The translations under genes were made by a program, and so were the position numbers. Positions 1 to 52,459 of a stretch of 52,459 nucleotides of DNA are shown one piece after another. The stretch is taken from positions 1 to 52,459 of the forward strand of contig SUYP01000020.1 in the NCBI GenBank assembly GCA_015060395.1. The letters run 5' to 3'. Position 1 is the stretch's first letter. Every line of letters starts with the position of its first letter. A model generated the notes under the pieces. That model did not search any database. It was not told the DNA's origin and worked only from the letters and a program-made list of their open reading frames with translations. The DNA is from Bacteroidales bacterium. GTDB taxonomy: Bacteria > Bacteroidota > Bacteroidia > Bacteroidales > UBA932.

Positions 1-1
1 G

Positions 2-118
2 GATGACGAGTCTATTTCAGCAGAAGACCTAAAGCAGCTTAGGAAAAGCCATTTTATTTTTGTTATGCTTGTTGCCATCGGACTTCTCTATTCTCACATC
101 TGCAGATTCTTTATCTGA
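2..118 (+). CDS. C-terminal end of a small membrane protein (partial)
   Basis: An open frame enters from the left edge and stops with TGA at 116-118, giving 38 visible residues. The first half is polar (DDESISAEDLKQLRKSH) and the second half is a hydrophobic stretch (FIFVMLVAIGLLYSHI) that could be one membrane helix, ending CRFFI. The family cannot be named from this fragment. It is the last gene before the long non-coding region and reads toward it. It may belong to the same accessory element or to the flanking chromosome; the window edge prevents a decision. Confidence 0.4.
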   Translation, partial: DDESISAEDLKQLRKSHFIFVMLVAIGLLYSHICRFFI

Positions 119-183
119 CAAATTCGCATTTATCTAAGAGATATAAGCCTGGTACACTGTGCCGGGCTTCGTTGTATATATAA

Positions 184-202
184 AAGCGGCACTCGTCCTC
201 TT
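184..202 (-). repeat. 19-nt direct repeat, copy 1
   Basis: AAGCGGCACTCGTCCTCTT here and AAGCGGCACTTGCCCTCTT at 580-598 differ at two of 19 positions. Repetition of an unpaired or pairing motif inside the structured RNA suggests duplicated modules. Confidence 0.55.
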
Positions 203-245
203 CCGACCGCAAGCGGATCGTCAGAAGACGACTATCTATAACTCC

Positions 246-308
246 GGACTGCCGCAAGACTCTCGTCTTTTCACAGAAAAGCCAAGAGACTTGCCTTCAA
301 GGCAGTCC
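246..308 (-). other. Long composite hairpin in the structured RNA
   Basis: Base stem GGACTGCC (246-253) pairs perfectly with GGCAGTCC (301-308). On the minus strand an inner stem AAG/CTT, a U-U mismatch and a further five pairs continue it, and it is capped by CTTTTC/GAAAAG around a three-base loop. This is one of the clearest single hairpins of the region. Confidence 0.7.
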
Positions 309-318
309 TCCGGTGCAT

Positions 319-363
319 GGGCGGCGACATCAGTGCAGTAGTCGCCAGTCCAAGTCGCCGCCC
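319..363 (-). other. Perfect 10-bp stem in the structured RNA
   Basis: GGGCGGCGAC at 319-328 is the exact reverse complement of 354-363, enclosing 25 bases. It is followed at 388-402 by a perfect 5-bp hairpin GGCCG/CGGCC. Confidence 0.7.
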
Positions 364-466
364 TCGAACGTCAATGTGCTTAGTTAAGGCCGGTAGTCGG
401 CCAGTGCAAATAGCGACTCCAGCATTTCAATCAAACCCCGGTTTGCCACGATTCCATCCCCGGTCA

Positions 467-512
467 TCAGGTGTCTTATCAACGATTTTTGACAAAATAG
501 TTGGACACCTGA
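467..512 (-). other. Nested perfect hairpin in the structured RNA
   Basis: Nine perfect pairs (TCAGGTGTC at 467-475 with 504-512) enclose CAAC/GTTG and ATTTT/AAAAT stems closed by a short loop, so almost all 46 bases are paired. Confidence 0.7.
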
Positions 513-579
513 CTCTCTCCCCACAGGCCAACGCCCTCGTTGCAAACCTCCTCACGTTGAACCCACCCTCATCAAAGTT

Positions 580-598
580 AAGCGGCACTTGCCCTCTT
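580..598 (-). repeat. 19-nt direct repeat, copy 2
   Basis: Second copy of the motif at 184-202, 17 of 19 bases identical. It overlaps the 5' side of the 589-625 hairpin. Confidence 0.55.
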
Positions 599-625
599 GC
601 CAAAGCGAGTTTGTCAAGAAGGCAA
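589..625 (-). other. Long hairpin needing a minus-strand G-U pair
   Basis: TTGCC/GGCAA at the base, then a six-pair segment that is complete only if a U-G pair is allowed on the minus strand (an A-C mismatch on plus), then CAAA/TTTG around a five-base loop. It supports transcription from the minus strand. Confidence 0.65.
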
Positions 626-670
626 CAATTCATAACTCGCTTCGCTCGATTAAACAAACAGCGGTCTGGA

Positions 671-702
671 GACTTAAGCCTTTTCCGCTCCGCTCCAAAG
701 TC
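671..702 (-). repeat. Copy 1 of a 32-nt hairpin module
   Basis: GACTT/AAGTC closing pairs flank an internal loop and an inner stem around GGAAAA (minus strand). The same module recurs at 1300-1331 with the same length and closing pairs. This copy sits inside a longer stem, CTGGAG/CTCCAG plus four more pairs after a U-U mismatch (666-714). Confidence 0.65.
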
Positions 703-803
703 ATAAGACTCCAGCTGGTCTATGCCCCTCTTATCCCCACAGGGGAAGAATGATCGCCTTCGCTACCGTCGTCCGTAGTGGACCCTCATCCTTCGTGGCC
801 CGA

Positions 804-949
804 GAGATTAACATAATCCAAGGGTTTATTGTGTAACAGACTTCCACCGTCAACACTCGCCCCAACAAACTCAAATTAAGAAGGTTTGAGACACGTAGGA
901 ATGCCCTGCAAGCGTCAGATTACACAATATGGATTATGTTAACTATCTC
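804..949 (-). other. Long-range helix closing an 83-nt internal domain
   Basis: TTAACATAATCC (808-819) pairs perfectly with 931-942 and TATTGTGTAA (827-836) pairs perfectly with 920-929, with GAGAT/ATCTC extending the outer end. The two segments are separated by an asymmetric internal loop. The enclosed domain contains a CTCAAA/TTTGAG hairpin near 871-891. Confidence 0.65.
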
Positions 950-997
950 CCTTAGTGCCAATAAGTTACGCATCTCTTTTGCCCGCTCAGTCGAGGC

Positions 998-1166
998 GGC
1001 TGGCAATAGTGAGCCTCCCTCAGGGACTAACGGCCTCCAAGTCCGTCGGGAGGCTCAGGACTTTCGGCGTGGGGATGTCGATGTCGTCTCTTTTGCGGAT
1101 GTCAGGGAGTAGAGTAGTGGCAGCAACTCTGATGACGGCCGAAAGTCCGAAAAGGAATTGCCAGCC
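998..1166 (-). other. Perfect three-way junction in the structured RNA
   Basis: A 10-bp closing helix (998-1007 with 1157-1166) encloses two directly abutting helices: 1010-1019/1048-1057 (10 bp) and 1058-1068/1138-1148 (11 bp). No unpaired base separates the two arms, and short linkers of 2 and 8 bases complete the junction. All three helices are mismatch-free. The first arm carries an inner GGACT/AGTCC stem. Confidence 0.75.
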
Positions 1167-1299
1167 TTAGCGGCGCAGCCGCGGGCCTTCTCCTGTCTTT
1201 TATCACTTCCTTCGCAAGCTCAGTCAGTCATAAAAGCCTTCCGTAGGCAAGGTATCGGCTCTGCCGATGAGTTTAATACTGCCCGCTTTTTCCTCTCCA

Positions 1300-1331
1300 G
1301 ACTTGAAAGCCTTTCCGCTTTGCTCCAAGTC
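1300..1331 (-). repeat. Copy 2 of a 32-nt hairpin module
   Basis: Same length and layout as 671-702: GACTT/AAGTC closing pairs, a GGAGC-RRAGC-GGAAA core and a GGCTT side (minus strand). It lies within the 8-bp helix CTGCCCGC 1279-1286/1349-1356. Differences between copies fall mostly in the inner stem and keep it paired, for example AAAGC/GCTTT here against GAGC/GCTT in copy 1. Confidence 0.65.
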
Positions 1332-1430
1332 TTCCAAATCTTCCGAGGGCGGGCAGATGTCTTGCCTGCTTTCCTCCGAGCTGTCAGCAGCCGCTATCGC
1401 GTCAGCTCACATCTCGGCGCAGCCAAGACC

Positions 1431-1494
1431 GGCGAGACTGTGTGATTTATTCCGTTCCGCATACGCTCCTCTCCATAAATCCCACAGACTCGCC
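1431..1494 (-). other. 20-bp stem with two mismatches in the structured RNA
   Basis: 1431-1450 pairs with 1475-1494 at 18 of 20 positions; on the minus strand the two exceptions are a U-U and a G-A opposition, both common in RNA helices. The loop is 24 bases. Confidence 0.65.
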
Positions 1495-1620
1495 AAGGCA
1501 CGCATCAAGGTCGTGGCGTTAGTAGTTCTTAGTCAGCGTATGTGCCTGAGCCGGAAAGACCCTTATCTCCCGCTCGAACCTCAGTGCGTCCGGCTCCTGC
1601 CGCGCCCTACGGGCTTGCCC

Positions 1621-1690
1621 CCTATGGCATTTGTGGCCGATTTCCGCCTCTGCTCACGCAGACGCGAAAACCGTCCCCAAACACCATAGG
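1621..1690 (-). other. 70-nt hairpin with G-U pairs and a GNRA loop
   Basis: Outer 13-bp stem 1621-1633/1678-1690, middle stem 1640-1647/1664-1671 and terminal stem TCTGC/GCAGA (1649-1653/1658-1662). Read on the minus strand, four positions are G-U pairs and the tip is GTGA, a GNRA tetraloop. On the plus strand those positions would be A-C mismatches. This is the best evidence for the RNA's orientation. Confidence 0.7.
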
Positions 1691-1783
1691 CCAGAGATGG
1701 ATCTCCCGCTTTGGCGTGTCTGCTTCCGGACCGTCTTCTCCCGCCTGCAGGTGGTGCCGGGAGTTATATAAATGCCAATGCGC

Positions 1784-1804
1784 GGAAGTCCTGGCCGGAC
1801 TTCC
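1784..1804 (-). other. Perfect 8-bp hairpin near one end of the structured RNA
   Basis: GGAAGTCC (1784-1791) pairs with GGACTTCC (1797-1804) around a five-base loop. A CTCCCG/CGGGAG stem (1738-1743/1758-1763) precedes it on the plus strand. Confidence 0.6.
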
Positions 1805-1860
1805 TTCGAGGTTCCTCTGAATTACCTCTGAGCTTAAGACTTATAATATATATGTATGCC

Positions 1861-2559
1861 CTATATACATACTCCTTCTGACAGGTTCCATTCCTTCGAT
1901 CTGTGCCCGCTCTGGGAGTCGACGAGGAAGTACCGCATGTGTATCTGGTACTCCCGAAGGTCGAGGCCGGAGACGGTTTTATATTCATGCATGATGAATG
2001 TCACATGACCATCATTGCCTATGGTGCCGACGTGGTTCCTGAACTTGCCTCGATGAGGGCTGTAGCCTGGGGCGGTGAGCTGGAGTTTACCGACGATCCT
2101 TATGTTCTCGGGGATGGTGTCTCCGGTGATCCGGAAGGATATCTGCAGGTCGGTTTCATTGATGACTGTTGAGGATGCCATCTCAAGACATACGACAGGG
2201 AAGTCCGGAATGGGTTGAGGTTCCGGGATGCGTTCGTCGCCAATGCAGGCGAGGCCGTGATAGGCGGACATGAAGAGGTTGTACCCGCTGATGTGGGTTG
2301 AGGTATTGAATGGTGGTCGTTTGGATCTGACGCTTCTGGCCAAGGCGTTCCACTCCAGCTGCTCTTCGTGGCCCAGGTTCCTCCACTCCTGGAGTCCTCT
2401 CTGATGGATGGACAGCTGCACCTGCTGGCCAGCGGTACCGGGAAACACAGGCTTCGCCTTGGTGCGGAAGAAACACTCTCCGTCCCTGTGATAGAATGTG
2501 ATTTTGCCCACTGATGCATAGCAATCAGTGAACCTGGAATTGGGGATATATTTCGGCAT
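1861..2559 (-). CDS. DUF6266-like protein, divergent paralog (232 aa)
   Basis: The function is unknown. The start is the ATG at 2559 (MPKYIPNSRF), because the longer frame begins at a non-ATG codon. The N-terminal half has the family pattern shared with the two plus-strand paralogs: a GKITFYHRDG segment, a basic FRTKAK stretch, a GQQVQ segment, and EQLEWNALA, matching QILAWNALA in the 5249 gene. The C-terminal half looks beta-rich and ends MRYFLVDSQSGHRS, matching MKYFFVNTKTGEKS of the paralog. I assign it to the DUF6266 type from this pattern, with moderate confidence. It is divergent from the five-gene operon, and its stop codon immediately precedes the structured RNA on the same strand, so the two may share a transcript. 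Confidence 0.7.
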   Translation of the reverse strand: MPKYIPNSRFTDCYASVGKITFYHRDGECFFRTKAKPVFPGTAGQQVQLSIHQRGLQEWRNLGHEEQLEWNALARSVRSKRPPFNTSTHISGYNLFMSAYHGLACIGDERIPEPQPIPDFPVVCLEMASSTVINETDLQISFRITGDTIPENIRIVGKLQLTAPGYSPHRGKFRNHVGTIGNDGHVTFIMHEYKTVSGLDLREYQIHMRYFLVDSQSGHRSKEWNLSEGVCI

Positions 2560-2596
2560 AGTCTTAAGTTTAGGATATGCAAAGTTCGTCAAAAAT

Positions 2597-2615
2597 CTTT
2601 ATGTTTTACATAAAG
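2597..2615. promoter_or_regulatory. Palindrome in the divergent intergenic region
   Basis: CTTTATGT and ACATAAAG are perfect 8-bp inverted repeats around a 3-bp spacer, midway between the divergent DUF6266-like genes. It could be an operator for both. TTGCACAA at 2648-2655, an 8 of 9 match to the inverted GTTGTGCAA motif of 6020-6125, lies just downstream. The role is inferred. Confidence 0.4.
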
Positions 2616-2672
2616 CGAAACTTTAGTTGTAAAATCTTAAAACATTATTGCACAATATATTAAATAAATCCT

Positions 2673-2680
2673 TATCTTTG
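2673..2680 (+). promoter_or_regulatory. Bacteroidota -7 box for the DUF6266/lysis operon
   Basis: TATCTTTG fits the TAnnTTTG consensus, 34 bases before the chosen ATG at 2714. No good TTTG -33 box was seen at the usual distance. Confidence 0.45.
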
Positions 2681-2713
2681 CCTTTGGAATTGAGGGGGCT
2701 GCACCGTAGCCTT

Positions 2714-3775
2714 ATGATCGTAAAACCCTCAATAGCCTTCAATGACTTCGCCGGCACAGCGAAGGATGTCACCGCCCGCAATGTCAAGGGTCGCAACATC
2801 CTCTCTTCACGTGCCCAGCATTCCAAGATAGTTACGCCCGCTCAGGCGGTCTCAAGAAACCGACTATCCAAGATCTCCCGCACATTCCGACAGCTCTCCG
2901 ATTCCCAAATTAACCAGTGGGAGGTCTTGGCTGGTCATCTTAAGGGAATCTCCACATTCGGCCAGGCTGCAAGCCTGACAGCTCACAATGCATTCGTCCG
3001 CATCAACTCCAATCGTGCAATGGTCGGCATGCCTCCGCTTGAAGAGGCTCCGGTGTACATCAACGACGTTCCTGAAGTTCTCTACGATGACCTTTGGATC
3101 TCTCCGGATATGATCATCTTCACAGGTCTGCAGCAGCCTTCTGAAAGTCACGTCCTCGTATTCAAGATGTCACCGGCCCTCAGTCCTGGAGTGTCTTCCG
3201 GATGGGGTAAGACAGTGATCATCACTCCTGGCATGGCTCCGGACTGGGGCGATGCAGATTTGACAGCGCTTTACACCGAGGTTATGGGAGTTGCACCAGA
3301 AGCTGGCAAGAAGTATTTCTGTGAGTTCTACTGGATGGATAAGAATACCGGATTTACAGGTGAGTCAATGGCCATCAGTGCGGTCTGCAAGGCAGGCTCT
3401 ACTGCGTATAACAGGGAATATGCTCCGCGTGTTCATTACACAGATAAGATGGTTGCCAATGCAGAGAACTTCAATCTTGGAATGGATCTCGAGCTTTCTC
3501 GTGGTTCGTCTATCATGTCAGTTGAAGCTTTGCTGAACATCAATGATGTGGCGTCGTATTTTGATGACGCATTCAAGGTTGTGCCTCCGGGATTCAAGGA
3601 GGGTTACACGATGGTTTATTCCCGTTCGTCCGAAAGACCTGACTTCAAGCCTGGTTTGATTTCAGTCAGTCTGGAAGATGACTACTACAAGGGCCCTTCT
3701 TATGGCTTCTCCCACAGAGCCGGAGGATGGGAAGACAAGGTCGAGGTATTCGGAACAGGTGCATTCGTAAGATAA
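2714..3775 (+). CDS. DUF6266-like protein, long paralog (353 aa)
   Basis: First gene of the plus-strand operon; function unknown. The start is the ATG at 2714 (MIVKPSIAFNDFAGTAKDVT); the frame extends upstream only through a TTG codon. The N-terminus matches the 5249 paralog (PSIAFDEMSGSAKGVTAAKV), including the K-GR pattern, a region rich in S/R/T/Q, and an INQWEVLAGH segment in place of AWNALA. It is about 120 residues longer than its paralogs because of a C-terminal extension after residue 240 that I do not recognise. There is no signal peptide or membrane helix. The next gene starts 12 bases downstream. Confidence 0.7.
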   Translation: MIVKPSIAFNDFAGTAKDVTARNVKGRNILSSRAQHSKIVTPAQAVSRNRLSKISRTFRQLSDSQINQWEVLAGHLKGISTFGQAASLTAHNAFVRINSNRAMVGMPPLEEAPVYINDVPEVLYDDLWISPDMIIFTGLQQPSESHVLVFKMSPALSPGVSSGWGKTVIITPGMAPDWGDADLTALYTEVMGVAPEAGKKYFCEFYWMDKNTGFTGESMAISAVCKAGSTAYNREYAPRVHYTDKMVANAENFNLGMDLELSRGSSIMSVEALLNINDVASYFDDAFKVVPPGFKEGYTMVYSRSSERPDFKPGLISVSLEDDYYKGPSYGFSHRAGGWEDKVEVFGTGAFVR

Positions 3776-3787
3776 AAGTTAACAGTT

Positions 3788-4504
3788 ATGATAACAGCAA
3801 CAGGAAATAATTTCGGAGCTGGTGAGATCGTCCTGAAGGACTACCAGCGTGACCACATTATAATCTTCAATGGAGAGGTCAAGTTCGACCCTTCCAACGA
3901 AGCGTACAGGAAAGCGGATGTCCTCGAGATCTACTTCCCGGACCTTTCTCTCAACAAGAGTTCCATCTCTGGAATCCTCATGCACGGTTCCGCTTCGCCT
4001 CGTCCTCGCGGTACCTGCGTGAAGACCTGGATCAAGGACTGCAACACAGTGTGCGTGGAAAAGGTTACTGCATGGGATGACGAGGAGCAGATTACATTGT
4101 GCTTTGCTTGTGCTTATGTTCCTAAAGGTCAGCATCAGATGTTTGAGCCAATGGATTGGCTTAATGTATCCGCACAGAACACAGTCGGTTCGATAAGCAT
4201 AGGCCAGACCTATTGGACGATGTGTGACGACTGGGCTTGGATTGCCATTACATTCAACAGGATCCATCTGCAGGAAGAGGGAGTCCATGCTTCATTTGAT
4301 GTAAAGGATTTCCCGGAAGACCTAGATTTTACAGGCACAATGCTTTATGATGAGCCTGTGTCACCGAGTGTCGGAACCGAGATGACAAAGTTCTCGATCA
4401 AAGGAAAGAAAGTAACCATCCTTGATGACCATCTCTACGACAGATACGAGCAGAGCTGCGGGTTCGTGGTGTTCGTCATCAGGGATAAGAATACAGCCGA
4501 ATAA
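3788..4504 (+). CDS. Unknown protein of the DUF6266/lysis operon (238 aa)
   Basis: I do not recognise this family. The ATG at 3788 follows the upstream stop by 12 bases, and the next gene starts 2 bases after its stop, so it is clearly translated within the operon. The protein is acidic and aromatic with no signal peptide or membrane segment. It has six cysteines (near residues 78, 85, 89, 104, 107 and 225, from GTCVKTWIKDCNTVCVEK, LCFACAY and QSCGFV) and a tryptophan-rich patch QTYWTMCDDWAWIAI. The many beta-prone stretches suggest a compact beta-rich fold. Given its neighbours it could be a virion or accessory protein, but that is a guess. Confidence 0.65.
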   Translation: MITATGNNFGAGEIVLKDYQRDHIIIFNGEVKFDPSNEAYRKADVLEIYFPDLSLNKSSISGILMHGSASPRPRGTCVKTWIKDCNTVCVEKVTAWDDEEQITLCFACAYVPKGQHQMFEPMDWLNVSAQNTVGSISIGQTYWTMCDDWAWIAITFNRIHLQEEGVHASFDVKDFPEDLDFTGTMLYDEPVSPSVGTEMTKFSIKGKKVTILDDHLYDRYEQSCGFVVFVIRDKNTAE

Positions 4505-4506
4505 CT

Positions 4507-4764
4507 ATGCCAAAGATGTCCCACATAGAAATCACACGCCTGCAGGGCGGTCTTGCAGTGGCGAGTTTCAGCTGCGGAGTCCTGATTGCGATGGTGTGCC
4601 TGTTCTGGATCGAGCCGCTTGGAGAGATTACATATTCTGCGATCTCGATTGTGAGCGAGCTCCTGGTTCTCTGTGGTGCGATCCTCGGTGTGAAGGCATC
4701 CTATGACATCAAATTCCACAAGTTTGAAGCAGAGCTGCTCAAGAAAGCAGACCGACACGAATAA
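4507..4764 (+). CDS. Small two-helix membrane protein, holin-like (85 aa)
   Basis: Two hydrophobic segments, about residues 15-34 (LAVASFSCGVLIAMVCLFWI) and 42-61 (SAISIVSELLVLCGAILGVK), are separated by a short acidic turn and followed by a charged tail (KFHKFEAELLKKADRHE). This size and layout fit a class II holin, which permeabilises the inner membrane at lysis. Small two-helix proteins are common, so the call rests on the next gene, which has spanin architecture. No endolysin lies beside it. It is packed in the operon, starting 2 bases after the previous stop. Confidence 0.6.
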   Translation: MPKMSHIEITRLQGGLAVASFSCGVLIAMVCLFWIEPLGEITYSAISIVSELLVLCGAILGVKASYDIKFHKFEAELLKKADRHE

Positions 4765-4773
4765 AACCAACCT

Positions 4774-5244
4774 ATGAAAAACTTCATCCTCGTTCTTTTC
4801 TCTGCCTTGTGTGTAGCCTGTGCGACTGCCCGACAGGCTGCACCGTCAGAGAAGATCATAACTGAAACTCGTATCGAGACGGTGTTTCAGACAGACACAG
4901 TATTTCTCGAAGTTCCCAAGATTGTAGAGAAGATTGTTACTGCTGACACTGTCTCTGTTCTCGAGAACGACTTTGCCCGCTCAGCTGCAGAAGTCTCAGA
5001 TGGTCTGCTCTCTCATTCCTTGGAAACAAAGCCGGTCAAACAACCGGTAGAAGTTCAGACCAAGATAGTCTATCGTGACAGCGTAGTCTTCAAAGACGTT
5101 GTCGTGTATGAGACCGTAGAAGTTGAGAAAGAGTTGACCGGCTGGCAGTCCTTCAAGATGAAGATGGGTGGCTGGTTCCTCGGAATCCTCATCATATTGA
5201 TAGTGTTCGCGATACTATATATTGTTAAATTCCTTAAACCTTAA
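4774..5244 (+). CDS. Lipoprotein with C-terminal membrane helix, u-spanin-like (156 aa)
   Basis: The N-terminus is a lipoprotein signal (MKNFILVLFSALCVAC) with cleavage expected before Cys16. The middle is Val/Thr/Glu-rich with repeated short motifs (ETVFQTDTVF, VYRDSVVF, VVVYETVEVEKE) that would form an extended periplasmic rod. A membrane helix (FLGILIILIVFAILYIV) lies at about 135-151 near the C-terminus. Anchoring in the outer membrane at one end and the inner membrane at the other is the definition of a unimolecular spanin such as phage T1 gp11, which fuses the two membranes during lysis of Gram-negative hosts. Adjacency to a holin-like gene supports this. Bacteroidota elements also carry lipoproteins of unknown role, so function is inferred. 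Confidence 0.6.
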   Translation: MKNFILVLFSALCVACATARQAAPSEKIITETRIETVFQTDTVFLEVPKIVEKIVTADTVSVLENDFARSAAEVSDGLLSHSLETKPVKQPVEVQTKIVYRDSVVFKDVVVYETVEVEKELTGWQSFKMKMGGWFLGILIILIVFAILYIVKFLKP

Positions 5245-5248
5245 AACT

Positions 5249-5956
5249 ATGAAGTACGTTCCTTCAATCGCCTTTGACGAAATGTCAGGCTCAGCAAAGG
5301 GTGTAACCGCAGCCAAGGTGCGCGGTCGTAAGTACATCCGCAATCGTGGCTACGGCGGCTCAGTCCGCACAAGTGCCCAGGCAGCAGTGAAGTCAATCTT
5401 CAAGCAGCTCTCACAGAGTTGGAAGAACCTCACCAACGCCCAGATCCTCGCATGGAATGCCCTGGCTCAGACCCAGGCAGGAAAGTCAGTTCTCGGAACA
5501 TCCGCAAAGATCTCCGGAGCCAACCTCTACTCACGCCTCAACTACTGGATTGTCTTCTGCGGTGGAGAAGCCCTCTCCAACCCACCAGCACTCCAGGGCG
5601 TTGAAGCTCCAACCGAGGCCGTCGTAACCCTCACCCCAACCAAGTTCACTTTCGAGCTCGAGAGCGAACCCGAGAATGTTCAGGACCTGAAGCTCATCAT
5701 CCAGGCCTCAGCACCTCAGTCCAACGGTGTCACCCGTGCCTACAGCAAAGCCGTTCAGATCGGTGGAGTCCTCGAGGCAGTAACAGAGGAGTACGACATC
5801 AAAGAAGACTACGACAACAAGCACGGCGCCCCTAACGCCGCCGCTCCAAAGATCTTCATGAAGTACTTCTTCGTCAACACCAAAACCGGCGAAAAATCCG
5901 GCGAAATGCTCACCATGGTCAGACTCGACGAAGACGCACCTGTAGAGGGCGAGTAA
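5249..5956 (+). CDS. DUF6266-like protein, third paralog (235 aa)
   Basis: Last gene of the operon; the ATG at 5249 lies 4 bases after the spanin-like stop. It is the clearest family member: an N-terminal segment SGSAKGVTAAKVRGRKYIR followed by a basic, Gln/Ser-rich stretch, NAQILAWNALA near residues 65-75, and a beta-rich C-terminal half ending MKYFFVNTKTGEKS and an acidic tail. DUF6266-type proteins are frequent in Bacteroidota and have no assigned function that I know. The conserved basic N-terminus would suit nucleic-acid binding, which is of interest beside a large structured RNA, but this is inference only. Confidence 0.7.
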   Translation: MKYVPSIAFDEMSGSAKGVTAAKVRGRKYIRNRGYGGSVRTSAQAAVKSIFKQLSQSWKNLTNAQILAWNALAQTQAGKSVLGTSAKISGANLYSRLNYWIVFCGGEALSNPPALQGVEAPTEAVVTLTPTKFTFELESEPENVQDLKLIIQASAPQSNGVTRAYSKAVQIGGVLEAVTEEYDIKEDYDNKHGAPNAAAPKIFMKYFFVNTKTGEKSGEMLTMVRLDEDAPVEGE

Positions 5957-5982
5957 TCCTTTACTACCTGAATTTTATTGAC

Positions 5983-6016
5983 AAAGCCCGCATCGGTAGA
6001 TTCCGCTGTGGGCTTT
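5983..6016 (+). terminator. Hairpin after the DUF6266/lysis operon
   Basis: AAAGCCC (5983-5989) pairs with GGGCTTT (6010-6016), 26 bases after the last stop. There is no run of T beyond the stem, so termination may be weak. Confidence 0.4.
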
Positions 6017-6019
6017 ATC

Positions 6020-6125
6020 GTTGTGCAAAAATCAACCATCGTTGTGCAATTTTTAAGCGATTTCATCGCCTTGCACAACAAATTTTACTCATTACAACCA
6101 ATTCGGTTGTGCAATGGTTGTGCAA
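6020..6125. repeat. Array of five GTTGTGCAA sites
   Basis: Direct copies lie at 6020-6028, 6041-6049, 6106-6114 and 6117-6125, with one inverted copy (TTGCACAAC) at 6071-6079. Start-to-start spacings of 21 and 11 bases are close to two turns and one turn of the helix. The array sits between the element's operon and the tRNA 3' end, the expected place for recombinase arm-type or accessory sites. An operator array is the alternative. Confidence 0.55.
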
Positions 6126-6137
6126 TTTTACAAAAAG

Positions 6138-6176
6138 AAGAACGCAAATCGTTGAAAATCAATGATTTGCGTTCTT
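6138..6176 (-). terminator. Terminator of the rplS / tRNA-Arg transcript
   Basis: A perfect 13-bp inverted repeat (6138-6150 with 6164-6176) is followed on the minus strand by CTTTTTG. It stands just beyond the tRNA 3' end. Confidence 0.7.
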
Positions 6177-6183
6177 GAAAAAG

Positions 6184-6257
6184 TGACTCCGACAGGATTC
6201 AAACCTGTAACCTTCTGATCCGTAGTCAGATGCTCTATTCAGTTGAGCTACGGAGCC
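6184..6257 (-). tRNA. tRNA-Arg (anticodon ACG)
   Basis: A 74-nt cloverleaf on the minus strand: acceptor GGCTCCG pairs with CGGAGTC (one G-U), anticodon stem TCTGA/TCAGA encloses loop CTACGGA with anticodon ACG, and the T-arm contains GGTTTGAATCC. The discriminator base is A and CCA is not encoded. It lies 28 bases downstream of rplS on the same strand. Its 3' end borders the putative phage-derived element. Confidence 0.93.
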
Positions 6258-6285
6258 GTTTTGCAGCTAAGCTGCTTTATTTTCC

Positions 6286-6657
6286 TTAGTCGTTCTTGAC
6301 AGCGACCTTCTTCTCCTTGATGCGAGCCTTCTTACCAGAGAGTTCGCGGAGGTAGAAGATACGTGCTCTACGAACTTTACCTACCTTGTTGAGCTCGATT
6401 GACTCGATGAATGGTGATTCCATTGGGAAAATTCTCTCAACTCCAACACCACTTGCTACCTTACGTACTGTGAATGTTCTTGTTGCTGCTGAAGCTCCGC
6501 GAAGCTGGATAACAGTTCCTCTGAACTTCTGAAGTCTTTCCTTATCACCCTCCTTGATTCTGTATGTCACGGTGATTGTGTCACCGGCCTTGAATTTAGG
6601 GTAGCTTGCAACCTGCTCATTTGCAAATGCCTGCTCTACTACTTTAATAAAATCCAT
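6286..6657 (-). CDS. rplS: 50S ribosomal protein L19
   Basis: At 123 residues this is the usual length for L19, a large-subunit protein at the 30S-50S interface. Family features include the N-terminal FKAGDTITVTYRIKEGDK segment, RLQKFRGTVI, TRTFTVRKVASGVGVERIFP, and a basic C-terminus with the RRARIFYLRELSGKKARIKE motif. The ATG at 6657 starts MDFIKVV. It is monocistronic apart from the downstream tRNA-Arg and has a strong promoter at 6737-6767. Confidence 0.95.
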   Translation of the reverse strand: MDFIKVVEQAFANEQVASYPKFKAGDTITVTYRIKEGDKERLQKFRGTVIQLRGASAATRTFTVRKVASGVGVERIFPMESPFIESIELNKVGKVRRARIFYLRELSGKKARIKEKKVAVKND

Positions 6658-6736
6658 TTCTCTATTAAATTAAATTTAGTGGCAACATTGCGCTATTTTT
6701 CACCCTTCGCAAGAGGTTGCTTTGATTTTGGGATTG

Positions 6737-6767
6737 CAAAGGTAGGAATAAAAATTAAAACTGCAAA
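6737..6767 (-). promoter_or_regulatory. Bacteroidota promoter of rplS
   Basis: On the minus strand TTTG (6764-6767) and TACCTTTG (6737-6744) are separated by 19 bases, matching the Bacteroidota sigma consensus. This leaves a leader of about 70 bases. Confidence 0.75.
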
Positions 6768-6791
6768 CTTTTTTAAGATTTTTTTGAAAAA

Positions 6792-7964
6792 TCAGTCAAA
6801 AAGATCTTTCAGCTTGTCGAAAAAGCTCTTGTCTTCCTTGGTAGGATTCGGTTTGAAGGCCTCTTTCTCACGGAGTGACTCGATCACAGCCTTTTCTTCC
6901 CTGTCGAGCTTCTTTGGGATCCATACGGCGAATTTCACGTAGAGATCTCCGACTCCGCCATAGCCGTTGACCGTTGGAAGTCCTTTGTTGCGCAGTCTTA
7001 CTACCGTTCCGGACTGTGTGCCGGCGTCAACCTTTATCTTATATGGTCCGTCGAGGCAAGGGATTTCCACCTCTGCTCCGAGGATTGCATCCGGCATTGA
7101 TATTATCTTTGTGTAGTAGAGGTTGTTGCCCTCGCGCTTGAGATCAGGATGCTCCTGCTCCTCAATTACGACGAGAAGGTCTCCGTTGATGCCGTTGTTC
7201 TTTGCTGCGTGTCCTTCACCCTGGATGGTGAGCTGCATTCCGGCTTCGACGCCTGCAGGTATCTTCACTCTGATTGTCTCGCGCTTGCGTACGAGTCCTG
7301 TTCCTCCACAGTTCCTGCAAGGATTTGTTATTGTCTTGCCTTCGCCGCCACACTGCTGGCAGGTCGAGTATGTCACAGTCTGGCCGAAAAGGGAGTTAGT
7401 GACTCTCTGCACCTGTCCTGTTCCATTGCAGGCCGGGCAGGTCTTGATGTCGGAACTGTTCCTGGCTCCCTTGCCTCCGCATTCGGTGCAAGGAACACTC
7501 TTCTCTATGCTGATCTCCTTCTCTACGCCTTTAGCGATTTCCTCGAGGGTGAGCTTCACGCGCACGCGTATGTCGCGACCTCTATATACCCTCTGCTGGG
7601 GATGGCCGGAACGTCCTCCTCCGAATCCGCCACCAAAGCCTCCGAATCCGCTGAATCCTCCACCGAATGCTCCTCCGAAAAGGTCGTTGAGTATATCGTT
7701 CAGATTGCCGAATCCTCCGCTGAAGTCCGGAGCCGCTCCGTCAACTCCTGCGTGTCCGAACTGGTCGTACTTCGCCTTCTTATCCGGATCGCTGAGGATG
7801 GAATAAGCCTCGGCAGCTTCCTTGAATTTCTCCTCTGCCTCCTTGTTCCCCGGATTCTTGTCAGGATGATATTTGACAGCCAGTTTCCTGTATGCCTTCT
7901 TTATTTCGTCTGCCGATGCGCTTTTGTCCACGCCCAGCACTTCATAATAATCTCTTTTAGCCAT
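6792..7964 (-). CDS. dnaJ: Chaperone protein DnaJ
   Basis: At 390 residues this is a full-length class I DnaJ, the co-chaperone that delivers substrates to DnaK and stimulates its ATPase. The J domain (1-70) has the HPD motif at 33-35. It is followed by a long Gly/Phe-rich linker (about 80-120) and four zinc-binding CxxCxGxG repeats ([32 protein letters not shown]) between about 159 and 222, then the C-terminal substrate-binding domains. It lies 37 bases downstream of grpE on the same strand and is probably cotranscribed. dnaK is not in the window. Confidence 0.96.
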
Positions 7965-8001
7965 ATCTGCGATAGTTTTTCAATGCAAGGAAAGCCGTCT
8001 C

Positions 8002-8607
8002 CTAGATTCCGACAACCACTTTGGCGAAGCGGATGACCTTGCCGTTAAGTGTATATCCGGTCTGAACTACGTCGAACACCTTTCCCTTCTTCTCTTCTTC
8101 CTGAACCGGGAACTGTGCTACTGCCTCGTGAAGATCTGTGTCAAACGGCTGGTCCATAGCCTCGATCACTGCTAGTCCCTTGCTCTTGAGATATCCCATC
8201 AATTTGCTGAATATCAGTTCGGTACCTTCTTTTGCAGCGTCGCTGTCATCTGATTCTATCAGCACCTTGAGGGCTCTTTCACAGTCGTCAAGAATAGGGA
8301 GGAGACCCTTGATCGTATCGGTGGACGCCATACTTACAAGCTCGAGCTTCTCCTGGGCTGTGCGCCTGCGGAAATTGTCGAATTCGGCCATCAGCCTGAT
8401 GTAGTCGTCCTTGTCCTTGGCTGTCTTTGCCTCAAGTTCCGCAACCTTCTTTTCGAGCTCCTCTATCTTTGCCTTGTCTTTATTTCCTTTCTTCAGAAAG
8501 CCTTTCTTTTCCTGAGCCGGCGTCTCCTGAGCTTCCTGGACCGGAGCTTCTTTTACCATTTCTTCCTGAACCTGGGTTTCCTGCTCCTTCTGTGTGTTTT
8601 CTGACAT
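8002..8607 (-). CDS. grpE: Nucleotide exchange factor GrpE
   Basis: GrpE releases ADP from DnaK in the heat-shock chaperone cycle. The 201-residue protein has a low-complexity Glu/Gln-rich N-terminus (1-40), a long coiled coil (about 45-110, KAKIEELEKKVAELEAK then EFDNFRRRTAQEK) and the C-terminal beta domain ending KVIRFAKVVVG, with the usual GY-LNGKVIR motif. The ATG at 8607 is chosen. dnaJ follows 37 bases later, the common Bacteroidota grpE-dnaJ arrangement. Confidence 0.95.
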   Translation of the reverse strand: MSENTQKEQETQVQEEMVKEAPVQEAQETPAQEKKGFLKKGNKDKAKIEELEKKVAELEAKTAKDKDDYIRLMAEFDNFRRRTAQEKLELVSMASTDTIKGLLPILDDCERALKVLIESDDSDAAKEGTELIFSKLMGYLKSKGLAVIEAMDQPFDTDLHEAVAQFPVQEEEKKGKVFDVVQTGYTLNGKVIRFAKVVVGI

Positions 8608-8647
8608 ATTCCTTTATTTCCTTAATAGTTACTTTTCCAAACAAAAG

Positions 8648-8663
8648 AGCGACAATTGTCGCT
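8648..8663. promoter_or_regulatory. Perfect 16-bp palindrome in the grpE leader
   Basis: AGCGACAATTGTCGCT is self-complementary over 16 bases and lies between the grpE -7 box and its start codon. It is not the CIRCE operator (TTAGCACTC-N9-GAGTGCTAA). It may bind a regulator or form an RNA hairpin. Confidence 0.4.
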
Positions 8664-8725
8664 AATATTATAGTTATAAGCATCTTATCGTCTCCCGGAG
8701 GACTTGCCTCCGTATGGACGACCGG

Positions 8726-8733
8726 CAAAGATA
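8726..8733 (-). promoter_or_regulatory. -7 box of the grpE-dnaJ promoter
   Basis: TATCTTTG on the minus strand followed by GC matches TAnnTTTG. The -33 position has only a TTTC-like sequence. The predicted leader is about 110 bases. Confidence 0.5.
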
Positions 8734-8777
8734 CAAATAATCTGCCACTCGGGAAATACTGACATAATGGCAGAAAA

Positions 8778-8804
8778 AAGGCCGGAGCCAATCGGCCCGG
8801 CCTT
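8778..8804 (-). terminator. Terminator of the ExuT-like transporter gene
   Basis: AAGGCCGG/CCGGCCTT, an 8-bp perfect stem, is followed on the minus strand by a run of T. It lies 23 bases beyond the stop codon. Confidence 0.8.
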
Positions 8805-8827
8805 CAGATTGTCATATTATGCGTGTC

Positions 8828-10297
8828 TTATTCTTCGATTTTCTTGTATTGAGGAACGAGGGCTTTCATTACTGCCCAGGCAATCAGATACGCAACTGCG
8901 CAGATGCAGAATACGATCATATATCCTGCTTCCTTGCCTTCAAATCCGAGGAATGTAAAGGCAGCTCCTGCATTTTCGGAGTATGTGAACAGCCATCCGG
9001 CTCCCTTGTTGATCAGGAATGATCCGATACCTCCTGCCATACCTCCGATTCCGGTGATGGTGGCGATCGCGGTCTTAGGGAACATATCGCCTACAGTGGA
9101 GAACAGGTTGGCTGACCAGGCCTGGTGTCCGGCTCCGGCGAGTCCGATGATGATGGCAGGCCACCACGCCGAGAACTGTCCCATAGGCTGTGCGAAGAGG
9201 GCGAAGAGAGGGAAGAATGCGAATATGAGCATCGCGAGCATACGTCCTGTGTAAGGATGCATTCCCTTTTTCTCGACAAAGAATTTAGGAAGGTATCCGC
9301 CGAATATGGAGATGACGGTCACTATCGCATAAAGAGTGACGATGAGTGCCATTCCCATTCCTGATGATGACTTGTAGCCGAACTGGTCAGAGAAGTATGC
9401 AGGTGCCCAGAAGAGGTAGAACCACCATACTCCGTCGGTGAAGAATTTCCCTGCTATAAATGACCAGGTCTGGCGGTATGTAAAGCATTTCAGGAACGGG
9501 ATGCTGCTCTTTTCTTCTGTTCCTTCAGCTGCCACAGGCTCATCCTCATCCTGCTGTATATAAGCGAGTTCCGCAGCATTCACGTGCTTTGACCTATGCG
9601 GTTTCTCGTACATAAACACCCAGAATCCCATCCAGATGAATCCGAGGGCTCCGATGATGATGAAGGCCATTTCCCAGCCTCCGCCGATGCCTCTGTCCTT
9701 GAAGAACTGGGCGAGGAGAGGGATGGTTGCAGGGGCTACAAGTGCTCCTACCGAAGCTCCGGCATTGAAGATGGATGTAGCGAATGCACGGTCCTTCTTA
9801 GGGAAATATTCAGCTGTCGTCTTGATGGCTGCAGGGAAGTTTCCTGCCTCTCCGAGAGCGAGTATCGCGCGTGCCGCGAGGAAGAGCCATACGCTCACGG
9901 AGGCGATTGCAAGCGCTGCTGCAGAGCCTGTCTCGACCGCTGCCATCGCCGCTACTGATTCGTAACCTTCGATGTGCATCGTCGCCCATCCGCAGGCTGC
10001 GTGGATGACAGCTCCGAAAGACCATACTCCGATAGCCCATAGATATCCTTTCTTAGTGCCCATCCAGTCAACGAACTTGCCGGCGAACAGCATACAGATC
10101 GCATAGATGATGGAAAAGAATGCGGTGATGGTACCATAGTCGTTGTCTGTCCAGTGGAATTCCGGAGCGATGAAGTCTTTCCAGGTGAGGGAAAGAACCT
10201 GGCGGTCCATATAGTTGACTGTCGTTGCTATGAAAAGCAGAACGACCATCCACCATCGCCAGTTGGTCATCAGTTCTTTGGTTGTGTCCTTTTTCAT
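8828..10297 (-). CDS. MFS transporter, anion:cation symporter family (ExuT-like)
   Basis: Inner-membrane transporter of 489 residues from the ATG at 10297 (MKKDTTKELMTNWRWW); the frame runs 25 codons further upstream but without family sequence. It has about 12 hydrophobic helices, NYMDRQVLS after the first helix as in ExuT/GudP-type anion:cation symporters, and a central loop between halves with a charged EDEPVAAEGTEEK stretch. Members of this family move hexuronates or other sugar acids with protons; the exact substrate cannot be read from the sequence. It is divergent from a LacI-type regulator, which probably controls it. Confidence 0.8.
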   Translation of the reverse strand: MKKDTTKELMTNWRWWMVVLLFIATTVNYMDRQVLSLTWKDFIAPEFHWTDNDYGTITAFFSIIYAICMLFAGKFVDWMGTKKGYLWAIGVWSFGAVIHAACGWATMHIEGYESVAAMAAVETGSAAALAIASVSVWLFLAARAILALGEAGNFPAAIKTTAEYFPKKDRAFATSIFNAGASVGALVAPATIPLLAQFFKDRGIGGGWEMAFIIIGALGFIWMGFWVFMYEKPHRSKHVNAAELAYIQQDEDEPVAAEGTEEKSSIPFLKCFTYRQTWSFIAGKFFTDGVWWFYLFWAPAYFSDQFGYKSSSGMGMALIVTLYAIVTVISIFGGYLPKFFVEKKGMHPYTGRMLAMLIFAFFPLFALFAQPMGQFSAWWPAIIIGLAGAGHQAWSANLFSTVGDMFPKTAIATITGIGGMAGGIGSFLINKGAGWLFTYSENAGAAFTFLGFEGKEAGYMIVFCICAVAYLIAWAVMKALVPQYKKIEE

Positions 10298-10332
10298 TAT
10301 GTGTTTGTTTTGGTTATATGCATCACATTCTG

Positions 10333-10340
10333 CAAAAATA
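10333..10340 (-). promoter_or_regulatory. -7 box for the ExuT-like gene
   Basis: TATTTTTG on the minus strand fits TAnnTTTG, 36 bases before the chosen ATG. No matching -33 box was seen. Confidence 0.4.
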
Positions 10341-10358
10341 TAAATATTTTCCGAAAAT

Positions 10359-10374
10359 CCGTGAACGGGCACGG
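10359..10374. promoter_or_regulatory. Candidate operator between ExuT-like and LacI genes
   Basis: CCGTG and CACGG are inverted repeats 6 bases apart, flanked by a weaker TTTTCC/GGAAAA symmetry. The position just upstream of the transporter -7 box suits a LacI-type repressor. The role is inferred. Confidence 0.3.
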
Positions 10375-10454
10375 GAAAATGGTTTGAATAAACGATTATT
10401 TTTCTGATATTTGCAAAGGGAAGAATGGTTCAAAAATATTGGAATCAATTGATT

Positions 10455-11510
10455 ATGGAATGCAATAAGGTGACTATCAATGATGTTGCAAAGGCGGCCG
10501 GTGTCTCCAAGGGTACGGTTGACAGGGTCTTGCACAATAGGGGAGAAGTGTCTGCAAAAAGCAAGGAGAAGGTTCTGAAAGTGATCGAGGAACTCGGATT
10601 CAAGCCCAATCTTTATGCATCGCTTCTGGCATCCCAGAAGGAACGCGTGATAGACTGTGTCATTCCGGAACATCTTCCTGGGGAGTTCTGGTCTCTTGCG
10701 TCCAAAGGCATATCGGATGCCGCCTCTGTGGTGTCGCGTTATGGCATCAGGGTCAGGACTGTAGGCTATGACCAGTACAGTCTCGAGTCTTTCCGCGCAG
10801 CCTGCGCTTCTGTACTTGAATCGAATCCTTCCGGTGTAATAGTCGCCCCGATATTCCGCGATGAAACCAAGCGTTTTGCCGGTGACCTTGCCGCAGCCGG
10901 AATCCCATATATTTTCCTTGATTCCAAGATCGAGGAAGCAGATTATATGGCATATTTCGGTATGCCGATGTATCAGAGCGGGGTCCTTTGCGCTGACATC
11001 CTCTGCGGTGGACGGGAAATCCCTGAAACCGTGTATGTCGTGAGGATAGCCCGTGACAAATGGGGACTTTCCGATCCTACGGCTGCACGACGCTCCGGAT
11101 TTATGAACTATATGGCTGATAATCATCCGGATGCGCGAATTGTAAATGTGTTTATAAACCCTAAGGATCAGAAGGAGATATGGGATGCTCTGGATGATGC
11201 TATCGGAAAAGAAGAGGGGAGAAAATTCATAGTTATGTTCAATTCAAGGATTCATCTGGTGGCTGATTATCTCGAGGCCAGAGGGCTTGCGGACTGCCGT
11301 GTCATCGGATTTGATGCTCTTGACAAGAATATAGCCCATCTCCGTTCGGGGTTTGTACAGGCATTGATCGCCCAGCATACTGACAGACAGGCTGTTGATG
11401 CTGTGAATGCTATGGCTGACTATATCCTGCTTGGAAACAAAGCCGGGAAAAGGGATAATCATACACAGATGGATATACTGACAAAATATAACTGCGACTA
11501 CTATTTATAA
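10455..11510 (+). CDS. LacI-family transcriptional regulator
   Basis: A 351-residue regulator with an N-terminal helix-turn-helix and hinge (VTINDVAKAAGVSKGTVDRVLHNRG, a LacI signature in two halves) and a periplasmic-binding-protein-like sensor domain (about 65-350). The ATG at 10455 (MECNKVTI) is preferred over the in-frame ATG at 10425 because it puts the helix-turn-helix at residues 5-25 as usual. The phrase PSGVIVAPIFRDE and GIPYIFLDSKI are typical of the sugar-binding fold. It is divergent from the ExuT-like transporter and 85 bases upstream of glpT, so it could govern either or both. Confidence 0.88.
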   Translation: MECNKVTINDVAKAAGVSKGTVDRVLHNRGEVSAKSKEKVLKVIEELGFKPNLYASLLASQKERVIDCVIPEHLPGEFWSLASKGISDAASVVSRYGIRVRTVGYDQYSLESFRAACASVLESNPSGVIVAPIFRDETKRFAGDLAAAGIPYIFLDSKIEEADYMAYFGMPMYQSGVLCADILCGGREIPETVYVVRIARDKWGLSDPTAARRSGFMNYMADNHPDARIVNVFINPKDQKEIWDALDDAIGKEEGRKFIVMFNSRIHLVADYLEARGLADCRVIGFDALDKNIAHLRSGFVQALIAQHTDRQAVDAVNAMADYILLGNKAGKRDNHTQMDILTKYNCDYYL

Positions 11511-11531
11511 TCAATAATTATTATTTGAGCG

Positions 11532-11561
11532 TTTGTATTCAAGATTTTTTGACTAAATTTG
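11532..11561 (+). promoter_or_regulatory. Bacteroidota promoter of the glpT-PDE-susCD operon
   Basis: TTTG (11532-11535) and TAAATTTG (11554-11561) are 18 bases apart, close to the consensus. It lies 34 bases before the glpT start. Confidence 0.7.
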
Positions 11562-11595
11562 CAGGTTATAAACATTAAAACTATAACCGCAGAAT

Positions 11596-12975
11596 ATGGC
11601 AAAGTTTTTTGATCCGCCTCAGGCGAAACCACTTCTTCCGAAGGAGAAAATTGACAGCGTTTACAAGTCAATGAGATTTAAAGTGTTTATGGGATCTTTT
11701 CTTGGCTATGCCGCTTATTATCTTGTAAGAAAGAACCTTTCACTTGCCGCTCCTGATATGATTGCTGAGGGGCTCGTGGATAAGCAGGGAGTGGGAATCG
11801 CAGCATCGGCTGTATCCATCGCATACGCATTCAGTAAATTCATAATGGGAACCCTTTCTGACCGTTCCGATGCCAGAAAGTTCCTGACAGTTGGTCTTGT
11901 CATAGCCTCTTTGGTTATGATGTCTGTGGGCTTCCTGCCATTCTCGGCTACCAATACGGCTCTGAATGTCGCGATGCTTTTCGTGCTGATGCTTTTCGTT
12001 GGAGTACTTTCCGGTATGGGATGGCCTCCTTGCGGACGTATGATGGCATATTGGTTCTCCAATAATGAGAGAAGCTTCAAGATGTCCCTCTGGAACACTT
12101 CCCACACTATAGGTGCAGGTACGCTCGGAATCCTTGCCATCTTTGGTGTTGGGATTTTTGCTGATATGGGCATAGAACAATCGTGGAGAGCCAATTTTGT
12201 CGTGCCTTCGGCATTTGCCCTGCTTCTTGCAGTGTTCTGCTGGTGGTCACTTCGTGATACTCCGGAGTCCTGCGGACTTCCGTCTGTGGCAGACTGGAGA
12301 AACGACCATTCTGGTGTGAAGACCAAGGAAAAGGTGGGCGAGAAAGTGCCTTTCAAGACACAGCTGTTTGACTATGTCCTCAAGAACAAATGGATATGGA
12401 TGATTGCTCTCGCAAATGCTTTCGTATATATGGTAAGGTATGGTGTGGGTGACTGGTCGCCTACATATCTGCAGGAGACCGGCATTATGACAGGAGAAGA
12501 GAGCAAACTGGCCTTTTCTATCCATAACTATGTCGGTGCAGTCGGCACAATTGTATGCGGATGGATATCTGCTAAATTCTTCAAGGGCAAGTGCGCTCCT
12601 CCGAACATCATCTTTATGAGCCTTGTGCTGGTGGGTTGCCTTATCTATTGGCAGGTACCGGCTCTTGCAGCCGCAACAGGCATCGCTGCCAAAGTCTGGG
12701 TTTATGTAGCTCTCATCCTCATCGGATTCTGCATCTACGGCCCTGTGGCTCTTGTCAGCATCCAGGCTCTCAATCTCGTGCCTAAGAATGCCGCAGGAAC
12801 AGCAGCAGGTTTTGTGGGACTCTCAGGCTACCTTATCGGTGACTCACTTCTTTCGAAGATCATCGTCGGCGGAATTGCAGACAAGAGTTGGGATATGGCC
12901 AACTTCACTATGGTGATCGGTGCAGCGCTCGGTATTCTTCTTTGTTTTATGACATTGAAATCTGAAAAGAACTAA
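11596..12975 (+). CDS. glpT: Glycerol-3-phosphate transporter (GlpT/UhpT family)
   Basis: A 459-residue inner-membrane organophosphate:phosphate antiporter of the major facilitator superfamily. Family features include RFKVFMGSFLGYAAYYLVRKNLS at the first helix with the conserved arginine region, SAVSIAYAFSKFIMG, the GMGWPPCGRMMAYWF motif and NTSHTIGAG. GlpT imports glycerol-3-phosphate in exchange for phosphate; UhpT-type hexose-phosphate transport is the alternative. It heads the operon with the phosphodiesterase lipoprotein 9 bases downstream, which fits uptake of a product of phosphodiester cleavage. Confidence 0.87.
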   Translation: MAKFFDPPQAKPLLPKEKIDSVYKSMRFKVFMGSFLGYAAYYLVRKNLSLAAPDMIAEGLVDKQGVGIAASAVSIAYAFSKFIMGTLSDRSDARKFLTVGLVIASLVMMSVGFLPFSATNTALNVAMLFVLMLFVGVLSGMGWPPCGRMMAYWFSNNERSFKMSLWNTSHTIGAGTLGILAIFGVGIFADMGIEQSWRANFVVPSAFALLLAVFCWWSLRDTPESCGLPSVADWRNDHSGVKTKEKVGEKVPFKTQLFDYVLKNKWIWMIALANAFVYMVRYGVGDWSPTYLQETGIMTGEESKLAFSIHNYVGAVGTIVCGWISAKFFKGKCAPPNIIFMSLVLVGCLIYWQVPALAAATGIAAKVWVYVALILIGFCIYGPVALVSIQALNLVPKNAAGTAAGFVGLSGYLIGDSLLSKIIVGGIADKSWDMANFTMVIGAALGILLCFMTLKSEKN

Positions 12976-12984
12976 GCATATAAT

Positions 12985-14907
12985 ATGAAGAAACTTTTAT
13001 TTATGATCTGGGCGGCTCTTGCCCTTATGATGGTGACATCCTGCACTGAAAAGGAAAGCTCATCTGATTTTGATGTGCAGTTCAGTGTGCCTGCATCTGT
13101 AACAGTCAATTATGCTGATACGGAGATGACATTCAGAGTGCAGTTCGGCAAGGCTCCGCTGGCAAGCGATGTAGTTGTCCTAGGAGATCCTACAGGCGCT
13201 CTGAAGACCTGCAAGATCACTTCTGTTTCAGAGAAGAGCTTCACTATCGCGCTTTATAAGGGCATCGTATCAGGCCTCTATAACGTGTATATCCAGAGAG
13301 GATCCCTGAAGAAACTGATGGGAACTATGGAACTGACTGTTTCATATACACCGGATCCGGGCGAGAATGAAGAGATCAAAGTCAAGGACGGCAATAATGT
13401 ATATGGTGTGGTAGCCTGCTCCGGAAAGGGAATTCCGGGTGTTGTCGTGTCTGATGGCTTCGAGGTTGTAAAGACTGATGAAAATGGTGTGTATCAGTTT
13501 AAATCAGACAAGATACACGGGTATGTCTTCATCTCGGTACCTAGCGGATATGAGGCTGTTTCAGAAGGAGTTATGCCTAAGCTTCATCAGCCTCTGACAA
13601 AGAAGAAGTCTGAGGTGGAAAGAGTTGATTTCCCTCTCGTCGAGGCTCCGGGCCAGAAGGAACATACAATGCTGGTGTTCGGCGACATCCATCTTGCCAA
13701 CAGAACAAGTGATGCAAGGCAGTTCTCTGATTTTACTGAAGATGTCAATGAGTATCTGGCCGCTTATCCTGGCAGGAAGACCTACGCTCTTACTTTAGGA
13801 GATATGACCTGGGAGCTTTACTGGGTAGCTAATAAGTATAGTTTTGATGAATATGTCAGGGATATCAACAAGATTAAGGGAATCCAGGTGTTCAACACCA
13901 TCGGAAACCACGATCACGATATGGCTTTTGCGGGAGATTTCGATACAGTGACCAAGTATAAGAAGTCTATTGCCCCTACATATTACTCATTCAATATCGG
14001 AGATGTACATTATATAGTGCTGGACGACATCCAGTGCACCAATACAGGTGCTGGAGATGCCGGCAGCCGTCAGTACAATGACTTCCTCGTACAGGAACAG
14101 CTGGACTGGCTGAAGAAGGATCTTTCATTCGTTCCTACATCCACTCCTCTTGTAATTACAATGCACGCCCCTCTTTATAATGATTCCGATAACGGCAGCC
14201 TTAATAACTCGGCAGAGCTTGAGAGCCTTGTGCAGGCTTATCCAGTGACCCATATATGGACAGGACATACTCACAAGATGTATAATGTCGATAAGACCAG
14301 AACCAAACGTACATTCGAGCATAATGCTGGTGCTGTGTGCGCAACCTGGTGGTGGACAGGACATTATACTTCCGGAATACATATCGCTCAGGATGGCGCT
14401 CCAGGAGGATATTCTATTGTCGATGTTGACGGTACTGACTTCAAATGGCAGTTCAAGAGCACATATCACGATGTAAACCATCAGTTCAGGACCTACGACC
14501 GAAACTGCATCACTCTGACGGCAGATAAGTTCGTTGCATCCAACAAGAGTGCTGCTGACAAGGAGAAGTTCGAGAAGGCGGCCGGAGACTGGAAAGAGCA
14601 GAGCTCGGGTAACTATGTATATATAAATGTATGGAATTACGATCCTGAATGGACGATTAACGTTACAGAGAATGGAAAATCTCTGAGCGTGGAGCGTGTG
14701 TCTGATAAGGATCCTCTGCATCTTATCGCATATAACGGCAAGACTCCAGGTGGTGGTTTCGGTACGTCTGTGACCAAACACCTTTTCAGAGTCCAGGCTT
14801 CTTCTGCGACTTCTACACTGGAGATCAAGGTGACAGATCGCTTCGGCAATATCTATACAGAATCAATGAAGAGACCGAAGGAGTTTAACTTCGATACATA
14901 TAAATAA
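12985..14907 (+). CDS. Calcineurin-like phosphodiesterase lipoprotein (640 aa)
   Basis: The N-terminus is a lipoprotein signal (MKKLLFMIWAALALMMVTSC) with Cys20 as the lipid site, so the protein is likely on an outer-membrane face. A beta-rich N-terminal region (25-225) precedes the metallophosphoesterase domain with GDIHLAN near 233, GDMTWE, GNHDHD near 307, MHAPLY and GHTHKM near 427, the metal ligands of a two-metal phosphoesterase. A C-terminal beta domain follows (about 490-640). This three-part layout (MetallophosN, Metallophos, MetallophosC) is common in Bacteroidota. It sits between glpT and susC, consistent with cutting a phosphodiester substrate at the surface. The substrate itself is unknown. 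Confidence 0.85.
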   Translation: MKKLLFMIWAALALMMVTSCTEKESSSDFDVQFSVPASVTVNYADTEMTFRVQFGKAPLASDVVVLGDPTGALKTCKITSVSEKSFTIALYKGIVSGLYNVYIQRGSLKKLMGTMELTVSYTPDPGENEEIKVKDGNNVYGVVACSGKGIPGVVVSDGFEVVKTDENGVYQFKSDKIHGYVFISVPSGYEAVSEGVMPKLHQPLTKKKSEVERVDFPLVEAPGQKEHTMLVFGDIHLANRTSDARQFSDFTEDVNEYLAAYPGRKTYALTLGDMTWELYWVANKYSFDEYVRDINKIKGIQVFNTIGNHDHDMAFAGDFDTVTKYKKSIAPTYYSFNIGDVHYIVLDDIQCTNTGAGDAGSRQYNDFLVQEQLDWLKKDLSFVPTSTPLVITMHAPLYNDSDNGSLNNSAELESLVQAYPVTHIWTGHTHKMYNVDKTRTKRTFEHNAGAVCATWWWTGHYTSGIHIAQDGAPGGYSIVDVDGTDFKWQFKSTYHDVNHQFRTYDRNCITLTADKFVASNKSAADKEKFEKAAGDWKEQSSGNYVYINVWNYDPEWTINVTENGKSLSVERVSDKDPLHLIAYNGKTPGGGFGTSVTKHLFRVQASSATSTLEIKVTDRFGNIYTESMKRPKEFNFDTYK

Positions 14908-14948
14908 TCAATTATACAACCAAACTATTATTAACCAAAACCAATTTT

Positions 14949-17900
14949 ATGAGAATCATTAAACCAATTGCTGTTTCTCTGATCTTGGCGCTCAGCGGAT
15001 TCGTTTCGCTTTTCGCTCAGACAAGAGAAGTGTCGGGAACAGTTCTCGATGCGACTCAGCAGCCGATTATTGGCGCCGCTGTTATGCTTACCGGTGGCGG
15101 CAATGTGGGTTCAGTGACTGACATCGACGGTAACTTCAGCCTGAATGTTCCGTCAGGAGATGTCACTCTTGATGTTACTTGCCTTGGCTACGTGTCAAAG
15201 CAGGTGGTAGTTTCTGATCTTCAGTCCAATCTCACCATCGTCCTTGAAGAAGATACGATGATGATTGAGGAAACTGTCGTTGTGGGTTATGGTACACAGA
15301 AGAAGGTGAACCTCACCGGTGCCATTACAACAGTCGACAGTAAGGAACTCGAGAACAGAACTTCACATTCCCTCACCAATATGCTGCAGGGATCTGTTCC
15401 AGGTCTTAACATCTCCACTTCATCAGGTACTCCTGGCTCATCCGGATCCATCAATATCCGTGGTGTCACTTCCATCAATGATGCCGAGCCTATCGTCGTT
15501 ATCGACGGTGCTATCGGTGACCTTGACCGTGTGAACCCAAATGACGTTGCTTCCATTTCAGTCATCAAGGATGCTGCAGCGGCTGCAGTTTACGGAGCAC
15601 GTGCAGCATACGGTGTCATCCTCATCACTACCAAGAGCGGTGGTGACAATGACGGAAAGGCTACTGTAAGATATAGCGGTAAGTTCGGATGGGAGGAGCC
15701 TACTACTTCTACAGACTATGAGACAAGAGGTTACTGGTCGGTATATACAGTGGATAAGTTCTGGCAGGCTGACGCCGGTAAGAAGTATACCACATATAAC
15801 GACCACGATATGGCACAGATGCTTGCTCGTATCAACGATAAGACAGAGCATCCTGACCGTCCTTGGGCTGTAGAGGAGATCCGTAACGGTAAGAAGCAGT
15901 GGATTTATTATGCAAATACAGACTGGTATCACGAGCTTTTCAACGACCAGCACCCTGTACAGAAGCACTCTGTATCCATCAGCGGTGGAAACAAGTCAGT
16001 GAAGTATTTCCTTTCAGGAAGCTATGACAAGCAGGTAGGTCTGATCAAGCAGAACCCTGACGTTTATCAGAAGTACAATCTTCGCTCGAAGATCGACTTC
16101 AATATAAACAAGTGGTTCAAGATGTCAAACAACACTTCTTACTTCTCTTCAAGCTATTCATTCCCAGGAACAGGTAGTGTAGAGAATGCGTTCGCATATG
16201 CAGCACGTCACGCCTTGGCATCATTCCCTCAGAAGAATCCAGACGGATCCTGGCTGTACTCTACTCCGCTCATCTCTGGTAACTATAATGTAGCGAATGG
16301 TCGTCATATCGTATATGGTAACGGCAATAACTACAATATGGACAAGTATAATGATTTTGCCAATACTACAGAGCTTAAGTTCACTCCAGTGAAGCAGTTC
16401 AATATCACAGCTAACTTCACATACAGGAACTATACTACCTCTTACACCAATCGTCAGACCAAGTTTGACTACCGTGTATATCCTGACGGCCCTATCGAGT
16501 ACTATACTTCGGGTGCCGGTGAGGACAGACTCGATGAGACTGTAAAGAGATACAACTATCTCTCAGGTAATATCTTCGCTACATTCGAGGAGACTTGGAA
16601 GGATGCACATCATCTCACAGTTATGGCCGGAGCCAATGCCGAAACATATCATAACAAAAATATCTCTGCAGTTGGAAAGAATCTGCTCAGCGAGGAACTC
16701 AATGACCTTAACCTCATCGCTCCGGATGCTACCGGAAATGTTCTCACAGAGGTAGGTGGAGGCCAGAATGCATACTCCCTCCTTGGTTTCTTCGGTCGTG
16801 TAAACTATGACTACAAGGGCCGCTATCTCTTCGAGGCATCAGCACGTTATGACGGAACTTCACGTTTCGGAGCTGGTAGCCGTTGGGGCCTCTTCCCATC
16901 CGGATCACTCGGATGGAGAATTTCTGAGGAGCCTTTCTTTGCTCCTGCCAAGAAGCACGTCAATAACCTCAAGGTCCGTGCATCTTACGGTAGCCTCGGT
17001 AACCAGAACGTAAGTTACTACTCATACCTCAGAACCATCAACTCTTACTATTTCGACAGTTATACTTTCGGCGAAGGATCTACCCTTCCTAAGTATACAT
17101 CTTTATCGAATCCTATTTCTGACGGTCTGACCTGGGAAACATCACAGCAGTACAATGTAGGTCTCGATGTGGCTATGCTCAACAACAGACTCGAGTTCAC
17201 TGCGGAGGCTTATATCCGTGATACCAAGAATATGCTTACAGACGGTGACGCTCTTCCTGGCATCTTCGGTGCAGATCCTCCGAAAGCAAATTCAGCAGAT
17301 CTCCGTACGAAGGGTTATGAGCTCTCACTCAGCTGGAGAGACCAGATCAACATTGGCGGACATCCGTTCGGATACAGCGCAAGAGCTACACTCAGTGACT
17401 TCCGAAGCCACATCACAAAGTTCGATAACCCTGACAAAACATTTGCAAAGTCATATTATGAGGGTATGCGTATCGGTGACATCTGGGGATTCCAGGTTGA
17501 CGGTCTGTTCGCAACAGATGAGGAGGCTAAGCAATATACTTCAGAAGTACTCGACTGCAGCTACATCAACGGCCGTATGACAGGAGGATTCCTTGCCGGT
17601 GACCTTAAGTTCGTCGATCTCGACGGTGACGGTATCCTTGGAGTAGGTGCTAATACCGCAGACAAGCCTGGTGACCGCAAGATCCTCGGAAACAGTCTCC
17701 CAAGTCTTCAGTATGGTTTCACACTTGCTTTCGACTATCTCGGATTTGATGTTTCTGCATTCTTCCAGGGTACAGGTAATCATTATTGGTATCCACACGG
17801 ATTCAATATGAACTTCTGGGGCTGCTACTCATATTCATACGTTTCATTCCTTCAGAGAGACTTCATCCAGAGGTGCTGGTCAGAGGAAAATCCTGATGCA

Positions 17901-18224
17901 TACTTCCCAAGACCACGTTCATATTCCGCTACAGGTGGTGAGCTCAGCAAGGTCAACAGTATGTATCTCCAGAACGTGAGATATCTCAGATTCAAGAACC
18001 TTACAGTTGGTTACACTCTTCCTAAGAGATGGCTTGACAAGATCAATGTGGACAAGATCCGTGTTTACTTCACCGGTGAGAATCTCTACTACTGGTCACC
18101 TCTCAAGAAGAACTGTCTCTATGTTGACCCAGAGTCTGCTTTCTCAAGAGACAATGACGCATACAACCATATGAGCTATACTTGGCAGAAGACAATGATG
18201 TTCGGTATTGATATTACATTCTAA
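14949..18224 (+). CDS. SusC/RagA-family TonB-dependent outer-membrane transporter
   Basis: A 1091-residue protein with signal peptide (MRIIKPIAVSLILALSGFVSLFA), an N-terminal carboxypeptidase-regulatory-like domain (about 25-105, REVSGTVLDATQQPIIGAAV), the VVVGYGTQKKVNLTGA motif and plug domain (about 110-230), then a beta-barrel ending in an aromatic residue (FGIDITF). SusC proteins import oligomeric substrates bound by their SusD partner, powered by TonB. There is no extra N-terminal signalling domain, so regulation by an anti-sigma factor is not indicated. SusD follows immediately and the substrate is suggested by the neighbouring phosphodiesterases. Confidence 0.95.
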   Translation: MRIIKPIAVSLILALSGFVSLFAQTREVSGTVLDATQQPIIGAAVMLTGGGNVGSVTDIDGNFSLNVPSGDVTLDVTCLGYVSKQVVVSDLQSNLTIVLEEDTMMIEETVVVGYGTQKKVNLTGAITTVDSKELENRTSHSLTNMLQGSVPGLNISTSSGTPGSSGSINIRGVTSINDAEPIVVIDGAIGDLDRVNPNDVASISVIKDAAAAAVYGARAAYGVILITTKSGGDNDGKATVRYSGKFGWEEPTTSTDYETRGYWSVYTVDKFWQADAGKKYTTYNDHDMAQMLARINDKTEHPDRPWAVEEIRNGKKQWIYYANTDWYHELFNDQHPVQKHSVSISGGNKSVKYFLSGSYDKQVGLIKQNPDVYQKYNLRSKIDFNINKWFKMSNNTSYFSSSYSFPGTGSVENAFAYAARHALASFPQKNPDGSWLYSTPLISGNYNVANGRHIVYGNGNNYNMDKYNDFANTTELKFTPVKQFNITANFTYRNYTTSYTNRQTKFDYRVYPDGPIEYYTSGAGEDRLDETVKRYNYLSGNIFATFEETWKDAHHLTVMAGANAETYHNKNISAVGKNLLSEELNDLNLIAPDATGNVLTEVGGGQNAYSLLGFFGRVNYDYKGRYLFEASARYDGTSRFGAGSRWGLFPSGSLGWRISEEPFFAPAKKHVNNLKVRASYGSLGNQNVSYYSYLRTINSYYFDSYTFGEGSTLPKYTSLSNPISDGLTWETSQQYNVGLDVAMLNNRLEFTAEAYIRDTKNMLTDGDALPGIFGADPPKANSADLRTKGYELSLSWRDQINIGGHPFGYSARATLSDFRSHITKFDNPDKTFAKSYYEGMRIGDIWGFQVDGLFATDEEAKQYTSEVLDCSYINGRMTGGFLAGDLKFVDLDGDGILGVGANTADKPGDRKILGNSLPSLQYGFTLAFDYLGFDVSAFFQGTGNHYWYPHGFNMNFWGCYSYSYVSFLQRDFIQRCWSEENPDAYFPRPRSYSATGGELSKVNSMYLQNVRYLRFKNLTVGYTLPKRWLDKINVDKIRVYFTGENLYYWSPLKKNCLYVDPESAFSRDNDAYNHMSYTWQKTMMFGIDITF

Positions 18225-18241
18225 TTATGGAGGAAAATAAA

Positions 18242-20056
18242 ATGAAGAAAACGATAATTGCATCTTTGTTTGTCCTGCTTTGCGTAACTTCGTGTGATTT
18301 CCTCAATGAGGTTCCACAGGACCGACTCAGCCCGGAGAGCTATTTCAAGACTGAAACAGATCTCCAGCTGTTTACCAACCCGCTTTACAACAATCTCCTT
18401 GATAAGGACGCTTATGAGCATCAGAGTGACCACTGTATTCACCTGAACCTTTCAAAGGAACTTCACGGAGGTACATTCAGAACAGTCAACAACGGTGTGG
18501 GCTGGAACTGGGGTAACCTCAGACGTATCAACACTTTCCTTGCTTACTCAGAAAACTGTGAGGATGAAGCTGCTGTAGCACATTATAATGCCGTAGCAAG
18601 ATTCTTCCGAGCATTCTTCTATTTCGAGAAGGTGAAGGCTTTCGGAGATGTTCCTTGGGTGGAGATAGAGCTTGGCTCAGATGATGAGCAGCTTTATGCA
18701 CCAAGAGATTCGAGAGAATTCGTTATGCAGAAGATGATCGAAGATATCGATTATGCTATCGAGAACCTCCCTGCTTCAGTGTCAACTTTTCGCGTGAACA
18801 AGTGGGCTGCCCTTGCACTTAAGGCCGAGTTCTGTCTTTATGAGGGAACATTCAGGAAGTATCACGAAGGTCACGTTACTTTGTCTGGTGACTTCGCGCT
18901 TCCTGCTGATGCACAGCCATATACATACTATCTCGACCTTGCGGCTAAGGCTGCCAAGGAAGTGATGGACTGCGGACTTTATTCTCTCGCATCTGACTAT
19001 AGAATGCTTTTCGCTTCTGACGATGCTGATCCTAAGGAGTATATCCTTGCTATCAAGAATGACCTCAGCCTTCAGATCTATAACAACTCTACTGCATACG
19101 CAACTATGCCTACACAGGGTTGTCCTGGTCTTACCAAGAAGTTCGTTGACAGCTATCTTATGAAGGATGGCTCAAGATTCACTGACAAGGAAGGATGGGC
19201 TACAATGCAGTTCAAGGAGCAGATGGCTGACCGCGACCCACGTCTCGCAGCATCGACTGTAACTCCTGGTTATATGAGACTTGGCGGTACAATGGTTCTT
19301 GCACCAGATCTCGCTTGCTCTTCAACAGGATATCAGCTTGCTAAATGGGTGATGGATGAGACTCTTCCTCAGGTGAACCGCGTGGATATGTCTTATAATG
19401 ATGTTCCTGTTTACAGAATCGCCGAGATGTACCTCATCTATGCAGAAGCTAAGGCAGAACTCGGTACTCTCAATCAGGGAGACCTTGATATCTCAATCAA
19501 CCTTCTCCGTGACCGCGTAGGTATGCCACATCTGGATATGGCTGCTGCCAATGCAAATCCTGACTGGTATCTCAAGTCAGAAGAGTACGGTTATCGTAAC
19601 GTAAGCGGCTCTAATGAGGGTGTTATTCTTGAGATCCGTCGTGAGCGCTCAATCGAGCTCTTCAAGGAGGGATTCCGTTGGGATGACCTTATGAGATGGA
19701 AAGAGGGACTCTGCATCAACCAGGATATGCACGGTCAGTACTTCCCAGGCCTTGGTGAATATGACCTGACAGGTGACAATAAGGCTGATATTGTTCTCTA
19801 TGAGGGCAAGAAGCCGGCTGACAAGGAAGGCGTAGCTGCATTTGAAGTAGGTGTTCTTACCGGTGTGGTACTGAGTGATGGTACCAAGGGCTATATTAAC
19901 CCACAGCCACAGGAGAACCCTCAGAATGAGCACAAATTCGATGAGAGCAGAGATTACCTCTATGGTATTCCTACTACTGAGCGTTCATTGAATCCTAACC
20001 TTATTCAGAATCCAAACTGGAAGGACGGTCTTGAAGAAACAGAATCAGAAGAATAA
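18242..20056 (+). CDS. SusD/RagB-family nutrient-binding lipoprotein
   Basis: A 604-residue surface lipoprotein that caps SusC and binds its substrate. The start is taken at 18242 (MKKTIIASLFVLLCVTSC) because it begins a normal lipoprotein signal; an upstream in-frame ATG at 18227 adds only MEENK. Following the lipid Cys is DFLNEVPQDRLSPESYFKTE-like sequence typical of the family. The RFFRAFFYFEKVKAFGDVPW region matches the TPR-rich N-terminal half, and the C-terminal part has the RRERSIELFKEGFRWDDLMRWKEG motif. It is directly downstream of susC. Confidence 0.95.
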   Translation: MKKTIIASLFVLLCVTSCDFLNEVPQDRLSPESYFKTETDLQLFTNPLYNNLLDKDAYEHQSDHCIHLNLSKELHGGTFRTVNNGVGWNWGNLRRINTFLAYSENCEDEAAVAHYNAVARFFRAFFYFEKVKAFGDVPWVEIELGSDDEQLYAPRDSREFVMQKMIEDIDYAIENLPASVSTFRVNKWAALALKAEFCLYEGTFRKYHEGHVTLSGDFALPADAQPYTYYLDLAAKAAKEVMDCGLYSLASDYRMLFASDDADPKEYILAIKNDLSLQIYNNSTAYATMPTQGCPGLTKKFVDSYLMKDGSRFTDKEGWATMQFKEQMADRDPRLAASTVTPGYMRLGGTMVLAPDLACSSTGYQLAKWVMDETLPQVNRVDMSYNDVPVYRIAEMYLIYAEAKAELGTLNQGDLDISINLLRDRVGMPHLDMAAANANPDWYLKSEEYGYRNVSGSNEGVILEIRRERSIELFKEGFRWDDLMRWKEGLCINQDMHGQYFPGLGEYDLTGDNKADIVLYEGKKPADKEGVAAFEVGVLTGVVLSDGTKGYINPQPQENPQNEHKFDESRDYLYGIPTTERSLNPNLIQNPNWKDGLEETESEE

Positions 20057-20067
20057 TAATCCGAATT

Positions 20068-23000
20068 ATGAAAATCAATACAATTAAAAATATTGCATTG
20101 GGCCTTTTCCTCGCTTCTGCTACTCTTGTGGGCTGTAAGGAGGAAATCGATCCGGCAGCAAATGCTGTTCAGACAGAGAGTCCTAGTGTGACATTTGCTG
20201 CTACCGGTGCTGCTGAGCAGGTCGTTCCTGTCTATGCTGACGGAGAATGGGTTGCTGACTGTGAGGCTGACTGGGTGACAATCTCTCCTATGTCAGGAAA
20301 TGGTGCAGTTGATGTGACGGTATCAGTTACTGATAACCTTGCATCGGACGGAACTGTAGATGCTCCTCGTGAAGCTTTGGTGATCTTCCGCGGAAAGTAT
20401 ATTGAAAGACAGGGTGAACTTATTGTATATCAGAAGGGTGACAACTATCGTGATGCTGTGGAGATGTCTATTGCTGATGCTGCAAAGCTCGAGGATGGTA
20501 AGTTCGCAAAGATTCCTGAGGCTCAGATTGTTGCTGCAGCTTCTGACGGAATTGTCGTCAAGGATGCTACATCCCTTATGTTCGTTACATACAAGGGCGA
20601 AGTAAAGGTAGGTGACAAGGTGTATATCGCAGGTGAAAAGGTGACTAATGGTGGCATAGCTTCCATTGTTGCCGGTCAGGTAGATGTTCTCTCAACTGCA
20701 GAGGTTACATACCCTGCTCCTGTAGATCTTCTTGCCAACCTTGATCCTTCAAAGGCAACTGAGATTCTTTACGTAGGCGTTGAGGCTGGTCTTCTCGGAC
20801 GTAATCTTCAGTTCGAGACCTCACTTCCAGTGTCTGTGACTCTTCTTGATCCGGCTGTAGGTGGCGTGGATCTTGATGCTGTAAATATGCATAATGTGAA
20901 GCTTGAGGCTTATTTCGTAGGTCTTAACGGAACTACAGTGAACCTCGTTGTAACGAAGGTTGAGGATCTCGGCCTTAATGACGACCTCAAGGCTTACTTC
21001 TTCGATGACTTCTCTTGGATGAAGCCATTCCTCGATGAGTATAATACTACTGCAACTCCTGTAGGTGATGCAGTGGGAACTGACAACCCTAGTGCAGAGG
21101 CTCCTAACCTCAGGACTACAGGTGGTCTTGCAGGTCTCCTTGATGAGTTCCTTGCACGTGGTTATGAGGATCTTAACCAGTCTGCAAAAGTTATCTATCC
21201 TCAGCAGTACTATTGGAAGTTTGGTAAGACTGACAATCACGGCGGTATAAAGCTTCCTGCAATGGAGCTTGAGGGCAGCGAACTCATCAATGCGGAGCTC
21301 GACTTCGACTGGTCGCCACATATGACAGGTTCAGGTAACATTGACAAGGTGTCAGTAGTGGTAGAGCTCGAGGGCAGCGGATTCTTCGAAAACGGTACCA
21401 AGATCAGCGATCCTTTCGTACACGAACTCGAAAAGGGTGACCTCAACTGGCATCACGTGAAGGTTCTCCTCAAGGGTGTGAACAACACTACAAGAATTAT
21501 GATACGTCCTCTTGAGTTCGCTTCTGCAACTCCAGACCAGCAGCGTTGGCATCTTGACAATATCAAGGTATCTGACTCTGATATCCCTTACAAGGATCCT
21601 GTATATGCAAACCTTACTGTTTCTGATGAGATCGTTACATTTGAAGGTACCCCTCTTGCACCGTTCGAACTCAAGATCAAGTCTGATAAGGACTGGACAA
21701 TTACCAAGGGCTTCGAGACTGATTGGTTCAGCCTTGACGTAATGGAAGGTCTTGCAGATGAGGAGGCTACAGTGAAGGTTCTTTGCCAGCCAAGCACAAG
21801 CATCACGCTCCGCAAGGGTACCATCACCATCGCTTCTGCAGATACAAGAAAGACTATCTATGTAGTTCAGTCTGCAGCAGGCGGAGAGCTCGAACCACTC
21901 ATCAGCATCATCGGCGGAAACAGCGGTAATGTAGGATTCGATGAAGGTTCATTCAAGCTCGGAGTTCAGGCTAATGTGGCTTATCAGGTCGAGGCTGACG
22001 CTTCTTGGGTGACCTTCGAGGAACTTCCAGAGACTAGGGCTATTGTAGAGGCTTCAGAGTTCGTTGTCAAGTATGAGGCAAATGCAGCTGATCAGCCAAG
22101 AACAGCACGTATCCGTGTATTCAATGCTGACCTCAATATCGAGTCAGTTTATACTCTCACTCAGGCTGCTTTCGAGACAGGTATTTACTTCTTCGAGGAC
22201 TTCACTTGGGTAGCTCCTTGGGTTGATGTCTATGGAGGTGATGACTCTGTAGCGGATGATAATCCTGATGGAAAGGCTGCAAATGTTTATACTCAGAAGT
22301 CTCATCTTGATTATGACGGAGTAGGTTATGCAAATGGTGGTGCTGGTATTGAGGGTTATCCTTCATTCCTCACAGAGTTTGCGAACCGTGGCTATGAGGA
22401 TATCAATGCGGCAGGAAAGAGCTTCTATACACAGAAGTATTATCTCAAGTTCGGTAAGACAAACGTTCATACTGGTATCAAGCTTCCTGCAATGGAGCTC
22501 GAGGGTGCAGATGCAACTGACGTTCTCCTTTCATTTGACTGGTCTGCTCATATGACAGGTTCTGGTAACATCGACCAGGTGAAGATCGTCGTAGAGCTCG
22601 AAGGCGAGGGTGTATGTGCTGATTCGCAGTCTAAGATCAGCCTTCCTATCTCTCCAGATCAGGAGAAGGGTGATATGAAGTGGCAGAACGTCAAGTTCCT
22701 CCTCAAGGGGGTGAACAATGCTACCAGAATCATCATCCGTCCAATCAGCCTTGAGAACTATGACGGTATCGATCAGCAGAGATGGTACATCGACAATATC
22801 AAGGTTGCCAAGCCAAAGGCTACTGTTCTTGCAGCTTGGGATCTTTCTTCTGAGGGTATGGCTTCTTATGCTGACACTTGGGGTGGTGTAGATCCTGGTA
22901 CATTCCGTAAGGATGCCGGCGATGGCGGTTTGTATATTGCGGCAAACGCTGGTGGAAGCGGTAAGCTTACTTACGTGCAGATCGACAAGAACGAGATTGA

Positions 23001-23451
23001 TGTGAATGGTAAGGCAAGAAATGTATGTGGCTCTACAGGTGAGCCTTACGTTGAAGGTCAGTGGCCTGGTGACAGCTGGAACTTTACAGCTGATCATTCT
23101 ATCCCAGCCGGTTCTATTGTGGCAGCTTCATTCTATTCAAGAACATCTGGTACAGGAATGAAGTACTGGCTTGTGGAATATCTTGACGGTGACACCTGGA
23201 AACCAGCAATGCCTACTGTAACAGAGGAAATTGAAGGCCAGACCATCACTTACAATGTCAACCATAACAATACAAAGGAATTCCATATTCAGTTTGCTGT
23301 AACTACTACAGTGGATATGTCTCAATTCCATATAAGAGAGACCTGTCTTGTCAATACTCAGGCAAGTGGCAAGGGCCCTCTTGAAGCGCCTAACGGTGGT
23401 ACAGTACGTATCAAGGGTGCAGAAATGAGTCCTGTCATTGTAATGTACTGA
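20068..23451 (+). CDS. Large BACON-domain lipoprotein with an internal duplication (1127 aa)
   Basis: This gene occupies the SusE/SusF position. A lipoprotein signal (MKINTIKNIALGLFLASATLVGC) is followed by a BACON-type domain (about 40-125, EWVADCEADWVTISPMSG), a DUF5689-like segment (about 130-300), and a module of about 190-200 residues present twice: about 310-500 (FFDDFSWMKPFLDEY to WHLDNIKV) and about 707-912 (FFEDFTWVAPWVDVY to WYIDNIKV). Both contain GIKLPAMELEG and FDWSxHMTGSGNID. Between them are two more BACON-like domains (about 512-690). No catalytic motif is evident, so a surface binding role is likely. The modules may be ligand-binding beta-sandwich domains. Confidence 0.8.
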   Translation: MKINTIKNIALGLFLASATLVGCKEEIDPAANAVQTESPSVTFAATGAAEQVVPVYADGEWVADCEADWVTISPMSGNGAVDVTVSVTDNLASDGTVDAPREALVIFRGKYIERQGELIVYQKGDNYRDAVEMSIADAAKLEDGKFAKIPEAQIVAAASDGIVVKDATSLMFVTYKGEVKVGDKVYIAGEKVTNGGIASIVAGQVDVLSTAEVTYPAPVDLLANLDPSKATEILYVGVEAGLLGRNLQFETSLPVSVTLLDPAVGGVDLDAVNMHNVKLEAYFVGLNGTTVNLVVTKVEDLGLNDDLKAYFFDDFSWMKPFLDEYNTTATPVGDAVGTDNPSAEAPNLRTTGGLAGLLDEFLARGYEDLNQSAKVIYPQQYYWKFGKTDNHGGIKLPAMELEGSELINAELDFDWSPHMTGSGNIDKVSVVVELEGSGFFENGTKISDPFVHELEKGDLNWHHVKVLLKGVNNTTRIMIRPLEFASATPDQQRWHLDNIKVSDSDIPYKDPVYANLTVSDEIVTFEGTPLAPFELKIKSDKDWTITKGFETDWFSLDVMEGLADEEATVKVLCQPSTSITLRKGTITIASADTRKTIYVVQSAAGGELEPLISIIGGNSGNVGFDEGSFKLGVQANVAYQVEADASWVTFEELPETRAIVEASEFVVKYEANAADQPRTARIRVFNADLNIESVYTLTQAAFETGIYFFEDFTWVAPWVDVYGGDDSVADDNPDGKAANVYTQKSHLDYDGVGYANGGAGIEGYPSFLTEFANRGYEDINAAGKSFYTQKYYLKFGKTNVHTGIKLPAMELEGADATDVLLSFDWSAHMTGSGNIDQVKIVVELEGEGVCADSQSKISLPISPDQEKGDMKWQNVKFLLKGVNNATRIIIRPISLENYDGIDQQRWYIDNIKVAKPKATVLAAWDLSSEGMASYADTWGGVDPGTFRKDAGDGGLYIAANAGGSGKLTYVQIDKNEIDVNGKARNVCGSTGEPYVEGQWPGDSWNFTADHSIPAGSIVAASFYSRTSGTGMKYWLVEYLDGDTWKPAMPTVTEEIEGQTITYNVNHNNTKEFHIQFAVTTTVDMSQFHIRETCLVNTQASGKGPLEAPNGGTVRIKGAEMSPVIVMY

Positions 23452-23470
23452 TACTAATAGTTCTGAATTA

Positions 23471-23508
23471 AAGTCCGGTGCTTCAGGCATCGGACTTTTT
23501 TTTATTTT
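23471..23508 (+). terminator. Strong terminator after the susCD operon
   Basis: An 11-bp stem (23471-23481 with 23487-23497, one G-U) with a five-base loop is followed by an eight-base T run. It separates the glpT-susCD operon from the next transcription unit. Confidence 0.9.
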
Positions 23509-23536
23509 TACCAACCTTCATTTGTTGAATTATGGT

Positions 23537-23544
23537 TATATTTG
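23537..23544 (+). promoter_or_regulatory. -7 box for the MBL/PDE operon
   Basis: TATATTTG matches TAnnTTTG, 28 bases before the start at 23572. The -33 box is not obvious. Confidence 0.5.
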
Positions 23545-23571
23545 TAAGTTATAACACTAAATCGCTATCTG

Positions 23572-24789
23572 ATGAAAAGAATTCTTTTGACAATGGCGGC
23601 TGTTGCTGCATTCCTTCAGCTTTCATTCGCCCAGGAATACCTTCCCAAGTGGCAGGAAGGCTATATGGACATCCATACCATAGCTACCGGACGAGGTGAT
23701 GCGACCTTCATCGTGATGCCTGACGGTACGACCCTTATGATCGATGCCGGTGACAATGGCAAACCTAAGGATCCTCAGCATCCCGACACTACAAAGAGGG
23801 CAGGAGAGTGGCAGGCTGTGTATATGAAGAAGGTGATGGAGGGACTTCCTGATAAGAATAAGGTAGACTATGCTATGATCACTCACTTCCACGATGACCA
23901 TATGGGGTGTGTGCGTCAGATGCTTCCGGGCGACAATGGATATGGCCTTTCTGGAATCACTCTGGTGGGTGAGTTCGTGGATTTCGGCACATTGATCGAC
24001 AGGGCATATCCTGACTATGATTTCCCTTCAAAGAAGAAAGTGGACGGAGCTAACAAAGGTTTTATGCCAGAGTACCACAAGTTTGTCGAGTACAAGCAGT
24101 CCAAAGGTATGAAGGTGGAGAAGTTCCAGATCGGCGGCTTGAATCAGATTCAGCTTCAGCATAATCCTAAGAAGTACCGCAAGAATTTCGAGATCCGTAA
24201 TCTTGCTGCCAACGGTGAGGTGTGGACAGGAAAGGGAACTGATGCTGCCAAGCAGTACAAGGGTGATCCTACTCTCTTCGATGAGAATGTGAATTCTACC
24301 GCTCTCGTGATCACATACGGTGACTTCAGATATTATAATGGCGGAGACCTCAGCGGCGGAAACTGGAGCATATACAAGTCGGATGAAAGGGATATGGAGA
24401 CTCCTGTGGCCAAGGTATGTGGCAATGTGGATGTGATCAAGGCCAATCATCACGGATATTACGACACCTGCAACGGCTTCTTTATGAACACTCTCTCACC
24501 GGAAGTCGTGATTATCGATGCCCGCAGCAACAATCATCCTGTACCTTCGACTATGACAAGAATGACCGATCCGCTCGTATGGACAGACCAGGGTGAGTAC
24601 TATATCACGGTTGACAAGGCCCGCGAGAAACTCAGCGAGGAGCTCTGGGCACATTTCAAGCCTTGGGGACATATTGTAGTCAGAGTATATGAGGGTGGAA
24701 AGCAGTATCAGGTCTTTGTGCTTGACCCGGACAAGCTTGACTATCCGGTAAAGTATGTTTCGGAAATCAAGACTGCTGGAGAGTATTGA
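23572..24789 (+). CDS. Secreted metallo-beta-lactamase-fold hydrolase (405 aa)
   Basis: A signal peptide (MKRILLTMAAVAAFLQLSFA) is followed by an MBL-fold domain. DATFIVMPDGTTLMIDAGD is the typical first strand pair, and THFHDDHMGC near residue 105 is the HxHxDH metal-binding motif. NGGDLSGG (about 258) and KANHHGYYDT (about 292) provide the later metal ligands, in the manner of ComEC-like or phosphodiesterase-like MBL proteins. It heads a three-gene operon with two phosphodiesterases, the next starting 1 base after its stop. A nuclease or phosphodiesterase activity is plausible but unproven from sequence. Confidence 0.8.
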   Translation: MKRILLTMAAVAAFLQLSFAQEYLPKWQEGYMDIHTIATGRGDATFIVMPDGTTLMIDAGDNGKPKDPQHPDTTKRAGEWQAVYMKKVMEGLPDKNKVDYAMITHFHDDHMGCVRQMLPGDNGYGLSGITLVGEFVDFGTLIDRAYPDYDFPSKKKVDGANKGFMPEYHKFVEYKQSKGMKVEKFQIGGLNQIQLQHNPKKYRKNFEIRNLAANGEVWTGKGTDAAKQYKGDPTLFDENVNSTALVITYGDFRYYNGGDLSGGNWSIYKSDERDMETPVAKVCGNVDVIKANHHGYYDTCNGFFMNTLSPEVVIIDARSNNHPVPSTMTRMTDPLVWTDQGEYYITVDKAREKLSEELWAHFKPWGHIVVRVYEGGKQYQVFVLDPDKLDYPVKYVSEIKTAGEY

Positions 24790-24790
24790 T

Positions 24791-26281
24791 ATGAAGAGAT
24801 TGTTTATGACCCTTCTGACTCTGGCTGCCGCTTGCACCTATGCTGATGCCAGAGAAGTCAGCGGTAGAGTGATATCCGGCAAGGAGAAGCTTGGCGGAGT
24901 CATTGTAACAGATGGCGAGAATTTCACCCAGACCAGAAAGAACGGCAGATTCAAGTTTGATATAAAGGATGATGCGGAGTTCGTATATATCGTGACTCCG
25001 GCCGGATATGCAGCGGACTGGTCTTCCGGAGTACCTGCATTTTACCAGAGGGCAGAAGGACAGGACAATTTTGTCTTCGACCTGCTCAAGACGGATGATT
25101 CAGGTGATTATTCCATCATCGCTGTGAGTGACCCGCAGACCAAGACAAAGAAGCATTTCGCACAGTTTTCGGGCCTTCCTATGGAAGAGCTGACAAAGAC
25201 GGCTTCTGAACTGGAGGGAGCGGTAGCCGGAATCATTCTGGGTGATATCTGCTGGGATTCATTGGAACTTCTTGAGGACTATAAGAAAGAGATCGTACGT
25301 ACCGGTGTTCCATTCTATCCTGTTGTAGGAAATCACGACCACGAACTTGCTGCCAAAGGAGATTTGGAGACTACTGCTGTTTACAGAAAGGCGATGGGCC
25401 CCGAGAATTATGCTTTCTTCCTCGGAAAGGATCTCGTGATCGCATTGGACAATATCATATATGACACGCAGAAGCAGTACAAGGAGGGATATGCGCCTCA
25501 CGTCCTGAACTGGGTGCGCGGACTTATGGAATTTGTATCAGAGGATGCCGATCTATTTGTGGCTCAGCACGGAACAGTCTTCAGATGGTTTACTCCTGAG
25601 GAACCGTGGATTGTGGCGACTCAGGAATTCTTCGACATCGTGAGCGGTCACAAGGTAAGTTTCATCTCAGGCCATACACACATCTCCAACAATATGATAT
25701 ATGGCGAAGATATAGTGGAGCATAATGTGGCTGCTATCTGTGCTTCCTGGTGGGATACATATTATTGTACAGACGGTACTCCTTCAGGATACAAGATCTT
25801 TACTTCCAAGGACGGAGAACTGGAGTGGTACTACAAGTCATTGGGCAAGGGCAGGGACTATCAGGTCGAATTCTTTATGCCTGGCGAGTCACCTCTTCAT
25901 CCTGAATGCATAGTTGCCAATGTCTGGGACTGGGATTCTGACTGGAAGGTGGAGTGGTTCCAGGACGGTAAGTCGATGGGAGTGCTCGAACCTGTCTTCG
26001 ACCTTTCGCCGAACTATATCAAGGATATAAACGCCACTTTCAAGGGCAAGAAGATCCCAGGATATAAACAGCCGCGTCTCAACTGGCACTATTTCGCGGC
26101 CGCTCCTGACAAGGATGCAAAGATTGTGAAGATCGTGGTTACCGGACGCTTCGGACAGAAGTGGGAGTGTGATGTGGATATGTCAAGGTACTCTGATGTC
26201 GGGGCCGAGAAGATTGTTCCGGAAGGACTGCCTGAGAATGCCGTGCAGATGCTCAAGGATGCAGGAATATTTAAAATGTAA
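24791..26281 (+). CDS. Secreted calcineurin-like phosphodiesterase (496 aa)
   Basis: The start is the ATG at 24791 (MKRLFMTLLTLAAACTYADA, a signal peptide), not the upstream frame opening. The N-terminal beta domain (REVSGRVISGKEKLGGVIVTD region) leads into the phosphoesterase domain with SDPQ near 111, GDICWD, GNHDHE near 180 and GHTHIS near 293, then a C-terminal beta domain with the YNVWDWDSDWKV-type motif (VANVWDWDSDWKVEW). The usual fourth-motif proline is missing (QHGTV rather than HSP or HAP). It is a close paralog of the next gene, which adds a GDPD domain. Confidence 0.85.
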   Translation: MKRLFMTLLTLAAACTYADAREVSGRVISGKEKLGGVIVTDGENFTQTRKNGRFKFDIKDDAEFVYIVTPAGYAADWSSGVPAFYQRAEGQDNFVFDLLKTDDSGDYSIIAVSDPQTKTKKHFAQFSGLPMEELTKTASELEGAVAGIILGDICWDSLELLEDYKKEIVRTGVPFYPVVGNHDHELAAKGDLETTAVYRKAMGPENYAFFLGKDLVIALDNIIYDTQKQYKEGYAPHVLNWVRGLMEFVSEDADLFVAQHGTVFRWFTPEEPWIVATQEFFDIVSGHKVSFISGHTHISNNMIYGEDIVEHNVAAICASWWDTYYCTDGTPSGYKIFTSKDGELEWYYKSLGKGRDYQVEFFMPGESPLHPECIVANVWDWDSDWKVEWFQDGKSMGVLEPVFDLSPNYIKDINATFKGKKIPGYKQPRLNWHYFAAAPDKDAKIVKIVVTGRFGQKWECDVDMSRYSDVGAEKIVPEGLPENAVQMLKDAGIFKM

Positions 26282-26287
26282 CAATAT

Positions 26288-28531
26288 ATGAAGAAGATCT
26301 TTTTGATGCTCCTTGCTATGGGAGCAATATCCCTTTCGGCCGAGGCCAGAAAAGTAAAGGGAAATGTCATTTCCGGAGAGGAAAAGCTCTCGGGAGTGAT
26401 CGTGACAGATGGAACCAACTTCACGCAGACAAAGAAGAACGGAAAGTTTTCCTTTGAGATCAAGGATGATGCAGAGTTCGTCTATATCGTGACTCCGGCC
26501 GGCTATGCAGGTGAGTGGTCAACCGGCGTCCCTGCTTTCTTCAAGAGGGCTGAAGGTGTGAAGAAATTTACTTTTGATCTTGTAAAGACAGATACCAGGG
26601 GTGACTACAGTATTGTTGCAGTAGGTGACCCTCAACCGTCATCAGCAGAACATTTCGGGATCTTTGCAGGCGAGCCCCTTGAAGACCTTTCCAAGACTAC
26701 GAACACTCTCGGACTCTCTGCTGTGGGTGTGGCTCTTGGTGACATCAGCTGGGACAAGCCGGAGCGTCTGGATGACTGGAAACGTGAGATTGTCCGTACC
26801 GGCATCCCTTTCTATCCTGTGATCGGTAACCACGACCATCTGCGTAAGCAGGGAGGTGACCTTCAGAGCTCCGCAGAATACAGAAAAAGGATGTGCCCGG
26901 AGAATTATGCCTTCTTTATAGGCAAGGATGTCTTCTTCTCCGTTGACAATATCATTTATACTGCAGAGAAGGGTTATAATGAAGGCTATGCGGATCACGT
27001 GCTTGCCTTTGTCAGGGGAGTGATGAAATATGTGCAGGCTGATGCAGATGTGTATATCGCCCAGCATTCTCCTCTTGCTGGCCGTGATGTCGGAAAGAGA
27101 ATCCTCGGCACTTCGGATATGCTCAATCTGATCGAAGGCCATAAGACCCTTTTCCTTTCAGGACACAACCATCTCAGCAAGCCATATACCTACGGCAATG
27201 ATGTGACCGAGCATAATATAGCATCGATATGCGGAACCTGGTGGGATGCATACCATTGTGCAGACGGAAGTCCTAGAGGATACAAGGTATATACCAAGGA
27301 TTCGGGAAAACTTACCTGGTATTATAAGGCGATAGGTCAGGACAGGAATTTCCAGGTGGAGATATTCAAGCCAGGCCAGACCTTGAAGCATCCGAACAGC
27401 GTCATCGCCAACGTATGGGACTGGGATCCTGCGTGGAAGGTAGAGTGGTATGAGGACGGCAAGCCTATGGGAAAGATGGAAAAGGTCAAGGAGTATTCTC
27501 CATACCATATAGCAGAGATGAAGGCGAAGTATGAGCCTCTCGGCAAGGAGCCTGCATCCTGGAAGAGCACCAGAACAGGTGAACATTATTTCGCGGCTAC
27601 TCCGAGCCAGTATGCCAAGACAGTGACCGTGTCGGTTACAAGCCGTTTCGGACAGACCTGGGTGTATGATGTGGATATGACCGATTATGTTGATGTGCAG
27701 GCTCATAGAGGAGGCGCAGGCCTTATGCCGGAGAATACCATAGAGGCTATGAAGCACGCCCTCGACCTGGGAGTCAATACACTTGAACTTGACCTCCAGA
27801 TCAGCCAGGACGGACAGATCGTCGTTTCGCACGACCCTTATTTCCATCATCGTTACGCCATCCGCCCTGACGGCAGCAATATTCAGAAAGACGATCCTAA
27901 AGAATACATCTATACGATGCCTTACAGCGAGGTTGTGAAGTACGATGTCGGAAGCCGTCCGAGCGAGGTGTGGCCGGAGAAGGCTTGTATAAAGACTGTG
28001 AAGCCTCTTGCAAGCGATCTGATAGATTTCGTGGAGAACTATACGAAGGAGAACGGACTGTCTCCTGTAAGATATAATATCGAGATCAAGTCCAGGGATG
28101 CCAAGGGCGAAGGACAGAACTGGCCGACATACGACAGGTTTGTCAGCGAATGCTGCAAGCTCCTTCATTCCAAGCATCTGGGAGATAGGCTTGTGGTGCA
28201 GAGCTTTGATGTGAGAGCACTCAATTATATGCACGAGAAATATCCTGAGTTCATCCTTTCTTATCTGGTGGATGCAAAGGCTGGAGATTTCGACACTTTT
28301 ATGGCCAAGCTGAAGTTCACTCCGCAGTGGCTCAGTCCTCATCACAGCATTACGGATGAGGCTCTTGTGGAGAAATGCCGTGAAAAGGGCATCAGGATAG
28401 TTCCGTGGACTGTTGACAAGCCTGAGGATATCAAGAGAATCCTCGGCCTGAAGGTAGAGGCTATAATATCAAACTATCCTGACAGGGTGCTCCATCAGAC
28501 CAGAGGATATGTGATGCCGGTTCACAGATAA
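26288..28531 (+). CDS. Phosphodiesterase fused to glycerophosphodiester phosphodiesterase (747 aa)
   Basis: Signal peptide (MKKIFLMLLAMGAISLSAEA), then the same N-terminal and metallophosphoesterase domains as the previous gene (GDPQ near 111, GNHDH near 179, QHSPL, GHNHLS near 291, VIANVWDWDPAWKVEW), and from about residue 470 a GDPD domain. The latter has HRGGAGLMPENT, ELDLQIS and VVSHDP, the His, Glu/Asp and His catalytic and metal-binding set, and a C-terminal RIVPWTVDKPEDI motif. GDPDs release glycerol-3-phosphate from glycerophosphodiesters, which fits GlpT in the same locus. Joining two phosphodiesterases in one secreted chain suggests sequential cleavage. Confidence 0.88.
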   Translation: MKKIFLMLLAMGAISLSAEARKVKGNVISGEEKLSGVIVTDGTNFTQTKKNGKFSFEIKDDAEFVYIVTPAGYAGEWSTGVPAFFKRAEGVKKFTFDLVKTDTRGDYSIVAVGDPQPSSAEHFGIFAGEPLEDLSKTTNTLGLSAVGVALGDISWDKPERLDDWKREIVRTGIPFYPVIGNHDHLRKQGGDLQSSAEYRKRMCPENYAFFIGKDVFFSVDNIIYTAEKGYNEGYADHVLAFVRGVMKYVQADADVYIAQHSPLAGRDVGKRILGTSDMLNLIEGHKTLFLSGHNHLSKPYTYGNDVTEHNIASICGTWWDAYHCADGSPRGYKVYTKDSGKLTWYYKAIGQDRNFQVEIFKPGQTLKHPNSVIANVWDWDPAWKVEWYEDGKPMGKMEKVKEYSPYHIAEMKAKYEPLGKEPASWKSTRTGEHYFAATPSQYAKTVTVSVTSRFGQTWVYDVDMTDYVDVQAHRGGAGLMPENTIEAMKHALDLGVNTLELDLQISQDGQIVVSHDPYFHHRYAIRPDGSNIQKDDPKEYIYTMPYSEVVKYDVGSRPSEVWPEKACIKTVKPLASDLIDFVENYTKENGLSPVRYNIEIKSRDAKGEGQNWPTYDRFVSECCKLLHSKHLGDRLVVQSFDVRALNYMHEKYPEFILSYLVDAKAGDFDTFMAKLKFTPQWLSPHHSITDEALVEKCREKGIRIVPWTVDKPEDIKRILGLKVEAIISNYPDRVLHQTRGYVMPVHR

Positions 28532-28540
28532 CAGCAGATA

Positions 28541-30388
28541 CTACAGATTTTCAGAGAGCTCCAGCCAACGGAGCTCTTTTTCGTCTGTAAGCTCCATTAT
28601 CTGGCCGATACGCTCCGATGTGGCCTGAAGCTGGTCGAAGGGCATTGTGCCGCTGCTGAGCTTTGCTTCAAGGTCAGCCTTTTCAGCAGCCAAGGCCTCC
28701 AGATCCTTCTCCAGCTGTTCAAGCTCCTTCTGTTCCTTATAGCTAAGCTTCTTCTTTTTGGCAGTGGGCTCGGCTCCGGATGTCCTTGCCGCCTCCTTGG
28801 CGGCCTTCTCTTTTGCCGCTTTTTCTTCGGCACGGGCGATGGACCGCTGCTCCGCTTCGTATTCCTTGATGAATTCGCGATATTCGCTATAACTTCCGAC
28901 AAAGTCCTTTACCAGGCCGTCTCCACAGAAGATAAACAGGTGATCGACCAGTTTGTCAAGGAAATGGCGGTCGTGAGAGACGATGATCAGAGACCCGCTG
29001 AATTCCTTGAGGTAGTCTTCCAGAATGTTGAGCGTGACAATGTCCAGGTCATTCGTTGGCTCGTCCAGGATAAGCAGGTTGGGCTGCTGCATCAGTATCG
29101 TCAGGAGATACAGTCTGCGCTTTTCTCCTCCGCTGAGTTTCTCGATCTTGTTGTTGAGCATCTCGTGAGGGAAGAGGAAGCGGTTGAGGAGCCAGGTGTC
29201 GTTCACGATGTCAAGGACAGTGTCGTTCGGGTTGAAAGACATTCCGCTCTGATGGTAGTAGCCTATCTTAAGAGACTCTCCTCGCTCTATGACGCCCGTC
29301 ATAATTCCCTGGGATGACTGTGGAGGAACTTCAGTCATCTCCTGTACCATCTCCGGAGTATAATTTCCGGTGATAAGGTTCAGGAAGGTTGATTTGCCGG
29401 CTCCGTTACGGCCTACGATGCCGACTTTCTCGTACCTCTGGAAATTGTATGTGAACCCGTCCAGATAGCATTTGTCTCCATAATAGAAGCTCAGATCCTT
29501 GCAGTTGATGATCTTGGTACCTAGTCTGGTGGCTCCCTTCATAGCCTCCATACTTACCTGCTTCTGCGTATAGACCTGAGATGCCCTGTCCTTGAGGTCA
29601 TAGAAGGCATTGATCCTGTATCTTGCTTTCCCGGTACGTGCGCAAGGGGTACTGCGGATCCATTCGAGCTCGCGACGGAGTATATTGCGTACCTTGTCGG
29701 TCTCGGCATTATAGTTGGCTATCCTCTCCTCGCGCTTTTCCAGATAGTTCTGATAATTGCCCTTGTATGTGTAAACGGCTCCGTGATCCATCTCCATCAC
29801 GATATTGCAGACTCTGTCAAGGAAATAGCGGTCGTGAGTCACCATCAGAAGCGTACAGCGGGAACGGCTAAGATATCCTTCCAGAAACTCTATTGCATCG
29901 ATGTCCAGATGGTTGGTAGGCTCATCCATAATGAAGAATTCTGCCTCGGAGGCCAGCATCTGGGTGATCGCAACACGTTTTACCTCTCCTCCGGAAAGCT
30001 CTTTCATCTTCTGGTCCGGATCCGCAAGGTTGAAATTGGTCAGAAACTTCACGACCCTGCGCTCATATTCCCAAAGATGTTCCTGATCCAGCCCCTTGGT
30101 GAACTCTGTGCTGGATGACATTATCTGGTCAAAGATGCTCTTCTCCGGATCGAAATCGTACTCCTGTTCCAGAAAGGCTATCTTTATATCTTTCAGGAAC
30201 ATAATCTTTCCGCCCGAATCAGACTTGTCCTTTCCGGCCAATATCCTCATCAGCGAAGTCTTTCCTGTGCCGTTAGGAGCAATGAGAGCGATCTTGTCGC
30301 CCTCATTGATATTGAACCCTATGTGCTCGAACAGAACCTTCGGACCGTAGCTCTTCGAAATATTCTCAATCTGTAAATAGCTGGCCAT
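28541..30388 (-). CDS. uup: ABC-F ATPase, Uup type
   Basis: A 615-residue cytoplasmic protein with two ATP-binding cassettes and no membrane domain. Walker A motifs APNGTGKTS and GRNGAGKST, LSGGEVKR and LSGGEKRR signatures, and MDEPTNHLD and LDEPTNDLD Walker B motifs are seen. A C-terminal Lys/Glu-rich coiled coil (about 515-615) is the feature that separates Uup from other ABC-F proteins. Uup-type factors act at the ribosome and in DNA-related processes. The last codons overlap a terminator serving the convergent phosphodiesterase operon. Confidence 0.9.
   Translation of the reverse strand: MASYLQIENISKSYGPKVLFEHIGFNINEGDKIALIAPNGTGKTSLMRILAGKDKSDSGGKIMFLKDIKIAFLEQEYDFDPEKSIFDQIMSSSTEFTKGLDQEHLWEYERRVVKFLTNFNLADPDQKMKELSGGEVKRVAITQMLASEAEFFIMDEPTNHLDIDAIEFLEGYLSRSRCTLLMVTHDRYFLDRVCNIVMEMDHGAVYTYKGNYQNYLEKREERIANYNAETDKVRNILRRELEWIRSTPCARTGKARYRINAFYDLKDRASQVYTQKQVSMEAMKGATRLGTKIINCKDLSFYYGDKCYLDGFTYNFQRYEKVGIVGRNGAGKSTFLNLITGNYTPEMVQEMTEVPPQSSQGIMTGVIERGESLKIGYYHQSGMSFNPNDTVLDIVNDTWLLNRFLFPHEMLNNKIEKLSGGEKRRLYLLTILMQQPNLLILDEPTNDLDIVTLNILEDYLKEFSGSLIIVSHDRHFLDKLVDHLFIFCGDGLVKDFVGSYSEYREFIKEYEAEQRSIARAEEKAAKEKAAKEAARTSGAEPTAKKKKLSYKEQKELEQLEKDLEALAAEKADLEAKLSSGTMPFDQLQATSERIGQIMELTDEKELRWLELSENL
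28555..28581 (+). terminator. Terminator of the MBL/PDE/GDPD operon
   Basis: AGAGCTCC (28555-28562) pairs with GGAGCTCT (28570-28577), followed by T. It lies inside the 3' end of the convergent uup gene. Confidence 0.75.
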
Positions 30389-30417
30389 ATCAGATTTTCT
30401 GAAAAAATATTACGTTT

Positions 30418-30579
30418 GTCAGAAATATTGTATAGTATGGAAAGGACGTGCCACCCCCGGCTAGGGGTCGTGAGCGACCAAGCAAACAGCCCAGTGGGCT
30501 TTTGCCGCGAACAGCCTGCGGCAGCAGGACAAGCGCAGCGAAGGCGGGGGTCCTTGGAATACTATATGATATTTCTGAC
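30418..30579. repeat. Palindromic structured intergenic element
   Basis: Two 30-base arms (30418-30447 and 30550-30579) are inverted repeats with 25 matching positions. They enclose about 100 GC-rich bases with three perfect hairpins: GGTCG/CGACC, AGCCC/GGGCT and GCCGC/GCGGC. It fills the space between trkA and uup, and one arm touches the trkA stop codon. No coding frame fits. It resembles an interspersed palindromic repeat or a MITE; a small structured RNA is the alternative. Confidence 0.6.
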
Positions 30580-31937
30580 TATTTGAAAAATTTGTCAACT
30601 TCCTTCACAGCCTCAGGCAGTGCGAACACCGCGACTCTGTCGTATGCCTGTATGTGTGTATCTCCGACAGCGATGTACGATTCATTTCCCCTAATGACAC
30701 CGCCAACGATGGCATTACTAGGGAAATTCATATCCTTGAGAGGCTTCTTTGTGATGGCCGTGTCCGGAGCCACGATATATTCCAGCACCTCAGCATTAGT
30801 ACCGCTCATATATTTGATGAACCTGACCTTGTTGCTGAGCGTGAACTTGAAGATTCGTCCGGCTGTAATCAGTTTCTTGTTGATGACGGCATCGACTCCC
30901 ATACTCTCCGCAAGGCGGATATATTCTATGTTCTCGACTTCTGCAATGACTCTCGCAATACCCAGACTTTTCGCTGCTACGCAGGCCAGGATATTGGTCT
31001 CAGAATTGTTTGTAACTGCTACAAACGCATCATATTCCTTGATGGACTCTTCAAGAAGCATATCGGAATTGCGACCGTCTCCGTTGACCACGATCACATT
31101 GCTCGGAAGTTTTTCCGAAAGATCCAGACACTTTGCCTTGTTCATTTCTATCAGCTTTACGGAATCCAGCTCCTTGGCCATCTGCTTAGCTACCATTTCT
31201 CCGATAGGACTTCCTCCGAGGATCATCACACTGTTCACCTCGATATTCCTCTTGCCGATATATTTCATCAGCATATCCATTCCTTCGCGGAGCGAAATGA
31301 TGAATACCAGATCGTGATATTTGAACTTAGTGTCAAATTTCGGGATGATCGTGCTGTTGCCACGGGATATGGCAACAACTCGGAATTTCAGTCCGTCAGC
31401 AGCAGCCACATTACTGAATTCCGCCATATTCATACCTATCAGAGGCGAGTCCTCTTCCAGCTTGAAAACTCCGATCTGAAGCCTTCCGCGTGCGAAATCC
31501 ATCGAGTCTGTAGATGCTGTCCTCTTCAGAAGCTCGACAATCTCTCCTGCAGCGATCTTTTCCGGATAGAAGAGAAGGTCTATGCCCATTTCAGTGAAGA
31601 GGTATTTGTTCTCGTATGAGAGATACTCCTCGTTGTTGATGCGCGCTGTAGCCTTCTTGCTTCCCATCTTCTTTGCGAGCATAGCGCTGACTATATTGAC
31701 ATCCTGCGAGTCTGAAGGGTTGACGGCAATGAACAGATCAGCGCTCGCAACACCGGCTTCGTGCAAGGTCTTGATTGCCGAGGGGTTGCCCTCCACTGTG
31801 ACTACATCGGTCGTGGCGGAGAGTGCATCAAGCCTTTCCTGCCTTTCATCAATGACAGTTATTTCGTTTGCTTCATTACTGAGCATCTTTGCAAGGTGAG
31901 AACCGACTTCACCCGCACCGGCGATCACGATCTTCAT
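30579..31937 (-). CDS. trkA: Trk potassium uptake regulatory protein TrkA
   Basis: A 452-residue cytoplasmic NAD-binding regulator of the Trk potassium transporter. It has two RCK_N Rossmann domains, the first starting MKIVIAGAGEVGSHLAKML and the second at about residue 230 (VMILGGSPIGEMVAKQ), each followed by an RCK_C domain; this double arrangement is standard for TrkA. The membrane subunit TrkH/TrkG is not in the window. It lies 3 bases downstream of the glycosyltransferase gene and is likely cotranscribed with it. Confidence 0.93.
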   Translation of the reverse strand: MKIVIAGAGEVGSHLAKMLSNEANEITVIDERQERLDALSATTDVVTVEGNPSAIKTLHEAGVASADLFIAVNPSDSQDVNIVSAMLAKKMGSKKATARINNEEYLSYENKYLFTEMGIDLLFYPEKIAAGEIVELLKRTASTDSMDFARGRLQIGVFKLEEDSPLIGMNMAEFSNVAAADGLKFRVVAISRGNSTIIPKFDTKFKYHDLVFIISLREGMDMLMKYIGKRNIEVNSVMILGGSPIGEMVAKQMAKELDSVKLIEMNKAKCLDLSEKLPSNVIVVNGDGRNSDMLLEESIKEYDAFVAVTNNSETNILACVAAKSLGIARVIAEVENIEYIRLAESMGVDAVINKKLITAGRIFKFTLSNKVRFIKYMSGTNAEVLEYIVAPDTAITKKPLKDMNFPSNAIVGGVIRGNESYIAVGDTHIQAYDRVAVFALPEAVKEVDKFFK

Positions 31938-31940
31938 ATT

Positions 31941-33038
31941 CTAAAAACTGTAAAAATCCTTATCCTTTATACTGGTGAATATACCTTCACCCTTCAGAAT
32001 GGATCTGAGTACGATCCATTTCCTGTATATCCCTGTTACCCTTCCTTTTTCAGTGCGTATATAATCCGCAATCTCTTCACGGCTGATCATCCTGCGCATA
32101 GAACGGGCATCCTTATGTGCCTTATACACCGATCGGAAGCACTCTAACCTCAATGTGAGCAGATATACGGCCGCTGACATTCCGTCCAGACATTTCCTCA
32201 GGAATATTCTTGCGGAGGCCTTTCTGAAAGCCTTTGCGGCTGCTTTTTCTGCCGGCAGGCTCTTGAACTCCAGTGCAAATGTCTTGGCAAGATTGTTCTC
32301 GAGCATAAGAAGGTTGTTCCTGTAGTTGAGGTACAGCTTGAACGGAGATGTGGCAGGAAGTGTGCCTCCTCCCACGTGATATACGACTGATTCGGGCACA
32401 ACTGTAACTTTATAACCTTCCAGCTGCATCCTCCAGCACAGATCGATTTCTTCCATATGAGCGAAGAATCTGTCGTCAAGTCCGCCGAGCTTCCTGTAAA
32501 GGCTGCTTCTGACCATCAGGCAGGCGCCTGTCGCCCAGAATACATCAGCTGGTGCATCATACTGTCCTCGGTCCGTTTCCAGACGCTTGAGCACTCTTCC
32601 ACGACAGAAAGGGTACCCGTATCTGTCTATATATCCTCCGGCGGCCCCGGCATACTCGAATTTATCCCTGTCCTGCCAGCTGTGGAGCTTTGGGGCGCAG
32701 GCACCGCATTCAGGATGGTCTTCCATCCATTTGACTAGTGGGCCCAGCCAGTTTTCCGTGACTTCTATGTCTGAGTTGATCAATACAAAGAGATCGGACT
32801 CTATTTCTCCGAAAGCCTTGTTGTATCCGCCTGTAAAGCCATAGTTCCTGTCGAATTCCAAAGTCCTGACATCCGGGAAGAGGTCTTTCATAACCTGACG
32901 GGATCCGTCTGTCGAAGCGTTGTCAGCGACAATCACTTCCGCATCCTCTACTTTGGAAACAGACTGCAGAAGGCCAGGAAGGAATTCCTTGAGGAATCCT
33001 TCCGTGTTCCAGTTCAATATGACAACAGCCGTCTTCAT
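31941..33038 (-). CDS. Family 2 glycosyltransferase (365 aa)
   Basis: The N-terminal GT-A domain has VVILNWNTEGFL, IVADNASTDGS, a GFTGGYNKAF segment and NSDIEV (DXD-like), then ATGACLMVR and HMEEIDLCWRM, typical of GT2 enzymes related to rhamnosyltransferases. It transfers a nucleotide sugar to a glycan or lipid acceptor; the exact one is unknown. A C-terminal tail of about 120 residues has a basic helix-rich character with no clear transmembrane domain. It lies between slyD (10 bases upstream) and trkA, apart from any capsule or LPS cluster. Confidence 0.88.
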   Translation of the reverse strand: MKTAVVILNWNTEGFLKEFLPGLLQSVSKVEDAEVIVADNASTDGSRQVMKDLFPDVRTLEFDRNYGFTGGYNKAFGEIESDLFVLINSDIEVTENWLGPLVKWMEDHPECGACAPKLHSWQDRDKFEYAGAAGGYIDRYGYPFCRGRVLKRLETDRGQYDAPADVFWATGACLMVRSSLYRKLGGLDDRFFAHMEEIDLCWRMQLEGYKVTVVPESVVYHVGGGTLPATSPFKLYLNYRNNLLMLENNLAKTFALEFKSLPAEKAAAKAFRKASARIFLRKCLDGMSAAVYLLTLRLECFRSVYKAHKDARSMRRMISREEIADYIRTEKGRVTGIYRKWIVLRSILKGEGIFTSIKDKDFYSF

Positions 33039-33048
33039 CGATCATCTG

Positions 33049-33639
33049 CTAATGGCAGCCGCATCCGCAGTCACCATCGTGTTCTTCTCCGCAGTGTCCG
33101 CCCTCGCATCCGCCGCAGTCAGAACCACCGTGGCATCCGCCGCATCCGCAGCTGTGTACGAACTCTCCGTGCAATCCTTCTGTGAGCTCTTTTTCAGTAG
33201 CCTCGCGTACAGAGAGCACTTCGCCTGTAAAATGAAGTGTCTTGCCTGCCATCTGGTGATTGAGGTCCATCTTTACGGAGTCCTCACTTACTTCCAGGAC
33301 AACTCCCGGAATCACCCCACCCATACTGTTCATCATAGGGATGGTGTTCCCTGGTACAAGAAGGTCCTCGCGAACTTCTCCGTTCACCTCAAATGCCGCT
33401 TTCGGAAGGTCGATGATCCTGCTTGGATCTACTTCGCCGTATCCGTCTGCCGGTGAGAGAGTCACGTCGAATGTGGCTCCGGGCTCCATACCCTCTATGT
33501 GAGCCTCGAGTTTTGGCAGGAGGCTGCCTGTTCCGTGGATGTAATCCAGTGGTCTTTCTTTAGTCGTACGGTCAACGACCTGGCCGTCAACCTCGAGTTC
33601 GTAGCTGAATTCTACTACTTTGTTTGCTTCAATCTTCAT
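33049..33639 (-). CDS. slyD: FKBP-type peptidyl-prolyl isomerase, SlyD type
   Basis: A 196-residue protein with an FKBP domain interrupted by an IF (insert-in-flap) chaperone domain: FSYELEVDGQVVDRTTKERPLDYIHGTGSLLPKLE then the ADGYGE and NHQMAGKTLHF motifs. The C-terminal 30 residues are very rich in Cys, Gly and His (CGCGGCHGGSDCGGC), the metal-binding tail of SlyD proteins. It catalyses prolyl isomerisation and may buffer nickel or zinc. It heads the slyD-GT2-trkA run. Confidence 0.92.
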   Translation of the reverse strand: MKIEANKVVEFSYELEVDGQVVDRTTKERPLDYIHGTGSLLPKLEAHIEGMEPGATFDVTLSPADGYGEVDPSRIIDLPKAAFEVNGEVREDLLVPGNTIPMMNSMGGVIPGVVLEVSEDSVKMDLNHQMAGKTLHFTGEVLSVREATEKELTEGLHGEFVHSCGCGGCHGGSDCGGCEGGHCGEEHDGDCGCGCH

Positions 33640-33701
33640 ATTCTGTTTCTTTATATATTGTCTTGTTTAAAGATGCTTCACTTCGTTCAGCATAATATGC
33701 C

Positions 33702-35069
33702 TTATGCCGAGAAGACTACGTTTTCAAAGGCCAGTGACGGAATCTGCCATCGTGAACTTGGCCTGGCATCGCTTCCGGCGGCAGTCAGACTGTTCCACAG
33801 CTCCATAATGTTTCCCGTGATCAGCATTTCCTTCACCGGATGAACCGTCTTTCCGTCACTGAAAGCAAATCCTTCTATTCCGAATGAAAAGTCTCCTGTT
33901 ACCGGATTACAGTTTCCTCCGTTGAATCCGGTCACTAATATTCCGTTGCGTGCCGTCTTGAGAATATCTTTCAAAGATACTTCTTTTTCTCCGTCCTGCA
34001 AGTCCTTGCCCTTTATAAAAGGCATAAGACAAGGTCTGGAAATATCTTCGACGGTTGGAGCTATTCCCATCTTTTCCGACATATATGTATTGACGAAGTA
34101 TTGTTTCACGACTCCCTTCTCAATTATCGGCGCGTCTTTGGTGGCTACTCCTTCAGTGTCGAAAAGCCTTGATCCGTTCTTTCCGAATGTCCTCGCCATA
34201 TCCATCAGAGTCATATTTTCCGGAAAGACCTGTCTGCCGATACTGTCCTCAAGAAACGACATCTTCTGCTGGATGGATGATGCATTGAGTGCAGTGAGGA
34301 GGGGAGAAACGAGCCTTGATGAAACCGTACTGTCAACTACCATACGATACTTTCCGCTCCGTCTTTTCTTGGGACCTATCTGCCTTACAGCCCTTTCCAG
34401 AGCCTTGGCTGCACATCCGTCGTAGTCAACATCCGATGCCTTAGGGGTGGTCTGCCACCAGTATCCGCTGTACTTGCTGCCTTCCTTGTCCTCTATCGTC
34501 ATTTCGCAGAATGTTCCGAATGTGGTCTCGGAATGCCTTCCTTCAAATCCGTTGGAATCTGCAAGGTAGCTGTCGTCTGCTGTGCAGGAGTATTCGCATT
34601 CTTCGGAAATCAGGCTGTATCCTTCCGCCTTTTCTTTCGTTTCCTGGAATCTGCTGAGCCTGAATGCATTGGCGAGACGGTCTTCTGAAGAAATCTTCGC
34701 GTAATCAGCGTCAAAAAGCCCCAGTTCCCGTCCTGTGACGGCATCTTTTGCCGTCCTTCCGATGTCCGGAAGCTTTCTGCAAAGGTCTTCTCCCAGCATC
34801 CTCACCATATCGATGGCCTTGGAAATGAATGTTTCGAGGTCAGCTTCTTCAAGCCTGTTTGTCGAGAATGTACCGTATCGGCCATTGACGAACAGATATA
34901 AATATATGGACCTGTCGGCAGAATGACTGACCTTGTCCAGTTCTCCGTTAAGGATGGTGCAGGCGTCTGTGACGCTTTTGTTGAGTGACACTCTGGCGGC
35001 TGAAGCCCCGTGTGCTGTAGCATAACCGATGCAGTGTCGGGCAATCTGTATCTCTTTATCTGTAATCAT
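33702..35069 (-). CDS. pmbA: TldE/PmbA-family metalloprotease subunit
   Basis: A 455-residue partner of TldD. It lacks the HExxxH zinc motif, as the TldE subunit does, and shows the typical GVATKDAPIIEKGVVKQYFVN and GFNGGNCNPVTGDFSFGIEG segments of the C-terminal half. The start is taken at the ATG at 35069, one base after the tldD stop (TGATATG arrangement), because the upstream frame starts at TTG. TldD/E degrades unfolded or modified peptides and can act in peptide maturation. Confidence 0.9.
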   Translation of the reverse strand: MITDKEIQIARHCIGYATAHGASAARVSLNKSVTDACTILNGELDKVSHSADRSIYLYLFVNGRYGTFSTNRLEEADLETFISKAIDMVRMLGEDLCRKLPDIGRTAKDAVTGRELGLFDADYAKISSEDRLANAFRLSRFQETKEKAEGYSLISEECEYSCTADDSYLADSNGFEGRHSETTFGTFCEMTIEDKEGSKYSGYWWQTTPKASDVDYDGCAAKALERAVRQIGPKKRRSGKYRMVVDSTVSSRLVSPLLTALNASSIQQKMSFLEDSIGRQVFPENMTLMDMARTFGKNGSRLFDTEGVATKDAPIIEKGVVKQYFVNTYMSEKMGIAPTVEDISRPCLMPFIKGKDLQDGEKEVSLKDILKTARNGILVTGFNGGNCNPVTGDFSFGIEGFAFSDGKTVHPVKEMLITGNIMELWNSLTAAGSDARPSSRWQIPSLAFENVVFSA

Positions 35070-35070
35070 A

Positions 35071-36489
35071 TCATTCTCCTCCAACTGTCAGTGAGCTTAT
35101 CAGTATTGTCGGCATTCCGCAGGATACCGGTACGCTCTGCTCTTTTCCGCAGGTCCAGGTGCCGTTGTCGATCTTGAGGTCATTTCCTGTCGCCAGGATG
35201 TCGGACAGTGCCTGCGGACCGTTTCCGATTATATTGATATCCTTCACGGGAGCTGTCAGACGGCCGTTTTCAATCAGAAATCCGCTCTTTACGAAGAAAG
35301 TGAAATCTCCCTCTCCGATCTTGACCTGACCGTTTGAGAATTCATCCACGTACACTCCGTTCTTTACCGAGGCTATGATGCTCTCAGGGTCTGCGTTGCC
35401 GTTTTCCATATATGTGGCTCGCATCCTCGGAATCGGATTGTACCGGAAGTTTTCCCGGCGTCCGTTGCCGGTAGGGGTGACGCCATACCAGCTTGCGCTG
35501 ATCCTGTCGTGTAGATATGAACATAATATGCCGTCCTTGACCATATATGTCTTTTCTCCGGATACTCCTTCGTCGTCGTAATTACCTGAGCCTCTGTTGA
35601 ATGCTACAGTTCCGTCATCGACGACATCCACACCTTCCGGACATACGCGCTTGCCGAGCTTGTCGGCAAATATCGATTGCCCCTTTCTGTTGAAATCAGC
35701 TTCGAATGCGTGTCCCATCGCTTCGTGAAGCAGGATACCTGATGCTCCGGCTCCCATAACGACATTCATCTGACCGCCTTTCGGCCTGATGGCTTCAAAG
35801 CGCTCGTCAATGCCCCTGACAGCTTCTTCGGCAATTTCGTTCAGAAGGCCGGGACCTATCAGCTCGGCCCCCGTGCGGAAACTTCTGGATACGTTCTTGT
35901 TTTCCGTCTTGCTGCCTTGCTGGAACACTACAGTAGCTGTAATGCTTCCCATAGGTCTCGTATCGCAGGTAAGCTCAGCCAGAGAATTGTACATCATTAC
36001 GTCGGTCACTGAATCAGACAGCCTTATGATGACCTTTACTATCCTGCTGTCTTTTGATAAGATCGCCTTTTCCAGATCTTTGAGAAACGGCAGGAATGCA
36101 TCAGCCTCTTTCTCCCTCCAGTTTTCCTTCATCGGATACAGATCCAGCTTCCTGTCCTGCACCGGTGCATAGATCCTGCTTGCAGCAGATGAGCCGGATG
36201 CTATTGCGGATGCTGCTTTTGCTGCACTCATCATATCTGCCATCGCCGTGTTTTCTGAATATGCATAGCCCGTCTTTTCTCCCTTCAATACCCTGATGCC
36301 TACTCCGAAATCAGTATGGAAGCCTCCTGATGACACGACACCGTCCTTCAACAGCAGATTGAAGAAGGTCGTGTGCTCGAAATACAGGTCACAATAGTCC
36401 CCACCTTGTGCAAGCGCGGCTGCAACGAGTTCCTGCAGCTGAGCCTGCGTCACCATAAACAGGTCGGTATAATGATTCTCAATCTTCAT
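35071..36489 (-). CDS. tldD: Zinc metalloprotease TldD
   Basis: A 472-residue catalytic subunit of the TldD/TldE protease. The zinc motif HEAMGH is seen in GAGASGILLHEAMGHAFEAD near residue 250, along with FNRGSGNYDDEGVSGE and an IPRMRATYMENG segment common to the family. It is cotranscribed with pmbA, which begins one base after its stop. Upstream lies a zeta-toxin-like gene 2 bases away on the same strand. Confidence 0.92.
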   Translation of the reverse strand: MKIENHYTDLFMVTQAQLQELVAAALAQGGDYCDLYFEHTTFFNLLLKDGVVSSGGFHTDFGVGIRVLKGEKTGYAYSENTAMADMMSAAKAASAIASGSSAASRIYAPVQDRKLDLYPMKENWREKEADAFLPFLKDLEKAILSKDSRIVKVIIRLSDSVTDVMMYNSLAELTCDTRPMGSITATVVFQQGSKTENKNVSRSFRTGAELIGPGLLNEIAEEAVRGIDERFEAIRPKGGQMNVVMGAGASGILLHEAMGHAFEADFNRKGQSIFADKLGKRVCPEGVDVVDDGTVAFNRGSGNYDDEGVSGEKTYMVKDGILCSYLHDRISASWYGVTPTGNGRRENFRYNPIPRMRATYMENGNADPESIIASVKNGVYVDEFSNGQVKIGEGDFTFFVKSGFLIENGRLTAPVKDINIIGNGPQALSDILATGNDLKIDNGTWTCGKEQSVPVSCGMPTILISSLTVGGE

Positions 36490-36491
36490 TT

Positions 36492-37109
36492 CTATAATGA
36501 TAATATTTCTCCGGTTTCTTCCATCTGTCTGTGCCTTTCCTCTGCTATTGCCCTTATCTTTGTGTATGTGCTCTCATCCTTGATGTTTATCACATCTTTT
36601 TTAGAGCCTTCTGCAATCACTCGGAACGGAATCTGCGAATTGTCTGCCAGAATCCATCTCTCGCATAAAGGTGCATAATATTGGAAGAAATAATAGATCC
36701 CTACATTGTATCGTCTCCGTATCGTCTCTTCTGGAATATCGTGTCCTCCGGCTTCAACCCTTGCCCTTACCCTTTCGATCGCCAGTTCCGGAGAGTTCAG
36801 CCAGAAATACAGCAATGTCACGGTATATCCGGCTTCCTGAGCCATCTTTGCCGTCTTGAGCAATGTCCTTGTGGCCAAAGTGGTCTCTACCGCAAAATCT
36901 TTCTGCTTCCTCAGAAGATATCTGATCTTGGTAAGCATATAACGGCTTGCCTGAATCGATGCTTTGGATGGGTCAAAAGGGGAGAGGCCCTTGGCAAATT
37001 CATCTGAGTTCACGAATTCCCTGCAGTCAAGCATTTCAGGCAGAAGCGAATAGGATGCGGTCGTCTTGCCTGCTCCGTTGCATCCTGATATTATATATAA
37101 ATGTGGCAT
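36492..37109 (-). CDS. Zeta-toxin-like P-loop kinase (205 aa)
   Basis: The Walker A motif GCNGAGKTT opens the protein (MPHLYIISGCNGAGKTTASY), and NSDEFAKGLSPFDPSKAS gives the substrate-binding aspartate region seen in zeta toxins, with ETTLATRT as a further conserved stretch. Zeta toxins phosphorylate UDP-N-acetylglucosamine; many chromosomal homologs are annotated only as AAA or zeta-like kinases. No epsilon antitoxin gene is adjacent, so a stand-alone kinase is as likely as a toxin. A -7-like TAAATTTG sits directly upstream of the ATG. Confidence 0.75.
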   Translation of the reverse strand: MPHLYIISGCNGAGKTTASYSLLPEMLDCREFVNSDEFAKGLSPFDPSKASIQASRYMLTKIRYLLRKQKDFAVETTLATRTLLKTAKMAQEAGYTVTLLYFWLNSPELAIERVRARVEAGGHDIPEETIRRRYNVGIYYFFQYYAPLCERWILADNSQIPFRVIAEGSKKDVINIKDESTYTKIRAIAEERHRQMEETGEILSL

Positions 37110-37180
37110 AATTCAAATTTATAAATTTCGCGATATCTGCGTTGCACTTCAATTCCAGAATCCTCACGACCGGGAGGTTG

Positions 37181-37882
37181 CTATCGGTTGTTGACTCCGT
37201 ATCCGAAGAGAGCGAAGTCGCCTTTGCAAGGGTCATCCGGCCATATTTCCCTGAAAGCATCTGTGATTTCCAGTGCTGTCACGATGTCCTTCTGTCTGCG
37301 CCCGGTCAGCCCTAGAGCAGTAGCCTGGTCGTAAACGTGCACATCCAGCGGCAGGATAAGTCCCTTCTTGTCCGAAGATTTCCACACCCCGAGATCGACC
37401 TTGCCGTCATCCCTGACCAGCCACCTGCGCATCATACTTATCTTCTTGTTCGGAGCTTTCCTGTCTTCTTTCTGTCCGAAGATGCCGGTCCTGATCTGAG
37501 CGTCCGTTAATCCCTCGATGCTGCCGGTCTTTTCATATATCCCTTTAAGCCTTGTGCATATAGCGGCGAACTCGCTCCATTTTATCGTCCTGTGCAGGCT
37601 GGCGTTCTCGTCGCGATATTCCCCGTTCATTATATAATCGTATGGCTTCCAGCACATTTCGTCAAACATCCTTCCGCAGTCACGGACAATCATAGCCCTT
37701 CTTCCCCAGGCAAGATGTGACGAAAGCAAGGCAGATATCTCCACGTCTGCCACTGAAGCCTCTCCGGCTTCATATTTCCGTGCAAATTGTGTCGGGAATA
37801 TGATCGGATCTTCCTGAAAATATTTCGGGTCATTATATTCCTCTGCCCACCCGATGAGGGTCTCTTTCAAAGACGTATCCAT
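37181..37882 (-). CDS. TIGR02757 (DUF2400) family protein
   Basis: A 233-residue protein of a Bacteroidota-rich family of unknown function, seen from SALLSSHLAWGRRAMIVRD, KKISMMRRWLVRDD, DVHVYDQATALGLTGRRQKD and a C-terminal DFALFGYGVN. The last three resemble the layout of helix-hairpin-helix DNA glycosylases, and a DNA-repair role has been suggested for relatives on fold grounds only. No signal peptide. It stands between the zeta-like kinase and the POT transporters. Confidence 0.85.
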   Translation of the reverse strand: MDTSLKETLIGWAEEYNDPKYFQEDPIIFPTQFARKYEAGEASVADVEISALLSSHLAWGRRAMIVRDCGRMFDEMCWKPYDYIMNGEYRDENASLHRTIKWSEFAAICTRLKGIYEKTGSIEGLTDAQIRTGIFGQKEDRKAPNKKISMMRRWLVRDDGKVDLGVWKSSDKKGLILPLDVHVYDQATALGLTGRRQKDIVTALEITDAFREIWPDDPCKGDFALFGYGVNNR

Positions 37883-37899
37883 AATCCTGCAAATATAAT

Positions 37900-37939
37900 A
37901 AAAATGACCGGTTACACTGATGTGCAGCCGGTCATTTTT
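37900..37939 (-). terminator. Terminator of the POT transporter pair
   Basis: AAAAATGACCGG (37900-37911) pairs with CCGGTCATTTTT (37928-37939), 12 perfect bases with a T run on either strand. It is positioned to end the minus-strand transcript from the POT genes. Confidence 0.8.
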
Positions 37940-37958
37940 ATCCAGGTTCGTATGATTC

Positions 37959-39626
37959 CTACTCTGTTGCAGACTCGATACGTTTCATATTGGCGAACAT
38001 AAATACGCCGGCAACGAGGCAGATGGCTATGAGCACAACCCACACCGACCAGAGCGGAACCCTCATCCAGAGGAGGCCAGGCACTGATACGAGATAATTG
38101 CCTATTGCTGTCGCTGCGAACCATCCGCCCATCATCATACCCTTGTATTTCGGAGGAGCAACCTTTGACACGAATGAGATACCCATAGGTGAGAGAAGGA
38201 GCTCTGCGAATGTGAGCACGAGATATGTGCTGATGAGCCAGGTAGGGGATACGAGGTCAGGGCTTACTGTTCCTCCAAGTTCCTTAGGTGATGCGAGACC
38301 GAAGGATGCAAGAGTGAGGATAAGGAAGCCAGCTCCGGCCACGAACATTCCGAGACCGATCTTTCGTGGTGCTGACGGCTCCTTGCCCTTCTTTGCAAGT
38401 GCTCCGAAGATGGCGAGCGATACCGGTGTGAGTGCCACCACATAGAACGGATTGAACTGCTGGAAGTCAGAAGGCTGGATGTTCACTGTGCCAGGCATCC
38501 TCAAATAAAGGACTGCCGCGAGTGCCCAGAGGCCTGCGGTGATTGCACCGGAAGTGATCTTTGCCTTCTTTGTTTCAGCCTGGAATACATTGAAGAGTGT
38601 ATATACCGAAAGTGCTATGAGTGCGAGGCACCATATATTGAATCCGATCCTGAGGATTCCGCTTGTGCTGCTTGCAGTGTAATCGCGGGCGAAGAATGTC
38701 ATTGTTGCTCCGTTCTGGTGGAATGCCATCCAGAAGAAGATTACCACTGCGAAAACGAAGATGAGGGCTCCGATACGGCTCTTGGTCTGTGCCGGTGTGA
38801 GCTCTACCTCAGCTGCAGGGTTAGCTGCCTTTGCCTGCTTTGCATTTACATCGGCGTGCTTGAACCACGAGCGGCAGCTGTAGTAGATGAGCACTGAAAT
38901 GATGAGGGCGACACAAGCTACAGCGAATCCGCCATTGTATGCTGTCGAGAGCTTTTCGATATAGTATGGAGCGAATGCTGCCATATCCATTCCGGCAGCG
39001 CCCGGCATCGTGGCTGCGATGCTCTGCAGGTGAGAGAGATTCTCAGGGGAGATCGTTCCGTCGATGACCTGATGGGCAAGGGCCGGAACGTTTGCATTGT
39101 AAACAAGATCGAACTTGTTGAGAGTAAGGTTGGTCATAGCCTTTGCCATAGAAGGTGCGAACATCGAACCTACGTTGATGGCCATATAGAAAAGGCTGAA
39201 TGCGGCATCTCTCTTCGCAGAATATTTCGGATCGTCATAGAGATTTCCGACCATAACCTGAAGATTTCCCTTGAAGAGACCTGTTCCGATTGCGATAAGT
39301 GCCAATGCTCCGAACATCAGGATCTTACCTGAAAGATCCGGTGCGGTAGGAATCGCGAGGCATAGGTATCCGAGGAACATCACGCCGATACCGATGGTTA
39401 CGCATTTGCCATATCCGATCTTGTCGGCAAGGATACCTCCGAAGAAAGGCATAAAGTAAACGCCGGCAAGGAAGATAGAGTAGATCTGAGTGGTTACTGC
39501 AGCGCTGAAACCGAACTTCGCCTGAAGGAAGAGGAGGAAGATGGCCAGCATCGTGTAATAGCCGAAGCGCTCACCGGTGTTGGCGAGCGCAAGGGCAAAG
39601 AGTCCTTTTGGTTGACCTTTGAACAT
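37959..39626 (-). CDS. POT-family peptide transporter, downstream copy (555 aa)
   Basis: Inner-membrane proton-coupled di/tripeptide symporter. The start MFKGQPKGLFALALANTGERFGYY contains the family's ExxER-type motif region (TGERFGYYTM), and FYMAINVGSMFAP matches the PTR2 signature. Roughly 12-14 membrane helices are visible, plus a linker with KQAKAANPAAEVELTPAQ between helices. It lies 16 bases downstream of a paralog with about the same layout. The exact peptide range cannot be read from sequence. Confidence 0.9.
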   Translation of the reverse strand: MFKGQPKGLFALALANTGERFGYYTMLAIFLLFLQAKFGFSAAVTTQIYSIFLAGVYFMPFFGGILADKIGYGKCVTIGIGVMFLGYLCLAIPTAPDLSGKILMFGALALIAIGTGLFKGNLQVMVGNLYDDPKYSAKRDAAFSLFYMAINVGSMFAPSMAKAMTNLTLNKFDLVYNANVPALAHQVIDGTISPENLSHLQSIAATMPGAAGMDMAAFAPYYIEKLSTAYNGGFAVACVALIISVLIYYSCRSWFKHADVNAKQAKAANPAAEVELTPAQTKSRIGALIFVFAVVIFFWMAFHQNGATMTFFARDYTASSTSGILRIGFNIWCLALIALSVYTLFNVFQAETKKAKITSGAITAGLWALAAVLYLRMPGTVNIQPSDFQQFNPFYVVALTPVSLAIFGALAKKGKEPSAPRKIGLGMFVAGAGFLILTLASFGLASPKELGGTVSPDLVSPTWLISTYLVLTFAELLLSPMGISFVSKVAPPKYKGMMMGGWFAATAIGNYLVSVPGLLWMRVPLWSVWVVLIAICLVAGVFMFANMKRIESATE

Positions 39627-39642
39627 ATTTTTATTGTTTAGA

Positions 39643-41202
39643 TTATGCTGTTACTCTTTCAAGCCACTTCACCATTCCGAACATTACGCCCATCGAGATG
39701 AAGCATACCACTGCAAACACAGTCCAGCACTGCCAGATCGGCCAGGCGTTGTACATAAGCGGGCCGAGGAAGAGGAAGAGGTTGCCGATGGCGGTTGCAC
39801 CGAGCCAGAGTCCCTGGCACAGACCGAGCATACTCTTAGGAGCCACCTTCGATACGAATGAAAGTCCCAGAGGCGAGATGAAGAGCTCTGCTACAGTAAG
39901 GAAGAAGTAAGTGGCGATGAGCACCCACCAGTGAGCCTTGTCGGCCATCTGCTCCGCGATCGGAAGCGACTTGTATGTCTCTGCAGAAGGATATCCCTTA
40001 AGAAGTGAGAATACTGTGAGGAATACGAATGCGAGACCTGCGATAAGCATACCGATACCGATCTTCTTAGGAGTGGAAATCTCCTTTCCGCGACGTGCAA
40101 GTGCAGAGAAGATTGCCATAATCACAGGTGTGAGGACGATCACGAAGAACGGATTGATAGCCTGCCATACCTCAGGAGCAACAGCTGAAGAGTCAACGAA
40201 GTCGCGTGCGAAGAATGAAAGCGACATACCGTTCTGGTGGAACGAGAACCAGAAGAAGATGACGATGCCGAGCACTGCGAAGAGAGCATACATACGCTGC
40301 TTGATCTCTTTTGCCATAGCAGCTTTCTCTTCTGCAGTATATTCCACGCCCTTTACAGCCTCCTTCTTTGCAGGAGTAGGGAACTTGTTCTGAGATACGA
40401 AGAAGATTATAAGTGAGATGCACATTGCAGCAACAGATGCGATGAACGAGTAGTGGATACCCTCGTTGAAGATCTGGAGGTAGTTCTGGCAGGATGCTGC
40501 AAGGTCGCTGATGCTTCCGCCAGCTGCAACGATCATAGAGTTCAGGTTCTCGAGAGCCTGGGCGCTCATTCCTGCAGCGTTGTTGATGAACTCGTGGCAG
40601 AGAGCAGGGAGCTGTGCGTCATATACCATTCCGTTTGTCTCAAGCCACCACGAGCGGAGGAGAGGAGCGACGAAAGGAGCGATGAGGCCTCCGACATTGA
40701 TGAACACATAGAATATCTGGAAGCCGGAGTCACGCTTTTCCTTAGCCTCTGCAAGAGCCTGAGGGCCTTTCTTTGCAGCTTCAGCCTCGAAGTTGTCATA
40801 CATCTGTCCTACGATTGCCTGGAGATTGCCCTTGAAAAGACCGTTACCGAAGGCGATCATAAAGAGAGCGAAACAGGTGAGCGGAAGGAGCCATCCGATG
40901 TTTCCGGATGTGGCAAGTATAGGAATCGAAAGAAGCACGTAACCTGAAGCCATAATGATGAGGCCGGTCTTGATCGTACCCTTGTAGTTCTGAGTGCGGT
41001 CAGCGATGATACCGCCGACGAGGCTCAGAAGGTAGATACCTGCATAGAAGAATGAGTAGATGGTGCCGGCAGGGCCTTCGCCAAGACCGAACTTAGAGCA
41101 GAGGAACAATACGAGGACGGCGTTCATAATGTAATAGCCGAAACGCTCTCCCATATTGCTGAGAGCCGCTGCCAAGAGACCTTTTGGATGTCCTTTAAAC
41201 AT
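39643..41202 (-). CDS. POT-family peptide transporter, upstream copy (519 aa)
   Basis: The ATG at 41202 (MFKGHPKGLLAAALSNMGERFGYY) is chosen because the frame extends 23 codons upstream only with unrelated sequence across the promoter. It carries the NMGERFGYYIM motif, FYVFINVGGLIAP and multiple membrane helices. It is probably the first gene of a two-gene operon and has a full promoter at 41277-41306. The pair may differ in peptide preference. Confidence 0.9.
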   Translation of the reverse strand: MFKGHPKGLLAAALSNMGERFGYYIMNAVLVLFLCSKFGLGEGPAGTIYSFFYAGIYLLSLVGGIIADRTQNYKGTIKTGLIIMASGYVLLSIPILATSGNIGWLLPLTCFALFMIAFGNGLFKGNLQAIVGQMYDNFEAEAAKKGPQALAEAKEKRDSGFQIFYVFINVGGLIAPFVAPLLRSWWLETNGMVYDAQLPALCHEFINNAAGMSAQALENLNSMIVAAGGSISDLAASCQNYLQIFNEGIHYSFIASVAAMCISLIIFFVSQNKFPTPAKKEAVKGVEYTAEEKAAMAKEIKQRMYALFAVLGIVIFFWFSFHQNGMSLSFFARDFVDSSAVAPEVWQAINPFFVIVLTPVIMAIFSALARRGKEISTPKKIGIGMLIAGLAFVFLTVFSLLKGYPSAETYKSLPIAEQMADKAHWWVLIATYFFLTVAELFISPLGLSFVSKVAPKSMLGLCQGLWLGATAIGNLFLFLGPLMYNAWPIWQCWTVFAVVCFISMGVMFGMVKWLERVTA

Positions 41203-41276
41203 AATTTCAGAGTTTTTATAGTTATTGTATTTGTTTGTCCCGGTTTTGTGCAAGGCCGTTTCAATGCACAATCGTG

Positions 41277-41306
41277 CAAATATAGCAAATTTAATTTACA
41301 GGCAAA
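41277..41306 (-). promoter_or_regulatory. Bacteroidota promoter of the POT pair
   Basis: On the minus strand TTTG (41303-41306) and TATATTTG (41277-41284) are 18 bases apart. A block of 23 bases including the -7 box (41270-41292) is identical to 50426-50448 upstream of parE. Confidence 0.7.
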
Positions 41307-41332
41307 ATATCGGATTTCATCCGGAAAATTGA

Positions 41333-41340
41333 TATATTTG
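41333..41340 (+). promoter_or_regulatory. -7 box for the LpxL-type acyltransferase gene
   Basis: TATATTTG matches TAnnTTTG, 73 bases before the chosen ATG at 41413; the divergent POT promoter is close by. Confidence 0.45.
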
Positions 41341-41412
41341 CTATTCTGTATAAACCTTGTATTCCGGCAGTACTCGTAATATAGAGGCGTGCCAGTATAT
41401 ATGTGCTTGATA

Positions 41413-42321
41413 ATGAAGAAGTTATTGGTAAATATAATCAGAGGACTGATAGTAGTTCTTTCAAAGCTGCCGTTGAAGTTCCATTATTTTATGGGTGATA
41501 TTCTGGCCTGGCTGGTAAAGAATGTTATGAAATATCGCTACAGCACAGTGCTTGTCAATCTGGCAAGATCTTTCCCGGACAGGAAATATAAGGAAATCGA
41601 CAGGATAGCTGCAGATTTCTACAGGCATCTGGGCGAAATAGTGGCTGAGGCTATCTGGTTCGGCGGCAGCAATTACAAAAGACTTTATGAAAGTGGCCTG
41701 GTGACGGTGATGAACCAGGAGGAGATCGATGACTATTTCCTCAATGCCCCGAGTATGACGGTTCTGAGCACTCACTGCGGCAACTGGGAACTTATGGGAG
41801 GATTCCTGGGATACAGGACGCTTTCCGGAAAGAAGGTAGCGATACAGGAGGAACAGATAAGCGTTGTTTACAAGAAACTCAGCAGCGATGTGTCTGATGA
41901 GGTTTTCAAACGTAACAGAGTGGCTGCAGTGGAAAGAGTCGGGACATCGTGCGAAGTGGAGTCTTCCAGCATTCTCCGATATACAGTGAAGCACAAGGAT
42001 GAGCGCCGTGTGTATATTTATCCGACAGATCAGGCTCCGTACTGGAAGGCCGGCAAGCATCCTATCGGAGAATTTATGCATCAGCAGACCAATGCTATGC
42101 TTGGAAGTGTCGGACTTGCCTGCAAGTTTTCACATTCTGTGATGTATATGAAGATGAAGCGAGTGGAGCGGGGCCGGTATGAGATGACGCTTATACCTAT
42201 ATGTCGTGATGCTTCGCAGTCCTCTCCTGAGGAAATAATGAGGAAATACTATGACCTTCTTCAGGAAGAAATCAATGAGACACCGTACAACTGGCTGTGG
42301 ACTCATAAAAGGTGGAAATAA
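41413..42321 (+). CDS. Lipid A biosynthesis acyltransferase (LpxL/HtrB family)
   Basis: A 302-residue inner-membrane acyltransferase. The start at 41413 (MKKLLVNIIRGLIVVLSKLP) gives the usual N-terminal membrane anchor; earlier starts in the frame are a GTG and an ATG at 41401. The catalytic HxxxxE motif is HCGNWE near residue 125, and the conserved TDQAPYW and TPYNWLWTHKRWK ending are typical. These enzymes add secondary acyl chains to lipid A. DUF4831 follows 17 bases later. Confidence 0.9.
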   Translation: MKKLLVNIIRGLIVVLSKLPLKFHYFMGDILAWLVKNVMKYRYSTVLVNLARSFPDRKYKEIDRIAADFYRHLGEIVAEAIWFGGSNYKRLYESGLVTVMNQEEIDDYFLNAPSMTVLSTHCGNWELMGGFLGYRTLSGKKVAIQEEQISVVYKKLSSDVSDEVFKRNRVAAVERVGTSCEVESSSILRYTVKHKDERRVYIYPTDQAPYWKAGKHPIGEFMHQQTNAMLGSVGLACKFSHSVMYMKMKRVERGRYEMTLIPICRDASQSSPEEIMRKYYDLLQEEINETPYNWLWTHKRWK

Positions 42322-42338
42322 TTTAAAATCATAATGTT

Positions 42339-43385
42339 ATGAAGATTAAACTGATGACAGCCCTGGCTTTTGCCTTTGCACTTGTGCAGATGACTGCATC
42401 TGCGCAGACCGGCAGTGATCCGACCGGATATGTTACATATTCCCTTCCTCAGACAGTTCTCAGCCTAGAGGTGGAAGCTGTGCGCGAGACATTCTATGCA
42501 GGACCGTATGCAAAATATGCTGAGAAATATCTCGGCATCAAGCCTCGTATGAAGGATGAGAATTCTGTGCAGCTTACGGAACTGAAGATGACTCCTCTCG
42601 TCGAGGCGGACCAGAACAGCCGTTATTCTGTGAATATAAAGAAAGGTACGCTTAATCCGTCGGTGTTCACCCTCAGTGCCGCAGGGCTGGTCACATTCTC
42701 CGATGCGGAATTCGGTGATGCCTCGGTATGGCGTTTCCCTGTAAAGTCCGAAGGCGATTTCTCCGGAAAAGGTGTGTCGTCGAATCTTACATCCGAGGCT
42801 ACTACATTATATAGGAATGAAAAGAAGGAGTCTGCCTACAACCGTGTGTCCGTACAGCAGAATATGGTCGTGGAGAAGAGCCTTGAACAGAAGGCTGCCG
42901 AGACGGCAAACACCATCCTTGACCTGCGCAGGCAGAGGCTGCAGATCGTTACAGGCGATACGGATGCGACCTATAGCGGAGAAGCTATGGGAGCTGCAAT
43001 CGAGGAACTTACCCGTCTCGAGCAGGAATATATGACCCTCTTTACAGGCTATTCTGATTATCAGACACAGAAGATGAGGTTTGATGTCATTCCTGAAGCC
43101 GGGCGTGAGAACCAGATGTATATCGCATTCCGCATATCGGACAAGAGCGGACTTGTACCTGCAGATGATATGAGCGGCAAGCCGGTGGTTATGGAGATCG
43201 TGCCTCAGGCCATCGCTCAGACGGAATTGAGGAATTCGGCTTCCAACGTGATACATTACAGGATTCCTGCTATATGCACGGTGAAGCTCAAGAATGGTGC
43301 TGACCTTCTGCTCCAGAGCCGCATACCGGTATATCAGCTTGGTCAGGAAAGCTCGCTTCCTGCAGCCGTAGGCATAATAAAGTAA
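42339..43385 (+). CDS. DUF4831-family secreted protein (348 aa)
   Basis: A signal peptide (MKIKLMTALAFAFALVQMTASA) precedes a Bacteroidota-specific domain of unknown function, recognised from TYSLPQTVLSLEVEAVRETFYAGPYAKYAEKYLGI and ILDLRRQRLQIVTGDTDATYSG. No catalytic motif or lipobox is seen, so it is likely periplasmic or on the outer membrane. It lies between the LpxL-type gene and pepD, all on the plus strand. Confidence 0.85.
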   Translation: MKIKLMTALAFAFALVQMTASAQTGSDPTGYVTYSLPQTVLSLEVEAVRETFYAGPYAKYAEKYLGIKPRMKDENSVQLTELKMTPLVEADQNSRYSVNIKKGTLNPSVFTLSAAGLVTFSDAEFGDASVWRFPVKSEGDFSGKGVSSNLTSEATTLYRNEKKESAYNRVSVQQNMVVEKSLEQKAAETANTILDLRRQRLQIVTGDTDATYSGEAMGAAIEELTRLEQEYMTLFTGYSDYQTQKMRFDVIPEAGRENQMYIAFRISDKSGLVPADDMSGKPVVMEIVPQAIAQTELRNSASNVIHYRIPAICTVKLKNGADLLLQSRIPVYQLGQESSLPAAVGIIK

Positions 43386-43407
43386 ACACATTAAACATTG
43401 ATATTTT

Positions 43408-44892
43408 ATGAGCATCAAGAATCTTGATCCACAGGTAGTGTGGAATAATTTCTATGAACTGACACAGATCCCTCGTCCGTCAAAGCACGAGGAACAGGCA
43501 GTGGAGTATATGTATAACTGGGGAAAGACTCACGGTCTGGAGACCATAAAGGATGAGATCGGCAACATTGTGATCCGCAAGCCGGCTACACCTGGCTATG
43601 AGGACCGTAAGGGAGTTATTCTTCAGGGACATATCGATATGGTTCCTCAGAAGAACAATGACACCGTGCACGATTTCGAGAAAGATCCGATCCAGACCTG
43701 GATTGACGGTGAATGGGTGAAGGCTAAGGGTACTACTCTCGGTGCGGACAACGGACTTGGCGTGGCAATGGGTATGGCTGTCCTGGAGTCTTCTGACCTC
43801 AAGCACGGACCAGTGGAACTTCTCATCACTGTTGATGAAGAGACAGGTATGACAGGAGCCAATGCTCTCAAGCCAGGCCTCCTTCAGGGTGACATCCTCA
43901 TCAATCTCGATTCTGAGACAGAGGGTGAGCTTTATGTAGGCTGTGCCGGTGGTCTTGACGCGACAGCTTCTGCTGCATACGTTCCTGCAGACTATGACAA
44001 GAACTGGCTCTGCTACTCACTTGCCGTGAAGGGCTTCAAGGGTGGACATTCGGGTATGGACATCATCCTTTGCAGAGGAAATGCAAATAAGGTGGCTGCT
44101 CGCATCCTTCTTGAACTTTTGACCAAGGCTGATGTGAAACTCCTTGATTTCGAGGGAGGTACGCTAAGGAACGCTATCCCTCGCGAGGCTTTTGCAACGG
44201 TTTATGTGCCTGCAGACAAGCTTCCGGAGGCCGAGAAGGTATTCGCAGAGGTGTCGGCTGCAATCAAGGCTGAATATGCAGGAACTGACCCTGATTCTGA
44301 GTTCATCTTCAAGCCATACGAGTGCGCGGAAGGCGAGTGCTGCTGCGGCGGTGACGAATGCAAGTATGTTCCAGAGGCTGATGCAGTACGTTTTGTACGT
44401 GCAATCATCGCTTGCCCTGACGGAGTGGAGCGTATGAGCAGCGAGATGCCTGGTCTTGTGGAGACTTCCAACAACCTTGCGATGGTGAAGATCGAGGGTG
44501 GACAGTTCTCAGTAAAGACCCTTATGCGCAGTTCTGTTGACACAGCCAAGGAGGCTCTCGCGCAGAAGTTCGAGGCAATCTTCGCACTTGCAGGAATCGA
44601 GACTTCATTTGCAGGCGGTTATTCAGGTTGGGCTCCAAATCCTGATTCCGCTATCCTCGCAACAATGAAGAAGGTCTATAACGACCTTTATGGCAAGGAA
44701 CCTGCGGTTATGGCTATCCACGCAGGTCTTGAGTGCGGTATCCTCAGCGGAGCATATCCACATTGGGATATGGTGTCCTGCGGTCCTACACTTATGAGCC
44801 CTCATTCTCCTGACGAGCGTGCGAACATCCCTTCAGTGGCAAAGTGCTGGGAGTTCCTGAAAGCCGTTCTCGAGAATATTCCGGTAAAGTAA
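43408..44892 (+). CDS. pepD: Aminoacyl-histidine dipeptidase (Xaa-His dipeptidase)
   Basis: A 494-residue zinc dipeptidase of the M20 family with metal ligands in ILQGHIDMVPQKN (His, Asp), GADNGLGVAMG and VDEETGMTGA, and GGHSGMDI in the dimerisation domain region. It is cytosolic and cleaves dipeptides, including Xaa-His. An unusual cysteine cluster (EGECCCGGDEC, about residues 307-317) interrupts the lid region and is not part of the catalytic set. The ATG at 43408 follows DUF4831 by 22 bases. Confidence 0.93.
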   Translation: MSIKNLDPQVVWNNFYELTQIPRPSKHEEQAVEYMYNWGKTHGLETIKDEIGNIVIRKPATPGYEDRKGVILQGHIDMVPQKNNDTVHDFEKDPIQTWIDGEWVKAKGTTLGADNGLGVAMGMAVLESSDLKHGPVELLITVDEETGMTGANALKPGLLQGDILINLDSETEGELYVGCAGGLDATASAAYVPADYDKNWLCYSLAVKGFKGGHSGMDIILCRGNANKVAARILLELLTKADVKLLDFEGGTLRNAIPREAFATVYVPADKLPEAEKVFAEVSAAIKAEYAGTDPDSEFIFKPYECAEGECCCGGDECKYVPEADAVRFVRAIIACPDGVERMSSEMPGLVETSNNLAMVKIEGGQFSVKTLMRSSVDTAKEALAQKFEAIFALAGIETSFAGGYSGWAPNPDSAILATMKKVYNDLYGKEPAVMAIHAGLECGILSGAYPHWDMVSCGPTLMSPHSPDERANIPSVAKCWEFLKAVLENIPVK

Positions 44893-44930
44893 AAATGTCC
44901 TCCCGAGAGAAGTCGAGGGATATAAAACAT

Positions 44931-44961
44931 TTTGAATATTAAATATTTATTCCTATATTTG
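44931..44961 (+). promoter_or_regulatory. Bacteroidota promoter of rpsF-rpsR-rplI
   Basis: TTTG (44931-44934) and TATATTTG (44954-44961) are exactly 19 bases apart, a near-perfect consensus promoter. Confidence 0.8.
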
Positions 44962-44963
44962 CA

Positions 44964-44998
44964 GCCCATTTTGGTGGATTGAGTCCTCTGAAATGGGC
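44964..44998 (+). promoter_or_regulatory. Leader hairpin of the rpsF operon
   Basis: GCCCATTT (44964-44971) pairs perfectly with AAATGGGC (44991-44998) at the very start of the predicted transcript, with a possible inner GGA/TCC. An S6:S18-binding leader is known in many bacteria; this hairpin is the natural candidate, though the conserved CCG bulge of that motif is not evident. Confidence 0.45.
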
Positions 44999-45032
44999 GC
45001 AAATTATTATTAAACAATTAATTACAAACAAA

Positions 45033-45374
45033 ATGATCAAACAGTACGAAACCGTTTTCATTGCAACTCCCGTTTTGTCTGAGGCTCAGATGAAGGAAGC
45101 GGTAAAGAAGTACACTGACTACATCGTTTCAAAGGGCGGTGAGATCGTGTATGAAGAGGACTGGGGTCTCAAGCAGCTCGCTTACCCAATCCAGAAGAAG
45201 ACAACAGGATTCTATTATCTCATCGAGTTCAAGGCTGACACTCAGGTGATAGCAAGACTCGAGACTCAGTATCGTCGCGACGAGAGGATTATGCGTTTCC
45301 TCACTTTCGCAATGGACAAGCACGCAATTGCTTACGCTGAGAAGAGAAGGGCTAACAAACAGGCTAACAAATAA
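45033..45374 (+). CDS. rpsF: 30S ribosomal protein S6
   Basis: At 113 residues (start ATG 45033, [19 protein letters not shown]) this is a normal S6, a small-subunit platform protein that binds S18. Family features include [23 protein letters not shown] and [18 protein letters not shown]. The frame opens further upstream only through a TTG codon. It begins the rpsF-rpsR-rplI operon. Confidence 0.96.
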
Positions 45375-45391
45375 TCAGGAGGACTAGAATT

Positions 45392-45658
45392 ATGGCACAG
45401 AACAATGAAATCCGTTATCTTAACCCTCCTACAGTAGAGGTTAGAAAGAAGAAGTACTGCCGTTTCAAGAAGGCAGGTATCAAGTATGTTGATTACAAGG
45501 ATGCTGAGTTCCTTAAGAGATTCCTTAACGAGCAGGGTAAGATCCTTCCTCGTCGTCTCACCGGTACTTCACTCAAGTTCCAGAGAAAGGTGGCTCAGGC
45601 AGTGAAGAGAGCAAGACATCTTGCACTTCTTCCATACGTAACAGACCTTTTGAAATAA
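45392..45658 (+). CDS. rpsR: 30S ribosomal protein S18
   Basis: An 88-residue S18, the partner of S6 on the platform of the small subunit. [25 protein letters not shown] and the basic [34 protein letters not shown] are diagnostic. It lies between rpsF and rplI with 17- and 16-base gaps, preceded by an AGGAGG-like sequence. Confidence 0.96.
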
Positions 45659-45674
45659 TAAGGAGGACAGCAAT

Positions 45675-46115
45675 ATGGAGATTATTCTTAAGAAAGATGT
45701 GGCTAACCTTGGCCACGCAGACGATATCGTCAATGTAAAGACAGGATACGCTGTCAACTACCTTATCCCACAGGGCTACGCAATTATGGCTACTCCTTCT
45801 GCAAAGAAGGTACTTGCTGAGAACCTCCGTCAGAGGGCTCACAAGATCGCTAAGTTCGTAGGTGACGCTGAGGCTCTTGCAGCTAAGCTTGCTGAGACTA
45901 CAGTTCAGGTATCTGCAAAGGTAAGCGAGTCTGGAAAGATCTACGGTTCAATCACTACTGCACAGCTCGCAGAGGCTCTCGCAGCAGCTGGAATCGAGGT
46001 TGACAAGAAGGACATCACTGTTGAGGCAGCTAAGGAGCTCGGAACATACGAGGCTACAGTAAAGTGCTACCGCGACATCAAGGGTACTTTCAAGTATGAG
46101 ATCGTTGCTGAGTAA
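45675..46115 (+). CDS. rplI: 50S ribosomal protein L9
   Basis: A 146-residue L9 with the N-terminal domain MEIILKKDVANLGHADDIVNVKTGYAVNYLIPQGYA typical of the family, the long connecting helix, and a C-terminal domain. L9 binds 23S rRNA and reaches across to neighbouring ribosomes. It is the last gene of the operon, followed by a terminator. Confidence 0.96.
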   Translation: MEIILKKDVANLGHADDIVNVKTGYAVNYLIPQGYAIMATPSAKKVLAENLRQRAHKIAKFVGDAEALAAKLAETTVQVSAKVSESGKIYGSITTAQLAEALAAAGIEVDKKDITVEAAKELGTYEATVKCYRDIKGTFKYEIVAE

Positions 46116-46136
46116 TTCAGCACTTTCAGTATAAAT

Positions 46137-46175
46137 AAAGAGCAGGTTGATTTCTCAGCCTGCTCTTTTTGTTTT
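46137..46175. terminator. Terminator between rplI and the acyl-CoA synthetase
   Basis: AAAGAGCAGG (46137-46146) pairs with CCTGCTCTTT (46159-46168), with T following on plus and A/T-rich sequence on minus. It can end the convergent transcripts from both sides. Confidence 0.8.
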
Positions 46176-47856
46176 ATTTGGATTTCTGCTCCTCTTCGAC
46201 TGTCGGAGCAGATTCCTTGTATTTGAAGCGACGTATCTTCTGTGTCGCTGTTTTCTCGAAAGGTTCCTTCATTACCTCCACTGAACTTACCTGCGATGCC
46301 TTGCTGACATTCTTGTTTGTAATCTTCAGGAGTTTTGCCTTCCAGGCATCCAGCTTCTCATAAAGCTTGTCCTCGCTTTCCTTGTCCCACTGGATGTAGT
46401 TCTCATCCGGCTGAACGAGTGCCACCAGCTTTCCGTCACGCTCGACTACGATGGACTCGCTTACGCCTTCGACATTGTTGATTACATTCTCGATTTCCTC
46501 AGGATAGATGTTCTCGCCTGAAGGGCCGAGTATCATATTGTTGTTTCTTCCCTTTATGGAGAAGCGGCCTTTCTCGTCCTGTACGGCGATGTCGCTGGTG
46601 CGGAACCAGCCGTCCTCAGTGAATACGCTCTTTGTACGTGCGGGATCTTTGTAATATCCGAGCATAACGTTCGGTCCTTTTGCGATAATCTCTCCTTCGC
46701 CTGTCTCTGGATTGACGTTGTGCAGCTTCAGTTTCACATTATACACCGGATATCCGAAAGAACCGACTGTTCTCCAGTTGTGCATAGAATATCCGAGAAG
46801 CGGCGAAGTCTCTGTGAGTCCGTATCCTATGGCGTACGGGAACTTTGCCTTGAGGAGGAAGCTCTCGACTTCAGGATCCAGTTTAGCTCCGCCGATGCCA
46901 TAGAACGACATATGACCCCCGAAAGTGGCCTTAAGCTTCATACCGATGATCCTGCACATAAGTCCGTTCATATTCTTGTTCATCCAGGTAAGGGTACGGC
47001 TCTTCTGGATCGTAGGAAGGACGCTTCCCTTATATACTTTCTCGATGATAAGAGGCACAGTCAGCATTGTCGTAGGCTTCACCATCTTGAGAGCCTTCAT
47101 AAGCAATGATGCCACCGGTGGTTTCGGAAGATAATAGACAGTAGCACCGCAATACATCGGGTAGAGCATACATAATGTCATCTCCAGGGTATGGGCCATA
47201 GGCAGAACGGAGAGCCATCTGTCCTTCTCTGTCCTCTTGCAGGAATGATAGCAGGTAATGACATTGGAAGCAAGGTTCCTGTGGCTAAGGACCACTCCCT
47301 TTGCGCTTCCTGTCGTACCTGATGTATATATGATGGTGGCGATGTCGTCCGGGGTTGGGATCGATGTCCTTCCGTCGCAGGTGAATTCCTCGTCATTGGA
47401 CTGCAGCACTTCAAAAGTGTCGATGTCGATTACCAGAGTCATCCTGTCACGGCATTCCTTGCTTACCTTTGATGCCAGCTTCTGCGATACGAATATCACC
47501 TTGCTTTCTGAGTGCTCGAGAATGTTGGTGACTTCGTTCACGGAACTGTCCGGGAGAATAGGTATGGCGATTCGTCCGAAAGGAACAATGCTGAAGAATG
47601 CTACTGACCAGTTCGGCATACTCTGGGAAAGGATCGCTACCTTGTCTCCGGCTCCGATGCCGTACTGAGTAAGCTTCTTGGACAGACTGTCACATTTCCC
47701 CTTGAATGAATTATAGGTATATCCTCCTTCCTTGGTATCATACCACTGGGTGTACTGCTTCTTGGAGTATACCGTGGTGGCATATTCGTACAGCTTGGCG
47801 AGGGTATCTACATATTTTTCCCTCATCCTCTGCATACGTTTATACAATTGGATCAT
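46174..47856 (-). CDS. Long-chain fatty acid--CoA ligase (AMP-binding)
   Basis: A 560-residue adenylate-forming enzyme with the AMP-binding motif IIYTSGTTGSAKGVVLSH, the substrate-acyl motif YGLTETSPLLG, and the GWFRTSDIAVQDEKG and KGRNNNMI C-terminal motifs with a late KIRRFKY lysine region. It activates fatty acids with ATP and CoA for beta-oxidation or phospholipid recycling. The acyltransferase gene directly upstream on the same strand suggests a lipid role. The length is normal. Confidence 0.88.
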   Translation of the reverse strand: MIQLYKRMQRMREKYVDTLAKLYEYATTVYSKKQYTQWYDTKEGGYTYNSFKGKCDSLSKKLTQYGIGAGDKVAILSQSMPNWSVAFFSIVPFGRIAIPILPDSSVNEVTNILEHSESKVIFVSQKLASKVSKECRDRMTLVIDIDTFEVLQSNDEEFTCDGRTSIPTPDDIATIIYTSGTTGSAKGVVLSHRNLASNVITCYHSCKRTEKDRWLSVLPMAHTLEMTLCMLYPMYCGATVYYLPKPPVASLLMKALKMVKPTTMLTVPLIIEKVYKGSVLPTIQKSRTLTWMNKNMNGLMCRIIGMKLKATFGGHMSFYGIGGAKLDPEVESFLLKAKFPYAIGYGLTETSPLLGYSMHNWRTVGSFGYPVYNVKLKLHNVNPETGEGEIIAKGPNVMLGYYKDPARTKSVFTEDGWFRTSDIAVQDEKGRFSIKGRNNNMILGPSGENIYPEEIENVINNVEGVSESIVVERDGKLVALVQPDENYIQWDKESEDKLYEKLDAWKAKLLKITNKNVSKASQVSSVEVMKEPFEKTATQKIRRFKYKESAPTVEEEQKSK

Positions 47857-47868
47857 AGAATATTCTGT

Positions 47869-48420
47869 TTAGTGAGTTATATACTTTTCAGGATGCTTTC
47901 CGACAAGGTGCATTTCCTCATACAGAGCCTGTATACGTTCCATATCAGCTCTGGCGTCATCCGTCAGTTCCACCTTCTGGCCACGGCTGACACGCTTGGT
48001 TCCCCAGTCGAAATAGCCCATATAGACCGGGCAGCCGACCTGGCGTGCTATAGTATGGAAACCGGTCTTCCAGCGCTTCACGGGCTTGCGAGTGCCTTCC
48101 GGCGCGAGGGCAAGATGCACGACTTTCTGTGCCTTCATCTCTTTGATGACGCTGAGTGCCACATTGCTTCCTTTCTTCCTGTCAACAGGAATGCCTCCGA
48201 GCTTTCTTAGAAGCCATCCGAGAGGGCCCCAGAACAGCTCGCCCTTGATCATACAGTAAGGCTTGCCGCCTACAGATTCGTAATACAGGTATGATATCAC
48301 GAAGTCCCAGAAGGACGTGTGAGGTACGCCGAGAATTATGCATTTATCTTCTGGTGCTACCGGATCGACAGCTGTCCATCCCATTGTGCGGAGCAGCCAT
48401 CCGCAGAATTTTCTCCACAT
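47869..48420 (-). CDS. PlsC-like acyltransferase (183 aa)
   Basis: Starting at the ATG 48420 (MWRKFCGWLLRTMGW) it has the two acyltransferase motifs HTSFWD (HxxxxD) near residue 35 and APEGTRKPVKRW (EGTR) near residue 106. This matches 1-acylglycerol-3-phosphate acyltransferases and related short enzymes. The frame extends upstream to a TTG, which I do not use. It lies 12 bases upstream of the acyl-CoA synthetase, so acyl activation and transfer could be coupled. Confidence 0.82.
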   Translation of the reverse strand: MWRKFCGWLLRTMGWTAVDPVAPEDKCIILGVPHTSFWDFVISYLYYESVGGKPYCMIKGELFWGPLGWLLRKLGGIPVDRKKGSNVALSVIKEMKAQKVVHLALAPEGTRKPVKRWKTGFHTIARQVGCPVYMGYFDWGTKRVSRGQKVELTDDARADMERIQALYEEMHLVGKHPEKYITH

Positions 48421-48485
48421 ATATAGTATAGGTATTAGATTCCTCGTCAAGCTCGGAATGATACCGAGCTGAACCCGGAATGAAA

Positions 48486-50408
48486 TTATATGTTGACATC
48501 TTCCAATTCCTGTGCTGTACGGAGGTTCTGGACAATGAAGTTCTGCCTTTCTGTGGTATTTTTACCCATATAGAACTCCATAATGTCTGCCAGAGGCTCC
48601 TCATCGCTCAGCCTTACCTTGTCCAGGCGCATATCCTTTCCTATGAAACCTGTGAACTCGTCCCAGGAAATTTCTCCGAGACCTTTGAATCGAGTGATCT
48701 CCACCTTGGTCTTGAGTTCCTTGACAGCGGCCTCCTTCTCTTCTGCATTATAGCAGTAGCGTACCGTGTTCTTGTTCTTTACCCTGAACAGAGGAGTCTG
48801 AAGGATATATACGTGGCCTCTTCTGATGAGGTCAGGATGGTATTTCATAAAGAATGTAAGCACAAGCATACGGATGTGCATACCGTCGTCATCGGCATCG
48901 GTAGCAACTATGATCCTGTTGTATCTGAGGTCGTCGATGTCCTCCTCGAGGCCCAAGGCATTGATCAGAAGATTAAGCTCCTCGTTTTCCGCAATCTTCT
49001 TGCGGCTCTCCTTGTATGAGTTGATCGGCTTACCGCGGAGTGAGAATACAGCCTGTGTCTCTGCATTACGGGCCTTTGTGATGGTTCCGCTCGCGGAGTC
49101 TCCCTCTGTGATGAAGATGCTGGTGAGGTCACGGAGCTCTTCCTTTGCAGCAGGGAGCTTGTCCTTGTAATGGTACTTGCAGTCCCTGAGTTTCTTGTTA
49201 TATACACTTGTACGCTTGTTGCGTTCTTTTGTCTTCTTCTGGATCGATGAGATCTCCTGACGCTCCTTCTCGGATGATACGATCTTGTCCTGAAGTGCCG
49301 GAATTATCTCCTTGTGCATATGGAGGTAATTGTCCAGATTGGTCTTTACGAAATCGTTCACGAAGCTTCTGATGGTAGGACCGATGTCGTAACTGCGGGT
49401 TCCGTCTTCATTCTCGACTTCAGTGTTCCACATATATGTGGATCCGAGCTTGGTCTTGGCCTGGTTGGCGAAGATAGGCTCCTGGATCTGGATGCTTATG
49501 GCTCCGATTATGCCCTGGCGTATGTCCTCCGGGGCAAAGTCCTTCTTGGAATATGTCTTGAAGAACTCCTTCAGGGTTTTTGATATAGCCTCCCTTACCG
49601 CTGCCAGATGTGTACCTCCGTCACGTGTGTTCTGACCGTTCACAAAGGAAGTTATGTTTTCGCCGTAGCTGCTTCCGTGTGTGATGACGATCTCTATGTC
49701 TTCCCCGGAAATATGGATCGGAGCATAGAAAGGTTCTTCCGACATCTTTTCGTTGATAAGGTCAAGAAGTCCGTTTTCAGACTTGTAGGCCGTGCCGTTA
49801 AGATTCAGGGTCAGTCCCTTCTTGAGGTAGGAGTAATTCTTGATCATCGACTCGACGAACTCGATGTTGTATGAGTAGCCCACGAAGAGGTTTTCGTCAG
49901 GAGTGAATCTTACGTATGTTCCGTTCTTCTCCTTTGTCTCCTTCATACCGTCATCCTGGAGTTTGCCGGCGCTGAATTCAGCATACGAACACATACCGTC
50001 TCGGTATGCTTCCACATAGAAATGAGAAGACAGCGCATTGACGGCCTTCAGGCCGACTCCGTTAAGTCCGACTGATTTCTTGTAGCCTTTTGAGTCGTAT
50101 TTTCCACCTGTGTTCAGGATGCTTACAGCCTTGACGACCGAGTTGAGAGGGATTCCTCGTCCGAAGTCCCTGACTGTCACTTCCTTTTCTGTTACGGTGA
50201 TCTGTATCTGCTTGCCGTAGCCGGCAGAGAATTCATCTATCGAGTTGTCCACCACCTCTTTCAGCAGCACGTATATACCGTCGGCAGGGTCGTCTCCGTT
50301 TCCAAGGGTGCCGATGTACATACCCGGCCTGAGGCGTATATGCTCTACACCTTCCAGCGTCCTGATGTTCTCGTCTCCGTAATTGTTCTGTATAATTTCG
50401 TTTGCCAT
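48486..50408 (-). CDS. parE: DNA topoisomerase IV subunit B
   Basis: A 640-residue type IIA topoisomerase ATPase subunit. The GHKL ATPase domain has EVVDNSIDE, DFGRGIP and GLNGVGLKAVNALS. The Toprim domain contains FITEGDSASG and VATDADDDGMHIR, which hold the metal ligands. The C-terminus is short as in ParE, whereas E. coli-type GyrB is longer. ParE with ParC decatenates daughter chromosomes. parC is not seen next to it. GyrB is the alternative reading, but length and the EGVEHIRLRPGMYIG and SSEKERQEISSIQKK segments favour ParE. Confidence 0.87.
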   Translation of the reverse strand: MANEIIQNNYGDENIRTLEGVEHIRLRPGMYIGTLGNGDDPADGIYVLLKEVVDNSIDEFSAGYGKQIQITVTEKEVTVRDFGRGIPLNSVVKAVSILNTGGKYDSKGYKKSVGLNGVGLKAVNALSSHFYVEAYRDGMCSYAEFSAGKLQDDGMKETKEKNGTYVRFTPDENLFVGYSYNIEFVESMIKNYSYLKKGLTLNLNGTAYKSENGLLDLINEKMSEEPFYAPIHISGEDIEIVITHGSSYGENITSFVNGQNTRDGGTHLAAVREAISKTLKEFFKTYSKKDFAPEDIRQGIIGAISIQIQEPIFANQAKTKLGSTYMWNTEVENEDGTRSYDIGPTIRSFVNDFVKTNLDNYLHMHKEIIPALQDKIVSSEKERQEISSIQKKTKERNKRTSVYNKKLRDCKYHYKDKLPAAKEELRDLTSIFITEGDSASGTITKARNAETQAVFSLRGKPINSYKESRKKIAENEELNLLINALGLEEDIDDLRYNRIIVATDADDDGMHIRMLVLTFFMKYHPDLIRRGHVYILQTPLFRVKNKNTVRYCYNAEEKEAAVKELKTKVEITRFKGLGEISWDEFTGFIGKDMRLDKVRLSDEEPLADIMEFYMGKNTTERQNFIVQNLRTAQELEDVNI

Positions 50409-50432
50409 AATTCTTTAAAGCGCATAATCGTG

Positions 50433-50440
50433 CAAATATA
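50433..50440 (-). promoter_or_regulatory. -7 box of parE
   Basis: TATATTTG on the minus strand, in a 23-base block (50426-50448) identical to that upstream of the POT genes (41270-41292). Confidence 0.55.
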
Positions 50441-50452
50441 GCAAATTTTTCC

Positions 50453-50460
50453 TATTTTTG
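50453..50460 (+). promoter_or_regulatory. -7 box of the first DUF3575 gene
   Basis: TATTTTTG matches TAnnTTTG and lies 26 bases before the start codon at 50486. It is divergent from the parE promoter. No -33 box is evident. Confidence 0.45.
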
Positions 50461-50485
50461 CGATGTTTTTAGCAGTAGCAGGAAT

Positions 50486-51388
50486 ATGAGAAATAAAACA
50501 ATATTGATTTTTTTGATGGTTGCATCGGCCTTGCTCCGGGCATATCAGGCTGATGCTCAGGTCTATTCCGGATACCTTAAGCTTGATGATGTAGGTGGCA
50601 AGGGACCGGACAGCCTGCACGTTACCATTACAGTACCAGAGACAGCATACAGGACGAGGACCGTCTATGTGGTCGATACCGTGTTTGTCGATAGAGGGGC
50701 AGGCGATCATAAATCAGTCAGAAAGACGCGTCCGGCCAGAAAGCCGGCTTATACCCGTTACACGAGTAAGGATAGCCAAAAGAAATCCAACGGTTATTCT
50801 CCAAAGGCATATTACGCCTCACCTTGGATGTTCGGAGTCAAGACAAATCTGGTATCGGACCTTATCGCCATTCCATACGCCGGTGTGGAGGTGCAGCTTT
50901 ACGATAATCTCTCTCTTGATCTGAACGGGTGGTGGAGCAAATGGAACATCTTTTATCCGAACAAGCAGACCAGCATTTATGGAGCCGCTCCTGAGGTCAG
51001 ATGGTGGTTCGGGGATGAAATGATGAAACGCGGACATTTTGTGGGTCTTCACGGAATGGTGGCGTGGTACACCCTCGAGTGGAAGCAGAAGGATGGCACT
51101 CACGTGATTTTCCAGAACGGAATCAATGACAGGCTGGATGATGGAAGCAGATATCCTTCCTGGAGCTGTGGCGTAACATACGGATACTCGCTTCCGCTTG
51201 ACAGAACAGGCAATCTTGGCCTTGAATTCTATGTCGGTCTGGGCTATATCTCATATAGACACAAGCGTATATTCCCGGTAGAGGATGGCGGCAGCTATTA
51301 TTATCACAATGCGCACGACCAGGCCGGCATTACAAAGGCCGGTGTGAACCTTACATATCGTTTCTCCCTCAGGAAAGTAAGAAAGTAA
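50486..51388 (+). CDS. DUF3575 outer-membrane-type protein (300 aa)
   Basis: A signal peptide (MRNKTILIFLMVASALLRAYQADA) is followed by a Thr/Val-rich stretch with repeated VDT motifs and a basic linker (RPARKPAYTRYTSKDSQKK), then the DUF3575 domain (about 110-300): FGVKTNLVSDLIAIPYAGVEVQLYDNLSLDLNGWW, PEVRWWFG and a C-terminal barrel-like TYRFSLRKV. DUF3575 proteins are outer-membrane beta-barrels in Bacteroidota, often near fimbrillin genes. This copy is intact, unlike the following one. Confidence 0.85.
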   Translation: MRNKTILIFLMVASALLRAYQADAQVYSGYLKLDDVGGKGPDSLHVTITVPETAYRTRTVYVVDTVFVDRGAGDHKSVRKTRPARKPAYTRYTSKDSQKKSNGYSPKAYYASPWMFGVKTNLVSDLIAIPYAGVEVQLYDNLSLDLNGWWSKWNIFYPNKQTSIYGAAPEVRWWFGDEMMKRGHFVGLHGMVAWYTLEWKQKDGTHVIFQNGINDRLDDGSRYPSWSCGVTYGYSLPLDRTGNLGLEFYVGLGYISYRHKRIFPVEDGGSYYYHNAHDQAGITKAGVNLTYRFSLRKVRK

Positions 51389-51400
51389 TTGAATCCGGAT

Positions 51401-52366
51401 ATGCGTTTGAAACATCTGATTGCTATTGTGTTATGTGTCTTTATGACTTCTCTGAAGACACTGGCGCAGCCGTATGTCAGTTATGTGGATATTGGGGAAT
51501 TCAATGAAAGGAATCTATATTCGTCGGAGTATCTCTACACGATAAATCTGCCGGTGGGTGGATGTGATCTCGACAATTCCGTCGAGTTCGACCGTTTCAT
51601 CAGCATTTTGTCTGATGTTCTGGAGAATTCATATTCTGAGCTGATCGGAGTCTATGTGTGCGGAGCCACATCGCCGGATGGACTGTGGCAGGATAATGTC
51701 AATCTCAGTGAGAAAAGGACCAGGGAAGCCGTAGAACTGATAAGAAGACGTACAGGTATTTCGCCTGATCTTATTCATAGCAAGAGTCTTAACGAAGACT
51801 GGGACTATCTATATGAACTTGTGGAGAACTCGTACCTGCCGCACAGAGAAGAGGTCCTGGATATAATATCTACAAAGAAATGGGGCGAGCGTAAGTCAGC
51901 TTTATGGAAGGTCGGTGATGGTGAAGTATGGGATATTCTGATGGATGAATTTTTCCCGCTGATGCGTGGAATCAGAGTCGCTGTTTTCTGCCTGAAGAAT
52001 GAGAATGACGAGGATTCTGTCGAGGAGATTCAGGAAGAGGCAGATGTACTTCCGTTCAGTCCGGTTGCCGAGAAAGAATTCCCTGTAATCCAGGTTGATA
52101 CAGTGTATGTGACTGATACTGTTTATGTTTTTAAAGAAGTGCCGGTCGCGAAGAATGCCCGATCTCCTTGGCTGATGGGTCTAAAGACCAATATCCTCAC
52201 CGATGCTGTCGCAGTCCCTTCGTTCGGACTGGAACTCCAGCTGGCCGAGCGTCTGTCGCTTGACCTTCAAGGGTGGTACGGATTCCATAATATCCTTTAC
52301 AGATCTGCACAGACTGATATATATGGCTTTTCTGGGACACTTGCAAACTTCCGTGGCATAATGTGA
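51401..52366 (+). pseudogene. OmpA-like/DUF3575 protein truncated by an insertion
   Basis: It begins at the ATG 51401 (12 bases after the first DUF3575 stop) with a signal peptide (MRLKHLIAIVLCVFMTSLKTLA). An OmpA-like region (NLSEKRTREAVELIRRRTGI) follows, then a VDT-rich linker and the DUF3575 start (LMGLKTNILTDAVAVPSFGLELQLAERLSLDLQGWY). Alignment with the upstream paralog is good as far as QTDIYGF; where the paralog continues PEVRWWFG, this one reads SGTLANFRGIM and stops at 52366. The break is at about 52330. The missing part is about 130 residues, so the barrel domain is not complete and the product is likely non-functional. Confidence 0.7.
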
Positions 52367-52459
52367 CATAAACATATACTTGAAGGTAGGTTTGTGTATC
52401 AAAAGACCTTACCTTTGAAGTATGGAAGACAACACATCTGCAAAGTTTGAGTTCCTTGC
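52330..52459 (+). mobile_element. Left end of an insertion sequence (partial)
   Basis: Sequence from about 52330 no longer matches the DUF3575 gene, and a new gene starts within 100 bases. The family cannot be named and the far terminal repeat and target duplication lie outside the window. The exact first base is uncertain by a few positions. Confidence 0.5.
52422..52459 (+). CDS. Start of a probable transposase gene (partial)
   Basis: ATG at 52422 opens MEDNTSAKFEFL and continues off the edge. A TACCTTTG -7-like box lies just 4 bases upstream, as seen in some IS elements. Only 12 residues are visible, so the product is inferred from its place after the DUF3575 break. Confidence 0.35.
   Translation, partial: MEDNTSAKFEFL

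Follow-up and report, generated by a model that had tools for sequence, protein, structure and literature searches.

What is encoded in about 1.7 kb of a Bacteroidales genome that adjoins a phage-like lysis cassette and is crowded with inverted repeats? The stretch lies at one end of the window, by which we mean the whole 52,459-nucleotide piece of DNA analysed here, and a sequence-only reading had taken positions 119..1860 for a giant structured non-coding RNA of no known class. Our analysis supports that view for an element of ~1.67 kb, probably on the minus strand. Since the stretch shows no sign of protein coding and since its fold is kept by matched mutations in dozens of copies, we regard it as the probable gene of a very large, so far uncatalogued RNA.

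Non-coding character and fold of the element

In a comparison with 10 close relatives, substitutions over the RNA region number 474/430/399 by codon position, with no codon-position bias, and 151 of the 173 indels have lengths not divisible by 3; genes A, D, E and F give a coding pattern in the like comparison (for F, 107/81/356). Four ORFs inside the region, each counted separately, gave 46/50/63, 46/26/42, 117/125/135 and 101/123/88, and the first of these, ORF 1158-1445 on the plus strand, belongs to an ORF family seen at 13 loci. The flat substitution pattern and the non-triplet indels rule out a protein gene here, as had been supposed from the lack of a credible one. We set the limits of the RNA from where homology stops and from a terminator-like 3' end, which place the predicted 5' end near 1830-1850 and the predicted 3' end near 178. 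The bulk of the originally proposed interval is retained; positions 119-177 form a separate conserved hairpin block outside the predicted ends. Table 1 lists the features.

Table 1. Predicted RNA features, cassette genes and flanking tRNA in the window.
Feature	Position	Strand	Remarks
Giant structured RNA, predicted	178..1850	minus	~1.67 kb; covariation full-length and in core; no coding signal
Conserved 5' block	1802..1850	minus	transcript strand TATAAGTCTTAAGC...CAGAGGTAAYTCAGAGG; nhmmer iteration and listings
Long hairpin	1622..1689	minus	arms 1689-1658 / 1653-1622; 30 bp; both-side changes in 7 pairs
Helix 1600-1589 / 1555-1544	1544..1600	minus	inner helix 1569-1565 / 1560-1556; alignment covariation
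Helix 1494-1483 / 1442-1431	1431..1494	minus	inner helix 1479-1475 / 1450-1446; alignment covariation; ~50 nt beside it (about 1380-1430) absent in second copy
Helix 1356-1349 / 1286-1279	1279..1356	minus	encloses 1341-1327 / 1313-1299; both-side pairs 4 and 7
Helix 1248-1243 / 1190-1185	1185..1248	minus	encloses 1239-1226 / 1207-1194; both-side pairs 10
Three-way region	998..1166	minus	long-range helix 1166-1157 / 1007-998 encloses 1148-1138 / 1068-1058 (C-G to T-A, both sides, in second copy) and hairpin 1057-1048 / 1019-1010; inverted repeats and covariation
Conserved core	693..1073	minus	source of profile; 805-946 source of model R1
Core stem TTAACATAATCC.ATTGTGTAA / TTACACAAT.GGATTATGTTAA	808..942	minus	942-930 / 820-808 and 929-920 / 836-827; apical loop missing in several relatives
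Stem TCAGGTGTC / GACACCTGA	467..512	minus	second copy compensated to TCAGGTATC / GATACCTGA
Terminator-like 3' end	174..231	minus	stem 231-227 / 197-193, 5 bp, 29-nt loop; GCCGC, U-run 185-182, then AUAUAUA
Protein A	1861..2592	minus	243 aa, or 232 aa from inner ATG; most constant RNA neighbour
Protein B	2648..3775	plus	distant paralogue of A and F
Protein C	3788..4504	plus	predicted mostly beta, pLDDT 87.6
Protein D	4507..4764	plus	85 aa, two hydrophobic segments; no family above cut-off
Protein E	4774..5244	plus	lipobox-like N terminus, C-terminal hydrophobic helix; no family above cut-off
Protein F	5249..5956	plus	paralogue of A and B
tRNA-Arg (ACG)	6183..6257	minus	3' end borders cassette; synteny with relatives ends here

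Is the fold more than one would expect from any sequence of this kind? Eight of the 17 segments of 200 nt starting at 101-1701 have a minus-strand fold z-score of -2.5 or below (down to -4.8), against 0 of 40 such segments starting at 1901-5801, which cover neighbouring genes; two of these 40 reach -2.5 and -3.6 when folded as the plus strand. This is structure beyond chance, and the exact inverted repeats lie where the earlier reader had placed them, although the 20 pairs of at least 9 nt listed for the region include some imperfect or trivial palindromes. Moreover, in a full-length alignment of 23 relatives the 362 predicted pairs are 88.8% canonical (36.8-45.3% in slid controls), 175 pairs change on both sides (60-84 in slid controls), and 25 of the 32 helices of at least 4 bp have two or more both-side pairs together with 75% canonical cells. 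For the window subfamily of 16 sequences the corresponding values are 92.3% canonical versus 39.2-43.9%, and 64 both-side changes versus 17-29. With a tree-based null, 11 of 78,621 pairs in the core (53 sequences) are significant at E<=0.05, and 8 of these coincide exactly with pairs of the RNAalifold structure; significant pairs outside the structure amount to 3 of 11 in the core and 37 of 63 in the full-length typical set. A de novo search of the 16 window-type sequences, which are close and have diverged little, yields no pair at E<=0.05. The covariance check on homologs that had been proposed thus finds strong covariation in both the full-length set and the core, and, judging from these alignments, compensatory changes in many relatives preserve the secondary structure of 178-1850. 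Chance hairpins are ruled out by the fold z-scores, the core covariation and the full-length excess of canonical pairs.

Strand and ends of the predicted transcript

The transcript strand is predicted to be minus, on which wobble counts, fold energies and the terminator-like 3' end agree. Interior pairs of the core show 27 G-U against 8 A-C (at 12 versus 6 pairs), and RNase P RNA from the same genus, taken as a control, shows 54 against 16; the full-length typical set gives 43 against 15 and the window set 9 against 4. In the long hairpin, 59 G-U cells face 0 A-C cells in a 16-row alignment whose structure was predicted on the minus strand, which agrees with the earlier observation of stems that only that strand completes, through G-U pairs. 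The minus strand has the lower fold energy in all 5 full regions compared and in 45 of 53 cores. Because the sequences are related, the G-U and energy counts are not independent.

The terminator-like 3' end occurs on the minus strand in 10 of 71 loci, the window among them, with one further looser match; on the opposite strand it occurs in 0 loci, and shuffling yields 0.1 loci per shuffle. Its stem geometry is shared by the window and 9 other loci, which have six stem sequences in all. Against it stand its small stem, of 5-6 bp with a loop of mostly 29-30 nt, and the 60 of 71 loci that do not show it; 11 other minus-strand terminator-like sites, moreover, map to core +1200 to +1500, close to where the 5' end is predicted. 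At that end, among loci that include near-duplicates, no minus-strand promoter of the form TAnnTTTG stands out, and the enrichment of a plus-strand motif is gene A's own promoter.

Protein A, the phage-like lysis cassette and its likely mobility

Protein A has a predicted Ig/FnIII-like domain at its C-terminus, and a fold search against the PDB only returned generic Ig/FnIII folds (best E 7e-4). Among 51 loci with an RNA match at E<1e-4, RNA and A are divergent in 37, A is inverted in 10, and the RNA lies behind the cassette in 4; the window, where gene A is inverted compared with most relatives, belongs to the second group. An RNA so placed should be an independent transcript, and we predict it to be one. 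The sequence-only reading had put it in the 3' region of a DUF6266-like transcript, which would suit the window-type layout (10 of 51 loci) but not the other loci. The DUF6266 label itself is not supported, as searches of Pfam and NCBIfam gave nothing above cut-off for any of the six proteins of the cassette: A, B, C, D and F find no Pfam family at E<=0.1, assuming the DUF6266 model is in the library, and the sub-threshold match of E is to another family.

How tightly are RNA and A linked? A is present in 20 of 23 RNA-positive genomes, leaving 3 without it, and in 49 of 249 genomes overall. The profile matches the core in 52 of the 82 loci found via A; contig ends cut some of the other 30. Covariance model R1, built partly from 15 of these loci, matches it in 48 of the 82. 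Of 26 places that R1 found, 20 were fetched, and A lies within 3 kb in 15 of these and 4.9 kb away in one more.

In the cassette, which A heads, we take protein D to be holin-like and protein E to be u-spanin-like by their layout. Protein C has no fold match at E<=0.001 in the PDB or BFVD, and family searches recognised no phage head or packaging family in the six proteins. Cassettes of relatives contain a PF00959 lysozyme in one case (L146) and an M15 peptidase in another (L131). In 24 relatives with 370-1500 bp of sequence next to the same tRNA-Arg, cassette homology is found in 2 and none in 22, so the cassette is likely mobile. Integrases adjoin two tested copies, and matches to the RNA turn up in 9 of the 25 genera sampled from its taxonomic family. 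The phage-like or mobile setting in Bacteroidales that had been suggested is thus upheld by the tRNA-Arg, the patchy occurrence, and the integrases and lysis genes of relatives. ARAGORN finds a tRNA gene in 5 of 37 relative loci and a tmRNA gene in 1. Direct repeats of at least 10 nt of the tRNA 3' end are absent in the four loci tried, and a distal attachment site may have been lost because the contig begins at window base 1; common terminal inverted repeats were not seen, and blastn against phage records gave no match. Among IMG/VR viral contigs, a relative of A is found in 2 of 45 pattern-matched stretches (L163, L164), both with the core. Pattern scans of viral contigs also returned one of these two contigs (as L238) and three stretches without A relatives (L237, L239, L240), which we take for chance matches.

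Possible roles and comparison with known systems

What could such an RNA do? A reading to which we give roughly an even chance is that element 178-1850 specifies a minus-strand, ~1.67-kb uncatalogued RNA that serves as a scaffold in trans and is made together with the likely mobile, phage-like lysis cassette. Transcription of the minus strand would yield the RNA, which would fold into a multi-domain, possibly multimeric body; an A-type protein, whose gene is the most constant neighbour, would probably bind it, and the RNA would act while the holin- and spanin-like proteins lyse the cell. We infer such a mechanism from the analogy with GOLLD and ROOL, RNAs that are likewise tied to phages and tRNA islands. 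That the RNA is instead the cargo of an RNA-protein particle, coated or bound by A/B/F-type proteins and released through holin/spanin lysis, we regard as very unlikely; if true, it would be a phage-derived element for RNA release, to which no described mobile entity offers a parallel.

Could the palindromic arms rather be conserved as DNA, in a structured site for recombination, packaging or replication of the cassette? Wobble pairs are three times rarer in the element than in RNase P RNA (1.6% versus 5.0%), which would suit a DNA-level structure too. The same holds for the place of the cassette next to a tRNA where most relatives have no cassette, for the integrases near some copies and for a gene A flipped between related copies. 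However, the core's ratio of G-U to A-C equals that of RNase P RNA, the terminator-like end is directional and its stems are compensated, and the element comprises about 1.6 kb of nested multi-branch folding, far more than the DNA-level sites known to us need; we therefore consider this reading unlikely. Doubtful, too, is a cis-acting RNA, a giant leader, attenuator or antisense regulator of A. Its 5' block does coincide with the A leader in many relatives, so that tens of bases would be common to both transcripts, but in many loci A's own promoter motif sits between the RNA body and the A start. Moreover, L104, L137, L158 and L163 have the RNA behind the cassette, at a distance from A of roughly 4 kb or more, the window has an inverted A, and the length would be out of proportion.

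The wobble asymmetry, the energies and the 3' end, all pointing to the minus strand, make a plus-strand transcript highly improbable, despite plus-strand terminator-like sites just before A in four loci (L064, L066, L097, L135) and a hairpin, 146-170, whose wobble lies on plus in our reading of the alignment; a plus-strand RNA, suggested by those sites, was set aside after the minus-strand terminator-like 3' ends. Finally, the element might be a chance accumulation of mobile hairpin modules (REP/MITE-like) that are unrelated to one another and share no function. Modules at about 220-488 and 632-716 do stand alone or reordered elsewhere (L034, L035, L036, L049), some alone in L034 and L036 and in another order in L035, yet order, orientation and long-range helices are kept over about 1.6 kb in many loci beside A, and we think such an accumulation most improbable.

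If the element is transcribed as predicted, its RNA would to our knowledge be among the largest non-ribosomal structured bacterial RNAs, about twice GOLLD. The role of ornate phage-linked RNAs could then be tested on a concrete partner in Bacteroidales of rumen and gut, since the element comes with a constant neighbouring protein and with a lysis cassette. Compared with phage lysis cassettes, a possible likeness lies in the holin/u-spanin layout of D and E and the endolysin domains of relatives; unlike them, the window's six-gene cassette has no recognised endolysin and is accompanied by the A/B/F paralogues and the giant RNA.

In the window and nine relative loci, Rfam 15 returns nothing at gathering score except tRNAs, so that no known class can be assigned and the statement that this is not RNase P RNA, tmRNA, SRP RNA or a group I or II intron holds. 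Permissive scans of window positions 100-1900 and of L048 5380-7195 yield matches with E of 0.035 and 0.17 at best, whose scores fall far short of the gathering scores. An Rfam match and a reading-frame signal, both named beforehand as counting against a structured RNA, are thus absent, and the covariation whose lack would have counted likewise is present. OLE is likewise large and ornate and has a protein partner of its own, but its hosts and context are other than those of the element, which has no Rfam match to it. ROOL differs in length from the element's ~1.67 kb. Among the literature matches listed (the best 10 of 1,592 and the best 10 of 42), titles and abstract openings do not describe the RNA; candidate-RNA surveys, e.g. 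PMC8040213 and PMC8632094, might contain parts of it.

The proposed kinship with GOLLD and ROOL survives as an analogy of kind and not as homology, as the Rfam models do not match. The element is long and non-coding, has many covarying helices, and occurs in the phage or mobile setting, often near tRNA genes, of the large ornate non-coding RNAs. ROOL, which takes its name from the rumen, is a phage and prophage RNA of large, ornate build (PMC12286853); the element resembles it in form and setting and differs in sequence. The same paper describes GOLLD as a large many-helix bacterial RNA of more than 800 nt, found in phages and prophages, often near tRNA islands. To that extent the two are alike, both being large, many-helix and phage-linked, with a tRNA adjoining the window cassette; the element, which finds no GOLLD match in the window or the nine relative loci, is about twice the quoted length and is tied to the protein-A/lysis cassette of Bacteroidales.

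Covariation, strand and coding

The element is, in our judgement, very likely a structured RNA gene. In a test on 53 sequences of its core, with each column's substitutions re-placed on the tree as the null, 11 of the 78,621 column pairs reached E<=0.05; eight fall exactly within the RNAalifold structure, and the remaining three are mostly non-canonical. Controls in which the structure is slid are lenient to a structure that comes from the alignment under test, and the tree-based test therefore weighs most; read in that light, the predicted structure is 88.8% canonical in 23 full-length loci as against 36.8-45.3% in six slid versions, with both-side changes in 175 pairs (60-84 slid). At least two both-side-changing pairs occur in 25 of the 32 helices of at least 4 bp, and 63 pairs in this set are significant, 26 inside the structure and 37 outside. 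The window's 16 nearest sequences give 92.3% canonical pairing (39.2-43.9% slid) and 64 both-side-changing pairs (17-29 slid), and de novo covariation among them reached E<=0.05 in none of 470,980 pairs.

The genome (2.66 Mb in 55 contigs, the window being one entire contig) carries a second copy of the element on another contig, with 78-84% identity in blastn pieces, where some blocks are near 100% identical and others unalignable; two stems show matched changes on both arms. Strong minus-strand structure appears in 8 of 17 sliding-fold windows starting at 101-1701 and in none of 40 over genes (starts 1901-5801). The sole match in an Rfam scan of the window was a tRNA. Modules of the RNA also lie singly or in altered order elsewhere in three relative loci (L034, L036, L035).

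For strand, helices were predicted without G-U on both strands, and interior mispairs that are G-U on the minus strand were counted against those that are G-U on the plus. The ratio is 27:8 in the core; the two full-length sets have 43:15 and 9:4, and RNase P RNA of 30 genomes in the genus, counted alike, has 54:16. Fold energy is lower on the minus strand in all 5 full regions and in 45 of the 53 cores, and, given an RNA, we have little doubt that the transcript lies on that strand. That the element acts at the DNA level is improbable, and this reading keeps its weight mainly because the absolute share of wobble pairs is low (1.6% vs 5.0% in RNase P RNA). Measured against 10 close relatives, the element has no codon-position bias in its substitutions, and of its 173 indels 151 are not multiples of three; a third-position excess is seen in cassette genes A, D, E and F, the coding control. 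Of the region's ORFs, four were tested singly and show no clear excess (46/50/63, 46/26/42, 117/125/135, 101/123/88). ORF families f4, f7, f9 and f10 (f4 tested for codon bias) turn up repeatedly inside the RNA region or spanning it, and we attribute this to the conserved RNA beneath them.

Features of the element and its surroundings in the window
Feature	Position	Strand
Hairpin block	119-177	
Predicted structured RNA	~178-1850	minus
Most conserved core	693-1073	minus
Core stem modelled by R1	805-946	minus
CTTAAGACT, inverted pair	1833-1841 and 2560-2568	
Gene A	1861-2592	minus
Genes B-F	2648-5956	plus
Gene D	4507-4764	plus
Segment with fold z -6.8	6001-6200	plus
TTGTGCAA / TTGCACAA repeats	6010-6120	
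tRNA-Arg	6183-6257	minus

Distribution and association with gene A

By plain blastn, 21 of 200 genomes (its own counted) have the element, all in one genus, and a query from another copy matches 39 of 298, again in a single genus. Conservation is highest in the core, and R1, a covariance model built on its central stem (threshold E<=0.001), matches 23 of 249 genomes of the taxonomic family, spread over 9 of 25 genera. At order level it matches 3 of 393, two from the same genus and one, a weak match, from another family, with no A within the stretch of sequence examined.

Among 51 loci with an RNA match at E<1e-4, the RNA on its predicted strand is upstream of and divergent from A in 37; another 10 share the window's arrangement, with A inverted, and in 4 (L104, L137, L158, L163) the RNA lies behind the cassette. 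The usual cassette order is A > B > C > (D) > (E) > F, and between RNA and A start there is often a TAnnTTTG promoter motif of A's own. The 82 loci found through A contain a core match in 52 by profile and in 48 by R1, which was itself partly built from 15 of them. Conversely, 20 loci fetched through R1 (of 26 places found) have A within 3 kb in 15, at 4.9 kb in one, and nowhere in the stretch examined in 4. In 249 genomes, apparently one draw for both counts, the RNA occurs in 23, an A match in 49, and both in 20 of the 23.

As a steady neighbour, protein A is the obvious candidate partner of the RNA. Its closest relatives come from ruminant Bacteroidales bins (identity up to 91%) and one further relative bears the name Candidatus Cryptobacteroides, on which basis the window's genome probably belongs to the Bacteroidales. 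The predicted model of protein A has a C-terminal Ig-like domain, with the N-terminal part unresolved by AlphaFold. Gene A in the window is flipped relative to most relatives, and the CTTAAGACT pair at its two ends could mark an inversion. Protein D is 100% identical to a copy at L033 8778-9035 and the adjoining C 35% identical, a mosaic exchange between the two copies.

Ends, repeats and probable mobility

We searched 71 loci, on the minus strand and up to 700 nt beyond the core, for a perfect stem of at least 5 bp followed by [AG]YYGC and a U-run. Such a terminator-like 3' end was present in 11 loci; the opposite strand gave 0 and shuffles averaged 0.1. In 10 of the 11, the window among them, the motif is [AG]CCGC, behind six stem sequences with pairing kept (TCGTC/GACGA, CACAGT/ACTGTG, CAAAGC/GCTTTG, CAAGCT/AGCTTG, CTCGCC/GGCGAG, TTGCC/GGCAA). 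At the right limit lies a conserved block adjoining gene A, with terminator-like sites on both strands near this end and no prominent minus-strand promoter motif.

By eye, copies of GGCCGAT(A) lie just past the predicted 3' end in the left flanks of L060, L132, L070 and L074. The hairpin block is common to L035, L039, L040, L041, L084 and L088, away from the cassette in some, and could be a dispersed repeat or a terminator. Two oriented motifs recur on the transcript strand in 50 loci, CACTGACG (45 copies, 1.5 expected) and AGTCTGTG (48 copies, 0.7 expected), possibly as loop or protein sites.

We read the cassette as mobile, using tRNA neighbourhoods. Next to the RNA and A, two ORFs have integrase matches, and three further gene families, one relative each tested, match phage lysozyme, M15 peptidase and Abi_2 (9, 4 and 4 loci respectively). 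A tRNA-Arg-rplS query from the window matched 37 of 41 genus genomes; 29 relatives' tRNA-Arg loci were returned, 24 with 370-1500 bp past the tRNA, where 22 lack cassette homology and 2 have cassette genes. In the four loci tried, no attachment-site repeat of 10 nt or more was found. The Abi_2-family gene (PF07751; matched in L146, the one tested) sits between A and B in L145, L146, L147 and L160, possibly as defence cargo, and the TTGTGCAA / TTGCACAA repeats between F and tRNA-Arg could be recombinase arm sites.

Likeness to known large RNAs

Given an RNA, we lean slightly toward a function as a scaffold in trans. Nearest in kind, by analogy, are GOLLD and ROOL, whose Rfam models have no match in the window. 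According to PMC12286853, phages and prophages encode both, frequently close to tRNA islands, GOLLD levels rise during phage lysis, and both form RNA nanocages.
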